Shown here piece after piece: positions 1 to 64,000 of a stretch of DNA of 64,000 nt. The DNA lies in assembly GCF_016907835.1 (NCBI RefSeq), contig NZ_JAFBCT010000001.1:248001-312000 (forward strand), written 5' to 3'. The stretch's first letter is position 1; every line of letters starts with the position of its first letter. A program made the position numbers and the translations under genes. The stretch is from Agromyces cerinus. GTDB taxonomy: Bacteria > Actinomycetota > Actinomycetes > Actinomycetales > Microbacteriaceae. The notes under the pieces are model-generated. The model was not told the origin of the DNA. It saw only the letters and a program-made list of their open reading frames with translations, and searched no databases.

Positions 1-2190
<2,190 letters not shown>

Positions 2191-2201
2191 CCGACACGAT
2201 T

Positions 2202-2237
2202 CGAAGGGGGCTGATGCTGCGGCATCCGCCCCCTTCG
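2202..2237 (+). terminator. Intrinsic terminator of clpC
   Basis: Perfect 10-bp arms CGAAGGGGGC (2202-2211) and GCCCCCTTCG (2228-2237) enclose a second stem GATGC/GCATC around TGCG. The U-tract is poor (TCGTT), as is usual in high-GC actinobacteria. Confidence 0.85.
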
Positions 2238-2272
2238 TCGTTCCCGCTGTCGCGCGGGAATACGATGTCAGG

Positions 2273-2332
2273 ATGACTGAGTTCCACGTGCCAGCGATCC
2301 CGCTGTCGCGCGGGAATACGATGTCAGGATGA
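2273..2332 (+). CDS. Minicistron 1 upstream of argA (19 codons)
   Basis: Opens at the ATG of repeat copy 1 and would encode MTEFHVPAIPLSRGNTMSG. Its TGA overlaps the ATG of copy 2 at 2329. The first six residues equal those of the downstream acetyltransferase. It is probably a by-product of the duplication and could act as a translation-coupling leader. No evidence that the peptide has a function. Confidence 0.35.
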   Translation: MTEFHVPAIPLSRGNTMSG

Positions 2333-2388
2333 CTGAGTTCCACGTGCCAGCGATCCCGCTGTCGCGCGGGAATACGATGTCAGGATGA
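2329..2388 (+). CDS. Minicistron 2 upstream of argA (19 codons)
   Basis: Identical to minicistron 1 but opened by repeat copy 2. Its TGA overlaps the ATG (2385) of the full acetyltransferase gene. A ribosome finishing here would stop directly on the argA start, the usual arrangement for translational coupling. Confidence 0.35.
   Translation: MTEFHVPAIPLSRGNTMSG
2373..2384 (+). promoter_or_regulatory. Leaderless promoter of argA (repeat copy 3)
   Basis: TACGAT at 2373-2378 and 6 nt before ATG 2385 place the expected transcription start at or next to the start codon. Identical elements occur at 2261 and 2317, so three promoters in a row face argA. Transcripts from the upstream two would carry one or two minicistrons. 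Confidence 0.7.
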
Positions 2389-2888
2389 CTGAGTTCCACG
2401 TGCGCCGGGCGCGCACGAGCGATGTGCCGAAGATCATCGAGCTGGTGGAGCCACTCGTCCAGCGACGCATCCTGCTCGGCAAGGAGCGCGTCGACCTCTA
2501 CGGCGCCGTGCAGGAGTTCCGCGTGGCGGAGACCGACGGCGGCCGCCTGGTGGGCGCCGGCGCGCTGCACGTCATGTGGGAGGACCTCGGCGAGGTGCGC
2601 ACGCTCGCCGTCGACGACGCGTGGCTCGGCCATGGGGTCGGCCATGCGCTGCTCGCGACACTCGAGGAGGAGGCCCGCGAGCTCGGCCTCACCCGGCTCT
2701 TCTGCCTGACCTTCGAGACCGGGTTCTTCGGACGCCACGGCTTCGTCGACATGGGCTCCGAGACCGTCGACCCCTCGGTCTACGCCGAGCTCGTGCGCTC
2801 GAACGACGAGGGCGTCGCCGAGTTCCTCGACCTCGCTCGCGTGAAGCAGAACACGCTCGGCAATACGCGCATGCTGAAGCAGCTCTGA
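2385..2888 (+). CDS. argA: Amino-acid N-acetyltransferase (short GNAT-type N-acetylglutamate synthase)
   Basis: Predicted to acetylate glutamate with acetyl-CoA, the first step of arginine synthesis. It resembles the short actinobacterial synthases (about 170 aa, as in Mycobacterium Rv2747) that lack the kinase-like domain. The 167-aa protein is one GNAT domain: beta strands RTLAVDD, the acetyl-CoA pyrophosphate loop in GHGVGHALL (about 81-89) and the family's C-terminal signature VKQNTLGNTRMLKQL. The start is the ATG of repeat copy 3; the two earlier ATGs lead only to 19-codon frames. It stands alone, not in an arg operon. The product call rests on the C-terminal signature and length, so another amino acid substrate is possible. 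Confidence 0.82.
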   Translation: MTEFHVRRARTSDVPKIIELVEPLVQRRILLGKERVDLYGAVQEFRVAETDGGRLVGAGALHVMWEDLGEVRTLAVDDAWLGHGVGHALLATLEEEARELGLTRLFCLTFETGFFGRHGFVDMGSETVDPSVYAELVRSNDEGVAEFLDLARVKQNTLGNTRMLKQL

Positions 2889-3022
2889 CGGTAGGGCTTG
2901 CCGCGATCGCGCGAGTCGGGCGGCTCACAGGTGCTGAGACATCGCTGAGACGTCGCTGAGACGAGAAACGGCACGCCGAGCGGATGCCGAGGGCACGCGC
3001 ATCCCGGCCGTACCCTGTGTGC

Positions 3023-3649
3023 ATGTCGACGAACACACCGACCGGGCGGCAGTCGCCGCAGGTGTACCGTCGTCGCCGCATCGTCGTGCTGATCGGCCTG
3101 CTCGCGGTGATCATCGCGATCGTCCTCGTCATCGTGCGGCCGGGTGCGAGCCAGGGCGAGGAGCCCGTCGCCTCGCCGAGCGCCGAGCCGTCGACGGCTC
3201 CTGAGACGACCTCGATCCCGACGGAACCGACCGCGGCCGACGGCGACCCGTGCGCCCCCGAGAAGGTGCTGGTCGAGGCGGTCACCGACAAGTCCTCCTA
3301 CGAGCCGGGGGAGCAGCCGCAGTTGTCGGTCACGATCACCAACATCGGCAAGAACGTCTGCGTGCTGAACGCCGGCACGAAGGCGCAGGTCTTCACCGTC
3401 ACGAGCGGATCCGAGCAGTACTGGACCTCCACCGACTGCCAGGTCGAGGCCATCGATGCCGAGGTCTCGTTGACGCCCGGAACGCCGGTCAGCTCGAGCG
3501 TGCCGATCATCTGGGATCGCACCTACTCGACGCCCGACACCTGCAGCGGCGCCCGCGAGACGGTGCCGGCGGGCGGTGCGTCGTATCACCTCTCGGTGAC
3601 GGTCGACGGGTTCGAGTCGGCCGAGCAGAAGCAGTTCCTGCTCTACTGA
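3023..3649 (+). CDS. Membrane-anchored protein with an extracytoplasmic Ig-like domain
   Basis: 208 aa. A short basic cytoplasmic start is followed by one hydrophobic segment (about 18-37, IVVLIGLLAVIIAIVLVIV). Next comes a Ser/Thr/Pro/Glu-rich linker and a beta-rich domain (about 75-208) with cysteines near both ends. The strand pattern (YEPGEQPQLSVTITNIG ... LSVTVDGFESAEQKQFLL) is that of extracellular Ig-like or BsuPI/DUF4232-like domains. I cannot assign a ligand. The start is ATG 3023, because TACCCT lies 6 nt upstream (leaderless). An in-frame upstream codon at 2984 lacks such support. Confidence 0.7.
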   Translation: MSTNTPTGRQSPQVYRRRRIVVLIGLLAVIIAIVLVIVRPGASQGEEPVASPSAEPSTAPETTSIPTEPTAADGDPCAPEKVLVEAVTDKSSYEPGEQPQLSVTITNIGKNVCVLNAGTKAQVFTVTSGSEQYWTSTDCQVEAIDAEVSLTPGTPVSSSVPIIWDRTYSTPDTCSGARETVPAGGASYHLSVTVDGFESAEQKQFLLY

Positions 3650-3924
3650 GTGTGGGGGAGAATCGGCGCGGCGACGCGGTCGCCGTCTGCGCGCATGCGA
3701 ATGCCGATCGATGGAATGCGCCGGCGCCGTGGGGTCTACGAGAACGCCGTCGTCTTCGTCGACACCTCGGACCCTCACGGTCCGGCACAGATAGCATAGG
3801 TCGCTTTTCGCAGAAGTCCACATCCGATTTCGGCGATGCCCGAAACCCCGAGAAAGGATGCCGCGGAGTGCGCCGTCGGCGGACGGAGGCGGGCCCCGAG
3901 GCATCCGCTCGGTACCCTTGAGGA

Positions 3925-4335
3925 ATGGCAGGAAAGGCACGACGGAAGCAGGCCGCAGAGCCCGTGGAGTTCCGTTCCCAGGCGCTCGCAGAGGCGCTCG
4001 AACGGCAGGACATCGCGGCGGTCGCGCTGGCGCTGCGCCACGGCAACACCGTGGTGCCGCTCGTGAAGCCGGGGCCGCGCGACAAGCCGCTCGACGGCGG
4101 CGAGGTGTGGACCTATCGCGACCCGAAGACGGGCGACGTCGCGCTGCTGCTGTTCAGCGATGCGGCGAACAAGCCCGAGAACCTGCCGCCGGCGGTGGGG
4201 CTGCAGAGCCCGGCGTGGCTGCGCACCTTCCTGAAGCGGCACGAGTCGACGATCACCACCGTGTTCCTCGACATCGCGGGGCCGCACCCGATGCAGGCGC
4301 CCCCCGCCGAGCTGCTCAAGGCGCTCGAGGCGTAG
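3925..4335 (+). CDS. Small cytosolic protein, SseB-like
   Basis: 136 aa, soluble, with no signal peptide or membrane segment. The first 20 residues are basic. The core TVVPLVKPGPRDKPLDGGEVWTYRDP... DVALLLFSDAANKPENLPPA... resembles the SseB N-terminal fold seen in many actinobacterial small proteins of unknown role. That assignment is tentative. Leaderless: TACCCT at 3913-3918 and a 6-nt spacer precede the ATG. The 275 nt upstream show no gene. Confidence 0.6.
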   Translation: MAGKARRKQAAEPVEFRSQALAEALERQDIAAVALALRHGNTVVPLVKPGPRDKPLDGGEVWTYRDPKTGDVALLLFSDAANKPENLPPAVGLQSPAWLRTFLKRHESTITTVFLDIAGPHPMQAPPAELLKALEA

Positions 4336-4362
4336 CCGGCGGCGTCGCCCCACGGCGCCTGC

Positions 4363-4827
4363 TCAGCGGAGCTCGAAGACCCGGATGCAGACGAATCCGG
4401 GCTCGGGCCGCGCCATGCCGATGAACTGGCGTTCGGAGAGCCACCGGTGGGCCGGGGCATCCGTCTGGAAGACCGGAGCGGTCCGGTAGTAGAGCTCCTG
4501 CTCCGTGACCTGTTCGCCGGCCGCCAGCCGCTGTTCGAGCGCGTCGGAGGCGACGTAGTAGCCGCGGTTCACGACGTCGATCACCGTGCCGTCGTCGGCC
4601 TCGAGGAGGTACCGTGCGTCGAGCTGCGTGACGTCTCCGCGCGCGACCCACCAGTCGCCCCCGCCGGGCAGCACGCGGCCGTTCAGTCGCGGGCCGCTGA
4701 CGGTTCCGCCCGTGATCGGCGTGAAGCCCAGCGCTTCGGATGCCCCGTGGCCGATGCGGCGCTCGGCGTCGACCTCGACCCGGAGTTCGAAGGCGAACGC
4801 GAGACTCGGTTCGAGCGGGGCGCTCAC
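4363..4827 (-). CDS. DUF3237 family protein
   Basis: 154 aa, the usual length of DUF3237 (small beta-barrel proteins of unknown function). Matching features are the opening PLEPSLAFAFELRVEVD, the phrase GGTVSGPRLNGRVLPGGGDW (about 41-60) and the end PGFVCIRVFELR. The start is GTG 4827. It overlaps the stop of a 16-codon frame as GTGA, and only that upstream frame carries a good ribosome-binding site (AGGAG). The gene therefore seems to be translated by coupling. It is convergent with the SseB-like gene. Confidence 0.75.
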   Translation of the reverse strand: MSAPLEPSLAFAFELRVEVDAERRIGHGASEALGFTPITGGTVSGPRLNGRVLPGGGDWWVARGDVTQLDARYLLEADDGTVIDVVNRGYYVASDALEQRLAAGEQVTEQELYYRTAPVFQTDAPAHRWLSERQFIGMARPEPGFVCIRVFELR

Positions 4828-4874
4828 CGGGTCGCTCCGCCGGTGCCGGCCGTGGGTTCGGTGTGGTCGTTCAT
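4824..4874 (-). CDS. 16-codon minicistron before the DUF3237 gene
   Basis: Encodes MNDHTEPTAGTGGATR. AGGAG lies 4 nt before its ATG, and its TGA overlaps the GTG of the DUF3237 gene (GTGA). It may be a genuine leader. Alternatively it may be the N-terminus of an older, longer protein separated by an indel; the two frames differ by one. Confidence 0.4.
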   Translation of the reverse strand: MNDHTEPTAGTGGATR

Positions 4875-4980
4875 TCCGCTCCTTCGCGTCGTCTGCAACG
4901 TTCAACGGTATCGGCCGGGTGCAGGCGCGACCTGTCGACCGCTTGACCCTGCACCGTGGTTCACGGTCGACACTGGCGGC

Positions 4981-5433
4981 ATGACCGCAACTGCAACCGC
5001 CACCGCCGCACCGCGCCCCGTTTCCGATGACGCGTACCAGCGTGTGAGGTGGGGGCGCGCCGGGGCCGTCTACGACCTCATCGTGACCGTCGGGTTCGCC
5101 ACGCCATTCACCGCGCCTCTCCTCCTCGCACTGACCCGATCCCTGCATGATGCGCTGCACCTTCCCGGTGCGCAGCTGCCCGAGCTCGACCCCACCGCAC
5201 TCATGTTCACGAGCATGTTCGGCACCGCGGTGACCATGTGGGCGATCGCCAGGATCCTGCGTCCCGAGGCGCGATTCATCGCGATCGACACAGTCGGGCG
5301 CGCGGTGTTCTCGTTCTGGATGATCTGGGCGCTGTTGAATGGGCAGAGTGCGACGATCGTCGTGTTCCTGATCGGGGAGGTGACATGGCTGATCCTGCAG
5401 CTCAGCGGACTGCTCCGCCTGCGGCGCCACTGA
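4981..5433 (+). CDS. Integral membrane protein, four predicted transmembrane segments
   Basis: 150 aa. After a Thr/Ala-rich N-terminus, hydrophobic stretches lie near 28-50 (VYDLIVTVGFATPFTAPLLLAL), 74-90, 103-118 (AVFSFWMIWALL) and 123-145 (ATIVVFLIGEVTWLILQLSGLL). No enzymatic motif. The last 49 nt overlap the start of the downstream MerR-type regulator in another frame, so the two are almost certainly cotranscribed. That makes this protein a possible target or partner of the regulator. Confidence 0.75.
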   Translation: MTATATATAAPRPVSDDAYQRVRWGRAGAVYDLIVTVGFATPFTAPLLLALTRSLHDALHLPGAQLPELDPTALMFTSMFGTAVTMWAIARILRPEARFIAIDTVGRAVFSFWMIWALLNGQSATIVVFLIGEVTWLILQLSGLLRLRRH

Positions 5434-5810
5434 CGACCGGCCCGCTCGCCGGCGCCTCGGGCGTCGCGGTGAGCACGCTGCGGTTCTACGAACGGCAGGG
5501 GCTGTTGTCGCCCGAAGGGCGCTCGAGTGGCGGGTACCGCCAGTACTCGCCCGACTCGGTGCGGCGGGTGCGGTTCATCCGCCGCGCCCAGGAGCTCGGG
5601 TTCACCCTGCGCGAGGTGCGAGAGGTGCTGGCGCTCTCCGACGAGCCCGAGCGCATCGTGCTCGACGACGTCGCGGAACAGGTCGCCGACAAGCTCGCCG
5701 AACTCGACCAGCGGATCGCGGACCTGCAGGGCGTGCGTGCGGCGCTCGCGCTGCTCGTGGAGACGGGGCCGGTGCATCCGACGTGCCCGGTGATCGACGC
5801 GATCGTCTGA
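5385..5810 (+). CDS. MerR family transcriptional regulator
   Basis: 141 aa. The winged-helix DNA-binding domain runs from about 20 to 90 (GVAVSTLRFYERQGLLSPEGRSSGGYRQYS ... FIRRAQELGFTLREVREVL), followed by a dimerisation coiled coil and the end HPTCPVIDAIV. That end resembles the metal-binding tail of MerR/ZntR proteins, but only one cysteine is present. The canonical Cys at the start of the dimer helix is absent, so metal sensing is doubtful. The start ATG 5385 has GGGGAGG 4 nt upstream. It lies inside the preceding membrane-protein gene (49-nt overlap). Confidence 0.85.
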   Translation: MADPAAQRTAPPAAPLTTGPLAGASGVAVSTLRFYERQGLLSPEGRSSGGYRQYSPDSVRRVRFIRRAQELGFTLREVREVLALSDEPERIVLDDVAEQVADKLAELDQRIADLQGVRAALALLVETGPVHPTCPVIDAIV

Positions 5811-5859
5811 GCTGCTGCCTGCCGTCTGCTGAGTGGCTGAACCGGCGTGCCGGGGTGCG

Positions 5860-7224
5860 TCAGAACGCGGCGTCGAGCTCTCGCTCTCGCGGACCGGTGG
5901 CGGCCATCATGGCGCGCTGCACGGCAGCATGCACGCTGCCCGCCTCGACATCGAGGATCGTCGTGTAGCCGAGGCGCTTGGCCTCGGCGCCGCGCTGCTT
6001 GGCCGCCGTGACGGGGCGCACCTCGCCGGCGAGACTGATCTCGCCGAACGCCGCGAGCTCGTGCGGCACCGCGCGGTCGCGCATGGCCGAAGCGATGGCG
6101 ACGGCGATGGCGAGGTCGGCGCCGGGCTCGGCGAGCCGCACGCCGCCCACGGTGGAGACGTAGACGTCGTGCTCGCCGAGGGACTTGAGCCCCGCTCGGC
6201 GCTCGAGCACGGCGATGATCATGGCGACGCGCGACGGGTCGACCCCGTTGACGACGCGGCGCGGCTGCGGCGCCTTCGTCGCCACCACGAGCGCCTGCAC
6301 CTCGACCGGCAGCGCCCGCCGCCCCTCGAGTGCCACGGTGACGCAGGTGCCGCTCACGGCGCTGCGGCCGCTCGAGAGGAAGAGGCCCGAGGGGTCGGGC
6401 ACCTCGGCGATGCCCTCGCCCGTCATCTCGAAGCAGCCGACCTCGTCGGTGGGGCCGAACCGGTTCTTGAGCGCGCGCACGAAGCGAAGGGAGGTCTGCC
6501 GGTCGCCCTCGAACTGGCAGACGACGTCGACGAGGTGCTCGAGCAGGCGGGGGCCGGCGATCGAGCCGTCTTTCGTGACGTGGCCGACGAGCAGCACGGG
6601 CAGCTGCCGCTCCTTCGCGACGCGGATGAGGGTCGACGCGACCTCGCGCACCTGGCTCGGTTGCCCGGGCAGGCCGTCGGAGAGCGACGAGGAGACGGTC
6701 TGCACCGAGTCGACGATGAGGAGGGCGGGGGAGACGGCGTCGACCTGACCCAGGATGGTCGCGAGGTCGGTCTCTGCGGCGAGGTAGAGCTCGTCGTGCA
6801 GCGCGCCGGTGCGCCCGGCACGGAGGCGCACTTGGGCCACCGATTCCTCGGCGGTGACGTAGAGCACGCGGCGCCCGGTGCCGGCGACGCGGGCGGCCAC
6901 CTCGAGGAGGAGCGTGGACTTGCCCACCCCGGGCTCGCCCGAGAGCAGGATCGCGGCGCCCGCGACGATTCCGCCGCCGAGCACACGGTCGAACTCCCCG
7001 ATGCCGCTCGGCCGGTGCGCCGCGTCTTCGGTCTGCACGTCGACGATCGATCGCGCCGTGCGCGCCTCGCCGAGCTGCACGGCCTGCACGGCGCGCACGA
7101 TGCCGGTGGCCTCGGCCACGTCGACGACGGTGCCCCACTGCTGGCATTCGCCGCAGCGGCCGGCCCACTTGAGGGTGCTCCAACCGCACTCGGAGCAACG
7201 GAACGTGGAGGTGGAGCGGGCCAT
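5860..7224 (-). CDS. radA: DNA repair ATPase RadA/Sms
   Basis: RecA-like helicase that promotes branch migration during recombinational repair. 454 aa, full family length. Order of elements: four-cysteine zinc finger (FRCSECGW ... GRCGECQQWG, about 9-31), Walker A GEPGVGKST (about 95), the RadA-specific KNRFG motif in RALKNRFGPTDEVGCFEM, and a C-terminal Lon-like domain (about 280-440). Leaderless: TAGTCT and a 6-nt spacer precede ATG 7224. Its promoter and that of the divergent flavoprotein gene share about 100 nt. Confidence 0.97.
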   Translation of the reverse strand: MARSTSTFRCSECGWSTLKWAGRCGECQQWGTVVDVAEATGIVRAVQAVQLGEARTARSIVDVQTEDAAHRPSGIGEFDRVLGGGIVAGAAILLSGEPGVGKSTLLLEVAARVAGTGRRVLYVTAEESVAQVRLRAGRTGALHDELYLAAETDLATILGQVDAVSPALLIVDSVQTVSSSLSDGLPGQPSQVREVASTLIRVAKERQLPVLLVGHVTKDGSIAGPRLLEHLVDVVCQFEGDRQTSLRFVRALKNRFGPTDEVGCFEMTGEGIAEVPDPSGLFLSSGRSAVSGTCVTVALEGRRALPVEVQALVVATKAPQPRRVVNGVDPSRVAMIIAVLERRAGLKSLGEHDVYVSTVGGVRLAEPGADLAIAVAIASAMRDRAVPHELAAFGEISLAGEVRPVTAAKQRGAEAKRLGYTTILDVEAGSVHAAVQRAMMAATGPRERELDAAF

Positions 7225-7324
7225 GCCCCGAGACTAGCCGCGGCCGCCGACAGCGGGCGTTCGGCGCGGCGGCCCGGGGTCGAAGGTCTGGCCGACGTCA
7301 CTGCTCCGGCGTAGCCTGTGCCGC

Positions 7325-8539
7325 ATGCGGGCGGACGTCGACGTGCTCGTCATCGGAGCCGGGCAGGCCGGCCTCGCGGTCAGCCATGGGCTCTCGGCCT
7401 CGGGTGTCGATCACGTCGTGCTCGAGCGCGATCGTGCCGGCGCGGCGTGGGACGCGCGCTGGGACAGCTTCCGCCTCGTGACGCCGAATCACACGATCCG
7501 CCTGCCGGGCGGCGAGTACCGGGGAGACGACCCCGCCGGCTACCTCGATCGCGACGGGATCGGCGCGCACCTGCGCGACTACGCGAGCTCCTTCGCCGCG
7601 CCGATCCAGGAGCGGACCGGCGTCGAGTCCCTTCGGAGCGCGGGCGTGGGCGACGGCTTCGTCGCCGAGACGTCGGCGGGCGGCATCCGGGCGCATCGCG
7701 TCGTCGTCTGCACCGGCGCCTATCAGCGCGAGCACCGGCCCGGGTTCATCGAGGAGATCGGCCGCGAGGTGCCCGTCGTCGCGGCCACGGAGTACCGGGC
7801 GCCGCACACGCTGCCGGATGGCACCGTGCTCGTCATCGGCGGAGGCCAGTCGGGCTGCCAGATCGTGCACGAGCTCGTGCACGCAGGGCGTCGGGTCGTG
7901 CTCGCCGCGAGCCGGGCCCCGGCGATGCCGCGGCGCGTCGACGGGCGCGACATCATCGACTGGCTGGGCGAGCTCGGCTTCTTCGACGACACGCTCGCGG
8001 ACATGCCGTCGCCGGCGGTGCGGAACGCCTCGAATCCGCTCATCTCCGGTGCGCACGGCGGGCACGAGGTCGGCCTCCGTACGCTCGCCGCGGACGGCGT
8101 CGAACTGATCGGCCACGTCACCGGCGTCGACGGGGCGCGGGTGCGAGTCGCCGACGACCTCGCCGAGTCGGTCGCCTTCGGCGACGACGTGTTCCGCGAG
8201 GTCTGCTCGGGGATCGGGCGCCTGTGCTGGTCGCAAGGTCTGCCCGTGCCCGATCTGCCTGAGCCGCCGTCGACCGGTCTCGCCGCCGCCACCGTGCCGC
8301 TCCTCGACGAGCTCGGCGCGGTCGTCAACGCCGTGGGCTTCCGCCCCGACTACGGCTGGATCGACATGCAGGGGATCGTCGACGACATGGGCTTCCCGCT
8401 GCAAGAGGACGGGGCGAGCGCCCGCATGCCCGGCCTCTCGTTCGTCGGGGTGCCGTGGATGCGCACGCGCAGGTCGCCCCTGCTGCTCGGCGTCGGCGAG
8501 GACGCCGATGTCGTCGTCAGGCGGCTTGCCGCTCGATGA
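7325..8539 (+). CDS. FAD-dependent monooxygenase/oxidoreductase (CzcO-like)
   Basis: 404 aa flavoprotein with two Rossmann motifs. GAGQAGLAVSHGL (about 11-23) binds FAD and GGGQSGCQIVHEL (about 172-184) binds NAD(P)H. The phrase VVVCTGAYQREHRP sits at the usual inter-domain position, and a FAD-closing segment PGLSFVGVPWMRTRRSPLLLGVGEDA lies near the end. This is the layout of class B flavin monooxygenases and CzcO-like proteins; the substrate is unknown. Leaderless: TAGCCT and a 7-nt spacer precede ATG. The 3' end overlaps the convergent SGNH hydrolase gene by 23 nt. Confidence 0.85.
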   Translation: MRADVDVLVIGAGQAGLAVSHGLSASGVDHVVLERDRAGAAWDARWDSFRLVTPNHTIRLPGGEYRGDDPAGYLDRDGIGAHLRDYASSFAAPIQERTGVESLRSAGVGDGFVAETSAGGIRAHRVVVCTGAYQREHRPGFIEEIGREVPVVAATEYRAPHTLPDGTVLVIGGGQSGCQIVHELVHAGRRVVLAASRAPAMPRRVDGRDIIDWLGELGFFDDTLADMPSPAVRNASNPLISGAHGGHEVGLRTLAADGVELIGHVTGVDGARVRVADDLAESVAFGDDVFREVCSGIGRLCWSQGLPVPDLPEPPSTGLAAATVPLLDELGAVVNAVGFRPDYGWIDMQGIVDDMGFPLQEDGASARMPGLSFVGVPWMRTRRSPLLLGVGEDADVVVRRLAAR

Positions 8540-9338
8540 TGCGCTCGAACGAGCTCAGCGACTCGCGGCGGCGTGACCGCAGCACGCCCGCGAGCGCCGG
8601 CCCGAAGGCCTCGGCCCACAGGGCGTAGCCGTGATCGTTCGGGTGGAACATGTCGCGCGCGAACTGCGTCAGGATGCCGCGCAGGCCCTGGCGCCGAGTG
8701 GCCTCGTGCAGCGGCGCCACGACGAGTCCGTGCTCGCGGGCGGCGGCGCGCAGCATCCGGTTCGCCTCGGCGACCTTGCGCTCGTTCTGGGGGAAGTGGA
8801 AGCACGGCAGATCGGCGACGACGGCGTGCAGCGGCAGTTCGGCGAAGATCGAGCGGATGTTCCCGTCGAACCGCTCGGGGTTCCAGTCGGCGATGTCGTT
8901 CGCGCCGATCGAGACGGTGACGACATCGGGCCGAAGGGCACGGATGTCGCGGAAGCGCGGCAGCTGATCGCGCACCGCGAGTGCCGTAGTCGCGCCGGAG
9001 ACGCTGAGGTTCACGACGCGGACGCTCTGCCCTGTGGACTCGCGCAGCTCGTCGGCGATCTGGCCGACGTAGCTGCGGTCGGGCCGGGAGGCCCCGATGC
9101 CCTGGGCGGCGCTGTCGCCGATCGCGACGTAGAGCAGCTCGCCGTCGGCCTTCGCGTGGTCGCGCCACCACTTCGAGTGGATGGGCAGCGTGTCGTTCAG
9201 GGTCGACCGGTTCTCGCGCACCCGCTCCCGGAACGGGCGCACGCCGAACGTGCCGAGCACGGTCGCCGCGGCGAGCCGGGCGCCGGCCGTGAGGCTCTGG
9301 CGCGGGGCGTCGGCACGGGAGATGGGGGAGACGGTCAC
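8517..9338 (-). CDS. SGNH/GDSL-type hydrolase
   Basis: 273 aa esterase/lipase-fold protein. Block I is AIGDSAAQGIGAS (nucleophile Ser near 75), block II NLSVSGATT, block III SIGANDIADW, block V DMFHPNDHGYALWAEA (catalytic Asp/His). No signal peptide, so probably cytosolic. The GTG at 9338 is preferred over the in-frame GTG at 9359, because TACGTT plus a 6-nt spacer places a leaderless start exactly at 9338. Confidence 0.88.
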   Translation of the reverse strand: MTVSPISRADAPRQSLTAGARLAAATVLGTFGVRPFRERVRENRSTLNDTLPIHSKWWRDHAKADGELLYVAIGDSAAQGIGASRPDRSYVGQIADELRESTGQSVRVVNLSVSGATTALAVRDQLPRFRDIRALRPDVVTVSIGANDIADWNPERFDGNIRSIFAELPLHAVVADLPCFHFPQNERKVAEANRMLRAAAREHGLVVAPLHEATRRQGLRGILTQFARDMFHPNDHGYALWAEAFGPALAGVLRSRRRESLSSFERIIERQAA

Positions 9339-9447
9339 GAGCAGAACGTATTCCTGCACGCTTCACGTGAGCTGCATGCCGGCTGAGCGTCGGCTGAGGC
9401 ATCCGCTCGTTTTGGTGGTTGCGGCCTCGTCGTCTACGATTGTCCTC

Positions 9448-9537
9448 GGTACCGTGTCCGAGCGGCCGAAGGTGCAACTCTCGAAAAGTTGTGTGGGTGA
9501 AAGCCCACCGTGGGTTCAAATCCCACCGGTACCGCCA
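9448..9537 (+). tRNA. tRNA-Ser (anticodon CGA), reads UCG
   Basis: 90 nt including an encoded CCA. Acceptor arms GGTACCG (9448-9454) and CGGTACC (9527-9533), anticodon stem CAACT/AGTTG with loop CTCGAAA (anticodon CGA). A long variable arm (GTGGG/CCCAC type) is typical of class II serine tRNAs, and the T-loop is TTCAAAT. TACGAT at 9435-9440 lies 7 nt upstream as the -10 element. UCG is a preferred serine codon in this genome. Confidence 0.96.
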
Positions 9538-9540
9538 TCA

Positions 9541-9575
9541 GAAAGCCCCCAGCTCTTCGGAGCCGGGGGCTTTTC
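9541..9575 (+). terminator. Intrinsic terminator after tRNA-Ser
   Basis: GCCCCC-A-GCTC / GAGC-C-GGGGGC stem with a TTCG loop, followed by TTTTCT. This is a textbook rho-independent terminator. Confidence 0.92.
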
Positions 9576-9638
9576 TGATCTTGCGGGTTCCCGCGTGCGG
9601 TCGTGCCGGCGTGGGCCCTGTCGGCCTACCATGGGCTC

Positions 9639-9827
9639 ATGAAGACCGTGCGCACGTGGCTCGGCGTAGTGGTGGGACTGTTCTTCGCGATCTCGGGCGT
9701 CTGGTTCCTCATCGTCGATGCGACCGACATCCGGGGGTGGGGGCTTCTCGGAGTCGCTCTCCTGTCCGGCATCGTGCTCTGGGGTTTCCGCGCAGACAAG
9801 GACCCCGACCAGTCGCGGAGGCTGTGA
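9639..9827 (+). CDS. Small membrane protein, two transmembrane helices
   Basis: 62 aa. Hydrophobic segments lie at about 5-24 (WLGVVVGLFFAISGVWFLIV) and 30-48 (GWGLLGVALLSGIVLWGF), with a charged C-terminus. The start ATG 9639 follows TACCAT with a 6-nt spacer (leaderless); an earlier in-frame ATG at 9603 has no such signal. Function unknown. Confidence 0.68.
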   Translation: MKTVRTWLGVVVGLFFAISGVWFLIVDATDIRGWGLLGVALLSGIVLWGFRADKDPDQSRRL

Positions 9828-9965
9828 CCCTCGACGTCGTGGGGCCGTTCCCGAGCGAGGACGGGCATTTTCCGAGTGAACCTCGCTATTTACACCGTCG
9901 TGGGGTCGTGCCACAGTCGAAGGGTGCTCCCGAGACGCGAGGGCACCACGATCGGGGATCCCATC

Positions 9966-10418
9966 ATGCGAGGAACCAAATCGACCGCCGTGTTCGTCTT
10001 CGCGAGCGCGCTGCTCCTCTCCGGCTGCGCGGCCGGCGGTGGCACGCCCTCGACAGCGGTCGCCAGTGCGTGTGCGAGCCTGCAGGACACGCTTCGGGAT
10101 GTCGCGAACGGCGCGCAGAACGCCCTCAACGGGGTGGGCGGCAGCGCCGACGAGATCCAGGCGACGCTCGAGGACTACGGCGCGCGCGCCGCTGAGCTCG
10201 CCGAGAAGGCCGACAACCCCGACGTGGCCGACGCGCTCGCCACCGTCGACGAGAAGCTCAGCGAGGCCGCGGCGTTCGCGGCGACCATTCCCACCGATGC
10301 CGACGGTGCGCTCGCGCCCGATCCCGATGCGCTGGCCGAGCAGCAGGCCGCGATCCAGGAAGCGGCCGACAAGGTCAAGGCCGTGTGCGTCGAGCCGACC
10401 GAGTCCGGCGGATACTGA
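9966..10418 (+). CDS. Putative lipoprotein, helical
   Basis: 150 aa. Signal peptide with lipobox LLSGC (Cys near 20) predicts lipid anchoring on the outer face of the membrane. The mature part is helical and Ala/Asp/Glu-rich (EIQATLEDYGARAAELAEKADNPDVADALATVDEKLSEAAAF), with a Cys near each end (CASLQDTL, VKAVCVEP) that may form a disulfide. No family recognised. GGGGA about 10 nt before ATG 9966 is a weak ribosome-binding site. Confidence 0.72.
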   Translation: MRGTKSTAVFVFASALLLSGCAAGGGTPSTAVASACASLQDTLRDVANGAQNALNGVGGSADEIQATLEDYGARAAELAEKADNPDVADALATVDEKLSEAAAFAATIPTDADGALAPDPDALAEQQAAIQEAADKVKAVCVEPTESGGY

Positions 10419-10508
10419 CCCGGGGCGTTGCTCGCGTGTCGGGACCGGAACCGTCGGACAGGTGGTCATCACCCGCCCGCATCCGAACTGCGTGAGAGGA
10501 CGCGCTGG

Positions 10509-11015
10509 TCAGGCTGGCGTTCGCCACCGGCGGAGTGGCGGGAGTAGATGCATAGTGGCGAATGCGAGCACCAAGAGCGACGGCAGGAAGACTCGCGTGT
10601 CGGGTTCATAGCCGTCTGTCGAGGGCCAGTCGGCGGTTTCGGGGTAGTGGACCGGGCCTGCGTCGCCCACGAAGAACGACAGGAGGACCCCGGCCGCAGC
10701 TAGTCCGAATAGCGCGAGCGACCAAGCCGCGTGTCGAAACCACCACCGGCGCACCGATGAAGCGATCCGGAGAGGGAGGCCGACGACGAACACCAGGATG
10801 GTGAGCTGAGCGGAGTAGATCGCGAAACCGATGACCTGCAAACCCTCTGTGTACGCGCCCCCGATGACCGTCCAAGCGGCAATCGCCACGTACGTGATCA
10901 AGCCAGTGAGAAACACGTGCGCCGGCAACAGAGCCCACGCCACGGCGGCGATATTCGAGGCTCGCTGCTCAACCACGGCAGGTTCCAGAGGTTGCAGCTG
11001 ATCTTGGTCAGACAC
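10509..11015 (-). CDS. Integral membrane protein, about four transmembrane segments
   Basis: 168 aa. Hydrophobic segments lie near 22-45 (AVAWALLPAHVFLTGLITYVAIAAW), 55-80, 95-115 (WSLALFGLAAAGVLLSFFVG) and 140-158. No motif recognised. GTG 11015 is chosen as start because TACAAT, a near-consensus -10 hexamer, precedes it by 6 nt; an ATG at 11054 would put this promoter inside the gene. Codon use is somewhat less GC-biased than the neighbours (more A/T third positions here and in the next gene). Confidence 0.68.
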   Translation of the reverse strand: MSDQDQLQPLEPAVVEQRASNIAAVAWALLPAHVFLTGLITYVAIAAWTVIGGAYTEGLQVIGFAIYSAQLTILVFVVGLPLRIASSVRRWWFRHAAWSLALFGLAAAGVLLSFFVGDAGPVHYPETADWPSTDGYEPDTRVFLPSLLVLAFATMHLLPPLRRWRTPA

Positions 11016-11121
11016 AGTCGAATTGTATTGCTGCGCCTTCGTGATGCCGAGCAATGCTCGTGCCGCTCATCGGCGACCGCTTCGGTGCTGAACGGTGACG
11101 AACCCGTGGCTCTCGCAGGAT

Positions 11122-11592
11122 TCAGACGGTCTCCACCGGCAGTTCGGCCAAGGGGATCTGCGTGCCCCCCGCGCCGTCTTGCCAGACGATGGCACTGATC
11201 CGCCAACCATCTGACGTGCGTACGAAGTGAGCTGCCTTCCTGCCCCAGCCGTCGGCAGGCAGGCCGTCGAGGGTGCCTGATTTGCTGTACAGGCTCCAAC
11301 GCTGCGCGATGTCTCCGAAGATCTGCGTGTCAGCGGTGACTTCCCGCTCGGAGAATCCCAGCAGTCGCCCGCTGTTCAAGAGGGCCTCTCGCGGTTCGAT
11401 GAAGCTCTCCACGTCATACCGATTGGTCGCCCCATTCGCGGCGACCGCAATGATGGTGGCGCCGGGAAGGAACAGCTGTCGAAGGTCTGTGAGATCGACC
11501 GGCTTCAGATCGAATGAGGAGAACGCGGAGAAGAAGGCGAACGCGATCGAGTCGAGCTCCATCTCATCCCGCGCCAGTTGGTGAATGGGCAT
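11122..11592 (-). CDS. SnoaL/NTF2-like protein
   Basis: 156 aa, a single alpha+beta cone of the NTF2/SnoaL-like type. Matching phrases are FAFFSAFSSFDLKPVDLTDLRQLFLPGATII, a central segment AQRWSLYSKSG and the final strand GWRISAIVWQDG, as in DUF4440-like proteins. No catalytic residues can be assigned. ATG 11592 has GGAGG a few nt upstream. The gene and its downstream neighbour (10509-11015) use more A/T-ending codons than the rest of the window, which may point to a more recent arrival. Confidence 0.66.
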   Translation of the reverse strand: MPIHQLARDEMELDSIAFAFFSAFSSFDLKPVDLTDLRQLFLPGATIIAVAANGATNRYDVESFIEPREALLNSGRLLGFSEREVTADTQIFGDIAQRWSLYSKSGTLDGLPADGWGRKAAHFVRTSDGWRISAIVWQDGAGGTQIPLAELPVETV

Positions 11593-11698
11593 TCGGCCTC
11601 CGATACTGACGTGGCATCCGCGGAGCAGCCGCCCAGCGCGCGATCAGTGAGCATATTACTCACCGCGCACCACGTCGATGCTCGATGCTCGCTCGTGA

Positions 11699-11754
11699 GC
11701 GTCAGGCGTCAGGCGTCAGGCGTCAGGCGTCAGGCGTCAGGCGTCAGGCGTCTG
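11699..11754. repeat. Heptanucleotide tandem repeat (GCGTCAG), seven perfect copies
   Basis: Seven perfect units at 11699-11747 plus one variant unit (GCGTCTG, 11748-11754). The stop codon of the SMR gene (11744-11746) lies in the array and the variant unit encodes its last residues. The minus-strand unit contains TGA, so slippage would hardly change the protein, only the 3' untranslated part. Confidence 0.95.
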
Positions 11755-12112
11755 GCATCGGCAGCGCACCCGCAGCCTCGGCCTCGCGCTCCTCACGTGA
11801 ATGCACGAGCTTCAGCCCGATCACGCATCCGATGATGCCGGCGAGGAAGATCACCTTCAGCACGCTCGCCGACTCGCCGCCGAAGGTGATGGCGTAGGTC
11901 ACGGTGAGCGCGGCGCCGAGGCCGGTCCATACCGCGTAGGCGGTGCCGATCGGGATGCCTCGCATGGCGTAGGCGAGGCCCGCCATGCTGCCGACGAGAG
12001 CGACGAAGAACACGATCGTCGGAACGAGTTCGGAGAACCCGTCGGAGTAGCCGAGTGCGGTCGCCCAGACGGCCTCGAGCACGGCGCTCACGATCAGGAC
12101 GGGCCAGTACAT
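11744..12112 (-). CDS. Small multidrug resistance (SMR) exporter, SugE/Gdx-like, subunit 2 of a pair
   Basis: 122 aa, four transmembrane helices. The conserved glutamate of SMR proteins is in VLEAVWATAL (about 13), and the SugE/Gdx signature GTAYAVWTGLGAALT is near 58-72. It starts 1 nt after the stop of the upstream SMR gene, so the two are one operon and probably a heterodimer, as in YkkCD or EbrAB. Signature residues favour guanidinium-type export over drug export, which is inference. The C-terminal tail is about 15 residues longer than usual and ends in a heptanucleotide repeat. Confidence 0.9.
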   Translation of the reverse strand: MYWPVLIVSAVLEAVWATALGYSDGFSELVPTIVFFVALVGSMAGLAYAMRGIPIGTAYAVWTGLGAALTVTYAITFGGESASVLKVIFLAGIIGCVIGLKLVHSREEREAEAAGALPMPDA

Positions 12113-12113
12113 G

Positions 12114-12434
12114 TCAGGCCTCCCCGACGATCTTCAGCCCGATGACGCACCCGATGATGCCGAGCAGGAGGAGCACCTTCACGACGCTCGCGCGCTCCCC
12201 GCCGAAGATCATCGCGTAGGCGACCGTGAGTACGGCGCCGATGCCGACCCAGACGGCGTAGGCGGTGCCGACCGGGATGGTGGTCATCGCGAAGGCGAGC
12301 CCGGCCATGCTGAGCACGAGCGCGACGACGAAGAGCGCGGTCGGCCAGGGGCGCCGGAAGTTCTTCGACGCGCCGAGCGCCGTCGCCCACACGGCTTCCA
12401 GCACGCCCGAGGCGATGAGGATCACCCAGTCCAT
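12114..12434 (-). CDS. SMR exporter, SugE/Gdx-like, subunit 1 of a pair
   Basis: 106 aa, typical SMR length. Four helices, the conserved Glu in GVLEAVWATAL, signature GTAYAVWVGIGAVLTVAYAMIFGGE and end LGIIGCVIGLKIVGEA. It is the first gene of the pair. TAGGCT about 60 nt upstream is the likely -10. The leader can form a stem (CTCGCG/CGCGAG), but I could not match it to a known guanidine riboswitch. Confidence 0.9.
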   Translation of the reverse strand: MDWVILIASGVLEAVWATALGASKNFRRPWPTALFVVALVLSMAGLAFAMTTIPVGTAYAVWVGIGAVLTVAYAMIFGGERASVVKVLLLLGIIGCVIGLKIVGEA

Positions 12435-12753
12435 CGTGGTCCTTCCCCCGGAGCCTCGCGAAGCGCACCCACGGCGCCGTGCCCGCGAGCCTAGACCTTC
12501 CGGTCGGCTGCGCAAAGCACCGACGACGGGCTTCGACGAGGGCGCGCCGCGGCGGCGGCGATTGGGGGCTCGGCAGTGCCGCCGCGACGCGCGGAACCGC
12601 AGGGGGAACGGCTCGGAAGCAGTCTGGCTTCCGTCATGGCCGGCGGCAACGAATCGAGGCGGATGTCCCGTGTGCACTCGCTCTCATGACGCGGTATGAC
12701 GCGACCCGGAGGAAACCCTCCGGGACCAGCCGGTCACGCCCGCCGTGCCGGGC
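12435..12753. other. Intergenic stretch before the SMR pair
   Basis: Holds the putative SMR promoter (TAGGCT on the minus strand, about 12490) and its structured leader. An 8-bp hairpin CCCGGAGG/CCTCCGGG (12705-12724) may end transcription of the gene at 12754. I see no protein-coding gene between them. Confidence 0.5.
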
Positions 12754-13098
12754 TCAGCTCGGCCCGCCGCCGAGGTCGCCGAAGAGGAATCCCGATTCGC
12801 GCTCGCGCGCGCGGCGTTCGATCTCCATCGGGTCGAGTTCGACCACGTCGTCGCCCGCGACCCCGTCGGCGAGCGCCGCATCGGTGAGCACCGGCGCGGC
12901 CTTCGCCTCCTGCTTCAGGCGCTGCTTCGCGGTGCGCTCGACGAGCACGGGCACGAAGTCGCGCACGGGGTTGCCCTCGAGTTCGACGTGAGCCGCCTCG
13001 ACGACGGCGGCGATGTGGTCGCGGGGCAGGTCGGGGAACCGGCCGACGAGCCGGTCGATCACCTCGCCGACGGCGCGTGCTTCCTCCGTGTGGTCCAT
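12754..13098 (-). CDS. Three-helix-bundle dimerisation-domain protein
   Basis: 114 aa. Residues 1-60 (EVIDRLVGRFPDLPRDHIAAVVEAAHVELEGNPVRDFVPVLVER) match the small three-helix bundle found in many actinobacterial proteins that dimerise; partner unknown. The C-terminal half is acidic and ends in a Gly-rich tail. ATG 13098 is chosen because the domain begins right after it; a longer reading to 13206 adds only low-complexity residues. Confidence 0.72.
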   Translation of the reverse strand: MDHTEEARAVGEVIDRLVGRFPDLPRDHIAAVVEAAHVELEGNPVRDFVPVLVERTAKQRLKQEAKAAPVLTDAALADGVAGDDVVELDPMEIERRARERESGFLFGDLGGGPS

Positions 13099-13162
13099 AT
13101 CGCAAGTCTCATCGCCAGTGGTCGGCACAGCAAGACCCAGATGCGGGTCGGATGGCGCGGGC

Positions 13163-14236
13163 TCACCACCCGCCGCGGGTCGGCGTGTGCCCGTCGCGCG
13201 CGTCATCGGGCATCGGCATCTCGGCCCGCAGCCCGAGCAGGCGGATCGGTCGGTCTGGCTCGATGCGCCCGACGAGCTCGAGCACGCGTCCGATCACCAC
13301 CGCACGCTCGTCTGTCGATGGGATCTTCTTCGTGAACACCCTGGTGATGAACGGCGCGTAGCGCACCTTGAGCGTCAGCCCGATCACCGGCCGGCCCTCG
13401 GCGGCGACGTCGTCGAGCACGTGCTCGGCCAACTCGCGCACGGCGTCCTCGATCTGCGACGGCTCGGTGAGGTCCTGCTGGTACGTCGTCTCGCGGCTGT
13501 GTCCGCGAGCGACCCAGGGCGTGTCGTCGACGATGTCGGAGCCCTCGCCCCGCCCGAGCTCGGCGTACCAGGGACCCATGCGCGGCCCGAACTCGGCGGC
13601 CAGGGCGTCGGGAACGGCTGCGGCCAACTCGGCGACCGTCGTGATGCCGAGCCCGGCCAGCCGGCGCGAGATCTTCGTGCCGACACCCCAGAGTTCGATC
13701 GTCGGCCGATCACCCATCACTTCGAGCCAGTTCGCTGCGGTGAGCCGGAACACCCCGCGCGGCTTGCCGAACCCTGTCGCGACCTTGGCCCGCACGAGCG
13801 TGTCGCCGATGCCCACGCTGCAGTGCAGCCGGGTGCGGTCGAGCACGGCCTGCTGGATCCGCCGGGCGTACGCCTCGGGGTCTGCGGTCTCGACGCCGAC
13901 GAACGCCTCGTCCCAGCCGAGCACCTGCACGATCGCGCCCGGCTGCACGCGCAGCGTCGCCATCACTGCAGCGGATGCCTCGGCGTACGCCGCAGCGTCC
14001 ACCGGCAGGATCACGGCATCGGGCGCCTTCCGGGCGGCGATCCGCAGCGGCATCCCCGAACCGACGCCGAACTCGCGCGCCTCGTACGAGGCGGTCGAGA
14101 CGACGGCCCGTTCGCTCGGGTCGCCGCGGCCGCCGACGATGACGGGCCTGCCCGCGAGTTCGGGGCGCCGCAGCACCTCGACGGCAGCGACGAACTGGTC
14201 GAGGTCGACGTGCAGCACCCATGACGTGCGGGTCAC
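13163..14236 (-). CDS. dinB: DNA polymerase IV (Y-family)
   Basis: 357 aa translesion polymerase. The catalytic carboxylates lie in HVDLDQF (about 9-15) and GWDEAFVGV (about 105). A helix-hairpin-helix (GVGTKISRRLAGLGITTVAEL) and the little-finger domain (about 235-345) follow. The C-terminus lacks an obvious QLxLF beta-clamp motif, so clamp binding is uncertain. GTG 14236 starts the protein, with CAGACT 6 nt upstream as a possible leaderless promoter. It is divergent from the acetyltransferase gene. Confidence 0.93.
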   Translation of the reverse strand: MTRTSWVLHVDLDQFVAAVEVLRRPELAGRPVIVGGRGDPSERAVVSTASYEAREFGVGSGMPLRIAARKAPDAVILPVDAAAYAEASAAVMATLRVQPGAIVQVLGWDEAFVGVETADPEAYARRIQQAVLDRTRLHCSVGIGDTLVRAKVATGFGKPRGVFRLTAANWLEVMGDRPTIELWGVGTKISRRLAGLGITTVAELAAAVPDALAAEFGPRMGPWYAELGRGEGSDIVDDTPWVARGHSRETTYQQDLTEPSQIEDAVRELAEHVLDDVAAEGRPVIGLTLKVRYAPFITRVFTKKIPSTDERAVVIGRVLELVGRIEPDRPIRLLGLRAEMPMPDDARDGHTPTRGGW

Positions 14237-14321
14237 CCCACCAGTCTGCACCGCCCGACCCGGTGTTAGCGTGGTTGACCGGCCCGGCGGCATCCGTCGC
14301 CGGCGATGGAGGAAAGCGAGC

Positions 14322-14870
14322 GTGCGCGTGCAGCCACCGGTCGAACTCGGCGACGGCCTCGTGTTCCGTGAGCTCGCGCCCGGCGACGGCCCCGCGCTCG
14401 CCGCGGCGTACTCGCGCAACCGTGAGCATCTCGCACCCTGGGAGCCCGCGCGCTCCGAGGCGTTCTTCGACGTCGCGACGCACATCCGCGATGTCGAGGC
14501 GACGATCCTGCGGTTCGAGGCGGGCCTCGCGGTGCCGTTCGTCATCGTCGACGGCGACGAGATCGTGGGCCGCATGAACCTCTCCGACATCGTTCGCGGT
14601 GCCTTCCAGAACGCCCACCTCGGCTACTGGATCGACGCTCGCTACAACGGCCGCGGTCTCGCGACGATGGCGGTCGGCCTCGCCGTGCACGCGGCTCGCG
14701 GCATCGGCCTGCACCGGGTGCAGGCGGGCACGCTCGTGCACAATGCCGCGTCGCAGGCGGTGCTCGCGCACAACGGCTTCGAGCGGTTCGGCCTCGCCCG
14801 TCGCTACCTGCGCATCGCGGGGGAGTGGCAGGACCACGTGCTCTTCGAGCGGTTGCTCGACGAGCAGTGA
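14322..14870 (+). CDS. GNAT acetyltransferase, RimJ/RimL type
   Basis: 182 aa. Layout of ribosomal-protein N-acetyltransferases: opening strand LVFRELAPGDGPAL, LGYWIDARYNGRGLATMAVGLAVHAARG (acetyl-CoA loop near 105-115), and HRVQAGTLVHNAASQAVLAHNGFERFGLARRYLRIAGEWQDHVLFERL. The substrate could be a ribosomal protein or a small amine. GTG 14322 has GGAGGA about 9 nt upstream. A promoter-like GTGTTAGCGT at about 14266 resembles the one before the next gene. Confidence 0.85.
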   Translation: MRVQPPVELGDGLVFRELAPGDGPALAAAYSRNREHLAPWEPARSEAFFDVATHIRDVEATILRFEAGLAVPFVIVDGDEIVGRMNLSDIVRGAFQNAHLGYWIDARYNGRGLATMAVGLAVHAARGIGLHRVQAGTLVHNAASQAVLAHNGFERFGLARRYLRIAGEWQDHVLFERLLDEQ

Positions 14871-14960
14871 CGTGCCGGTGTTAGCGTTGAGCCACGCGGG
14901 CGCCGCGGACGCGACCGCGCCCCGCGCAACCCGGGACGCACGAACGCAGAGAGGAGCGAC

Positions 14961-15254
14961 ATGATCGAACTCCTCGTCGCGCTCTTCCGCGTCGCGCAGG
15001 CGTCGCTCGAGATCGCCCTCGCCTCGAACGCGCAGATGTCGGTCGTGCTCGTGGGCGTCGTCGGCGCCGCCGCGCTCGCCGTGGTCGTCGTCGCCTGCCA
15101 GTCGCTGCCCGCGATCGTCGCAGCCGACGCGAGCGGCGCCGCCACCCGGTTCCGCCAGACGGCCGACCCGTGGCGGCTCCTCGCGCAGAGCGACCCCGAC
15201 GCACCCGGGCGTGCGCGCCCCCGGGCACCGACACGCGGCCCCGCGGCCGCGTAG
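14961..15254 (+). CDS. DUF6412-like small membrane protein
   Basis: 97 aa. N-terminal amphipathic region, one strong transmembrane segment (about 27-47, MSVVLVGVVGAAALAVVVVACQ) and a Pro/Arg-rich cytoplasmic tail. Small proteins of this type precede yidC-like genes in Microbacteriaceae, as here (122 nt upstream). AGAGGAG before ATG 14961 is a good ribosome-binding site. GTGTTAGCGTTG at 14878 is the likely promoter. A role in membrane-protein insertion is inference from context. Confidence 0.66.
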   Translation: MIELLVALFRVAQASLEIALASNAQMSVVLVGVVGAAALAVVVVACQSLPAIVAADASGAATRFRQTADPWRLLAQSDPDAPGRARPRAPTRGPAAA

Positions 15255-15376
15255 CGACACGCCACCGACCCGCGCACCGCCCGTACGGGCAGCGCGCACC
15301 GCCCACTCGGGCGTGCCCTCGGCGATTCCTCGCGGCCAGACGGATCCAGTCATCCCTCTCGACCGCAAGGAACCCC

Positions 15377-16183
15377 ATGGACCTCTACGCCTTCCCGCCC
15401 ATCGCGGGCCTCCTCGACGGCGCCCACGCCGTGCTCATGGCCCTCGCCGCCCTGCTCGAACCCGTCATCGGCATCGCGAGCGCCGCGGCGGCCGTCGTGC
15501 TCGTCACCCTGCTCGTGCGCGCCGCACTCATTCCCGTCGGCATCTCGCAGGCCAAGGCCGAGCAGACTCGCTCACGCCTCGCGCCGAAGCTCGCCGCCCT
15601 GCAGAAGCAGCACAAGGCGAACCCCGAACGGCTGCAGCGCGAGACCATGAAGCTCTACGGCGACGAGGGCACGACGCCCTTCGCCGGCTGCCTGCCGATG
15701 CTCGTGCAGGCGCCGATCGTCGGCGTGATCTACGCGCTCTTCATCCTGCCCACGATCGCCGGCCACCCGAACGCGCTGCTCGAGCAGGCCTTCTTCGGCG
15801 TGCCGCTCGGCTCCAGCCTCGCGGGCCAGATCGCCACGGGCACGCTGACCCCGGCCGCGCTCGTGGTCTTCGGCGTCGTGATCGCGGGCATCGCCGTCGT
15901 CGGCGAACTCACCCGTCGCGTCTTCCAGCCGAAGCCGCCCGCCGTCGCCACGAGCCGAGCGGATGCCTCGGCGCCGAACGATGCCGCCGCGGCATCCGCT
16001 GCCCTGCTCGCCGGGCCGGGTATGGCCCGCGCCCTCGGCGCTCTGCAGTTCATCACCGCCGTGATCGCGGTCTTCGTACCGCTCGCCGCGGCGCTCTACC
16101 TGTTCGTCACGGTCGCCTGGACGCTCGTGCAGCGCACGCTGCTGCGCCGTCGCTACCCGCTCTTCGAGGTGAGAACGGCCTGA
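15377..16183 (+). CDS. yidC: YidC/Oxa1 family membrane protein insertase (paralogue)
   Basis: 268 aa. Inserts and folds membrane proteins at the cytoplasmic membrane. The YidC core is visible: first segment LLEPVIGIASAAAAVVLVTLLVRAALIPVGISQAKA, a cytoplasmic charged hairpin (RSRLAPKLAALQKQHKANPERLQRETMKLYGDEGTTPFAGCLPMLVQAPIVGVIYALF), and a last segment FVPLAAALYLFVTVAWTLVQRTLLRR. It is shorter than the housekeeping YidC and lies away from rpmH/rnpA, so it is probably a second copy. AAGGA precedes ATG 15377. Confidence 0.87.
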   Translation: MDLYAFPPIAGLLDGAHAVLMALAALLEPVIGIASAAAAVVLVTLLVRAALIPVGISQAKAEQTRSRLAPKLAALQKQHKANPERLQRETMKLYGDEGTTPFAGCLPMLVQAPIVGVIYALFILPTIAGHPNALLEQAFFGVPLGSSLAGQIATGTLTPAALVVFGVVIAGIAVVGELTRRVFQPKPPAVATSRADASAPNDAAAASAALLAGPGMARALGALQFITAVIAVFVPLAAALYLFVTVAWTLVQRTLLRRRYPLFEVRTA

Positions 16184-16290
16184 TCGGCGCAGGATCGGCG
16201 CGATATCGCATCGGCGCCACGCGGGGCAAGGGGCTTGCACCGGCCCTAGCGCGGTGGTTTCGTATGAGGTATCGAACGAAGGAGCACACC

Positions 16291-16566
16291 ATGAGTTTCC
16301 TCGCGTTTCTGATCCTCGGCCTCATCGCCGGCGCGATCGCCAAGCTGATCCTGCCGGGCAACCAGGGCGGAGGATGGTTCGTCACCCTGCTGCTCGGCGT
16401 CGTCGGGGCCCTCCTCGGCGGCTGGATCGGCAGTGCCATCTTCGGCATCGGCATGGACCAGTTCTGGGATCTCGGCACGTGGCTCCTCGCCATCGCCGGG
16501 TCGATCATCGTGCTGCTCATCTGGGGGCTCATCACCCGGGGCCGCAACAAGAGCACGGCCGCGTAG
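16291..16566 (+). CDS. GlsB/YeaQ/YmgE family stress-associated membrane protein
   Basis: 91 aa, three hydrophobic segments with the family's glycine pattern: LGLIAGAIAKLILPGNQGGGWFVTLLLGVVGALLGGWIG. Members are small membrane proteins often induced by stress; molecular role unknown. AAGGAG lies 9 nt before ATG 16291. An upstream segment with TATCGA and CCCTAGCG may hold the promoter. Confidence 0.88.
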   Translation: MSFLAFLILGLIAGAIAKLILPGNQGGGWFVTLLLGVVGALLGGWIGSAIFGIGMDQFWDLGTWLLAIAGSIIVLLIWGLITRGRNKSTAA

Positions 16567-16643
16567 CTCGACGAGACGAGCGACCGCCGCGTGTCGGCCG
16601 GTGCGACGCAGGACGCATCGCCGGCACGCGGCATCGTCGCGCC

Positions 16644-17393
16644 TCAGCCGCGCGCGCCCTCGTCGGAGAGTTGGGCGAAGCGCCGGAGCATCCGCTGGGG
16701 CTCGGTGACGGATGCCGCGGCCAGCCGTTCGCCGACCTCGCGCAGTTCGCTCGCCGGGAAGTAGCCGTGGTGGCGGTAGACCTGCGCGCGGGCGATGAAG
16801 TCGGCCGTCGAGACCTCTGGGTGGAACTGGGTCGCGTAGACGCGGGTGCCGACGCGGTAGATCTGCACGGGGCAGGCGGCCGACGACGCGAGCAGCACGG
16901 CGTCGGCCGGCAGCCGGTCGGTGGCCTCCTTGTGCCCGACGAGCGCGTCGAAGCGTTCGGGCAGCGCCCCGACGAGGGGGTCGGCCGCGCCCGCCTCGGT
17001 GAGCCGGATCTCGACCGCCTGGGCGTCTTCGCCGTACGTCGTGCCGACCTCGCCACCGAGCAGCCGGGTCAGCACGCCGATGCCGTAGCAGGTGAAGAGC
17101 AGGGGGAAGTCGGCCGCGAGCGCCTGCTCGGCGAGACGGGTGAGATCGGCCTCGACCCGGCGCTGCACCTCGTGCTTGCCGGATTCGGGCGTGGTCACGT
17201 TGAACGGGCTGCCGCCGACGACGATGCCGGCGTACCCGTCGAGCGGGAGATCGCCGAGCGGGTCGACGTCGAGTCGCACGTGCTCGAGGCGGCCGGCGTC
17301 GACGCCCATGGCACGGCGTACCGACTCGTACTCGGGCCCGACGGCCTCGACCTCGGGGCGTGCCGAGAGGAAGAGGAAGGGCTTCGAGCTCAT
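16644..17393 (-). CDS. Class I glutamine amidotransferase (GuaA-like GATase1)
   Basis: 249 aa. Nucleophile in LLFTCYGIGVLTRLLGG (Cys near 100) and the His-Glu pair in YATQFHPEVSTADF, the GATase1 triad. There is no synthetase domain, so it is a stand-alone amidotransferase or hydrolase of the GMP-synthase-like subfamily; acceptor unknown. ATG 17393 overlaps the stop of the LysR-effector gene (ATGA), and AGGAGAGG precedes it, so translation is coupled. Confidence 0.88.
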   Translation of the reverse strand: MSSKPFLFLSARPEVEAVGPEYESVRRAMGVDAGRLEHVRLDVDPLGDLPLDGYAGIVVGGSPFNVTTPESGKHEVQRRVEADLTRLAEQALAADFPLLFTCYGIGVLTRLLGGEVGTTYGEDAQAVEIRLTEAGAADPLVGALPERFDALVGHKEATDRLPADAVLLASSAACPVQIYRVGTRVYATQFHPEVSTADFIARAQVYRHHGYFPASELREVGERLAAASVTEPQRMLRRFAQLSDEGARG

Positions 17394-18127
17394 CGACCTC
17401 TCCTGCGGCTGCGCTGCTTGGCGCCCGCTCCGGTGCGCGGTGCCGGGCGGCCGCCCTTGGCGCCGCCCTTCTTTCCCTTGCCCTTGCCCTTGCCGTCACC
17501 CGACTTCGCCGCCGCGGCACGTCGCTCGGCACGTCGCTCGGCGGCGGCGAGTTTCGCGGCCTTCGCGGGCTTCATCGGCGGCGGGTCGTCGGCCGAACCG
17601 CGTGAGCTCTTGGCGCTGCGGCCACGCACGACGGCGACGAACTGCTGGATGTCCGCGTCGTCGCGCTCGCGCGGCCAGAGCAGCGAGATCTGCGTCGGCG
17701 GGGCGTCCGTCAGTGGAATCGCGACGACGTCCTTGCGGCGGTGCAGGCGGGCGACCGAGTGCGGCACGATCGCGTGGCCGGTTCCTGCCGCGACGAGTTC
17801 GATCGTCATGGCGGGGTTGGCCTGCACCGGGGCGAGCGTCTCGCCTTCGAGGTCGGCGAGCGTGAGCGACTCGGCCTCGGCCAGCGGATGCTCCTTCGGC
17901 AGCACGACGACCGCGAGCTCCTCCCAGAGCGCCACGGCGTGCATGCCCTCGGCGTCGACGGGGAGGCGCACGAACGCGATGTCGGCCTCGCCCGCGACGA
18001 GGGCGTCGAGCTGCTCGGACTCCTCGACGACGATCGCCTCGAGGGTCAGGTCGGGGCGCAGATCGTTCCACACCCGAAGCCACTTCGACGGGCTCACCCC
18101 GGCGACGTAGCGGAGTCGCAGTGTCAC
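17390..18127 (-). CDS. LysR-type substrate-binding domain without HTH, with basic C-terminal tail
   Basis: 245 aa. Residues 1-185 form a periplasmic-binding-like effector domain as in LysR regulators (LRLRYVAGVSPSKWLRVW ... ADIAFVRLPVD ... LAVVVLPKEHPLAEAESLTLADLEGETL ... PHSVARLH). The usual N-terminal helix-turn-helix is absent: upstream of GTG 18127 lies a promoter region with TACGCT, not coding sequence. The last about 60 residues are very rich in Lys, Arg, Gly and Ala. It is divergent from the DUF5997 gene and upstream of the amidotransferase (ATGA overlap). Confidence 0.85.
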   Translation of the reverse strand: MTLRLRYVAGVSPSKWLRVWNDLRPDLTLEAIVVEESEQLDALVAGEADIAFVRLPVDAEGMHAVALWEELAVVVLPKEHPLAEAESLTLADLEGETLAPVQANPAMTIELVAAGTGHAIVPHSVARLHRRKDVVAIPLTDAPPTQISLLWPRERDDADIQQFVAVVRGRSAKSSRGSADDPPPMKPAKAAKLAAAERRAERRAAAAKSGDGKGKGKGKKGGAKGGRPAPRTGAGAKQRSRRRGR

Positions 18128-18232
18128 CTCGGCCCCCGTTCCCCTGCAGCCGTGTTCAGCCTGTTCCCAGCGTAGACGATGGTCGACGGGCTCCAGGTGG
18201 GCGGAAGCGCCGGGACGGGATACGGTGAGGGA

Positions 18233-18643
18233 GTGAGCCAGTCGAAGAACTCCCAGACCATGAAGGCGGAGACCGCAGCCAAGAAGCTCGGCATCCTCCT
18301 CGAGGCCGCGCCCGAGGAGTTCCGCGAGGGGCTCGTCACGCGCGACGAGCTCGCCGCGCTCATGGCCGAGCCGCCGGAGTGGCTCGAGGTGCTGCGTCGC
18401 GAGGGCCCGCACCCGCGCACCGTCGTGGCCGCGAAGCTCGGCATCTCGAACTCCGGTCTCGCACGCGGCGGCGTGACCGACCCGCTCACCTCGGCCGAGA
18501 TCAAGTCGCTGCTGGAGGCGCCGCCCGCCTGGCTCGTCACCGAGCGCGCCACACAGGCAGCCGTGCGCGCCGAGAAGATCCGCGTCGCCGAGCGCGACAA
18601 GGAGCGCGCCGCTCGCCACAGCAGCGGCGGCTCGGGAGTCTGA
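18233..18643 (+). CDS. DUF5997 family protein
   Basis: 136 aa, cytosolic. Recognised by MKAETAAKKLGILLEAAPEEFREG, PPEWLEVLRREGPHPRTVVAAKLGISNSGLARGG and ITSAEIKSLL-like residues. The middle resembles a degenerate HTH (VVAAKLGISNSGLARGGV). The family has no known function but is typically next to HTH-less LysR effector proteins, as here. GTG 18233 follows TACGGT with a 6-nt spacer (leaderless). Confidence 0.8.
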   Translation: MSQSKNSQTMKAETAAKKLGILLEAAPEEFREGLVTRDELAALMAEPPEWLEVLRREGPHPRTVVAAKLGISNSGLARGGVTDPLTSAEIKSLLEAPPAWLVTERATQAAVRAEKIRVAERDKERAARHSSGGSGV

Positions 18644-18659
18644 CCCCGCCGGCTCCGCG

Positions 18660-19298
18660 TCAGGCGTAGCGCGCGGCGAGGAACGCCGCGGCATCGGCGA
18701 GTTCGAGCTCGGACACGGAGTGGCCGAGACCCTCGTAGATGCGCTCGTCGAGCGACGAGTGCGCGGGCAGCCAGGCCTGCGTGCGAGCGACGGAGGCCGC
18801 GGGGATCACCTGGTCGACCGTGCCGCGACCCCAGAAGACGGGCGGCAGGAGCTCTGACATCCGCTCGTCGCCCGTGCGGTCGCCCGGGAGGGCGAATCCT
18901 GCGAGGCTCACCGCGAACGCGAAGCGCTCCGGCGCGCGGCGCAGGAGCTCGAGCGCCATCGCGCCGCCCTGCGAGAAGCCGAGGAGCCCCACCGACGATG
19001 CGTCGGGGGCGACCCTGTCGAGCCACTCGATGATCGCCGTCACCGCGGCATCCGCCCCCTCGATCGAGGACTCGACGCCCTCGTTCATGAGCGGGAACCA
19101 CGCGTGCCCGTACCCGGTGAAGGTCGGGGCGCGCAGCGACGCGACGGCCGGAGAGAGCGGCAGATAGGGTGCGAGGCCGAACAGATCGCCCTCGTTCGAG
19201 TTGTAGCCGTGCAGCAGCACCAGCAGCGGGCGACCCTCCCGGTCGGCCGCGGATGCCGACCACAGCACGGCCTCGTCGTCGATCTGCACGTCGGTCAT
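18660..19298 (-). CDS. Alpha/beta hydrolase, phospholipase/carboxylesterase type
   Basis: 212 aa serine hydrolase. HGYNSNEGDLFGLAPYL forms the oxyanion region, GFSQGGAMALELL contains the nucleophile Ser (about 115), DQVIP the catalytic Asp region and EGLGHSVSELELADAAAFLA the His. It matches the carboxylesterase 2/YpfH group; the natural ester is unknown. Leaderless: TAGCGT and a 7-nt spacer precede ATG 19298. Confidence 0.88.
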   Translation of the reverse strand: MTDVQIDDEAVLWSASAADREGRPLLVLLHGYNSNEGDLFGLAPYLPLSPAVASLRAPTFTGYGHAWFPLMNEGVESSIEGADAAVTAIIEWLDRVAPDASSVGLLGFSQGGAMALELLRRAPERFAFAVSLAGFALPGDRTGDERMSELLPPVFWGRGTVDQVIPAASVARTQAWLPAHSSLDERIYEGLGHSVSELELADAAAFLAARYA

Positions 19299-19334
19299 GG
19301 GGTCAACGCTAGCGCGGTGGGGCAGAATCGAGGC

Positions 19335-19916
19335 ATGAGCGTACGCACCCCCGACCCGGACTGGAACCCCGACGACGAACCCGTCGTCAGGCCGCCGGCG
19401 AATCCGGGGTGGCTGACCGACCTCGAACTCGCCGAAGTGCGGGGCAGGCTGCCGCTGCTCTACGTCGAGGCCGTGCCCGTGCGCGTCGACGGGCTCGGCC
19501 AGGTGACCGAGGTCGGCGTGCTGCTGCGCGCGAACGCCGTGGGCGAGATGACGCGCACGCTCGTGTCGGGCCGAGTCATGTACGGCGAGACGATCCGCGA
19601 CGCGTTGTTCCGCCACCTCGAGAAGGACCTCGGACCGATGGCCTTCCCTCTGCTGCCGGCGAGCTCGGTGCCGTTCAGCGTCGCCGAGTACTTCCCGATG
19701 CCGGGCATCACGCCGTTCACCGACGAGCGGCAGCACGCCGTGTCGCTCGCGTTCGTGGTGCCCGTCACCGGCACCTGCGAGCCGCGGCAGGACGCCCTCG
19801 AGGTCACGTGGATGACCCCGGCCGAGGCTGTCAGCCCGAGCGTCGCCGCCGAGATGGAGGGTGGTCGGGGCGCGCTCGTCAAGCAGGCGCTCGCCTCGGT
19901 GGGCGCGCTGCGCTGA
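19335..19916 (+). CDS. DUF4916 / Nudix-like protein
   Basis: 193 aa. Opening NPGWLTDLELAEVRGRLPLLYVEAVPVRVDG is typical of DUF4916. The region matching a Nudix box, GRVMYGETIRDALFRHLEKDLG, keeps the first Glu, the Arg and the last Gly. It replaces the REUxEE core with RHLEKD, so metal-dependent hydrolysis may be weak or lost. CAGAAT lies 6 nt before ATG 19335, a variant of the leaderless arrangement. It is divergent from the esterase. Confidence 0.75.
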   Translation: MSVRTPDPDWNPDDEPVVRPPANPGWLTDLELAEVRGRLPLLYVEAVPVRVDGLGQVTEVGVLLRANAVGEMTRTLVSGRVMYGETIRDALFRHLEKDLGPMAFPLLPASSVPFSVAEYFPMPGITPFTDERQHAVSLAFVVPVTGTCEPRQDALEVTWMTPAEAVSPSVAAEMEGGRGALVKQALASVGALR

Positions 19917-19920
19917 ATCT

Positions 19921-19972
19921 CTGTTCGCTGAGCTTGTCGAAGCGCGTTCCCTTCGACGAGCTCAGGGAACAG
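19921..19972. repeat. Imperfect palindrome of the TTCGACGAGCTCAGGG type
   Basis: Arms of 22 nt (19921-19942 and 19951-19972) differ at two positions, with 8 nt between. This word is common between genes in many high-GC bacteria as a REP-like element. It sits between two convergent genes and could end transcription in both directions. Confidence 0.8.
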
Positions 19973-19993
19973 GCGCCTCAGCGAGCGGACGCC

Positions 19994-20497
19994 TCAGCGA
20001 ACCAGCCGCACCTCGTGGATCTCCTCGCCGAGGAACGGCACGTCCTGTGCGGCGCCGTCGGGCGTGAAGCCGTTGCGCGCGTAGAACCGGTGGGCACGCG
20101 GGTTGTCTTCGGCGACCCAGAGGTAGCCGGGCCGGTCGCCGCACGCGGCGTCGAAGAGCTTCTGGCCGATGCCCGTGCCGTGATAGGCGTCGAGCAGATA
20201 GATGAAGTAGAGCTCGCGCTCGCGCGGAGGGTTCTCGTCGCGGGCCGGGCCCGAGCCGACGAAGCCGACGATCTCGCCGTCGACGAGGGCGGCGAACTGG
20301 TTGTACTCCTCGCCGCGGGCGGCCATGTGGGTCCACAGCTCGGCCATGCGGCGGGGGGAGAGGTGTTCGAACGCAGCGGCGCTGATCAGGTGGTCGTAGG
20401 TCTCGTGCCAGCAGGTCGCGTGAACGCGGCCCAGGGCCTCCACATCGGAGTCACGGATGGGACGGACGACGACTTCGGCAACGACTTCGGTGCTCAT
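19994..20497 (-). CDS. GNAT family N-acetyltransferase
   Basis: 167 aa. GNAT order: VVVRPIRDSDVEALGRVHATCW, GEIVGFVGSG, ELYFIYLLDAYHGTGIGQKLFDAA (acetyl-CoA loop near 105-112), YLWVAEDNPRAHRFYARNGFTPDG. Substrate unknown. Leaderless: TAGTCT and 6 nt precede ATG 20497, the same hexamer and nearly the same spacer as at radA. Confidence 0.88.
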   Translation of the reverse strand: MSTEVVAEVVVRPIRDSDVEALGRVHATCWHETYDHLISAAAFEHLSPRRMAELWTHMAARGEEYNQFAALVDGEIVGFVGSGPARDENPPRERELYFIYLLDAYHGTGIGQKLFDAACGDRPGYLWVAEDNPRAHRFYARNGFTPDGAAQDVPFLGEEIHEVRLVR

Positions 20498-20568
20498 TCC
20501 CCGAGACTAAGCCAGCATGCGCGTCGCGCGAAATCGAGCAGCGGATGCCCCGGTGCTAGCGTTGGTGC

Positions 20569-21009
20569 ATGACTCCGCAGGAGCTCGAGAACTTCGTTCA
20601 TCTGCGCCGGGCCCGCGATCTGATCGATCGCGAGTACGCCGAGCCGCTCGACGTGCCGACGATGGCGGCGCAGGCGCTCATGTCCCCGGCGCATTTCTCG
20701 CGCCGATTCCGCGCCGCCTACGGCGAGACGCCGTACAGCTACCTCATGACGCGCCGCATCGAACGCGCGATGGCGCTGCTTCGAGCGGGCGTCAGCGTCA
20801 CCGATGCGTGCATGGCCGTCGGCTGTACCTCGCTCGGCTCCTTCAGCTCGCGGTTCACCGAGATCGTCGGAGAGACGCCGACGTCGTACCGCAGCCGCGA
20901 ACACGACGCGGTCAACGCCATGCCGCCGTGCGTCGCGAAGACCTACACCCGTCCGGTGCGGAGCGCTTCGAGCAGGAACGGAGAAGCGAGCGGTGACGCT
21001 GCGGCGTAA
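20569..21009 (+). CDS. AraC family transcriptional regulator (DNA-binding domain only)
   Basis: 146 aa. Two helix-turn-helix units of the AraC/XylS type: LDVPTMAAQALMSPAHFSRRFRAAYGETPYSYLMTRRIERAMALLRAG, then SVTDACMAVGCTSLGSFSSRFTEIVGETPTSYR. There is no N-terminal sensing domain; about 40 residues follow with unclear fold. Leaderless: TAGCGT (20557-20562) and 6 nt. It precedes the VOC gene by 10 nt, so it may control or accompany it. Confidence 0.9.
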   Translation: MTPQELENFVHLRRARDLIDREYAEPLDVPTMAAQALMSPAHFSRRFRAAYGETPYSYLMTRRIERAMALLRAGVSVTDACMAVGCTSLGSFSSRFTEIVGETPTSYRSREHDAVNAMPPCVAKTYTRPVRSASSRNGEASGDAAA

Positions 21010-21019
21010 CGTCGCTGCC

Positions 21020-21430
21020 ATGACCATCGCACTCCAGTACACCAACGTCACCGTCAACGATGTCGACGAAGCGCTCGCCTTCTACCGCGATGCGCTCGGC
21101 CTCGAGGTGCAGAACGACGTGGCATCCGGCGACCACCGGTGGGTCACGCTCGGCAGCGCCGCGCAGCCCGGCCTCGGCATCGTGCTCTCCGACCCGCACG
21201 CCGGCCGCTCGCGGGCCGACGGCGACGCGATGCAGGAGCTCCTCGCGAAGGGCGTGCTGCCGATGCTCGTGTTCCGTTCCGACGACGTCGACGCCCTCTT
21301 CGAACGGGTGAGCGCGTCGGGCGCCGAGGTGCTGCAGGAGCCGATCGACCAGGCCTGGGGACCGCGCGACTGCGCCTTCCGCGACCCCTCGGGCAACACG
21401 GTGCGCATCTCGCAGGCGCTCGCCGCCTGA
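21020..21430 (+). CDS. VOC family protein (glyoxalase/dioxygenase superfamily)
   Basis: 136 aa, two beta-alpha-beta-beta-beta units: QYTNVTVNDVDEALAFYRDALGLEV and LVFRSDDVDALFERVSASGAEVLQEPIDQAWGPRDCAFRDPSGNTVRISQ. This is the layout of glyoxalase-like and antibiotic-binding proteins; ligand unknown. TAACGT, whose TAA is the AraC stop codon, lies 7 nt before ATG 21020. The gene can therefore also be transcribed on its own as a leaderless mRNA. Confidence 0.88.
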   Translation: MTIALQYTNVTVNDVDEALAFYRDALGLEVQNDVASGDHRWVTLGSAAQPGLGIVLSDPHAGRSRADGDAMQELLAKGVLPMLVFRSDDVDALFERVSASGAEVLQEPIDQAWGPRDCAFRDPSGNTVRISQALAA

Positions 21431-21452
21431 CCCGTTCGATCCGCCGGCCGAT

Positions 21453-21478
21453 GGAACCGGGCGGGGTCATCCGGACAT
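21453..21478 (+). promoter_or_regulatory. Predicted ECF-sigma promoter upstream of the sigma gene
   Basis: GGAACC (21453-21458), 13 nt, CGGACAT (21472-21478). The same elements with exactly the same spacing occur twice between 23306 and 23439. This suggests that the sigma factor at 21626 drives its own gene. Confidence 0.65.
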
Positions 21479-21625
21479 TCCCTTGGTGAGCGGGACGGCC
21501 TCGGTGGGCCCGGTCCCAGAGGGAGAGCATCCAGTGGGTGACGACGAACGGCGCGACATCGGCACGCACGCGCCCGCGGCCGAGAGTGCGCGGGTCGCGC
21601 GATGCCCGGTTAGGCTGGCTCGACC

Positions 21626-22252
21626 ATGGATGCCGACGCCCGATCCGACGCGGCGCTCTGGCTCGAGGCCACCTCGGGTACGGAGGCGTCGTTCGGCGTG
21701 GTCTACGACCGCTATCGTGCGCGCATCTTCCGCAAGGCCTGTTCCCGGGTGTTCGATCGCACCGACGCCGAAGACGTCGTCGCGATCGTCTTCCTCGAGG
21801 CATGGCGCCGGCGCCACGAGGTGCGGTTCGTCGACGGTTCACTGCTGCCCTGGCTCCTCGTCGTGACCACGAACGTGTCGCTCAACATCGAGCGCTCGGG
21901 CCGTCGCTACCGTCGCCTGCTCGCGAAGCTGCCGGCCGCCGAGCACACGGCCGACCCGAGCCATGAGGTCGGTGCCCGGCTCGACAGCGAGCGGATGTCG
22001 CAGCAGGTCACCGCCGCGCTGCAGCGACTCGGCGCCAACGACCGCCGCATCGTCGATCTCTGCCTGGTCGATCAGCTGCCCATGGCCGATGTGGCGAACG
22101 TGCTCGACATCCCGGTGGGCACGGTGAAGTCCAGACTCGCGCGAGCACGCACGAGACTGCAGAAGGAGCTCGGCTCCCTGCGCGATCTCGACGAAGCCTC
22201 TCGGCCGACGAGCGGGGCGCAGTCTCCCCTCGACACGGGGGCCACCCGATGA
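21626..22252 (+). CDS. RNA polymerase sigma factor, ECF subfamily
   Basis: 208 aa. Region 2 (about 22-85, FGVVYDRYRARIFRKACSRVFDRTDAEDVVAIVFLEAWRRR) and region 4 (about 128-180, LQRLGANDRRIVDLCLVDQLPMADVANVLDIPVGTVKSRLARARTRL) are both present. The stop overlaps the ATG of the next gene (ATGA), as for sigma/anti-sigma pairs. A TAGGCT lies 9 nt before the ATG. A GGAACC-N13-CGGACAT promoter lies further upstream, fitting autoregulation. Confidence 0.95.
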   Translation: MDADARSDAALWLEATSGTEASFGVVYDRYRARIFRKACSRVFDRTDAEDVVAIVFLEAWRRRHEVRFVDGSLLPWLLVVTTNVSLNIERSGRRYRRLLAKLPAAEHTADPSHEVGARLDSERMSQQVTAALQRLGANDRRIVDLCLVDQLPMADVANVLDIPVGTVKSRLARARTRLQKELGSLRDLDEASRPTSGAQSPLDTGATR

Positions 22253-22752
22253 CCGCGCCCGAGATGCGTCCTGAACGGGATGCCGCGATCCGCACGATGC
22301 TCCTGGAGCACGTGCGCACCGAGCCGGCCGTCCAGGCGAAGAGCCGGCGACGCCGACTCTTCGCCTGGAGCGGCATCGGCGTGCTCGCGATCGGCGTCGT
22401 GGCGACCGCTGGGGCGGTGCTGATGCAGCCCGCGAGTGTGTCGAACGACGAGATCGTGCTCTGCATGACCGCGGCCGAGCGCGACGCCGACGGCGGTTAC
22501 CCGGGCGCGTCGGCCACGATCGTCTCGCCGAGCGGCGCCGGACGCGTCACCGACGCCATCGAGCTCTGCACTGTCATGTGGGAGCAGGGGGTGCTCGAGG
22601 CGGACTACGATCCCGCAGCGCCGAGCAACCCGCTTGGCCGCGTACCTGACGAGTTGCACGCCTGCGTGCTGCCCGATGGCAGCGCGGCCGTGGTGCCGTC
22701 GCCGAACGCGTCGATCTGCGCCGCGCTCGGCCTCGCCCCCCTCGTCGACTAG
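22249..22752 (+). CDS. Single-pass membrane protein coupled to the ECF sigma factor (candidate anti-sigma)
   Basis: 167 aa. Cytoplasmic N-terminus (1-38) ends in a basic stretch KSRRRRLFAW, one transmembrane helix (about 40-62, GIGVLAIGVVATAGAVLM), then an extracytoplasmic part of about 100 aa with four cysteines. There is no zinc anti-sigma motif (HxxxCxxC). Position and topology suggest it controls the sigma factor, but the sigma-binding domain is too short to be certain. The 3' end overlaps the convergent secreted-protein gene by 4 nt. Confidence 0.75.
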   Translation: MTAPEMRPERDAAIRTMLLEHVRTEPAVQAKSRRRRLFAWSGIGVLAIGVVATAGAVLMQPASVSNDEIVLCMTAAERDADGGYPGASATIVSPSGAGRVTDAIELCTVMWEQGVLEADYDPAAPSNPLGRVPDELHACVLPDGSAAVVPSPNASICAALGLAPLVD

Positions 22753-23306
22753 CCGAAGGTGCCGGTCGGGCGGAACACGATCGACTTCACCTTGTCGTTC
22801 AGGCTGCCGATCCCGTTGCACGTGGGCGTGCAGGTCAGTCGCAGGCCGCCGTACCCGGTCGTCGTGTAGAGGGATGCCCAGCACCCGTGCGACCCGACGG
22901 CGGAGCTGATGTTGCCGGTCCAGCCCGATGGCAGGCTCGAGAAGCCGAACAGCACGCCGTAGCATCCGCTCGAGCCCCAGAAGGTGAGACTCGAGCCGCC
23001 CTTGTTGATGTCGGAGTAGACCGTGCCGAGCGAGGTCGTGGCAGCGGCGAGGGTGCGGGTGGACGCGTCGGCGGTGCCGACGGCGCCGAGGTACCGGTCG
23101 ACGCTCGCCCGGTCGGCGAAGCAGACGGGCTGCGCCGGGGTCGTCGTCGTTCCGACGGGCTGCACCTCGACGGCGCAGTGCACGGCAGGGGCGGCTTTCG
23201 CGCCGGTCTCGTACGTCTCGGCCGCGGTCGCGGGCGAGGCCGCACCGAGGCCGGCGAATGCCAGCGTCGCCGCGAGTGCGGCGCTGATCACGTTGATGCG
23301 AGGCAT
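22749..23306 (-). CDS. Secreted beta/gamma-crystallin-like protein (peptidase inhibitor I36-like)
   Basis: 185 aa with a Sec signal peptide (about 1-28, cleavage after SPATA). The C-terminal half (about 98-185) has the Greek-key pattern of I36 inhibitors and microbial beta/gamma-crystallins: YSDINKGGSSLTFWG, LPSGWTGNISSAVGSHGCWASLY, GYGGLRLTC. Its cysteines could form two disulfides. Its promoter (23350-23375) matches the sigma factor's own promoter, so it is a likely target of that sigma factor. Whether it inhibits proteases or binds calcium or cell-wall components is open. Confidence 0.78.
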   Translation of the reverse strand: MPRINVISAALAATLAFAGLGAASPATAAETYETGAKAAPAVHCAVEVQPVGTTTTPAQPVCFADRASVDRYLGAVGTADASTRTLAAATTSLGTVYSDINKGGSSLTFWGSSGCYGVLFGFSSLPSGWTGNISSAVGSHGCWASLYTTTGYGGLRLTCTPTCNGIGSLNDKVKSIVFRPTGTFG

Positions 23307-23349
23307 CGGGTCTCCTCCTCATTCCGCCCGGGCGGCGGTCTGTACGGGT

Positions 23350-23375
23350 ATGTCCGGCATGGGCGACCGAGTTCC
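23350..23375 (-). promoter_or_regulatory. Predicted ECF-sigma promoter of the secreted crystallin-like protein
   Basis: On the minus strand GGAACT (23375-23370), 13 nt, CGGACAT (23356-23350), about 44 nt before the start codon. Part of a divergent pair: the -10 regions form a 12-bp inverted repeat GGTATGTCCGGC/GCCGGACATACC. Confidence 0.65.
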
Positions 23376-23387
23376 CTCGAATCCGAT

Positions 23388-23413
23388 GGAACCGACTCGC
23401 GCGAGCCGGACAT
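23388..23413 (+). promoter_or_regulatory. Predicted ECF-sigma promoter of the 38-aa membrane peptide
   Basis: GGAACC (23388-23393), 13 nt, CGGACAT (23407-23413), 25 nt before ATG 23439. Same motif and spacing as at 21453 and 23350. Confidence 0.65.
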
Positions 23414-23438
23414 ACCACTGTGAGCGACGGAGGCTGCG

Positions 23439-23555
23439 ATGCGACGAACAACCATGCTGACGACCACCATGATCGTCGGAGCCATGGCTGCGGCGGTCGC
23501 CATCGCGCTCGTCGTCGGCGGCGACATCGGGAGGGCGATGTTGTCGGGCATGTGA
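23439..23555 (+). CDS. 38-aa single-pass membrane peptide
   Basis: Encodes MRRTTMLTTTMIVGAMAAAV... ending in GGDIGRAMLSGM: basic start, one hydrophobic helix (about 10-28), short amphipathic tail. GGAGG lies 6 nt before the ATG, and a predicted ECF promoter precedes it. The end loosely resembles DUF6893-type small proteins. The convincing ribosome-binding site plus promoter make it a likely real gene despite its size. Confidence 0.62.
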   Translation: MRRTTMLTTTMIVGAMAAAVAIALVVGGDIGRAMLSGM

Positions 23556-23631
23556 GATGGCGTCGCCATGCCGCCGGTGCCGGCCCGTCGGGGGACACAG
23601 GCCGGCACCGCCGGGATGGGGGCGCGAACGC

Positions 23632-23667
23632 GAAGGGCCCCGACGAGCGAACTCGTCGGGGCCCTTC
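23632..23667 (-). terminator. Intrinsic terminator of the DEAD-box helicase gene
   Basis: Perfect 16-bp arms GAAGGGCCCCGACGAG and CTCGTCGGGGCCCTTC around CGAA, 17 nt after the helicase stop. It may also end transcription from the small peptide gene on the other side. Confidence 0.9.
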
Positions 23668-23684
23668 AGCATGTTCTGGGCGGG

Positions 23685-25253
23685 TCAGCCCTGTGCGCGG
23701 CGGTTGCCACGCGAGTTGCCCGAGGGCGAGACGAGGCTGCCGACGCGCAACGGCGCCTTGCCGCCCGAGCGGGCGTTCGTCGAGCGCTGCGCGCCCGTCG
23801 TCTGCGCGCCGCGGCCCTGGCCGCCGCCCTGCTTGGGTGCGTTCGCACGTGCCTCGGCGGGGCGACCCGAGCGGTCGCGACGGGGTGCGCCCCCGACATC
23901 CGCCTGACCGGCGTTGCCGTTGCCCCCACGGCCGCGGCCACGGCCCTGGCCGGCACCCGTACGTGCCTCGCCGCCGCGCTCGTCGCGAGCGGCGCGCTTG
24001 CGCTGCGCATTGGCGCCCTGCGAACGGCCGCCGCCGCCCTGCTGCTGGGTCTCGGCGCGCGGCGCCGGCTTCACGTATGGTGCGACGTCGCCGACGAGTG
24101 CGGTCACCGACGGGGAGGTCGCGGTGACCTGCTGCGGGGTGACGGTGATCGCGGCCTTGCGGAGCAGGGTCTTCAGGTCCTGCTTCTGCGCGGGCAGGCT
24201 GATGGTGACGACGTCGCCCTCGCTGCCGGCGCGGGCGGTGCGGCCCGAGCGGTGCAGGTACGCCTTGTGCTCCATGGGCGGGTCGACGTGGATCACGAGC
24301 TCGATGGCGTCGACGTGCACGCCGCGAGCCGCGACATCCGTGGCGACCATGACGTTGGCCGAACCGTCGGAGAACGCGGCGAGGTTGCGGTCGCGCTGCG
24401 GCTGCGACAGGTTGCCGTGCAGGTCGACCGCGGGGATGCCCTGCTCGGTGAGCTTCTTCGCGAGCTTCTTGGCGTGGTGCTTCGTGCGCATGAAGAGGAT
24501 GCGGCGGCCGGTGCCCGACGCGAGGGCCTTCACGAGGTCGTTCTTCGCGTCGACGTCGGCGACCTCGAAGACGTGGTGGGTCATCGCGGCGACGTGCGAG
24601 GTGGCCTCGTCGACCGAGTGCAGCACCTCGTTGTGGAGGAAGCGCTTGACGAGCTTGTCCACGCCGTTGTCGAGCGTCGCCGAGAAGAGCAGGCGCTGGC
24701 CGTCGGAGGGGGTCTTGTCCATGATGCGCGTGACGACGGGGAGGAACCCGAGGTCGGCCATGTGGTCGGCCTCGTCGAGCACGGTGATCTCGATCGCGTC
24801 GAGGGTGACGAAGCCCTGCTTCATGAGGTCTTCGAGGCGGCCCGGGCAGGCGACGACGATGTCGACGCCGGCGCGCAGCGCATCGACCTGGCGCTTCTGG
24901 TTGATGCCGCCGAAGATCGTCGTGGTCTTCAGGTCGTAGGCGGCGGCGAGCGGTGCGAGCACCGCGTCGATCTGCGTGGCGAGCTCGCGGGTCGGGGCGA
25001 GCACGAGGGCGAGGGGGCGGCCCGGGCGGCGACGGCCGCCGGCGAGCGAGGTGCCGAGGCGCGCCACCATGGGCAGCGCGAAGGCGATGGTCTTGCCCGA
25101 GCCGGTCTTGCCGCGGCCGAGCACGTCGCGTCCGGCGAGCGTGTCGGGCAGCGTGTCGACCTGGATCGGGAACGCGGTGGTCTTGCCGTCGGCCGCGAGT
25201 ACGGAGACGAGGGGGGCGGGCACGCCGAGCGTGCTGAAGGTGATGTCGGTCAC
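23685..25253 (-). CDS. DEAD-box ATP-dependent RNA helicase
   Basis: 522 aa. Helicase core 1-380: GKTGSGKTIAFALP (motif I), PTRELATQ (Ia), LDEADHM (II), FSATL (III), LHGNLSQPQRDRNLAAF (IV), VATDVAARGVHV (V), HRSGRTARAG (VI). A disordered tail of about 130 residues is rich in Gly, Arg, Gln and Ala (RGRGRGGN), as in cold-induced RNA helicases that remodel ribosomal or mRNA structures. GTG 25253 has AAAGG upstream. The gene has a leader of roughly 205 nt. Confidence 0.93.
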   Translation of the reverse strand: MTDITFSTLGVPAPLVSVLAADGKTTAFPIQVDTLPDTLAGRDVLGRGKTGSGKTIAFALPMVARLGTSLAGGRRRPGRPLALVLAPTRELATQIDAVLAPLAAAYDLKTTTIFGGINQKRQVDALRAGVDIVVACPGRLEDLMKQGFVTLDAIEITVLDEADHMADLGFLPVVTRIMDKTPSDGQRLLFSATLDNGVDKLVKRFLHNEVLHSVDEATSHVAAMTHHVFEVADVDAKNDLVKALASGTGRRILFMRTKHHAKKLAKKLTEQGIPAVDLHGNLSQPQRDRNLAAFSDGSANVMVATDVAARGVHVDAIELVIHVDPPMEHKAYLHRSGRTARAGSEGDVVTISLPAQKQDLKTLLRKAAITVTPQQVTATSPSVTALVGDVAPYVKPAPRAETQQQGGGGRSQGANAQRKRAARDERGGEARTGAGQGRGRGRGGNGNAGQADVGGAPRRDRSGRPAEARANAPKQGGGQGRGAQTTGAQRSTNARSGGKAPLRVGSLVSPSGNSRGNRRAQG

Positions 25254-25472
25254 TGGTGCCTTTCAGGGCAGAGCACACCGCAGGATCGAGGTTTCCATGA
25301 ACGGAAGGTGAGACCCGGCGGTGGGTATTGGCGAAGGCGCCGGTCGGCGCATCCGTTCGCCGTATGAGAGTCACGGACCCCTGCGCGATTTCATGTACAG
25401 AGCGCACAGTGTCCGGAAAGCGTTTCTACGACGCAGGCGGCGCGATCATCGCGCACACCGAGAGACAGTCTA
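25254..25472 (-). promoter_or_regulatory. Promoter and long 5' leader of the RNA helicase gene
   Basis: TAGACT on the minus strand (25472-25467) is the best -10, giving a leader of about 205 nt without a gene. The stretch up to the DUF1684 stop (25559) holds nothing else that I recognise. Long leaders in front of RNA helicase genes are often used for autoregulation or cold control; here that is inference. Confidence 0.5.
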
Positions 25473-25558
25473 GCGGATGACCCGCTGTGCATGCCCTGAG
25501 CGGTCGGAGACGTCCTCGTGACGGGTGCGGGAGACGTCGCGTTCTCGGGGCGTTCAGG

Positions 25559-26188
25559 TCACCGCGGCATCCGTTCGCCGACCGGCACCTCGTGCCGCAG
25601 CGTGTTGCCCGGCTGGGCCAGCGGGCACGACCACGAGGGGTCGTAGGCGCACGAGGGGTTGTAGGCGAAGTTGAAGTCGAGGACGAGGGAGTCGGGGTCG
25701 GCACCGGGCCCGAGATCGGCGCCCTTCACGGTGTCGAGCAGGTAGCGCCCGCCGCCGTAGGTGCCACCGGGGACGCCCGCGAGCGTGTCCTTGACGGGCA
25801 CGAAGAGTCCGCCGCCGTAGCCCGTGAGGCGCCACACGTCGAGCGAGCCGAGGTAGGGCACGCGCACCTCGCCGACGAGCGAGAACGGGATCGCCCCGTC
25901 GCTCGCGCTGTCGATGACGAGCCGCATCGGCTCGTCGGGCCGGCGCACCTCGAGCTCGAAGCGCCAGTCGGGGTCGTACCGGGCGACGGTGAGCCCCGTG
26001 AAGCGGGCGCGGTCGTCGGGCAGCAGCGGCGACTGCGGGTGCCCCGCGAAGAGCTCGTCGCGTGCCGACTTCCAGAGTTCGTGGCCGGCCGCGGGGGAGT
26101 GCACGCTGAGCTGGCGCACCCCCGAGTAGAGGCCGAAGACGCGCCGGCGCCAGTCGGCGAGCTGGAGCGCGGCGATCGAGTCGGTCAC
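25559..26188 (-). CDS. DUF1684 family protein
   Basis: 209 aa. Family phrases WRRRVFGLYSGVR, AGHELWKSARDELFAGHPQSPLLPDDR, VPVKDTLAGVPGGTYGGGRYLLDTVKGAD, DFNFAYNPSCAYDPSWSCPLAQPGNTLRHEVPVGER. DUF1684 proteins are cytosolic and of unknown function; the conserved YNPSCAYDPSWSCPLA segment looks like an active or binding site. GTG 26188 overlaps the stop of the SRPBCC gene (GTGA). Confidence 0.88.
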   Translation of the reverse strand: MTDSIAALQLADWRRRVFGLYSGVRQLSVHSPAAGHELWKSARDELFAGHPQSPLLPDDRARFTGLTVARYDPDWRFELEVRRPDEPMRLVIDSASDGAIPFSLVGEVRVPYLGSLDVWRLTGYGGGLFVPVKDTLAGVPGGTYGGGRYLLDTVKGADLGPGADPDSLVLDFNFAYNPSCAYDPSWSCPLAQPGNTLRHEVPVGERMPR

Positions 26189-26730
26189 GATGCCGCCTCC
26201 GTCTCGCCGGCGCTCCCGGCCTTCTGCGTCGCCTCGGCATCGGCCGTGCCGGGCGGGTCGAAGCGCCACGTCGGGGCGAGCTGTCGCAACCGCATGCCGC
26301 GCCACTGCCAGAACGCCCACGTCGGGTACCAGGCGAGCGCGTCGAGCGCCCCGGCCCTCGCGAGCAGTTGGTCGCGATAGAGGGTGCGCCCGTCGGGCAG
26401 TGCCGAGACGGCCATGCGGTGGTCCCAGGCGTCGAAGGCGGAGAACACGCCGGTCTCGGCCCCGCCTCCGTCGCGCAGCATGCGCACCCCGTCGGGCAGG
26501 CCGCCCGGGCTCGTCAGGTCGACGCGCTCCTGACCGGCCGGGAACCGGCGGAAGGCGAGCACCCGCAGCCGGTGCTGCCCGTCCGGCCACGTCGTCGGCA
26601 GGCCGCCGGGCTCGAGCGACTCGAAGTCGAGCCACGGCGCGACCACCTCGCGCAGCACCGCCGGACTCCGCAGCGCCCGCCACGCGGCATCCGGTGTGCA
26701 GTCGAGCGTGAGTTTCAGGAGCACCCGCAT
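26185..26730 (-). CDS. SRPBCC (START-like) protein
   Basis: 181 aa. Opening MRVLLKLTLDCTPDAAWRALRSPAVLREVVAPWLDFESL is the typical SRPBCC start, forming a hydrophobic ligand pocket; ligand unknown. ATG 26730 is chosen over 26799 because TACTTT and 6 nt precede it (leaderless). Coupled to the DUF1684 gene by GTGA, so the two may act together. Confidence 0.82.
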   Translation of the reverse strand: MRVLLKLTLDCTPDAAWRALRSPAVLREVVAPWLDFESLEPGGLPTTWPDGQHRLRVLAFRRFPAGQERVDLTSPGGLPDGVRMLRDGGGAETGVFSAFDAWDHRMAVSALPDGRTLYRDQLLARAGALDALAWYPTWAFWQWRGMRLRQLAPTWRFDPPGTADAEATQKAGSAGETEAAS

Positions 26731-26831
26731 GAACCGAAAGTAGTGCTGCCGGATGCCGCAGCCAAGCGCCGCGCCGGATTCGAAGCGGGTACTCGGCATG
26801 CCCGGAACCCCGAACGCCTAGACTCCGGCAC

Positions 26832-28085
26832 ATGCCCGACGGACTCTGGTGGTTGCCCTCCCTCCTCGTCTTCGCTGCTGCGACGGCGGCGCTCATCGGC
26901 GGAGTCGTGGCGCTGCGACGAGGCGGCGCCCGTCGCGAACGTTCCGCGCTCGCCGCAGGCGCAGCGGCGGAGGTGCGGGCGAAGGGGCTCATCGTGCAGG
27001 CCGACAACGCCGTGCGCGACGCCGAACGCGAGCTCGCGTTCGCCGAGGCGCAGTTCGGCGCCGACGCGTCGGGCGCATTGCGAGGGGCGATCGACTCGGC
27101 GCGCGCGTGGATGCGCGAGGCGTTCATCCTGCAGCAGCGCCTCGACGATGCCGAGGCGGACACCTCGGCCGAGCGGCGCAACTGGACCGCGCGCATCGAG
27201 GGACTCTGCACCTCGGCGATCGGTGCGCTCGACGACGCCGAATCCGCGATCGCCGGCCGCCGCCGCACCGAACGGGGCGCGCAGGCCGAACTGCCGGCCC
27301 TGCGCGCGCAGGCCGACCGGCTCGCCCGACGTCGCGTCGAGGCCGAGGCCATGCTCGGCCGCCTCGCCACCCGCTTCGCGGAATCGGCGCTCGCCACGGC
27401 GCGTGGCGCAGAGACCCGCGTCGATGCCGCGCTCGCCGCCGTCACGGCCTCGCTCGACGAGGCCGAGGCGAACCTCGCCGGCTCGGAGCCCGCTGCCCAC
27501 CTGCTCGGCGCGGCCGCCGACGGGCTCGCACGAGCGGGCCGCGACCTCGACGAGATCGATGCGCTCGAGCTGGCGCTCGCGAAGGCGCAGGCGGATGCCT
27601 CGGAGGAGGCCGCCGCGCTCGACCGCGAGCTCGTGGCGGCGAGGCGGCAGCGCGACGCCCAGGAGGACGCCGACGCCGCCGAGGCACTCGGCGCGGCGAT
27701 CGGCACGGGATCGGCCGCGATGGCGGATCGCGCCGCGCTCGCCGGAGACCCGTTCACCGACCGCGATCGGCTGCGCGCGTGCCGCGACCGCCTCGAGGTG
27801 GCCCGCGCCGCCGCTCGCAACGCGCAGGGCCGGCTCGACGGCGCCCGCGGCGCACTCGGCGGGGCCATCGCGATCGCCGAGAGCCAGCTGCGCGTGGCGC
27901 GGGCGGCGATCGAGCGCGGCGGTCACCCCGTGGGCGCCGACGCGCGCACCCGACTGGCCGAGGCCGAGCGCCAACTCGTGATCGCCCACCAGGAGGCCGA
28001 CCCGGTCGCCGCGCTCGACGCGGCACGGCGGGCGACGTCGCGCGCCAGCGACGCCGAGGCGCTCGCGCTCTACCGCGGCTACTGA
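26832..28085 (+). CDS. Membrane-anchored coiled-coil protein
   Basis: 417 aa. One N-terminal transmembrane helix (about 5-28), then about 380 residues of nearly unbroken Ala/Arg/Glu/Leu-rich heptads without cysteine-rich or enzymatic motifs (one free Cys in IEGLCTSAIG). It resembles the long helical part of actinobacterial TPM-domain proteins, but no TPM domain is present. Leaderless: TAGACT and 7 nt. It is divergent from the SRPBCC gene. Function unknown. Confidence 0.75.
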   Translation: MPDGLWWLPSLLVFAAATAALIGGVVALRRGGARRERSALAAGAAAEVRAKGLIVQADNAVRDAERELAFAEAQFGADASGALRGAIDSARAWMREAFILQQRLDDAEADTSAERRNWTARIEGLCTSAIGALDDAESAIAGRRRTERGAQAELPALRAQADRLARRRVEAEAMLGRLATRFAESALATARGAETRVDAALAAVTASLDEAEANLAGSEPAAHLLGAAADGLARAGRDLDEIDALELALAKAQADASEEAAALDRELVAARRQRDAQEDADAAEALGAAIGTGSAAMADRAALAGDPFTDRDRLRACRDRLEVARAAARNAQGRLDGARGALGGAIAIAESQLRVARAAIERGGHPVGADARTRLAEAERQLVIAHQEADPVAALDAARRATSRASDAEALALYRGY

Positions 28086-28139
28086 CGTGGCGTCGGCTCG
28101 TCGACGTGGGGCGACGTGCCCACCGGATAGCCTGTGCGG

Positions 28140-28712
28140 GTGAACGAGCCGAGCCCCGATCCCGCTGCGCAATCCAAGTACCAGGTGCGATTCGACTGGG
28201 GGCGGCGCGGTGCCGAGCGCATCGCCCCGGGAGTGCACCTCCTCGTCTGGGTCGACGTGCTGCCCGGTACCGGGTCGTTGCCGCACGCGACGGTCGTCGG
28301 CCTGGCGCCTCACCGGGCGGCCGTGCTCGAGTCGGGTCTCGTCGACGCATCGGCGACCGCACGATGGATCCTCGCCGAGCAGGAGCGTCTCGGGGAGCGG
28401 GCGTTCATCGCCGTCGTGGCCGCCGGCGATGCCGAATCGGGCTTCTCGGCCGACGACCTGCTCGGCGCCGGTGCGGTGATCGACGCCCTCGCGGCGCTCG
28501 GCATCGATGACACCTCGCCCGAGGCGGCGGTCGCCGCTTCGGCGTTCGGCGGACTCCGCCGGGCTGTGCGTCACCTGACGTCGGCGTCGGCGCCCGGTCG
28601 TGGTGCGGTGGCAGCGGGCATGAGCATCGGCGAGCTGCACGATGCCGCGACGCTCGATGCGAACGACACGGCGCGGGTGCTCAGAGCCGGAGCCGGGGCA
28701 TCCGTCGACTGA
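28140..28712 (+). CDS. 2-phosphosulfolactate phosphatase family protein (ComB-like)
   Basis: 190 aa. YQVRFDWGRRGAERIAPGVHLLVWVDVL at the start and FGGLRRAVRHLTSASAPGRGAVAAGMSIGELHDAATLDANDTARVL near the end follow the ComB layout. The fold hydrolyses a phosphate ester in coenzyme M synthesis in archaea. In actinobacteria the reaction is unproven. GTG 28140 follows TAGCCT with a 6-nt spacer (leaderless). Confidence 0.66.
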   Translation: MNEPSPDPAAQSKYQVRFDWGRRGAERIAPGVHLLVWVDVLPGTGSLPHATVVGLAPHRAAVLESGLVDASATARWILAEQERLGERAFIAVVAAGDAESGFSADDLLGAGAVIDALAALGIDDTSPEAAVAASAFGGLRRAVRHLTSASAPGRGAVAAGMSIGELHDAATLDANDTARVLRAGAGASVD

Positions 28713-28716
28713 GGCT

Positions 28717-29328
28717 TCAGGCCGCCGCGCGCTCCGCCTTGCGAGCCCGGTGCGCGCGCACCTTCGCGCGGTTGCCGCAGCGCTGCATGGAGCACCAGCG
28801 ACGGCTCGCGGCCCGCGACGTGTCGAGGTAGACGACGTCGCAGTCGGCGCCCGAGCAGCAGCGCACGCGCTCGGTGTTGTCGGGCGAGAAGAGGTCGACG
28901 GCGTCGCGTGCGATCGTCGAGAGCGCCTGCGCCACGGTCTGCACCGATCGCCCCGCCTGACGGGTGCCGCCCGCGAGGGTGGGAGGCACGTCGGGCGTCG
29001 CCGCGTAGAGGTTCACGAGGTCGATGTCGGCCGGGCGCACCGGCTCGTCGTCGCTCACGGCGACCGCCATGCGGCTGATCGCGTCGCGCAATGCGATCGC
29101 GTCGAAGAGGTCGCGCGAGCGCGCCGCGCCGACAGCGACGGGGAAGCGCTCGTGGAGCCAGTGCGTGAGATCGTCGGGCGCATGCAGCTGCTCGTCGGTG
29201 CGGAGTCCGCCGAGCTGGCCGGTGTAGGCGAAATCGAGCGCGAACGAACCCGAATCGAACCACCAGCGAACGCCCTCGGCGGTGGTGAACCACTGCCCGA
29301 CGGGTATCGAGACGGTTGAGACGGGCAC
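28717..29328 (-). CDS. CGNR zinc-finger / ABATE domain protein (putative regulator)
   Basis: 203 aa. N-terminal ABATE-like domain (FDSGSFALDFAYTGQLGG ... ERFPVAVGAARSRDLFDAIALRDAISRM). C-terminal zinc finger RVRCCSGADCDVVYLDTSRAASRRWCSMQRCGNRAKVRAHRAR contains the diagnostic CGNR. These proteins are thought to regulate transcription in response to small molecules. Leaderless: TAGATT and 6 nt precede GTG 29328. It is convergent with the ComB-like gene (4 nt apart). Confidence 0.9.
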   Translation of the reverse strand: MPVSTVSIPVGQWFTTAEGVRWWFDSGSFALDFAYTGQLGGLRTDEQLHAPDDLTHWLHERFPVAVGAARSRDLFDAIALRDAISRMAVAVSDDEPVRPADIDLVNLYAATPDVPPTLAGGTRQAGRSVQTVAQALSTIARDAVDLFSPDNTERVRCCSGADCDVVYLDTSRAASRRWCSMQRCGNRAKVRAHRARKAERAAA

Positions 29329-29409
29329 GCCACCAATCTAGCCGGTGCCGGCGGGGGCTTCCGACGATGTGACGGAGCGCACGGCGTGCATGCGTGCCCC
29401 GGCATATCT

Positions 29410-29907
29410 TCAGCCGCTCGCGGCGCTCGCTGCCCGGCGGCGCACGGCCGCGGTGATCTCGCGTCGACGCCACACGATGAGGTTGGCCCGGTCGAATCCG
29501 CGTCGGCACAGGCCGCAGCTCAGCTGGCGCTGCGGCTCGCGGTATCGGAAGTGCTCGTGGCCGGCCGGGCATCGCCCGATCCACGGTGCAAGCTCGTGCG
29601 CGACCTCGCCGTCGTGCGTGCGCCGGCCGACGTAGCCGAGGTCGGCGGCGACCGACGCCCATTTCGGCCCGTGCCCGGCTCGCGGGCCGGCGAGCGCGTG
29701 GGCCACCTCGTGCAGCAGGATCTGGTGGATCTCGTCGTCGTCGTAGCGGGCGGCGAGGTAGCGCGACACCGAGATGCGCTTCTCGGTGTAGTTGCAGAGG
29801 CCGGCGCGCTTCTTCGCGTTGTCGAACTCGAAGCTCCACGTGGCGGCGTCGAGATGGAGCACGATGAGGGCTTCGGCCCACCGTCTCACCCGCTCGAGAT
29901 CCGCCAT
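29410..29907 (-). CDS. SprT-like zinc metalloprotease
   Basis: 165 aa. HEVAHALAGPRAGHGPKW provides the HExxH zinc site (about 66-70) with a third ligand further on. GRCPAGHEHFRYREPQRQLSCGLCRRGF is the C-terminal zinc ribbon of SprT/SPRTN proteins. Human SPRTN degrades DNA-protein crosslinks; the bacterial role is not settled. Leaderless: TATTCT and 7 nt precede ATG 29907. Confidence 0.88.
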   Translation of the reverse strand: MADLERVRRWAEALIVLHLDAATWSFEFDNAKKRAGLCNYTEKRISVSRYLAARYDDDEIHQILLHEVAHALAGPRAGHGPKWASVAADLGYVGRRTHDGEVAHELAPWIGRCPAGHEHFRYREPQRQLSCGLCRRGFDRANLIVWRRREITAAVRRRAASAASG

Positions 29908-29990
29908 GGAACTGAGAATAGCCCCGACGGGTGTCATGGGGGGAGGAACCGGCGACCCCCGATCGGGTGGCGGATCCGCGGGCGCTGCGG

Positions 29991-31226
29991 TCAGCCCGCA
30001 GGCGCGAGCGGCACCCGGTAGAGCCGGTCGTCGCCCGCACTCGGGGAGCCGCGTCCATCGGTGTTGTTCGTGATGAGCCACAGGGTTCCGTCGGGGGCGG
30101 CTGCGACGTCGCGGATGCGGCCGAGGTCGCCCGCGAACCAGGACGCCGACTCGAGCGCACCGCCGGTGGTCGCTGGCGCGATCGTCCAGACGCGCTCCCC
30201 GCGCAGGGCCGCGAGGAAGAGCGTGTCGCCGATCACCGCGAGCCCGCTCGGGCTCGCCTCCGACGTCGACCACTGCATCACGGGGTCGACGAATCGAGGG
30301 TCGCCGGCCACTCCCTCGACGACGGGCCAGCCGTAGTTCGCGCCGCGCGAGATGCGGTTCAGCTCGTCCCAGGTGTTCTGCCCGAACTCGGCGGCCCAGA
30401 GCCCTCCGTTCGCATCCCAGGCGATGCCCTGCGGGTTGCGGTGCCCGAGCGACCACACAGCGTTGCCGAACGGATTGCCCGGCGCGGCGGCACCGTCGGG
30501 CGTCACCCGCAGGATCTTCCCCGACAGCGAACCCGGGTCCTGCGCGGCATCCCGGTTGCCCGCGTCCCCGCTCGTGACGTAGAGCAGGCCGTCGGGTCCG
30601 AAGGCGATGCGGCCGCCGTTGTGGTTCGCCCCGCCGCGGGGGATGCCGGTGAGCACGGGTTCGGGGCCGCCGAGCGAGAGCGAGCCGGGGGTGCCGGTGA
30701 GGGGCATCCGCACGACCCGGTTGTCGGAATCGGCCGTGTGGTACGCGTAGACCCGATCGGGGCGCTCGCCGTCGCCCGGCAGGAACGCGATGCCGAGCAG
30801 CCCGCCCTCGCCGCCGGCCGCGACGCCGGGCACGGTGCCCGCCACCCGATGCGAACCGTCGGGCAGCACCTCGACGATGTCGCCGCGATCGCGTTCGCTG
30901 ACGAGCACGCCGCCGTTCGGCAGCACGAGGATCGACCACGGCGCGTCGAGCTCGGCGGCGATCGGCTCGGGGGCGCCCGACGGCGTCAGCACGGGCGGCG
31001 GGGGCACGGGAGTCGCGGGCGGCGCCGTCGACGGCGGCGCCGAGCTCGGCAGGGGCGTCGGGGTCGGCAGCGGGGGAGAAGGGGTGCACGCCGCGAGCAC
31101 GACGAGCGAAACCGAGATCAGCAGGCCGGCAGCGGATGCCGCGCGCCCGACGGGTCGCCGTCGTCGCCGAGGCGCGCCGATGCCGGCGTCGACCTCGTCG
31201 CCGAGTCGAACCCGAGTGCGCGCCAT
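29991..31226 (-). CDS. Lipoprotein, PQQ-dependent sugar (glucose/sorbosone-type) dehydrogenase
   Basis: 411 aa. A basic N-terminus is followed by a hydrophobic segment with lipobox LAAC (Cys near 46), then a Pro/Ser/Thr spacer and a six-bladed beta-propeller (about 85-411). Active-site-like elements are EGGLLGIAFLPG, GGANHNGGRIAFGPDGLLYVTSGD, GHRNPQGIAWD and GANYGWPVVEG. Members oxidise aldoses at the cell surface with PQQ; some bind other ligands. GAGGAGG precedes ATG 31226. No PQQ synthesis genes lie in the window. Confidence 0.9.
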   Translation of the reverse strand: MARTRVRLGDEVDAGIGAPRRRRRPVGRAASAAGLLISVSLVVLAACTPSPPLPTPTPLPSSAPPSTAPPATPVPPPPVLTPSGAPEPIAAELDAPWSILVLPNGGVLVSERDRGDIVEVLPDGSHRVAGTVPGVAAGGEGGLLGIAFLPGDGERPDRVYAYHTADSDNRVVRMPLTGTPGSLSLGGPEPVLTGIPRGGANHNGGRIAFGPDGLLYVTSGDAGNRDAAQDPGSLSGKILRVTPDGAAAPGNPFGNAVWSLGHRNPQGIAWDANGGLWAAEFGQNTWDELNRISRGANYGWPVVEGVAGDPRFVDPVMQWSTSEASPSGLAVIGDTLFLAALRGERVWTIAPATTGGALESASWFAGDLGRIRDVAAAPDGTLWLITNNTDGRGSPSAGDDRLYRVPLAPAG

Positions 31227-31275
31227 CCCGTCCTCCTCACCCCAGTGTGCCCCGAGTGCGCGCCAGAATGGGAGC

Positions 31276-32052
31276 ATGCCCGCCGTGAACGATGCGAACA
31301 GCGTCGACCTGAACAGCGACCTCGGAGAGTCCTTCGGGTCGTGGCGACTCGGCGACGACGCGGCGATGTTCGCCCTCGTGTCGAGCGCCAACGTCGCCTG
31401 CGGGTTCCACGCGGGCGACCCGGTGACGATGCTCGCGAGCGCTCGCCTCGCGGCGCACCACGGCGTCGCACTCGGCGCGCACCCCGGCTATCGCGATCTC
31501 GCCGGCTTCGGTCGGCGCGACCTCGACACGAGTCCGGCGGAGGTCGCCGCCGAACTCCTCGCCCAGCTCGGCGCACTCGACGGCGTCGCCCGCGCAGCCG
31601 GCACCCGGGTGCGCTACGTCAAGGCGCACGGCGCGCTCTATCACCGGCTCGCGGCGGACGAATCGGCCGCCCACGCCTTCGTCGAGGCAGTCGCCGCCTT
31701 CGATCCAGCGCTCACCGTGCTCGGGCAGCCGTCGGGCGCGATCGCCAGGGCGGCGGATGCCGCGGGCCTCCGCTACGCCCGCGAGGCATTCGTCGACCGG
31801 GGCTACGTCGCCGACGGCTCCCTCGTGCCCCGAGGGGAGCCGGGCGCCGTGGTCGACGATCCCGCCGCGGCATCCGATCGGGCCCTCGAGATCGCCGAGA
31901 CCGGCGGCATCACCGCCGACGACGGCAGTCGGGTCGAGCTGGGCGCCGACTCGTTGTGCCTGCACGGCGACACTCCCGGCGCCGTCGCGATCGCACGGGC
32001 GGTGCGCATCGCGCTCGAGCGGGCCGGGTTCGAGATCGAGGCGTTCGCGTGA
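31276..32052 (+). CDS. pxpA: 5-oxoprolinase subunit PxpA (LamB/YcsF)
   Basis: 258 aa. With PxpB and PxpC it hydrolyses 5-oxoproline to glutamate using ATP. Family signature DLNSDLGESFGSWRLGDDAAMFALVSSANVACGFHAGDP (about 10-50), then ALGAHPGYRDLAGFGRR, VRYVKAHGALYH and LCLHGDTPGAV. CAGAAT lies 6 nt before ATG 31276. The stop overlaps the pxpB GTG (GTGA). Confidence 0.96.
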   Translation: MPAVNDANSVDLNSDLGESFGSWRLGDDAAMFALVSSANVACGFHAGDPVTMLASARLAAHHGVALGAHPGYRDLAGFGRRDLDTSPAEVAAELLAQLGALDGVARAAGTRVRYVKAHGALYHRLAADESAAHAFVEAVAAFDPALTVLGQPSGAIARAADAAGLRYAREAFVDRGYVADGSLVPRGEPGAVVDDPAAASDRALEIAETGGITADDGSRVELGADSLCLHGDTPGAVAIARAVRIALERAGFEIEAFA

Positions 32053-32681
32053 GCCGCCGCCTGCTGCCGAGCGGCGACGCCGCCCTGCTCGTGGAGTGCG
32101 ACAGTCTCGACGAGGTGCTGGCACTGCACGATGCGCTCGCGGCCGAGCCGCCGGCCGGTCTCGTCGAGCTCGTGCCAGCGGCGCGCACGATCCTCGTCGC
32201 CGTCGACCCGGACCGACTGCCGCTCGAGTCGGCCGCGACCTGGGTGCGGCGCATCCCGGCCGAGGCCGCGGCCCGCAGGTCGGGCCACGTCGCCGAGGAG
32301 GTGACCGTCGACGTCGTGTACGACGGCGACGACCTGGCGAGCGCTGCCGCACTCCTCGGCGTCTCCACCGAGGCGCTCGTCGCCCGGCATCAGGCCGTGG
32401 AATGGCGGGTCGCGTTCATCGGCTTCGCGCCGGGGTTCGGCTACCTCGTGAGCGACGACTGGCCGTTCGAGGTGCCGCGGCTCGATGCACCGCGCCCCCG
32501 AGTGCCCTCGGGGGCCGTCGCGCTCGCCGGGGCCTTCGCCGGGGTCTACCCGCGTCAGAGTCCGGGCGGCTGGCGGCTCATCGGTCGCACGGATGCGCCG
32601 CTCTGGGATCCCGCCGCGGCGTCGCCGGCGCTCTTCGCGCCGGGGCGTCGCGTTCGCTTCAGGGATTCCGGTCGGTCATGA
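32049..32681 (+). CDS. pxpB: 5-oxoprolinase subunit PxpB
   Basis: 210 aa, allophanate hydrolase subunit 1/KipI-like. Cyclophilin-like core: VDVVYDGDDLASAAALLGVSTEALVARHQAVEWRVAFIGFAPGFGYLVSDDWPFEVPRLDAPRPRVPSGAVALAGAFAGVYPRQSPGGWRLIGRTDAPLWDP is near-canonical. Starts at GTG in a GTGA overlap with pxpA. The last codons (DSGRS) and stop lie in a 62-bp duplicated segment. Confidence 0.95.
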   Translation: MSRRLLPSGDAALLVECDSLDEVLALHDALAAEPPAGLVELVPAARTILVAVDPDRLPLESAATWVRRIPAEAAARRSGHVAEEVTVDVVYDGDDLASAAALLGVSTEALVARHQAVEWRVAFIGFAPGFGYLVSDDWPFEVPRLDAPRPRVPSGAVALAGAFAGVYPRQSPGGWRLIGRTDAPLWDPAAASPALFAPGRRVRFRDSGRS

Positions 32682-32787
32682 GTCACCTGACGGTCGAGGC
32701 GCCGGGTGCGCTCGCATTCGTGGAAGATTCCGGTCGGTCATGAGTCGCCTGACGGTCGAGGCGCCGGGCGCGCTCGCGCTGGTCGAA
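32664..32787 (+). repeat. 62-bp tandem duplication across the pxpB/pxpC junction
   Basis: Copies 32664-32725 and 32726-32787 differ at 6 of 62 positions. Each holds the end of pxpB, the ATGA stop/start overlap and the first about 15 codons of pxpC. The period is 2 modulo 3, so the extra start opens a short frame that stops at the next ATGA. Confidence 0.93.
32678..32743 (+). CDS. 21-codon minicistron between pxpB and pxpC
   Basis: A duplicated pxpC start. The frame begins [17 protein letters not shown], against [17 protein letters not shown] in pxpC, and ends DSGRS like pxpB. Its ATG overlaps the pxpB stop and its TGA overlaps the pxpC ATG, so coupling runs pxpB, minicistron, pxpC. Four of six nucleotide differences from the pxpC copy are silent, which hints that the frame may still be read. 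Confidence 0.45.
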   Translation: MSHLTVEAPGALAFVEDSGRS

Positions 32788-33600
32788 GACCTGGGCAGGC
32801 CCGGGCTCGCGCACCTCGGGGTCGCGAGGTCGGGCGCGCTCGATCGGGCGGCCCTCGCCCTCGCGAACCGGCTCGTCGGCAATCCCGACGGCGCCGCGGG
32901 GCTCGAGATCCTGATGGGCGGGTTCCATGCCCGATTCGATGAGGAGACCTGGGTCGCCGTCACGGGTGCGTGGGGCCGCGTGACCCTCGCCGGCCGGCCG
33001 CTCGCGCCGTACACCGCCGGTCGCGCGGTCGCGGGGGCGGTGCTCGAGATCGGCCCGGCCGAACGCGGAGCGCGGTACCTGCTCGCGGTGCGCGGCGGCG
33101 TCGACGAGCCGGCGGAGCTCGGCTCACGGTCGCGCGACACGCTCTCGGCGATCGGCCCGGCACCACTGGCGACGGGGCGCGTGCTCGAGATCGGCGCGGC
33201 GCCCGCGGCATCCGTCCCCCTGCTCGATCGCGAGGCCGCCTTCCCGCCGCCCACCGGCGCGGTGACGCTCTCGCTGCTGCCCGGGCCGCGAACCGATTGG
33301 TTCACGGATGCCGCGCGGACCGCGCTCTTCGACGCGACGTGGCGCTTCTCGGAGCAGGCCGACCGGGTCGGCGCCCGGCTCGTCGGCCCGGCGCTCGAGC
33401 GGCGGGTGGCCGGCGAGCTCGCGAGCGAGGCCACCGTGCCGGGCTCGATCCAGGTCGCGGGCGACGGCCGGCCGACGATCCTGCTCGCCGACCGCCCGGT
33501 CACCGGCGGCTATCCCGTCATCGCGATCGTCGCGCCGGCCTCGCTCGATGCGGTCGCGCAGCTCCGCCCCGGCCAGGAGGTGCGGTTCCGGCACGCGTGA
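32740..33600 (+). CDS. pxpC: 5-oxoprolinase subunit PxpC
   Basis: 286 aa, allophanate hydrolase subunit 2/KipA-like. [87 protein letters not shown] and [22 protein letters not shown] mark the family. ATG 32740 is the second copy of a duplicated start; the first opens only a minicistron. Last gene of the operon. Confidence 0.95.
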
Positions 33601-33671
33601 GCCCCTTCGTCGACGGCGCGTGTAGCGTCGTGGAGGCGTCGAACGCGCGACCCAGCACCGAGGAGATCGAG

Positions 33672-34724
33672 ATGACGGCCGTCACCACCTACGCCTACGC
33701 AGCGCCGAGCGAGGCAGCCCCGCTCGAGCGCACCCGGATCGAGCGCCGCGCACTCGGACCGCACGATGTGCGCATCGACATCGCGTACGCCGGCATCTGC
33801 CACTCCGACATCCATACCGTCCGCGGCGACTGGGGGTCGCAGCACTACCCCCTCGCCCCCGGTCATGAGATCACCGGCACCGTCGCCGAGACCGGCGAAG
33901 CGGTGACGAGGCACGCCGTGGGCGACCGGGTCGGCGTGGGCTGCATGGTGAACTCGTGCGGGCAGTGCCGCAACTGCCTGCGCGGCGACGAGCAGTTCTG
34001 CGTGAAGGGTCCGGTCTTCACATATGGCAGCGCCGACCGCGACGGCACCGTCACCCAGGGCGGCTACTCCGAGCAGGTCGTGGTGACCGAGTCGTTCGTG
34101 GTGCGCATCCCCGACGCCCTCGCCCTCGATGTCGCAGCACCCCTGCTGTGCGCCGGCATCACCACCTACTCACCGCTGCGCCGTTGGAAGGTCGGCCCCG
34201 GCACGCGCGTCGCGGTCGTCGGGCTCGGCGGCCTCGGGCACATGGGCGTGCAGTTCGCGCACGCACTCGGTGCGGAGGTGACGGTGCTGTCCCAGACACT
34301 GGGTAAGAAGGATGACGGGCTGCGCCTCGGCGCCGACCACTACCGCGCGACCTCCGACCCGGCGACGTTCACCGAACTCCGCGGCTCGTTCGACGTCATC
34401 CTCAACACGGTCAGCGCCGTGATCGACCTCGACGCGTACCTGTCGCTCCTCGACGCCGGCGCGGCGATGGTGTGCGTCGGCGCGCCCGGAGAGCCGCTCG
34501 AGGTCGGCGTGATGTCGCTCATCGGTGGCAACAAGACCCTGGCCGGCTCCAACATCGGCGGCATCCGCGAAACGCAGGAGATGCTCGACTTCTGCGCGGA
34601 GCACGGCCTCGGCGCCGAGATCGAGGTGATCCCGGCATCGGAGATCAACACCGCCTACGAGCGCGTGCTCGCATCCGACGTGCGGTACCGCTTCGTCATC
34701 GACGCAGCCACCTTCCGCGACTGA
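33672..34724 (+). CDS. Zinc-dependent NAD(P) alcohol dehydrogenase (CAD/YahK type)
   Basis: 350 aa medium-chain dehydrogenase. Catalytic zinc ligands in [16 protein letters not shown] and the later cysteine in [14 protein letters not shown]. The structural zinc is held by [16 protein letters not shown]. Rossmann motif [13 protein letters not shown] (about 178-190). This is the cinnamyl-alcohol/YahK-like group that reduces broad aldehydes. AGGAG lies 6 nt before ATG 33672; TAGCGT about 50 nt upstream is a possible -10. Confidence 0.95.
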
Positions 34725-34742
34725 GCGGCGGGTGCGCGCGCA

Positions 34743-35597
34743 TCAGGGCTTCGAGAGGAACACCGAGCGCGCGGGCGGCGGCGACGGCACCGCCGTGGCA
34801 TCGGTCACGACTGGCGCTCCGGCGATGAACCGGCGGAGCTCCTCGCCGTCGACGAGCTTCGCCGGCGACGGGTCGCTCGCGAGGCGGCGGGGTAGGCCCG
34901 CGAAGGGCAGCTCGTCGTGCGAGGCGTACATCACGACGTTGCCGAAGCGGCGCCCCTTCAGCATCGACGTGTCGGCGGCGATCGCGAGGTGCTCGAAGAC
35001 GTGGGCGAGGGTCGCGGCCTGCGATCGGGCGAACGCGAGGCCCGCGCCGTCGGCGACGTTGACGGCGACGATGCCGCCAGGAGAGAGCCTCGGCGAGACG
35101 AGGCCGTAGAACTCGGCGCTCGTCACATGCGCGGGAGTGCGTGCGCCGGAAAAGATGTCGACGATCGCGATGTCGACGGCGCCGTCGAGACCGGCCGGCA
35201 GCTTCGCGAGCACCTCACGGGCGTCGCCGTGCCGCACCCGCACCTGCGCACCGCGGGGCAGTGGCAGGTGCTCGCGCACGAACTCCACGAGGTCGGACTC
35301 GAGCTCGACCACCTGCTGCCGGGAACCCGGCCGGGTCGCCGCCACGTAGCGGGGGAGCGTAAGCGCTCCGCCGCCGAGGTGCACCGCCGTGATCGGCTGC
35401 CCCTCGGGTCGCACGAGGTCGACCGCATGCCCGATGCGCCGCACGTACTCGAAGCCGAGCCAGTCGGGGCGGTCGAGTTCGACGTGCGACTGCGGGGTGC
35501 CGTCGACGTAGAGGGTCCACGAGCCCGGGGACTGGCGCGACTCCTCGAGCCGGGCGAGGTGGCCGCTGACGGCGAGACGGCGTTCGAGCTCAGACAC
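34743..35597 (-). CDS. Spermidine-synthase-like methyltransferase-fold protein (paralogue A)
   Basis: 284 aa. Rossmann-like fold of spermidine synthases: AVHLGGGALTLPRYVAATRPGSRQQVVELESDLVEFV (SAM-binding region), RVRHGDAREVLAKLP, VDIAIVDIFSGARTPAH (catalytic-loop position), GGIVAVNVADG. The aminopropyl-transfer Asp is in this DIF motif, but the substrate is unknown. Leaderless: TAGCGT and 7 nt precede GTG 35597, preferred to the GTG at 35606 that overlaps the hexamer. A paralogue lies just upstream. Confidence 0.86.
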   Translation of the reverse strand: MSELERRLAVSGHLARLEESRQSPGSWTLYVDGTPQSHVELDRPDWLGFEYVRRIGHAVDLVRPEGQPITAVHLGGGALTLPRYVAATRPGSRQQVVELESDLVEFVREHLPLPRGAQVRVRHGDAREVLAKLPAGLDGAVDIAIVDIFSGARTPAHVTSAEFYGLVSPRLSPGGIVAVNVADGAGLAFARSQAATLAHVFEHLAIAADTSMLKGRRFGNVVMYASHDELPFAGLPRRLASDPSPAKLVDGEELRRFIAGAPVVTDATAVPSPPPARSVFLSKP

Positions 35598-35656
35598 GGA
35601 TGCCACGCTACCGCGCGGGCTCGCTCGCGCCGCGCTCGCCGGTGCGGCGGCTCCGA

Positions 35657-36409
35657 TCAGCAGGCGCCCCAGAGCACGAAGTCGAGCCGGTCGCCGTCGA
35701 GGACCTCGGCGGGATGCGGCCCGTGGGCGAGCAGGCGTTCGCGGAGGCCCTGCGGCAGCCCGTCGGGCGCGGCGACGAGCACGGCGTTGCCCTCCTCAGC
35801 GCCCGAGAGCACGGTCGGATCGCCCGCGACGAGGAGCGCTGCCGCGGGCGCGGCCCGTGCGATCGCACGGGCCTGGCGGCGGAGCCGGCCGAGTCCCGCG
35901 GCGTCGGCCACGTTGACGGCGAGCATCCCGCCGGGTGCCAGCAGCTCGAGGCATCCGCTCATGAAGTCGACGGTGTCGACGAACGCCGGTGCCTGCAGGT
36001 GCGAGTAGAGGTCGACGACGACGAGGTCGAATCCGCCGTCGAGGGCTCCGATGACGGATGCCGCGTCGTCGACGATGATCTCGATCTGCGCGCCGGTCGG
36101 CAGGGGCAACCGCTGGAGCACGGTCTCGAGCACCTCGTGATCGAGCTCGACCACGACCTGCGCGGCACCCGGGCGGGTCGCTGCGACATACCGCGCGAGG
36201 GTGAGGGCGCCGCCGCCGAGGTGCAGCACCCGAGCGGGCGATCCGGGCATGCCCGTCGCATCGATGACGTGCCCGATGCGACGCGTGTACTCGAAGAACA
36301 GATGCGTGGGGTCGGCAGCGTCGACATGCGATTGGGCCGTGCCGTCGACCAGCAGGGTCAACCCGTGCTTTGAGAAGACATCCGTCTCGAACTCGATGTG
36401 CGGCCCCAT
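35657..36409 (-). CDS. Spermidine-synthase-like methyltransferase-fold protein (paralogue B)
   Basis: 250 aa. Shares with its neighbour the order VDGTAQSHVDAADPTHLFFEYTRRIGHVID, VLHLGGGALTLARYVAATRPGAAQVVVELDHEVLE, FDLVVVDLYSHLQAPA, GGMLAVNVADAAG. Clearly a tandem duplicate that has diverged; the catalytic-loop motif is VVDLYS here against IVDIFS in the other. CACGAT lies 6 nt before ATG 36409, inside the end of a phage terminase fragment. Confidence 0.86.
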   Translation of the reverse strand: MGPHIEFETDVFSKHGLTLLVDGTAQSHVDAADPTHLFFEYTRRIGHVIDATGMPGSPARVLHLGGGALTLARYVAATRPGAAQVVVELDHEVLETVLQRLPLPTGAQIEIIVDDAASVIGALDGGFDLVVVDLYSHLQAPAFVDTVDFMSGCLELLAPGGMLAVNVADAAGLGRLRRQARAIARAAPAAALLVAGDPTVLSGAEEGNAVLVAAPDGLPQGLRERLLAHGPHPAEVLDGDRLDFVLWGAC

Positions 36410-36419
36410 GCCTGCATCG

Positions 36420-36626
36420 TGTCACGCGCCGGGCGCTGGTGCCGACGACGATGATGAGGCCGGTGCGGGGTGCCACCGCTAACGCGAGGAGGAACGCGAA
36501 GAGGGAGGCGACTGTCTTGCCCGCAGAGACCGACCCGAACCAGAGGGCCAGCTTGCGGGACATCGCGTCGACGATGGAGAGGATCTGTGCCTTCGTCACG
36601 AGCCGTTCGATGTCGGCGAGATTCAT
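36420..36626 (-). pseudogene. 5' fragment of a phage terminase large subunit
   Basis: Only the first about 69 residues remain: MNLADIERLVTKAQILSIVD, then LWFGSVSAGKTVASLFAFLL, the terminase Walker A region, and GLIIVVGTSARRV. A start codon and a plausible ribosome-binding site (AAAGGGG) are still present. Homology ends where the promoter and start of the spermidine-synthase-like gene begin. A full TerL is 450-550 aa, so this is a prophage scar. Confidence 0.6.
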
Positions 36627-36717
36627 CGGCCAACCCCTTTCAGAGCTGGTCACCCGAAAGGTCAGCCGAAACGCTGATGATGAAGTCTCTTGACCGATTC
36701 TCGACACAGGTCGCTCA

Positions 36718-36755
36718 CGGTCGACGCGTTGAGGGCACCCTCAACGCGTCGACCG
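36718..36755. repeat. Perfect 18-bp palindrome with 2-nt centre
   Basis: Arms CGGTCGACGCGTTGAGGG (36718-36735) and CCCTCAACGCGTCGACCG (36738-36755) with CA between. It starts 6 nt downstream of the DUF1254 stop (minus strand) and about 90 nt from the terminase fragment. It could be a terminator without U-tract or a recombination or protein-binding site. Confidence 0.85.
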
Positions 36756-36761
36756 TCGCGA

Positions 36762-37712
36762 TCAGGAGGCCGGTTCGATCTGAGGGAATGTCCAGGTGCC
36801 GTCGAGGATCTCGGGATGCGGCCGGTACATTCGCACCAGATAGTTCCAGCCCTCCATGAGCGGGAGGGTGTTCGGCAGGCTTCCGTCGCCGCCGAAGCGC
36901 ACTGTGACCGACCCATCCTCGTTCTTCACGCCGTTGATGTTGTTCACGCTGTAGGCGCCCAACGCGTTCTGTTCGAAGAAACCTGCCGCGTTGTAGAGGC
37001 TGATCGACCAGAAGGCGTCCACCGGTACGTCATTGGCCGTGAGCTGGTACGTCCCGACGGGCAGGTGCGGCTCCTCAGCGACGTAGAACGCCTCGGTCTC
37101 GGGGAGGCCGCCCCAGCCGGCCGCCGTCCCGAGGCGGTGTTGGGTTGCATCGACCTCGTCCTTGTCGCCGAACATGCCGTGGGTACCGCCTTCGAGTCCC
37201 ACGCGGCGCAGCTCGTCGAGCACCGCCTCGCGGGTCGCCGTGAACGACGCCTCGTCGTAGTCGGGCATCGTGAACGGTTCGCTCGAGCCGGCGTCGACGG
37301 CGAAGCTGTCTTGGATCGCGTGCACGCGGGCGAGGTCGTCGGGGTCGGTCTCGTCGAGCAGCACGCGGGCCCCGAGGGCGGCGTACGGTGTGCCGATCTC
37401 CTCGGCTGTCAGGGTGTAGGTGCCGGGCTCGTGGAAGATCCGCTTGATGTAGTGGTCCTCGTCGATGACCATGACCGACAGGTAGCGATCGCCCGACTCC
37501 GGCACGGTGAGGCTTACGCCCTTCGAGGCGTCGACGACCGCGAGGCTGTAGAGGGTGTCGCGGTTCATGCGGATGATCGTCTGCTTGTCGATCGGTGTGG
37601 GCTGACGGTAGTGGTTCCAGCGGTTCACCCCGCCCGCAGCAGCCTGCAGGCCGGCGAACATCCGGTCGGTCTCGGCTCGCACGAAGTTCTTGTCGTCGAC
37701 GATGATCGTCAT
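36762..37712 (-). CDS. DUF1254/DUF1214 family protein
   Basis: 316 aa. N-terminal DUF1254 part (NRWNHYRQPTPIDKQTIIRMNRDTLYSLAVVDASKGVSLTVPESGDRYLSVMVIDEDHY, about 30-90). C-terminal DUF1214 part (LPVGTYQLTANDVPVDAFWSISLYNAAGFFEQNALGAYSVNNINGV ... RFGG ... NYLVRMYRPHPEILDGTW). These proteins are widespread and of unknown function; many homologues are secreted, this one has no signal peptide. ATG 37712 has GGGGGG upstream. Confidence 0.9.
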   Translation of the reverse strand: MTIIVDDKNFVRAETDRMFAGLQAAAGGVNRWNHYRQPTPIDKQTIIRMNRDTLYSLAVVDASKGVSLTVPESGDRYLSVMVIDEDHYIKRIFHEPGTYTLTAEEIGTPYAALGARVLLDETDPDDLARVHAIQDSFAVDAGSSEPFTMPDYDEASFTATREAVLDELRRVGLEGGTHGMFGDKDEVDATQHRLGTAAGWGGLPETEAFYVAEEPHLPVGTYQLTANDVPVDAFWSISLYNAAGFFEQNALGAYSVNNINGVKNEDGSVTVRFGGDGSLPNTLPLMEGWNYLVRMYRPHPEILDGTWTFPQIEPAS

Positions 37713-37797
37713 AGTTCCCCCCACCCTGCCGTGGACCATCCACGAGCTCAGGTTGGCTCACGCTATCGCGGTGACCACTGGGACTGAAAGGGATCAC

Positions 37798-38005
37798 CTA
37801 CTCCGTCTCCTGGTCGGTGCGCTCCGCGTCGGCCATCGGCGTCTCCGCCCGATAATGAGCGGCTGCCGACTTGAACCCGTCTGCGAGCGCATCGAGCACG
37901 CCGACTGCAGCCGGGTGTCTTGCAGCAGGCGCAGCAGGGGCGCTTCTGCGTTCGCTCGTGGGTTGGGGGCGGGACGTAGGCGGGCTTCGTCATGCGCGCG
38001 GCCGC
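37798..38005 (-). pseudogene. Possible gene remnant with coding-like codon use
   Basis: One minus-strand frame ends GVLDALADGFKSAAAHYRAE... DQETE before TAG (37798-37800) and has the G/C-ending codons typical of real genes here. It has no convincing start and no recognised family. It directly follows an SSB-tail fragment, so it may be the end of a neighbouring gene from the same lost element. Confidence 0.25.
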
Positions 38006-38167
38006 TCAGAACGGGGTTTCGTCGGCATACCCGGCACGTCCCCACGCCTGTTCGGAGACAGGCTCGGCCGCGGTCGGCGGGGTCGCGCTCCACCCGGCAT
38101 CCGTTGCCGGCGCGGCGCCACGGTTCGACTGCGCCCGCGTGTATGCGGCGCGCAAATCTGAAACCAT
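38006..38167 (-). pseudogene. ssb: C-terminal fragment of a single-stranded DNA-binding protein
   Basis: 53 codons reading MVSDLRAAYTRAQSNRG, an Ala/Pro/Thr linker and the end QAWGRAGYADETPF. The acidic-aromatic tip DETPF is the hallmark of bacterial SSB tails, and SDLRAAYTRAQ resembles the last strand of its OB fold. The front two thirds of the gene are missing, so this is probably a remnant rather than a working SSB. The stretch 37713-38336 otherwise holds only the ROK promoter region. Confidence 0.5.
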
Positions 38168-38223
38168 CTTGCGTTTTTTTGGCGACTCTTCGAGGCAGCG
38201 CGACTCTCGGCGGAGAAAAGTGT

Positions 38224-38284
38224 TTGACAGACATCCGACCCCTGTGGTTCACTCAACCCCAAGCTATTACGCAAGCCGCTTGCG
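38224..38284 (+). promoter_or_regulatory. Promoter region and putative operator of the ROK regulator / sugar operon
   Basis: TTGACA (38224-38229) is a consensus -35; a weak -10 (TTCACT) follows 18 nt later. Downstream, CGCAAGC-C-GCTTGCG (38270-38284) is a perfect 7-bp inverted repeat, about 52 nt before the ROK start codon. Its place and symmetry suit binding of the ROK protein itself. Confidence 0.55.
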
Positions 38285-38336
38285 AAATAGAAGATGCGCC
38301 GAAGCATGCCCCTTCGGCGAACCCGAAGGAGCAGCG

Positions 38337-39530
38337 ATGGAGCCCGGCACGCACGAGCACCGCGTCAGCGCACTGCGCCGCGCGAACACGGCGCGCTGCG
38401 CCCTCCAGCTGCGCGACCAGGGCCCTGCCGCGGTCTCCGAGCTCGCACGCGCCACCGGCCTCTCCCGGCCCACGGTCGAAGCTGCGCTCGCCGACCTCGC
38501 GGCGCGGGGCCTCGTCGCGAACGACGAGATGAACGGGCACCGCGGCGCCGGCCGTCCGGCCAGGGTCTCCCGCTTCGTCGGCAGTGCCGGCTACGTCGCG
38601 GGCGTCGACGTCGGCATCGCGGGAATGCGGGTCATCCTCGCCGACCTCGCAGGCACCGTGGCCGCCCGCGTCGAGCACCAGGGGCCGGTGCCGAACGACG
38701 GCAGTGCACGCATCGAGGCCGTGCGCCTGCTCGTCGCCGAGGCGCTCCGCCTCGCCGACGCCCCCGCACACCGGCTCGTCTTCGCGCACATCGGCGTCAC
38801 CGGTCTCGTGCGCGCCGACGGTCGCATCTGGATCTCGCACGGCTTCGCCGACTGGGAGGGCGTCGATGTCGGCGGCAAGCTCGCGGCCCTCCTCGGCTGT
38901 CCGGTCACGCTCGACAACGACGTGAACCTCGCAGCGCTCGCCGAACAACGGCTCGGCTCGGCTCGGCTCGCCGACGACATGATCTTCCTGCTCATCGGCA
39001 GTCAGATCTCCGCTGGACTCGTGCTCGACGGCAGGCTCCGACGCGGCAGCCACAACGCCGCAGGCGAACTCGGCGACGCGAGTCTCAGGGTTCCCCTCGA
39101 CGAGCGAGGGCACATCGTCTGGCGTTCAGCGTCGACCGCACGCGGGGTCTTCGAGCTCGCCGACGCGGGCGACGCCGAGGCCATGGCGGAGGTCGACGCG
39201 TTCATCGCAGGCATCGCCGACACCGTCGTCGTGCTCGCCCAGACCATCGACCCCGACCTCGTCGTCATCGGCGGTCCGATGTCGCGCGCCGGCGATCGGC
39301 TCGTGAAGCCGCTCAATACTGCGGTCGCCGCACTCGTGTCGCTGCCGTTCGCCCCGACGGTCCTCGCCTCCCGGCTCGGCATCGACTCGATCGCCTTCGG
39401 TGCGCTGTCGCGGGCGTTCGACCTGAGCTCGGAGCTCGTCTACGGAGTGCACGAGGTGCCGATGCCGGCGCTGCGCCGCCCCGACGGCGGCGACGCGCTC
39501 GACTCCAATGGAAAGGACTTCGAATGGTGA
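38337..39530 (+). CDS. ROK family transcriptional regulator
   Basis: 397 aa. N-terminal winged HTH (about 8-65, NTARCALQLRDQGPAAVSELARATGLSRPTVEAALADLAARGLV), then an ASKHA sugar-kinase-like domain (VAGVDVGIAGMRVILADL ... FAHIGVTGLV ... VTLDNDVNLAALAEQRLGSA ... NAAGELGD). The zinc-binding cysteine cluster of classical ROK proteins is absent. It probably represses the downstream sugar operon until a sugar binds. AAGGAG precedes ATG 38337. It overlaps the next gene by 7 nt. Confidence 0.92.
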   Translation: MEPGTHEHRVSALRRANTARCALQLRDQGPAAVSELARATGLSRPTVEAALADLAARGLVANDEMNGHRGAGRPARVSRFVGSAGYVAGVDVGIAGMRVILADLAGTVAARVEHQGPVPNDGSARIEAVRLLVAEALRLADAPAHRLVFAHIGVTGLVRADGRIWISHGFADWEGVDVGGKLAALLGCPVTLDNDVNLAALAEQRLGSARLADDMIFLLIGSQISAGLVLDGRLRRGSHNAAGELGDASLRVPLDERGHIVWRSASTARGVFELADAGDAEAMAEVDAFIAGIADTVVVLAQTIDPDLVVIGGPMSRAGDRLVKPLNTAVAALVSLPFAPTVLASRLGIDSIAFGALSRAFDLSSELVYGVHEVPMPALRRPDGGDALDSNGKDFEW

Positions 39531-40753
39531 ACATCGACGGGCCGGGGCATCCGCTCCGACTTGCCGTGATCGGATGCGGCGCGAGGTCGAACCTCGCCCA
39601 GCACGCCCCGGCCTCCGGCCTCGGCGAGATCGTCGCGCTGGTCGACCCCGACGCGGCGGCGATCTCGCGCGGCCGTGAAGCGCTCTCGGCCACGGCCGAG
39701 GCCTTCACGAGCACCGGCGAGCTGCTTGCATCGGGGCTCGCCATCGACGGGGCCTTCGTGCTCACGCCCGACGACACGCACGCCGACGTCGCCATCGACC
39801 TGCTCCGCGCGGGCATCGCCGTCTACGTCGAGAAGCCGCTCGCCACCACCACCGAAGACGCCGACGCCGTGCTCCAGGCGGCCATCGATGCGGGCGCGAA
39901 GCTCTACGTCGGCCACAACATGCGTCACATGGCCGTCATCCGCACGATGCGCGACGCCATCGCGCGCGGCGAGATCGGCGAGGTCAAGGCGGTCTGGTGC
40001 CGTCACTTCGTCGGCAACGGCGGCGACTACTACTTCAAGGACTGGCACGCCGAGCGTGCGAGGTCGAACGGCCTGCTGCTGCAGAAGGGCGCGCACGACA
40101 TCGACGTGATCCACTGGCTCGCGGGCGGTTACACGACGCGGGTCGTGGGCATGGGCGGCGACACCCTCTACGGCGGCATCGCCGATCGACGCGACAATTC
40201 CGACCGCACGATGCCGGAGTGGTTCAGCCTCGACAACTGGCCGCCGCTCGCGCAGCGCGAACTCAACCCCGTGATCGACGTCGAAGACCTGTCGATGGTG
40301 CTCATGACCCTCGACAACGGGGTCTACGCGTCGTACGAGCAGTGCCACTACACGCCGGACTACTGGCGCAACTACACGGTCATCGGCACGAAGGGCCGGC
40401 TCGAGAACTTCGGCGACACCGACGGCGGTGTCGTGCGGGTCTGGAACGAGCGTCACGTCTACCGGCCGGAGGGTGACCTCGAGCACCCCGTCGTCGGCGA
40501 CGAGGGCGGACACGGCGACGCCGACCTGCGCACCGTCACCGAGTTCCTCCGCTTCGTGCGCGAGGGCATCCCCACCGAGACCTCGCCCATCGCCGCGCGC
40601 CATGCGGTCGCGACGGCGGCCGCGGCGACGGACTCGCTTCGAAACTCGTCGGAACCCCGCGACGTGCCGGCGCTGCCCTCGGGCGCCGTCGGCTACTTCG
40701 AGGGGGCCGGAGACCCGGTCGGCGCGGCGCACACCGCGCCGACCGGTGGGTGA
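39524..40753 (+). CDS. Gfo/Idh/MocA family oxidoreductase (first of three)
   Basis: 409 aa NAD(P)-dependent sugar oxidoreductase. Rossmann motif LAVIGCGARSNLA (about 13-25), EKPLATTTEDADAVL, then KGAHDIDVIHWLAGG at the catalytic position (Lys-x-x-His-Asp). The C-terminal domain is longer than in the other two. ATG 39524 lies in the end of the ROK gene, and GGAAAGG precedes it. Substrate is likely the sugar or glycoside taken up by the operon's transporter. Confidence 0.92.
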   Translation: MVNIDGPGHPLRLAVIGCGARSNLAQHAPASGLGEIVALVDPDAAAISRGREALSATAEAFTSTGELLASGLAIDGAFVLTPDDTHADVAIDLLRAGIAVYVEKPLATTTEDADAVLQAAIDAGAKLYVGHNMRHMAVIRTMRDAIARGEIGEVKAVWCRHFVGNGGDYYFKDWHAERARSNGLLLQKGAHDIDVIHWLAGGYTTRVVGMGGDTLYGGIADRRDNSDRTMPEWFSLDNWPPLAQRELNPVIDVEDLSMVLMTLDNGVYASYEQCHYTPDYWRNYTVIGTKGRLENFGDTDGGVVRVWNERHVYRPEGDLEHPVVGDEGGHGDADLRTVTEFLRFVREGIPTETSPIAARHAVATAAAATDSLRNSSEPRDVPALPSGAVGYFEGAGDPVGAAHTAPTGG

Positions 40754-40819
40754 CTCCCGTCACCCGCAATCACCTGCACATCGGGCGATCCCGCCCACTC
40801 TAACCGGAGGAGAACACCC

Positions 40820-42085
40820 ATGCGCCGCACAGCGCTACTGGCCGGAGTCGCCGCAACGGCGCTCCTGCTCACCGCCTGCTCGTCCAGCGATGGCGGGTCG
40901 GCGTCGACCGCCGACAAGGACATGACCGCCGAGATCAACTACGCATTCTGGGACGCGACCCAGGAGGCGGCGATCGACACGATCATCGAGGAGTTCAACG
41001 AGGAATACCCGAACATCACGGTCAAGAAGGACGTCACGCCGTACTCGGAGTTCTTCGGCAAGCTCCAGACGCAGGCCTCGTCGGACACGCTGCCCGACGT
41101 CTTCTGGATGAACGGCCCGAACTTCCAGCTCTACGCCTCGAACGACAAGCTCGAGCCCGTGACCGACGCGGTCGACCCCGCGAACTACCCGCAGGCGCTC
41201 AACGACCTGTACTCGTTCGACGGCACCCAGTACGGCGTGCCGAAGGACTACGACACCGTCGCGGTCTTCTACAACAAGGCCCTCTTCGACCAGGCCGGCG
41301 TCGAGTACCCGACCGAGGGATGGACCTGGGACGAGTTCCACGAGAAGGCCAAGGCCATCTCCGACGCGCTGAAGGCCGATGGCGTCTACGGCACCGTCAA
41401 CGGGCTCTCGGGCGGCCAGGAGGTCTACTACAACACCATCCTCCAGGCCGGCGGCGAGGTCATCTCCGCTGACAGCACCACCTCGGGCTACGACAGCCCC
41501 GAGGCGATCGAGGGCCTGCAGTTCGTCGCCGACCTCATCGCCGACGGCTCGGCGCCGACGCTCCAGCAGCTCTCGGACACCCCGCAGAACGTGTGGTTCG
41601 TGAACGGCAAATCGGCCATGTTCTGGTCGGGCACCTGGTCGAACGCCGAGCTCCGCGAGTCCGCGATCGTCGACGACATCGAGGTCGCGCCGCTGCCCAA
41701 GGACGAGCAGGAGGCCACGGTCATCCACGGTCTGGCGAACGTCGTCGCGAAGTCGTCGAAGAACAAGGCCGCCGCACAGGCGTTCCAGGAGTTCCTCGCC
41801 TCCGAGCGCGCCGCGGTGATCCAGGCCGAGGCCGGCGCAGCACTGCCCGCCTACACCGGCACGCAGACGGCCTTCGTCGAGTCCGCGCCGTACAACCTGC
41901 AGGTCTTCCTCGACGAGGCCGAGAACTCCTCGTTCCCGTACCCCGTCTCGAAGAACACCGCAGCGTGGAACCAGCTCGAGAACGAACTGCTCCCCGCCGC
42001 CTTCTCGGGTGAGCGCCCCGTCGCCGACGTGGCGAAGGAACTGGCCGAGAAGATGAACGAAGCACTGGCCGAAGAGAACGAATGA
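40820..42085 (+). CDS. ABC transporter sugar-binding lipoprotein
   Basis: 421 aa. Signal peptide with lipobox LLLTAC (Cys near 20), then an extracellular-solute-binding protein family 1 fold (INYAFWDATQEAAIDTIIEEFNEEYPNITVKKD ... DTLPDVFWMNGPNFQLYASND ... YGVPKDYDTVAVFYNKALFDQAGVEYPTEGWTWDEF). Captures a sugar outside the cell. GGAGGAG precedes ATG 40820. The stop overlaps the permease ATG (ATGA). Confidence 0.95.
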   Translation: MRRTALLAGVAATALLLTACSSSDGGSASTADKDMTAEINYAFWDATQEAAIDTIIEEFNEEYPNITVKKDVTPYSEFFGKLQTQASSDTLPDVFWMNGPNFQLYASNDKLEPVTDAVDPANYPQALNDLYSFDGTQYGVPKDYDTVAVFYNKALFDQAGVEYPTEGWTWDEFHEKAKAISDALKADGVYGTVNGLSGGQEVYYNTILQAGGEVISADSTTSGYDSPEAIEGLQFVADLIADGSAPTLQQLSDTPQNVWFVNGKSAMFWSGTWSNAELRESAIVDDIEVAPLPKDEQEATVIHGLANVVAKSSKNKAAAQAFQEFLASERAAVIQAEAGAALPAYTGTQTAFVESAPYNLQVFLDEAENSSFPYPVSKNTAAWNQLENELLPAAFSGERPVADVAKELAEKMNEALAEENE

Positions 42086-43035
42086 CCTCCTCAGCAGTCC
42101 GTGAGGTCGGCGTCGCAGCTCCCGCTGCGGCGCCGGCCCCGCCGGCCGGCCGCGGCAGACGCCGGGGCCGCAGCGACCTCGGCTGGGCGCTCGTCTTCGT
42201 CCTGCCGTTGTTCGTGGGCATCGCCCTCTTCTACCTGTGGCCGATCGTTCGCAACCTGTGGTTCAGCTTCACCGAGTGGGGACCCTTCGGCGACTCCGAG
42301 TGGGTCGGGCTCGACAACTACATCGAGCTCGCCGGCGACGCCACGATGGGCCGCGCCATCCTGAACACCCTCGGATACACGGCGATGCTGCTCTGCGGCG
42401 TGCCGCTCGCGATCTACTTCGCGAGCCTCCTGAACCGCCCGGGACTTCGGTTCGCCAACCTGTTCCGCACCGCATTCTTCCTGCCGTACGTCGCGATGCC
42501 CGCCGCCATCTCCATGGTCTGGCGCATCATCTACAACGGCGACTTCGGCATCCTGAACTACGCGCTCTCCCTCATCGGCATCGACGGTCCGGCCTGGCTC
42601 TCGACGGAGGGCGTCGCCCTCGTCGCCGTCGCGCTCGTCGGCATCTGGATCTCGCTCGGCTTCAACCTCATCATCCTGTCCGCGGGAATGAAGGGCATCC
42701 CCGTCGAGCTCTACGAGGCCGCGTCCCTCGACGGTGCGACGCGGTGGAAGCAGTTCACGACGATCACGGTGCCGCTGCTCACCCCCTCGATCTTCTTCGT
42801 CTCGGTGATGACGGTCATCGCGGGCTTCCAGGTCTTCGACCTGCTCTACGCCCTCATGGGCACCCAGAACCCCGCCATCGACAAGACCCAGTCGGTCGTC
42901 TACTACTTCTTCACGAACATCAAGACGGGGGACAACGGGTACGCGGCCGCCATCGGCGTCGTGATCCTCCTCCTCGTCGGCATCTTCACGGTGCTCCAGT
43001 TCCGACTCCAGAAGAAATGGGTCACCTATGTCTAA
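42082..43035 (+). CDS. ABC sugar transporter permease (MalF-like)
   Basis: 317 aa, six transmembrane segments after a Pro/Arg-rich start. The EAA loop ELYEAASLDGATRWKQFTTITVPLLTPS (about 213-240) contacts the ATPase. It forms a heterodimer with the next permease. ATGA overlap upstream and 8-nt overlap downstream show tight coupling. Confidence 0.95.
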   Translation: MTSSAVREVGVAAPAAAPAPPAGRGRRRGRSDLGWALVFVLPLFVGIALFYLWPIVRNLWFSFTEWGPFGDSEWVGLDNYIELAGDATMGRAILNTLGYTAMLLCGVPLAIYFASLLNRPGLRFANLFRTAFFLPYVAMPAAISMVWRIIYNGDFGILNYALSLIGIDGPAWLSTEGVALVAVALVGIWISLGFNLIILSAGMKGIPVELYEAASLDGATRWKQFTTITVPLLTPSIFFVSVMTVIAGFQVFDLLYALMGTQNPAIDKTQSVVYYFFTNIKTGDNGYAAAIGVVILLLVGIFTVLQFRLQKKWVTYV

Positions 43036-43864
43036 GCGTCGCATCGGCGCGCGCGAGTCGAACACGATCGCCTACGTCGTGCTCACGGTCGGGTCGGTCG
43101 TCATGATCTTCCCGTTCGTCTGGCAGCTCATCATGTCGCTCGGCACGAACGCCGACGTCATCTCCATCCCGCCGTCGTTCTGGCCGTCGGAGTTCAAGCC
43201 CGAGAACTACCTCAACGTGTTCGACCGGGTGCCCTTCCTCAGCCAGTTCTGGGTGTCGGTCGGCATCACGGTGATCCGCACGGTCGGCCAGCTCGTGCTG
43301 TGCTCGATGGCCGGCTACGCGTTCGCGCGCATGTACTTCCCGTTCAAGGGGGTCGTGCTCGCCCTGATCCTCGCGATCCTCATGGTGCCGCCGCAGGTCT
43401 ACCTGCTGCCGCAGTACCAGATCATCCAGGGGCTCGGCTGGCTGAACACCGTGATCGGCATCGCAGCGCCCGGCATCTTCAGCGCCTTCGGCACGTTCAT
43501 GATGCGCCAGTTCTTCATGGGGCTCCCGCCCGAGCTCGAAGAGGCGGCTCGCCTCGACGGCGCGAACCAGTTCCAGATCTTCTGGAAGATCATGCTGCCG
43601 CTCGCGAAGCCCGGACTCTCGGCGCTCGCGATCATCACGGTGCTCTGGTCGTGGAACGACCTGCTCTGGCCGCTCATCGTCGCGACGAGCGCCGAGAGCA
43701 TGCCGCTCTCCGCGGGCATCGCGACGCTCACGAGCGGACGCACGATCACGGACTACCCGATGCTGCTCGCCGCCGCGATGATGGCGATGGCGCCGGTGCT
43801 GATCCTCTTCCTCATCATGCAGCGCCGGGTCATCGACGGCGTCGCATTCTCCGGACTGAAATGA
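43028..43864 (+). CDS. ABC sugar transporter permease (MalG-like)
   Basis: 278 aa, six transmembrane segments. EAA loop ELEEAARLDGANQFQIFWKIMLPLAKPGLSALAII. No ATPase gene is present in the operon, so the transporter likely uses a shared ATPase of the MsiK type encoded elsewhere. The stop overlaps the next ATG (ATGA). Confidence 0.95.
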   Translation: MSKRRIGARESNTIAYVVLTVGSVVMIFPFVWQLIMSLGTNADVISIPPSFWPSEFKPENYLNVFDRVPFLSQFWVSVGITVIRTVGQLVLCSMAGYAFARMYFPFKGVVLALILAILMVPPQVYLLPQYQIIQGLGWLNTVIGIAAPGIFSAFGTFMMRQFFMGLPPELEEAARLDGANQFQIFWKIMLPLAKPGLSALAIITVLWSWNDLLWPLIVATSAESMPLSAGIATLTSGRTITDYPMLLAAAMMAMAPVLILFLIMQRRVIDGVAFSGLK

Positions 43865-44910
43865 GCGAGCGGATGACGCAGCAGAACGGTTCCCTCCGAG
43901 TCGGCCTGATCGGGGCCGGCGCGATCTCCCACGCCCACCTGCCCGGATGGCTCGCGCTCGGCGCGCAGGTCACCGTGTACTCCGAGGCCGGCGCCGAGGC
44001 GCTGGCGGAGCAGTACGGACTCGAGATCGCCGGCTCGCTCGACGAGCTGTGGCCGGCGGTCGACGTCGTCGACATCGTCACGCCGACCGCGACGCACGCC
44101 GGGCTCGCCCTCGCCGCGATCGGCCACGGCATCGACATCGTGTGCGAGAAGCCGCTCGCCCGCACCGCTGCCGATGCGGCCGCGGTCGTCGATGCCGCGG
44201 AGCATGCCGGGGTGCGCCTCTTCCCGGCGCACGTGGTGCGGTACTTCCCCGAGTTCCTCGCGGCGCGCGGCGCGATCGCGGCCGGGCGCATCGGCCGGCC
44301 GGCGGTCTTCCGCTTCCGGCGGCAGAGCGCCGCACCGCAGTCGCCCTGGTTCTTCGACGACGCCGTCTCGGGCGGCATCGTGATGGACCAGATGATCCAC
44401 GACCTCGACCAGGCCGAGTGGCTCGGCGGGCCGGTTCGGCGCGTGTTCGCGCGACTGCGACGCGGCGGCGACGCGGAGGCCCCGGTGGTCGCGGCCCAGG
44501 TCGTGCTCGACCACGAGTCGGGGCTGATCAGCCACGTGCACGGCACGTGGGGGAGCCCGGCGCTGCCCTTCTCCTACTCCTTCGACCTCGCGGGCGACGG
44601 CGGGGTGCTGCGGTTCGACTCGATGCGCGACGACACGATGCGCTCGGCGCTGCCGCCGATCGACGGCGGGGGATACCTGCCCGAGACGAGCGGGGTCGAG
44701 AGCCCGTACTCCGCCGAGATCGCCGACTTCGTGCGGGCCATCCGCTCGGGCGGCGCCGCCCGGGTCGACGGCGCCGACGGCGTTCGCGCCGTGCGCATCG
44801 CCGAGGCCGCGCTCGAGTCGATCGAGAGCGGCCTGCCGGTCGAACTCCCACCCGCAGACGAGGCGACGGATGCCTCGACCGACGACGCCCTGATCGGAGC
44901 CCGCGCATGA
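43861..44910 (+). CDS. Gfo/Idh/MocA family oxidoreductase (second of three)
   Basis: 349 aa. LRVGLIGAGAISHAHLPGWLALG (Rossmann), VCEKPLARTAADAAAVV and GGIVMDQMIHDLDQAEWLGG at the catalytic position: the usual Lys-x-x-His-Asp is Gln-Met-Ile-His-Asp, so the catalytic His/Asp remain. Coupled on both sides by ATGA. With two other family members it probably carries out successive oxidation or epimerisation steps on the imported sugar. Confidence 0.92.
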   Translation: MSERMTQQNGSLRVGLIGAGAISHAHLPGWLALGAQVTVYSEAGAEALAEQYGLEIAGSLDELWPAVDVVDIVTPTATHAGLALAAIGHGIDIVCEKPLARTAADAAAVVDAAEHAGVRLFPAHVVRYFPEFLAARGAIAAGRIGRPAVFRFRRQSAAPQSPWFFDDAVSGGIVMDQMIHDLDQAEWLGGPVRRVFARLRRGGDAEAPVVAAQVVLDHESGLISHVHGTWGSPALPFSYSFDLAGDGGVLRFDSMRDDTMRSALPPIDGGGYLPETSGVESPYSAEIADFVRAIRSGGAARVDGADGVRAVRIAEAALESIESGLPVELPPADEATDASTDDALIGARA

Positions 44911-45932
44911 GCAGCTCGACCGAACCGCTGCGCATCGGCATCCTGTCGTTCGCCCACCCGCACGTCGAGGCGTACGCCCGCTCGCTCGTCGAACGCGGCA
45001 TCGAGGTCGTGGGCACCGACCTCCCGCCGTACGACGCGGGCACGCAGCGCGGCGCAGAGCTCGCCGAGCGCCTCGGCATCGAGTACCTCGACGACGTCGA
45101 CGCCGTGCTCGCGCGCGCGCCGCACGGCGTGATCGTCACCGCCGAGAACGCTCGGCATCGCGAGCTCGCGATCGCGGCGGTCGCGGCAGGCGCCCACGTG
45201 CTCTGCGAGAAGCCGATCGCCACCGAGGTCGGCGACGCCCTCGCGATGGTCGACGCGGCCGCGGCGGCGGGCGTCTCGCTCATGACGGCGTACCCGGTGC
45301 GCTTCGCACCGTCGTTCCGCGAGCTCGTTGCTCGTGTGCGTGCCGGGCAGCTCGGCGAGGTCGTCGCCGTCTCGGGCACGAACAACGGCAAGATCCCGCT
45401 CGACCGCAGTTGGTTCACGACCGAGGCGGCCGCAGGCGGCGGCGCGCTCGTCGACCACGTCGTGCACTGCGCCGACCTGCTCGACGAACTCCTCGGCGAA
45501 CCGGCGCAGGAGGTCTACGCGACGGCGAACCGCATCCTGCACGCCGACCGAGGGATCGAGGTCGAGACCGGCGGTGTCGTGTCGATCGCCTACCCGTCGG
45601 GCGTCATCGCGACGATCGACTGCTCGTGGAGCCAGCCCGACTCGGCCGCCACCTGGGGCGGACTCACACTCGAGGTGCACGGCACTCGCGGATCGATGCG
45701 GATCGACCCGTTCGCCGCGCACATCTCGGGGTACGCCGAGGGCGGCGCGACCTGGGACGCATTCGGCACCGATCTCGACGGGCTCATGATCGACGAGTTC
45801 CTCGGTGCGATCCGCGATTCGCGGGCGCCCCGCCCCGACGGCTCGGTCGGGGTGCGCACCCTCGCCATCGTCGATGCGGCGAAGCGGTCGGTGCGCTCGG
45901 GAACTCCTGTGGGCGTGCTCGCGACGGCCTGA
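44907..45932 (+). CDS. Gfo/Idh/MocA family oxidoreductase (third of three)
   Basis: 341 aa. LRIGILSFAHPHVEAYARSL replaces the classical GxGxxG with a SFAHPH segment, seen in a subset of the family. LCEKPIATEVGDALAMVDAA is intact, and the catalytic region is GGGALVDHVVHCADLLDELLG (His present, Asp after one more residue). The altered dinucleotide loop may change cofactor binding. Last gene of the operon. Confidence 0.9.
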   Translation: MSSSTEPLRIGILSFAHPHVEAYARSLVERGIEVVGTDLPPYDAGTQRGAELAERLGIEYLDDVDAVLARAPHGVIVTAENARHRELAIAAVAAGAHVLCEKPIATEVGDALAMVDAAAAAGVSLMTAYPVRFAPSFRELVARVRAGQLGEVVAVSGTNNGKIPLDRSWFTTEAAAGGGALVDHVVHCADLLDELLGEPAQEVYATANRILHADRGIEVETGGVVSIAYPSGVIATIDCSWSQPDSAATWGGLTLEVHGTRGSMRIDPFAAHISGYAEGGATWDAFGTDLDGLMIDEFLGAIRDSRAPRPDGSVGVRTLAIVDAAKRSVRSGTPVGVLATA

Positions 45933-45946
45933 ACGAACGCCGGATC

Positions 45947-46001
45947 CGGCGCCCCGCGGCATCCGCTCATCGACACGATCGTGAGCCGCAGCGGGGTGCC
46001 G
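45947..46001 (+). terminator. Possible terminator after the sugar operon
   Basis: Imperfect arms CGGCGCCCCGCGGC (45947-45960) and GCCGCAGCGGGGTGCCG (45985-46001) with 24 nt between; no U-tract. The large loop makes it a weak candidate. Confidence 0.35.
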
Positions 46002-46066
46002 TTCCGCGTTTCGGGGGTGCCGGATCGTGGTTATACCGGAGATTCGCAGACAAATCAAGAATCGAC

Positions 46067-46095
46067 TGGACACGGCGCGTCTGGCGACATATAGT
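46067..46095 (+). promoter_or_regulatory. Sigma70-type promoter of rpoBC
   Basis: TGGACA (46067-46072), 17-nt spacer, TATAGT (46090-46095), close to the vegetative consensus. The expected start near 46102 gives a leader of about 150 nt. The rest of 45933-46252 holds no gene. Confidence 0.8.
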
Positions 46096-46252
46096 TAACC
46101 TTTGCGCTCCCAGACCCACCATGCCTTCATATTGCGGTCGGCTTCTGTGCGTGTCGAGATCCTGAGGTCTCCGGCATCCGCACTCGTCTGAGGGGTTCCA
46201 CTCTCCGCTACCGACAGTGAACCGGCCCGACGGGGCCATGGAGGTTATTCAC

Positions 46253-49744
<3,492 letters not shown>

Positions 49745-49787
49745 GCCTGGCCAGTAGACGATTACAGAGACTTTCCAAGGAGAGAAA

Positions 49788-53684
<3,897 letters not shown>

Positions 53685-53698
53685 TCAGCCGATACGAC

Positions 53699-53736
53699 AG
53701 CAGGGCCCCGGAGCGATCCGGGGCCCTGCTTCGTTT
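53699..53736 (+). terminator. Intrinsic terminator of rpoBC
   Basis: Perfect 14-bp arms AGCAGGGCCCCGGA and TCCGGGGCCCTGCT around GCGA, followed by TCGTTT. Confidence 0.93.
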
Positions 53737-53821
53737 CCGGGCGAGCCGCGGCGACGACAGCGGGTTCGGGCGACGTTACGATCGCTCGAGACGCCGATGT
53801 CGCCGATCCGAAGGGCCACCG

Positions 53822-54229
53822 ATGACCGATCACACCCCGCCGCCTCCCGCGGCATCCGGGGCGAATGCTCGACCGGCTCTGGTGCGGCGCCCGCAATTCT
53901 GGACCGCCGTCGAGCTGCTCACGTCCGCCTCGGCCATCACCTGCAAGTGGGGCAACCCGGCCGGCGGGTCGGATCGCGGACTCACGACCAACGTCGCCCA
54001 CGTCACCGAAGAGCAGGCCGCAGCGATGATCGCCCACTTCGGCGAGAGCGGCTACAGCTGCTACGAGGAACTCCAGGGCACCCGGTGCGTCAGGGAGACG
54101 CCGCCGAGCGTCGACGGACAGGCGGGGGAGTCGCACTTCATTCGCGACGACGTGTGGATCGCGACGCACTGGGTGAACGCCGGCCCCGACAGGTACACGC
54201 ACGACATCGTGGCCGCGATCTTCGGCTGA
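53822..54229 (+). CDS. Hypothetical cytosolic protein
   Basis: 135 aa. No signal peptide or membrane segment. After a Pro-rich start it has a mixed alpha/beta core with three cysteines (ITCKWG, YSCYEELQGTRC) and an aromatic-rich end DVWIATHWVNAGPDRYTHDIVAAIFG. No family recognised. TACGAT near 53777 may be the -10 element. Confidence 0.62.
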   Translation: MTDHTPPPPAASGANARPALVRRPQFWTAVELLTSASAITCKWGNPAGGSDRGLTTNVAHVTEEQAAAMIAHFGESGYSCYEELQGTRCVRETPPSVDGQAGESHFIRDDVWIATHWVNAGPDRYTHDIVAAIFG

Positions 54230-54322
54230 GCGAAGCGCCGCGCGCGCTCCCGGATTACGGTCCGATGCGTTGCTACAGTTGGCCAACCACGGGTGCGAGG
54301 GGTGCCCGGAAGGAGCGCGATC

Positions 54323-55327
54323 ATGAGCAGCACGACTCCCGGAGCAGACCCGGAACGTCACGGCGAAGAGACCGGCCCGGTCGGCGAGGGCATCGTCGAT
54401 GACTCCGCGCCCGAGCCCGCCCCCGTCCTGAACGAGACAGGCCCCGTCGACGAGCCCGCGCCCATCGAGGCAGAGCCGGTCGAATCCTCGGCCGAGGCGT
54501 CAGAGCCGGAGGCCGTCGACGCCGAGCTCGCCGCGACCTCGCCCCTGGATGAGGCCCTCGAGCGGGCGAGCGCCCACCCCGCGCCCGAAGAGACCAACGG
54601 CATCGACGACCTGGATGCCTCGTCGACGCCCGACCCGGTCGCCGCCGATGCCGTGCGTCGTGAGACCTACGTGCCGGCATCGACCGTCGCCGCCGGAACG
54701 GCCGCCGGCGCGGCCACGCTCGCCGACGTGCCGGAGCCGGTGTACGTCGCACCGCAGCCCGGTCCGCAGACGATCTACGTGCAGGCGCCGACGCCGCCGA
54801 AGGCGAAGGGCAATCGCGGATTCGGCGTGCTCGTCGCGCTCATCGGCACCGTCGCGTTCGGTGTGCTCTTCGCGGCCGTCGCGTACGTGCTCTACCTGAG
54901 TTTCGGTGCGCCGGACGGTGAGGCGATCGGCATCGCCGACTTCCTCATCCAGCCCACGTTCTGGGTGCCAGTCGTCGCGTTCTTCATCGGGTTCGCGCTG
55001 CTCGCCGCGATCGTCAACCGCGGACCGTGGTGGACGTACGCCGTGTTCGGGCTGCTCGTCGGGGTGCTCGTCTACTTCGCCTACATCGGCGGCTCGTTGC
55101 TCTACGTGCAGGCCTGGACGCTCACGCTCGAGCAGGCGAACGACTTCATCGCAGAGCGCTGGCTCGACCCGTACGCGATCGTCGCGGCGGTCATCGCCCG
55201 GGAGATCCCGATCTGGCTCGGCGGCTGGATCGCCGCCCGCGGGCGCACGGTCACCGAGCGCAACCGGCTCGCGATCGAGGCGTACGACCGCGAGCTCGCG
55301 GCAGGCCCGCAGGTGCAGCGCTACTAG
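54323..55327 (+). CDS. Membrane protein with long acidic disordered N-terminus
   Basis: 334 aa. Residues 1-158 are rich in Glu, Pro, Ala and Asp (cytoplasmic, probably disordered). Four transmembrane helices follow near 168-194, 213-231, 236-262 and 283-304, then a short charged tail. No enzymatic motif. AAGGAG precedes ATG 54323. Proteins with this layout are frequent in Microbacteriaceae without known role. Confidence 0.78.
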   Translation: MSSTTPGADPERHGEETGPVGEGIVDDSAPEPAPVLNETGPVDEPAPIEAEPVESSAEASEPEAVDAELAATSPLDEALERASAHPAPEETNGIDDLDASSTPDPVAADAVRRETYVPASTVAAGTAAGAATLADVPEPVYVAPQPGPQTIYVQAPTPPKAKGNRGFGVLVALIGTVAFGVLFAAVAYVLYLSFGAPDGEAIGIADFLIQPTFWVPVVAFFIGFALLAAIVNRGPWWTYAVFGLLVGVLVYFAYIGGSLLYVQAWTLTLEQANDFIAERWLDPYAIVAAVIAREIPIWLGGWIAARGRTVTERNRLAIEAYDRELAAGPQVQRY

Positions 55328-55341
55328 AGGCGGACGGCGGT

Positions 55342-56103
55342 CTACTCCGAGGCGGCGCAGTCGCGAACGAGGTCGGCCGGAGCTTCGATGTCGAGCTCCT
55401 CACCCCACGCGCCGAACGCGAATGAGCCGTCGCCGCTCGGGTCTCCTGCGGTGAAGTCCGTCGGCAAGGGTGCCCCGACGCGCTGCACGTGCATGACTCC
55501 TGCCGGCGCGGTCTCGCCGCCCACGACCACTTCGAGGAGCTCGGCGTCGGCGGCGGGCTGTGCCACGCTCACCGATCCACTCGCGCCGAGCAGTGCCGAG
55601 ACCAGGTCTGCGGGGCGCAGGAGCGGCGACCACTGGTCGGCGAGGCCGTCACCGGCGGCGGCGCAGACGTACCCCTGTTCGAGCTCGGGGATGCCGAGTT
55701 GCGCGGCGTATGCGGCATTGCCCCGCATGTAGGTGTGCCCGCCGACCGTGACGACGTCGAGACTCAGCCCGCCGGCGGTGATCTTCGCAGCGAAGGCTCC
55801 GGGCCGACCGCGGTAGTCGACGGCGACCGTGCGTCCCCGGGCCGGGTCCGCCTCGGGCGTCGCGGCGGTCAGCTCGGTGAACGTGCCCGAGTACTCGACC
55901 GTGCCGGCGGCCGCGACGGCGTCGACGACCTCGCCGGCGGCGTCCGTCCCGGTCAGGAGCCAGAGCCCGTTGCCGTCGATCTGCGAGGGGTCGAGGTCGC
56001 CGAGCTCGAAGTGAGACGGGGTCGGCGGCACCTCGGGCGGCGCCTGGCTGCAGCCGGCCAGGGCGAGCGCCGCGACGAGCGCGAGCGGCGCGGCCCGCCT
56101 CAC
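55342..56103 (-). CDS. Putative lipoprotein
   Basis: 253 aa. Signal peptide with lipobox ALAGC (Cys near 18). The mature domain recalls LppX/LprG-like lipid-carrier lipoproteins: a statement of conversion to a test value (VEYSGTFTELTAA), VDYRGRPGAFAAKITAGGLSLDVVTVGGHTYMRG and a beta-sheet-rich body; the match is weak. GTG 56103 overlaps the stop of the upstream gene (GTGA). It is convergent with the acidic membrane protein gene. Confidence 0.72.
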   Translation of the reverse strand: MRRAAPLALVAALALAGCSQAPPEVPPTPSHFELGDLDPSQIDGNGLWLLTGTDAAGEVVDAVAAAGTVEYSGTFTELTAATPEADPARGRTVAVDYRGRPGAFAAKITAGGLSLDVVTVGGHTYMRGNAAYAAQLGIPELEQGYVCAAAGDGLADQWSPLLRPADLVSALLGASGSVSVAQPAADAELLEVVVGGETAPAGVMHVQRVGAPLPTDFTAGDPSGDGSFAFGAWGEELDIEAPADLVRDCAASE

Positions 56104-56624
56104 GATGCGGCGTCGGCGACGCACGCGCTCTGCGCCCGCTGTGCACCGAGGGTCTCGGCGTCGAGCGAGACCTCGCCTGTGGTCGCGGTCGGTCGCACGA
56201 CGAAGCACGTGTCGTTCTCGTAGAGGCCGAGCGCCGACGGCAGCCAGGCCTCGGTGCCGGTGACCCATTGGGTCAGGTCGGTCGTCTCGCCGTCGCCGTG
56301 CACGGCGTAGACGCTGTAGGCCGCGTCGGGGCCGCTCCAGTCGAGATGGGCGTTGCCGCCGTCGATGGTCAGCCCGAGACCGCTGACCGCGACGGAGTCG
56401 TCGGTGACGGCGGTGATGATGAACCACGTGATGGCACTCGCGAGCGCGACGAAGGTGAGTCCGATCGAGACCATGAACGCCGGATGCCGCCACCACTTGC
56501 GCTCCTGTGCAGGCGCCTCGGCCAACTCGGGGAGGACCGAGCCCGTGGTGCCGAGCGGGCGGGTTCCTGCGGTCTGGGGCAGGGCGGTCTGACCGGGCGC
56601 GCTGCCGAGCGAGGGGTTCTGCAT
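56100..56624 (-). CDS. Single-pass membrane protein with extracytoplasmic domain
   Basis: 174 aa. Pro/Gly-rich cytoplasmic start (1-42), one transmembrane helix (about 50-73, FMVSIGLTFVALASAITWFIITAV), then a beta-rich outer domain with two cysteines (NDTCFVV, QSACVAD) able to form a disulfide. GGAAGG precedes ATG 56624. It forms an operon with the lipoprotein (GTGA) and is divergent from the type VII secretion genes, with which it may be associated. Confidence 0.75.
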   Translation of the reverse strand: MQNPSLGSAPGQTALPQTAGTRPLGTTGSVLPELAEAPAQERKWWRHPAFMVSIGLTFVALASAITWFIITAVTDDSVAVSGLGLTIDGGNAHLDWSGPDAAYSVYAVHGDGETTDLTQWVTGTEAWLPSALGLYENDTCFVVRPTATTGEVSLDAETLGAQRAQSACVADAAS

Positions 56625-56676
56625 CGGATCCTTCCGGGGCTGCGCCGAACGAAACGGTCGGCGCCGGCCGACCGCG

Positions 56677-56686
56677 TACCATGGTA
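56677..56686. promoter_or_regulatory. Symmetric divergent -10 element
   Basis: TACCATGGTA reads TACCAT on both strands, so a single 10-bp palindrome could serve as -10 hexamer for both divergent operons (start codons at 56624 and 56733). Transcription in the two directions would compete. Confidence 0.5.
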
Positions 56687-56732
56687 TCCCGAACGCCCGG
56701 GGGCACGATTCGTGCGCGACGACAGGAGAGCA

Positions 56733-57836
56733 GTGGTCACAGCGCGGGTCCGCCGAGCCGTGACGGCCGCGCTCGTCGTCGTGGGCGCCGTGAGCGCCGT
56801 GCCCGCTGCTGCAGCGTACGCCGAGGGCGACGGCGGAGCGGATGCCGCGGCATCCGGTGCGGCATCCGGCCCGACCTCGATCGCCGTGCCGTATCTCGGC
56901 TCCGCCTCGATCGAGCCGGGGGAGGGCTGGCAGATCACCGACTGCGCGGGCCCGCGCGCCGCGAGCCCCCTCGTCGTCGCGTGCGAACCGGCGAAGATCA
57001 CGCTGAGCGCGCCGAGCTTCGATCCCGAGGCGCCCGTCACGATCGTGCCGGTGCCGCTCTCGAACGGCCGCACGTCGATCGTCGTCGACTACTCCGTGTC
57101 GCTGGCCCCGCCCGAGGCGCCGACGGTGGCCGGAGGCGAGGTCGGGCACCCGGTCGCCGCCGGGTCCACGGCGCTGCTCCCGCTCAGCGACCTCGGCATC
57201 GCGTGCGCGGTCTGCGCGGAGGGCGGCGCACTCGACGTCGTGGAGGTGCTCCCCGCGGAGGCCGGCAGTGCGGCGTCGAACGGCACGCACCTCGTCTTCC
57301 GGCCCTCGGCGGGCTTCACCGGCGACGCCGAGCTCGTCGTGCGCTACGCCGACGACTACGGCGCCTGGTCGGCCGACGCCTCGATCGTCGTGCCGGTCTA
57401 CGCGCCGAGCGCGACGCTCATCGCCTCGAGCATCACGACTCCGCTCGGCGACGGGCCGCAGACGGTCGACCTGATGCCGCTCGTCTTCCGGTTCGGCGGC
57501 GACGCCGACATCACGCTCGTCGGCTGCGGTTCCACGATCCACGGGTCCGTGGTGTGCGCACCCGACGGCACGGCGGTGTACGCGCCGTCCGGGGCATCCG
57601 TCGACCAGTTCAGCTACCACGTCGTCTCGACCGACGGCGAGCACGCGACCGGGTCGGTGACCTTCGTTCCGGATGCCGCGGGGCAGGCGTTCGTGCCGGC
57701 GTCGGCGATCGGCGCCGACGATGGCGTACCGTCGAAGATCGTTCCGCGCGTGCCGGTCGAGGGGGACGCGGCAGGCGTGCGATCGGGGATCTTCGCCCCG
57801 CTCATCGAGACGCTCGACCGAGCGGGCGTGCGATGA
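56733..57836 (+). CDS. Secreted protein with tandem Ig-like/cadherin-like domains
   Basis: 367 aa. Signal peptide (about 1-30, ending PAAAAYA), then repeated beta-sandwich domains: SIAVPYLGSASI... , VTIVPVPLSNGRTSIVVDYSVSLA, LVFRPSAGFTGDAELVVRYADDYGAWSADASIVVPVYAP, VVCAPDGTAVYAPSGASVDQFSYHVVSTDGEHATGSVTFVP. Four cysteines cluster in the middle part. No C-terminal anchor or sortase motif. AGGAGA precedes GTG 56733. The position right before the EccC-like gene suggests a part in, or export near, the type VII system. Confidence 0.78.
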   Translation: MVTARVRRAVTAALVVVGAVSAVPAAAAYAEGDGGADAAASGAASGPTSIAVPYLGSASIEPGEGWQITDCAGPRAASPLVVACEPAKITLSAPSFDPEAPVTIVPVPLSNGRTSIVVDYSVSLAPPEAPTVAGGEVGHPVAAGSTALLPLSDLGIACAVCAEGGALDVVEVLPAEAGSAASNGTHLVFRPSAGFTGDAELVVRYADDYGAWSADASIVVPVYAPSATLIASSITTPLGDGPQTVDLMPLVFRFGGDADITLVGCGSTIHGSVVCAPDGTAVYAPSGASVDQFSYHVVSTDGEHATGSVTFVPDAAGQAFVPASAIGADDGVPSKIVPRVPVEGDAAGVRSGIFAPLIETLDRAGVR

Positions 57837-57885
57837 CGGCGACGATGACGACGGCGATGATGTTCGCGACAGAGAGGTGTGCAGC

Positions 57886-60800
57886 ATGAGCGTTCGACTG
57901 ACGGTCGGCGAACCGGTCGCGGCGGGGAAGCCGTCGTCGTGGCTCCTGAAGGTCGACGAGGCGACGACGGTCGGAGAGGTCGCGGAGTCGCTCGGCGTCG
58001 TGCCCAGCGTGCTCGACCCCCGGGCCGGCACGGCGACGCCGCTCGCCGAATCCGCGCTGCTGTCGGGTGCCACGGTTCCGGCGGCGGCGGCGTCGACGCT
58101 CCTTGCACCCGGCACGCTCCGACTCGAGGTCGTCGGCGGGCCGTTCGCCGGTGAGAGCGTGCCGATCGCCCGCGGCGCCGCCATCACGATCGGCAGCGCG
58201 AACTCCGCCGGTCTCACGATCGCCGACCCCGCCCTGGCGCCGCAGCACGCGGTGCTGGCGCTGAACGCCGCAGCGACGCTCGAGAGCGGCCGGCCCGCCC
58301 CGCTCGCCGCGACCCTGGCACCCGCGGTCGAGGGGGCCCCGATGTGGGTGAACGGCGAACCGATCTCCGCCGAGGTCGCCCTCGTTCCCGCCGACCTGTT
58401 CCAGATCGGCAGCAGCATGTTCCGCATCGGCATGGCCCCCGGGTCCGATGCCGACCTCACCCGCGACGCCCTCGGTGGTCGCGGCTTCAACCGGCCTTCG
58501 CGCATCGAGCCGACGAAGGCGCAACCGGTCGTGCAACTGCCGGGCGACAAGCCCGACGACCCCGACCAGTCGCCCATGCCGTGGCTCTCGGCGATCATCC
58601 CCGTCGTGCTCGGCGTCACGATGGCCGTCGTGTTCCAGCGCCCCATCATGCTGCTCATGGCTGCGGCGAGTCCGATCATGGTCGTCGGCTCCTTCATCGC
58701 GAACCGCAAGCTCGCGAAGAAGAAGGGCCTGAAGACCGAGAAGCAGTGGATCGAGGAGGTCAAGGTCGCCGAGCGTCGCATCAGCGACCTGGCACGGGTG
58801 CAGCGGCTCGAGGGCTGGTACCGCATGCCCGACCCGGTCATGATCGCCGACATCGCGCTCCGTCCGCTCTCGCGGCTCTGGGAACGGCGCAAGAGCGACG
58901 GCGACGCCCTGCAACTGCGCGTCGGGGTCACCGAGGTCGCCCTCGACGTGCGATTCGAGGGAGGCGGCAAGGACCGCTCGGCCCCCGCCCGTGTCGGCGT
59001 CACCCCGCAACCCGTCGCCGCAGAGCTCCGCACCGGTGTGGTCGGCATCGCCGGCCCCGCCGACGCCGTGCGCAACCTCGCCCGGTCGATGGTCGCCGCG
59101 TTCGCGACGATGCGCTCGCCGCGCGACGCCGAACTCATCGTGATCTGCGATGAGGCCGACGACGCGGAATGGGGCTGGACCCAGTGGTTGCCGCACGCGC
59201 AGGCGAACACGACCGCGGCCGCGATGATCGGCAACACCGACGACAGTCGCCGCGAGCGGCTGCGCGAGGTGGCCGTCACGCTCGAGACGCGCATGCGGAT
59301 GGCGAGCCAGCGCGGGGCCGTGATCCCCAGCGACATCCTCATCGTGGTCGACGGGGCCCGCGACTACCGCATGCTGCCCGGCATGGTGCCGCTGCTCGAG
59401 CACGGCGCCGCGCATGGCATCCACATCATCGCGCTCGACTCCGAACGCGCGCGGCTGCCCGAAGAGGCAGCCAGCGTCGTCGTGGTCGACCCGGCCGACC
59501 CGTCGATCGGACGGTTCGAGACGGGCAAGGAGTACTACCCGACCGTGCTGCTCGACGGCGTCTCGATCGCCGCGGCCGATCGCATCGCGCGCAGCCTCTG
59601 CTCCATCCAGCACGTGAGCGGCGTGGGCGACGATGCGATGCTGCCGACCAGCGTGCGCATGGTGGACCTGCTGAAGATCGACCTCGACGACCCGGCGCCG
59701 ATCATGCAGCGCTGGGCCAAGCAGCCCCGCAACACCTTCGTCGTGGTCGGCGCGAACGCCGACGGCGAGTTCGCGATCGACATCTCGCGCGACGGCCCGC
59801 ACGCGCTCGTGGCCGGCACGACGGGCTCGGGCAAGTCGGAGTTCCTGCAGGCGCTCGTCGTGAGTCTCGCGATGGCGAACCGGCCGGATGCGCTGAACTT
59901 CGTGCTCGTCGATTACAAGGGCGGGTCGGCCTTCGCGGACTGCGAGCGGCTGCCGCACACCGTCGGCATGGTCACGAACCTCGACGCACGCGAGACCGAG
60001 CGCGCGCTGGCGTCGCTCGATGCCGAGCTCAAGCGCCGCGAGCGCGTGCTCCGCGACATGAACGCGAAAGACGTCGAGGGCGCATGGGCCAAGGACGCCG
60101 ACACGGCGGCCAAGCGCGGGCTCGCACGCCTCATGATCGTCATCGACGAGTTCGCCGAGCTGAAGACGGAGCTGCCCGAGTTCATCGACGGCCTCGTGCG
60201 CATCGCCCGCGTCGGTCGCTCGCTCGGCGTGAACCTCGTGCTCGCCACGCAGCGGCCCTCGGGCGTCGTGACCCCCGAGATGCAGTCGAACATCAGCCTC
60301 CGCGTCGCGCTCCGCGTGACCGACCGTTCCGATTCCTCCGACATCCTCGGGTCGGGCGAAGCCGCCCTCATCAGCTCATCCACGCCCGGTCGGGGCTTCG
60401 TGCGCCTCGGGCCGTCCGCCGCCCCGGCTGGCTTCCAGACCGCGCGTGTCGCCGGCATTCGGCCGGGTGTGCAGCGCGCCGTCAAGTCGCTGCCGCCGAA
60501 GGCCCCGCTCGAGTGGGAGTCGCTCGGCTTCCCGGCACGGTACCCGAGCGCGGGGCCGACACACGCCGCCAACACCGATCACGACGACACCGACCTCCGC
60601 GCGCTCGTCGACGTGATCACGCTCGCCACGCAGCAGATGGGTATCGCGAAGAACCCGTCGCCCTGGCTGCTGCCATTGCCCACCGTGCTGCCGCTCGAGC
60701 GGTTCGCCGACCAGCAGGTCGCACGCACCTCGCTGGTGCTCGGGCTCGAGGACGTCCCCGGCGAGCAGTCGCAGCGCGGCCTCACCTGGGACATCGCGAA

Positions 60801-62229
60801 CGGCTCGCACGTGCTGTTCATCGGCGGCTCGATGTCGGGCCGCACGACCGCGCTGCGCACCATGCTGGCCCAGACCGTGCAGCAGTTCTCCCCGGCCGAC
60901 CTGCACCTGTACGTGATCGACTTCGGCAACGGTGCACTGCTCCCGCTCGCGGACGCCCCGCACTGCGGCGCCGTCGTCACCCAGCTCGACGCCGACCGGC
61001 TGCCGCGTCTCGTGCAGCGGCTGCTCGAAGAGCTCACGAACCGGCAGTCGATCCTCTCGGCAGCGGGCGTCGGGCACATCAACGAGCAGCGGGCGCAGGC
61101 GGGCCCGGGCGACGCACTCCCGTACGCCGTCATCGCTCTCGACGGTTGGGAGCGGATGCTCTCGACCATGAACGCCGACGCCCTCATCGCATTCCGCGAC
61201 CAGTTCATGCGGGTGCTCCGCGAGGGCCCCGCGGTGGGCGTGCGCGTGCTCATCACGGGCGACCGGTCGATCACGGGCGACAAGGTGAGTTCGTTCATCG
61301 ACGAGCAGTACGTGCTGCCCCTCCGCGACATCAGTGACTATCGCACGGCCGGCATCATGGCCAAGGACATCCCTCTCGACCTGCCGCCCGGGCGCGTGCT
61401 CTTCGGCGCCGCGGGCACCGAGGCGCAACTCGCGGTGCTCGTGCGCGAGACGAGCGGCGAAGCCCAGACCACGGCGCTGCGTCGCGTCGTCGAACAGGTG
61501 CGCGACCACTTCGACCAGTATCCGCAGCTCGCCGAGCTCGCGCAGCCGTTCCGGGTCGACCCGCTGCCCGGGTACATGGCCCTGACCGCGGCCTACGAGC
61601 TGCCGCTCGGCGAATCCGGTCCGGCGGACGGTCCGGTGGTGGCCGTCGGCGGCGACCACCTGTCGCGGTTCACGCTCGACTGGCCGGCCGAGGGCGGGTT
61701 CGTCGTCACCGGCGGCCGCAAGTCGGGCCGTTCGTCGACCCTCGCGGCCATGCTGCACCAGCTCGCCTGGCGCAAGGAGCCGCTCCTCGTGGTCTCGGCA
61801 CGCCAGTCGGTGCTGACCGAGGTCGCCGCCGGGCACTCGGTGCCGGTCGTGTCCGCGGCCGACACGGCCCCGGCGCAGCTCGACGAGATCCTCGACGCAC
61901 TCGGCGAGCGGGTCACGATCTTCGTCGACGACGCCGAGCAGTGGAAGAACGCGCCGATCGAACATGCGCTCAGCGGGGTCAAGCATCGTGCCTCGTTCGT
62001 CGTCGCCGCCGATACGGAATCGGTGTCGACCCTGTTCGGCGGGCCCCTCGTCGAGGCGAAGAAGGCGCGGCGTGCGCTCGTGCTGCGCCCCGAGTCATCC
62101 GTCATGGGTACGCAGGTGATCGGCAGCCCGATCCCGAAGTTCATGCTGGGTCGCGGCTCGGCTGGTGGCGGCGTCTTCACGACCCCTGCGGGCTGGATGC
62201 CGGTGCGGGTGCCCGACATCCGGCAGTGA
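57886..62229 (+). CDS. eccC: Type VII secretion ATPase, EccC/EssC-like (FtsK/SpoIIIE family)
   Basis: 1447 aa, the motor of type VII (ESX) secretion. The N-terminus (about 1-185) holds ubiquitin/FHA-like modules as in EssC. Two adjacent transmembrane helices follow (about 231-275). Then three FtsK-type ATPase modules: module 1 has Walker A GTTGSGKS (Lys650) and Walker B IVIDEFAE (Asp754, Glu755). Module 2 has GGSMSGRT (Arg986 instead of Lys) and module 3 GGRKSGRS (Arg1282 instead of Lys). ATG 57886 has AGAGAGG upstream. The arrangement is closer to Firmicute EssC than to mycobacterial split EccCa/EccCb. Confidence 0.94.
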   Translation: MSVRLTVGEPVAAGKPSSWLLKVDEATTVGEVAESLGVVPSVLDPRAGTATPLAESALLSGATVPAAAASTLLAPGTLRLEVVGGPFAGESVPIARGAAITIGSANSAGLTIADPALAPQHAVLALNAAATLESGRPAPLAATLAPAVEGAPMWVNGEPISAEVALVPADLFQIGSSMFRIGMAPGSDADLTRDALGGRGFNRPSRIEPTKAQPVVQLPGDKPDDPDQSPMPWLSAIIPVVLGVTMAVVFQRPIMLLMAAASPIMVVGSFIANRKLAKKKGLKTEKQWIEEVKVAERRISDLARVQRLEGWYRMPDPVMIADIALRPLSRLWERRKSDGDALQLRVGVTEVALDVRFEGGGKDRSAPARVGVTPQPVAAELRTGVVGIAGPADAVRNLARSMVAAFATMRSPRDAELIVICDEADDAEWGWTQWLPHAQANTTAAAMIGNTDDSRRERLREVAVTLETRMRMASQRGAVIPSDILIVVDGARDYRMLPGMVPLLEHGAAHGIHIIALDSERARLPEEAASVVVVDPADPSIGRFETGKEYYPTVLLDGVSIAAADRIARSLCSIQHVSGVGDDAMLPTSVRMVDLLKIDLDDPAPIMQRWAKQPRNTFVVVGANADGEFAIDISRDGPHALVAGTTGSGKSEFLQALVVSLAMANRPDALNFVLVDYKGGSAFADCERLPHTVGMVTNLDARETERALASLDAELKRRERVLRDMNAKDVEGAWAKDADTAAKRGLARLMIVIDEFAELKTELPEFIDGLVRIARVGRSLGVNLVLATQRPSGVVTPEMQSNISLRVALRVTDRSDSSDILGSGEAALISSSTPGRGFVRLGPSAAPAGFQTARVAGIRPGVQRAVKSLPPKAPLEWESLGFPARYPSAGPTHAANTDHDDTDLRALVDVITLATQQMGIAKNPSPWLLPLPTVLPLERFADQQVARTSLVLGLEDVPGEQSQRGLTWDIANGSHVLFIGGSMSGRTTALRTMLAQTVQQFSPADLHLYVIDFGNGALLPLADAPHCGAVVTQLDADRLPRLVQRLLEELTNRQSILSAAGVGHINEQRAQAGPGDALPYAVIALDGWERMLSTMNADALIAFRDQFMRVLREGPAVGVRVLITGDRSITGDKVSSFIDEQYVLPLRDISDYRTAGIMAKDIPLDLPPGRVLFGAAGTEAQLAVLVRETSGEAQTTALRRVVEQVRDHFDQYPQLAELAQPFRVDPLPGYMALTAAYELPLGESGPADGPVVAVGGDHLSRFTLDWPAEGGFVVTGGRKSGRSSTLAAMLHQLAWRKEPLLVVSARQSVLTEVAAGHSVPVVSAADTAPAQLDEILDALGERVTIFVDDAEQWKNAPIEHALSGVKHRASFVVAADTESVSTLFGGPLVEAKKARRALVLRPESSVMGTQVIGSPIPKFMLGRGSAGGGVFTTPAGWMPVRVPDIRQ

Positions 62230-62310
62230 CGGCGGCGGTGTCGCGCCGCCGTACACTGGATGCCGGAACAGGGGGTCGATACCCCGATCACCGAGGAAGG
62301 GAAGTTCGCC

Positions 62311-62928
62311 GTGGCCTCCACGCGTTGCGTCTACTGCGATGCGACCCTGCAGCCGAACAGCATGTTCTGTCTCGAATGCGGACAGCTGATCCCGCAGTCA
62401 GAGAAGCCCCCGGTGCCGGCGCAGTTCTCGCCCGGGGCCGCTTCGGCGCCCGCCGTCCAGCACCAGGCCGCTCCCCGCGCGACCTCGGCCGTCGACCCGG
62501 TGCCGCTTCCCGGAACGCTTCCGTGGCAGCAGCGCGGCACCGCTGAGCCCGATGCGCCCGTGGCCAAGGCCGCCCCGGTCGAGGTGCGCCAGCACCTCAG
62601 CCGTGCCGAGCTCGTGTTCTCCACGGGGCAGCGCGTCCGGATCGCAGGCAACGCCGTCATCGGTCGGAAGCCCGCGCAGACAGCGCAGGCGACCGGCGCG
62701 CAGGCGATCGAGGTCGAGGACGACACGCGCTCGATGTCGCGGGTGCACCTGTTCCTCGAGTTGAACGACGGCGTGCTCGTCGCCGGCGATGCCGGGTCGA
62801 GCAACGGCTCCGGCGTGCAGCGCGACGGCGTGCTCACGCCGCTCGAGAGCGGCGGCCCCAAGGTCGAGGTGCATCCGGGCGACACCGTGTGGGTCGGCGA
62901 CGTGAACTTCGTCATCCATTCGGCCTGA
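62311..62928 (+). CDS. Zinc-ribbon and FHA domain protein
   Basis: 205 aa. N-terminal zinc ribbon with Cys6, Cys9, Cys20, Cys23 (CVYC ... CLECG), a Pro/Ala linker, and a C-terminal FHA domain (about 95-200): VIGRKP, SMSRVHLFLELNDGVLVAGDAGSSNGSGV. FHA domains bind phosphothreonine, so it may link the secretion ATPase to Ser/Thr kinases. GTG 62311 has GGAAGGG upstream. TACACT (62252-62257) starts transcription near 62264, so the ATG at 62260 cannot be used. Confidence 0.88.
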   Translation: MASTRCVYCDATLQPNSMFCLECGQLIPQSEKPPVPAQFSPGAASAPAVQHQAAPRATSAVDPVPLPGTLPWQQRGTAEPDAPVAKAAPVEVRQHLSRAELVFSTGQRVRIAGNAVIGRKPAQTAQATGAQAIEVEDDTRSMSRVHLFLELNDGVLVAGDAGSSNGSGVQRDGVLTPLESGGPKVEVHPGDTVWVGDVNFVIHSA

Positions 62929-62963
62929 CGCGCGGCCGCGGCATCCGCTTCGATGAGGACGAC

Positions 62964-63647
62964 ATGACCGACCGACAGCCCACTGCGGCCGGGCCGATCG
63001 TGTTCCGGATCCCGGCAGATCGACAGCGGCAGGCGAGCGGTGCGCAGACGACGGGACTCGTGCTGGGGATCGTCGTCGGCGGCGGGCTCGTGATGTTGGC
63101 GGTGTGGCTGCCGAGCAGTGGTATCGACGTGGTGGCATCGCTCGTCCTCGGCCTGCTGGGGCTTGCGGGCCTCATCGGGTTGGTCGTGGCAGTTGCCCGC
63201 TGGCGACGCAATCTCCGCATCGTCACGGGCGGCGACGGAGTCGTGTTCGCCGTCGACTCGAGCGGTCTCGTGCTGGGTGCGTTCGGCCGGATCGCCTGGG
63301 CGGATGTCGCAGAGATCGTGTTCAAGGATCACCGGACCTCCGGCGGCGGGCCTCAAGGCACTCCCGCGGCGTACGGACGAATCCTGGGCCAGCGGCTGCG
63401 CGAGCGCGGCGGAACGTGCGAACTGGACGTCTTCGTGACGCTTCGCGGCAGTTCATCGGATGCCGGGCCTGTGCCGGGCTCGGCCGCAAGCGACATGTCG
63501 CGCACGTCGAACGGTCGAACCGTCGTCCGGCTGCCATTCGGTGCGGCACTGCCGGTCGACGCCTTCCACAATGCGTATCGTGCCGTCGAGCCGGTCGCCG
63601 CCGCGCACGGGGTCGCACTCGTCTACGACAACAAGGCCCGGGTCTGA
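62964..63647 (+). CDS. Membrane protein of the type VII locus
   Basis: 227 aa. Two transmembrane helices (about 28-50 and 56-77), then a cytoplasmic domain of about 150 aa with a PH-like look (LRIVTGGDGVVFAVDSSGLVLGAFGRIAWADVAEIVFKDH). It begins 35 nt after the FHA gene and precedes the WXG100 gene. No known Ecc family recognised; a structural part of the secretion apparatus is possible. Confidence 0.74.
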   Translation: MTDRQPTAAGPIVFRIPADRQRQASGAQTTGLVLGIVVGGGLVMLAVWLPSSGIDVVASLVLGLLGLAGLIGLVVAVARWRRNLRIVTGGDGVVFAVDSSGLVLGAFGRIAWADVAEIVFKDHRTSGGGPQGTPAAYGRILGQRLRERGGTCELDVFVTLRGSSSDAGPVPGSAASDMSRTSNGRTVVRLPFGAALPVDAFHNAYRAVEPVAAAHGVALVYDNKARV

Positions 63648-63658
63648 CGCACGGTCTG

Positions 63659-63678
63659 CATGGGGAGTGCTCCCCATG
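63659..63678. repeat. 9-bp palindrome before the WXG100 gene
   Basis: CATGGGGAG-TG-CTCCCCATG, perfect arms. It lies just after the membrane protein stop and upstream of a TAACGT -10-like hexamer (about 63701). It could be an operator or a weak terminator. Confidence 0.6.
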
Positions 63679-63795
63679 GGCTGGTCGTCGATCGCCGGGT
63701 AACGTACAGGTGTCGGGTCGAAGGCGTTCCATTGAGCGGATGCCACGGCACGACGTGTGAACCTGAACGTTCCTGTTGATCCCACGGAGGAAACC

Positions 63796-64000
63796 ATGGC
63801 GGAAATCCGCGTCACTTCTGACTCGCTGGCCGGTGTCGCCGGGCAGCTCTCGAGCGGCTCGCAGTCGATCGAGTCGCAGCTGTCGAACCTGAAGTCCCTC
63901 GTCGAGGGCCTGATCTCGGGCGACTGGTCGGGCACGGCGTCGCAGAGCTTCAACGAGCTCTACTCGCAGTGGGACCAGGCCGGTCTGCAGCTGAAGGAGT
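63796..64000 (+). CDS. WXG100 family type VII secretion substrate (3' cut by window end)
   Basis: First 68 codons of a typical ESAT-6-like protein: MAEIRVTSDSLAGVAGQLSS, helix 1 to about residue 38, the turn ISGDWSGTASQSF with the Trp-x-Gly motif, then helix 2. Such helical-hairpin dimers are secreted by EccC machines. GGAGG lies 7 nt before ATG 63796, and a promoter-like TAACGT upstream suggests separate, stronger expression. Confidence 0.93.
   Translation, partial: MAEIRVTSDSLAGVAGQLSSGSQSIESQLSNLKSLVEGLISGDWSGTASQSFNELYSQWDQAGLQLKE

Follow-up and report, generated by a model that had tools for sequence, protein, structure and literature searches.

Three promoter-like sites of the form GGAACY-N13-CGGACAT in Agromyces cerinus are very probably promoters of the ECF sigma factor encoded beside them, as judged from sequence comparison, and a small autoregulated ECF sigma regulon is, with good probability, the best explanation of the locus. 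Comparison across related genomes likewise presents the locus as a genuine regulatory module, well conserved and of a familiar ECF sigma type. The window is the whole stretch of 64,000 nucleotides of A. cerinus DNA that was analysed, and all positions below refer to it. The features of the locus are as follows.

21453..21478, plus strand: putative ECF promoter of the sigma-partner operon, GGAACC-N13-CGGACAT (exact match), ending 147 nt before the sigma ATG.
21611..21616, plus strand: TAGGCT, a putative housekeeping -10 element 9 nt before the sigma ATG (conserved in the alignment).
21626..22252, plus strand: ECF sigma factor, 208 aa (Pfam domains, PDB relatives).
22249..22752, plus strand: single-pass membrane partner, 167 aa, a probable anti-sigma sensor (gene layout, cysteines, model).
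22749..23306, minus strand: secreted beta/gamma-crystallin-fold (I36-like) protein, 185 aa (Pfam, fold match).
23350..23375, minus strand: putative ECF promoter of the secreted gene, GGAACT-N13-CGGACAT (exact match), ending 43 nt before its ATG.
23388..23413, plus strand: putative ECF promoter of the micropeptide gene, GGAACC-N13-CGGACAT (exact match), ending 25 nt before its ATG.
23439..23555, plus strand: membrane micropeptide, 38 aa (conserved small ORF at the locus).
23633..23666, no strand assigned: perfect G+C-rich hairpin, a possible bidirectional terminator with no T run (sequence and fold).

A pattern scan of the 64-kb window returned three exact copies of GGAACY-N13-CGGACAT, with C, T and C as the variable base Y in order of position, which confirmed the claim of the sequence-only reading that three sites share an exact N13 spacer at these places. 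The chance expectation for the window was 0.01 copies, and 0 of 100 shuffled windows contained three. The secreted-gene and micropeptide sites form a divergent pair, with 12 nt between their -35 boxes. A genome scan had been proposed as a check, with randomly scattered matches as the outcome that would count against the reading. When the A. cerinus genome (one contig, 3,977,730 bases) was scanned with GGAAC-N14-CGGACAT, the only 3 matches were the window sites, and the reversed control gave 0; the scatter that would have counted against the reading was not seen. The looser pattern GAACY-N{12,14}-CGGACAT added two N12 matches, both in long-ORF stretches, which look like chance. With up to 2 mismatches allowed, 96 matches were obtained compared with 39 in the reversed control, so that single degenerate sites are indistinguishable from background; a larger A. 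cerinus regulon built on degenerate sites was rejected, as no further site could be named. Control loci covering 131 kb (27 A. cerinus loci, selected for near-miss sites or for one genuine close variant of the pattern, and 15 loci of distant relatives) gave 0 matches to GAACY-N13-CGGACAT, the N13 form being the only one counted there. A chance origin of the motif was rejected on these window, genome and control-locus counts and on the co-occurrence across 60 genomes described below.

The adjacent sigma gene encodes a protein matching Sigma70_r2 (33.5 bits, cut-off 24) and Sigma70_r4_2 (47.6 bits, cut-off 25.7) in Pfam, and the presence of sigma-70 regions 2 and 4 only places it among the ECF (group IV) factors. 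Its PDB relatives are SigW, SigL, RpoE and CnrH, the CnrH chain 4cxf_A matching at E 7e-10. ECF factors typically read AAC-type -35 elements, of which GGAAC is a known type, and about 55% of them are autoregulated, according to the excerpted text of PMC8103513. The -35 block agrees with this, reading GGAACY at the three sites and at all 33 exact-set sites of the orthologous Agromyces loci, the latter having been selected by the GGAACY pattern itself. The -10 block, CGGACAT, is not of the CGT type, which is usual for ECF factors without being universal and which later classifications no longer require (PMC8103513).

A second promoter may precede the sigma gene. At the position of TAGGCT, 9 nt from the sigma ATG, TAGGCT, TAAGCT or TATGCT was found in 13/13 aligned clade loci; no Shine-Dalgarno sequence was seen before the ATG in these loci, and a strict sigma-70 scan gave no promoter at 21611-21616. 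The long sigma leader is variable in length, and the clade alignment showed no conserved element in it other than the TAGGCT-like one. This pattern of conservation suggests a housekeeping -10 element with a very short leader, and thus a sigma gene with a basal and an autoregulated promoter, so that sigma need not depend on itself alone.

The partner ORF overlaps the sigma ORF by ATGA, and the partner gene directly follows sigma at every locus where both were found. Its residues 1 to about 36 are predicted to be cytoplasmic, followed by one membrane helix, read by eye, and an ectodomain with four cysteines, of which C72, C107 and C139 are invariant in 30 partner members and C157 is present in at least 90%. 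In the AlphaFold2 model (mean pLDDT 79.9), the small ectodomain is mostly well predicted, and a helix, some of it of low confidence, spans residues 8-54. Across 16 loci, the distances of sigma and of the partner show a correlation of 0.92, a value in which shared ancestry is not controlled for. Taken with the gene coupling and the layout, this co-variation makes it fairly likely that the partner is an anti-sigma factor.

Family searches with the partner gave little to name it by. Pfam had no match for the A. cerinus protein; searches of Pfam, NCBIfam, PDB sequences and PDB folds returned nothing firm and no anti-sigma family, and no convincing match was present among the PDB folds listed. There were 63 database relatives among the best 7,997 candidates scored, and the named ones were nearly all "hypothetical protein"; the name "Septum formation-related", carried by one of them (P0024), was set aside, as Pfam gave no support for it. 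The CnrY profile was matched by 1 of 30 partner members, at E 0.03, which is near chance. The zinc motif Hx3Cx2C, which occurs in part of the class I anti-sigma factors, is absent, with no cysteine in partner residues 1-40. The cytoplasmic part of about 36 residues, as read by eye, is also below the class I (ASDI) size, given as about 101 ± 33 residues, and 50 or more in the published set, in the excerpted text of PMC7406223.

It is possible, though rather unlikely, that the partner is an effector of the regulon and no anti-sigma factor, with sigma controlled mainly by its own expression. The missing zinc motif, the short cytoplasmic part and the lack of a firm family would all fit, as would four loci outside the Agromyces clade (L119, L120, L121 and L126) in which the site stands before the partner alone, inside the sigma 3' end, as before an output gene. 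However, the partner lies directly behind sigma wherever both occur, a site before an inhibitor gene would likewise yield negative feedback, and short anti-sigma segments exist, such as that of class II CnrY, which wraps its sigma with two helices (PMC7406223, PMC4598750).

The two presumed outputs of the regulon are a secreted protein and a micropeptide. The secreted gene converges on the partner gene, their stop codons overlapping at CTAG, and its product carries a signal peptide, read by eye. The predicted structure (mean pLDDT 79.5) resembles that of clostrillin (3so1_E; E 9.1e-5, TM-score 0.74 by target). In all, 17 PDB chains matched it at E up to 0.001, those ranked being beta/gamma-crystallins, in agreement with a crystallin-type domain. 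Pfam Inhibitor_I36 (PF03995) matched at E 4.8e-4 with 20.5 bits, just below the cut-off of 21.1; among 25 family members, 20 matched the I36 profile at E up to 0.1 and 9 matched Crystall. The description "beta/gamma-crystallin-like" in the earlier reading therefore stands, whereas "inhibitor-like" would rest on the predicted fold and the near-cut-off Pfam match. SMPI belongs with peptidase inhibitor family I36 and the microbial beta/gamma-crystallins. The Agromyces protein is like these in its I36 and Crystall profile matches and its clostrillin-like predicted fold, and differs in its sub-threshold I36 score and in an additional N-terminal segment that carries two conserved cysteines.

The micropeptide gene is divergent from the secreted gene and encodes a membrane peptide, the helix being read by eye, with the C-terminal motif [VI]G[GS][DE]IGR in 12/12 aligned members. 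Of 60 Agromyces genomes, 12 had a strong match (E at most 4.3e-12), in each case at the sigma locus, and four weak matches (E 8.1e-4 to 6.5e-3) lay elsewhere in the 60 genomes; within Agromyces, the micropeptide is confined to the sigma locus. In the protein database, 16 sequences of 38 to 56 aa matched it at E up to 1, and these carry either no name or a generic one. The pN/pS was 0.81 overall, and two close pairs gave 0.12/0.22 and 0.12/0.41, which lends weak support to coding constraint.

The preferred circuit, a small autoregulated regulon, would operate as follows. The housekeeping-type promoter close to the sigma start codon, proposed from its conserved sequence, would supply basal sigma, which the short cytoplasmic segment of the partner would keep inactive while its cysteine-bearing ectodomain may sense an envelope signal. 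Released sigma would recognise GGAACY-N13-CGGACAT, the step that the comparison supports strongly. It would then switch on its own operon, giving more sigma and more of the presumed inhibitor, and would fire the back-to-back promoter pair, giving the secreted crystallin-fold protein and the membrane micropeptide. As no other exact site exists in the A. cerinus genome, sigma would appear to act directly on just these four genes. The module would probably serve envelope protection or remodelling, in which the secreted protein may bind a protease or a wall component.

A further reading, which we regard as improbable, closes the circuit into a feedback loop: the secreted protein would bind the partner ectodomain or block the protease that acts on it from outside, and the micropeptide would act on the partner membrane helix. 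It is kept in view because the ectodomain of the anti-sigma factor RsiV directly contacts an extracellular protein, lysozyme (PMC4598750). Unlike lysozyme in the SigV-RsiV system, the Agromyces secreted protein is a presumed member of the regulon and no host enzyme, and its contact with the partner is hypothetical. If true, the whole direct output of this ECF sigma in A. cerinus would tune its own release, and a secreted ligand and a membrane micropeptide would serve the circuit as components devoted to feedback.

The small autoregulated regulon is supported most strongly by conservation within the genus. The clade comparison comprised 13 Agromyces loci with the orthologous sigma cassette, the A. 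cerinus window included, and tree support for the clade was moderate (83/81). The exact motif was present in 20 of 60 Agromyces genomes, namely in 13/13 with the clade sigma orthologue and in 7/47 without it (Fisher p 1.5e-8, indicative only, as the genomes are related), and the reversed motif was found in 0/60. The 13 clade genomes held 53 exact matches, 33 at the sigma locus and 20 elsewhere, and the 7 genomes without the orthologue held one each (7 in total). All three positions are kept in the clade. The comparison upstream of orthologous sigma genes, which had been proposed as a check, found the site in 13/13 loci (one with N14; one with N12 and TGAACC). A site also precedes the secreted gene in 12/12 loci having that gene (one N12; one CGAACC) and the micropeptide in 12/12 loci having it (one TGAACC). 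At the thirteenth locus (G018), the secreted and micropeptide genes are gone and one orphan site is left. These counts favour the original proposal that the sites form the regulon of the adjacent sigma factor; the N13 spacing, exact at the three A. cerinus sites, holds as a rule, with N12 and N14 occurring in orthologues.

The cassette extends beyond this clade. The partner profile matched 25 of 398 sampled Microbacteriaceae genomes, in 16 of 85 genera, some of the matches being weak, and sigma, partner and a convergent secreted gene were also found together in Microbacterium, Cryobacterium, Rathayibacter, Frigoribacterium and Pseudoclavibacter. Of the 15 non-clade loci that could be read upstream of the secreted gene, 8 have GAACY-N12-14-CGGACAT there (present in L073, L075, L121, L124-L127 and L134; not found in L074, L077, L078, L122, L135, L137 and L138); L119 and L120, which end at a contig edge, were left out of this count. 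Outside the clade, a site upstream of sigma was found in L137 only, so that such a site is characteristic of the Agromyces clade. Sigma and partner are also kept in a second group of Agromyces paralogues (L074, L076, L077 and L078), which has no site of this kind at these genes; a position-weight scan found GCAACC-type variants near L074, L077 and L078.

It is highly improbable that the sites are promoters of another sigma factor of the genome, with the neighbouring ECF gene merely one of its targets. The sigma query does match 8 other places in the A. cerinus genome at E up to 0.001, and the site-free cassettes of the paralogue group would suit such a reading. However, in a sigma search of 100 relatives' genomes, in which close relatives belong to the same genus, all 100 had some sigma match, yet the motif tracks the clade sigma, and the site accompanies the cassette in other genera too. 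It is very improbable that the motif serves a DNA-binding regulator as its operator and is no promoter. Two short blocks at near-fixed spacing would suit a regulator too, but they do not form an inverted repeat, each site is oriented toward its gene at 25 and 43 nt from two of the ATGs, a strict sigma-70 scan of 21300-23800 gave no other sigma-70-type promoter, GGAAC is a known ECF -35 type (PMC8103513), and no regulator gene other than sigma accompanies the cassette in all 13 clade loci, an AraC-type gene being beside it in 5/13.

The extent of the sigma regulon appears to differ among relatives. The 27 exact sites outside the clade locus were examined, 20 in clade genomes and 7 in others. 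The 20 lie in 10 of the 13 clade genomes, and none was found in A. cerinus, G052 or G039; the word "self-contained" in the sequence-only reading is thus apt for these three genomes and too narrow for the other ten. By our own reading of the sequence, 12 of the 20 stand before a plausible gene, which encodes a serine-hydrolase lipoprotein in four cases, a 32-aa peptide in three, a LuxR-type regulator in two, a small membrane protein in two and a lipoprotein in one. In Pfam, one of the hydrolases matched PF00144 (E 4.3e-42) and one of the regulators matched GerE (E 1.2e-12). In the A. cerinus orthologue of the serine hydrolase (65% identity), the site of four relatives is absent and a downstream TACAAT element is kept. 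On these putative sites, A. cerinus shows the core regulon set and several relatives a larger one.

Among known systems, the module is like the RpoE-RseA and SigW-RsiW type pairs: its ECF sigma has two domains and lies next to a single-pass membrane protein, the -35 is of the GGAAC type, a site precedes the sigma operon itself, and the presumed targets are envelope or secreted proteins. It differs in its -10 block CGGACAT, in a partner without the class I anti-sigma signature, in having only three exact sites in A. cerinus and in the micropeptide among its presumed targets. With CnrH-CnrY it shares a short cytoplasmic segment before one membrane helix, CnrH being among the PDB relatives of the sigma, whereas the four-cysteine ectodomain of the Agromyces partner does not appear in the excerpted descriptions of CnrY (PMC7406223, PMC4598750). 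The most surprising features are the three-site scope in A. cerinus and the micropeptide bound to the module.

If the promoter assignments hold, the module would be a minimal conserved ECF circuit, with one sigma, one likely sensor, two outputs and three promoters in a 4-Mb genome, and would define a promoter whose -10 block is unusual. With so few genes in the regulon, deleting them one at a time could reveal the separate roles of sensor, crystallin-fold protein and micropeptide; the module would also give a testable setting to a membrane protein family that is uncharacterised and to a micropeptide. The loci also appear to record sites gained, moved and lost over evolution. Literature searches on Agromyces or Microbacteriaceae ECF factors, on I36 with sigma and on CGGACAT gave no title on this system among the matches listed, subscription literature being mostly outside their scope. 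One match on an Agromyces ECF sigma concerned carotenoid regulation.

At the end of the locus, where a simple terminator scan gave no terminator, the perfect hairpin at 23633-23666 stands 3' of the micropeptide gene.

Other Agromyces genomes carry a second sigma-partner cassette (L074, L076, L077 and L078). The putative ECF sigma promoter motif, GGAACY-N13-CGGACAT, was not seen at the genes of this second cassette in any of these four loci, and GCAACC-type variants were present near it in three of them. The absence of the motif at the genes, together with the variants nearby, suggests a changed promoter specificity of the second cassette.

The gene for the membrane partner of the sigma factor and that for the secreted beta/gamma-crystallin-fold protein are convergent in the window, and their stop codons overlap at CTAG (22749-22752). 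The same 4-base overlap was found in 8 of the 17 tabulated loci. Since the terminator scan of the window listed none between the two genes, overlap and interference of their transcripts may occur. The gene of the 38-aa micropeptide and an RNA helicase gene convergent with it are separated by a perfect, G+C-rich hairpin (23633-23666) that lacks a T run.

A family of 32-aa peptides ending in a YLPDPADEP-type stretch is encoded directly 3' of an extra motif copy in three genomes (L089, L096 and L102). In other genera, secreted-looking proteins of 227-332 aa are encoded downstream of a site near the cassette (L122, L124, L125 and L126), and no Pfam match was obtained for them at E values up to 0.01.

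Two 26-base near-matches to the motif, each with 2 mismatches, were observed in the A. cerinus genome (G000:C1:1740449 and G000:C1:2385955); they are widely separated, identical to each other, and perhaps belong to a repeated element. One 254-kb contig of Microbacterium rhizomatis carries the cassette at either end (L119 and L120); the two copies are nearly identical in sequence, which points to a repeat or else to an artefact of assembly.
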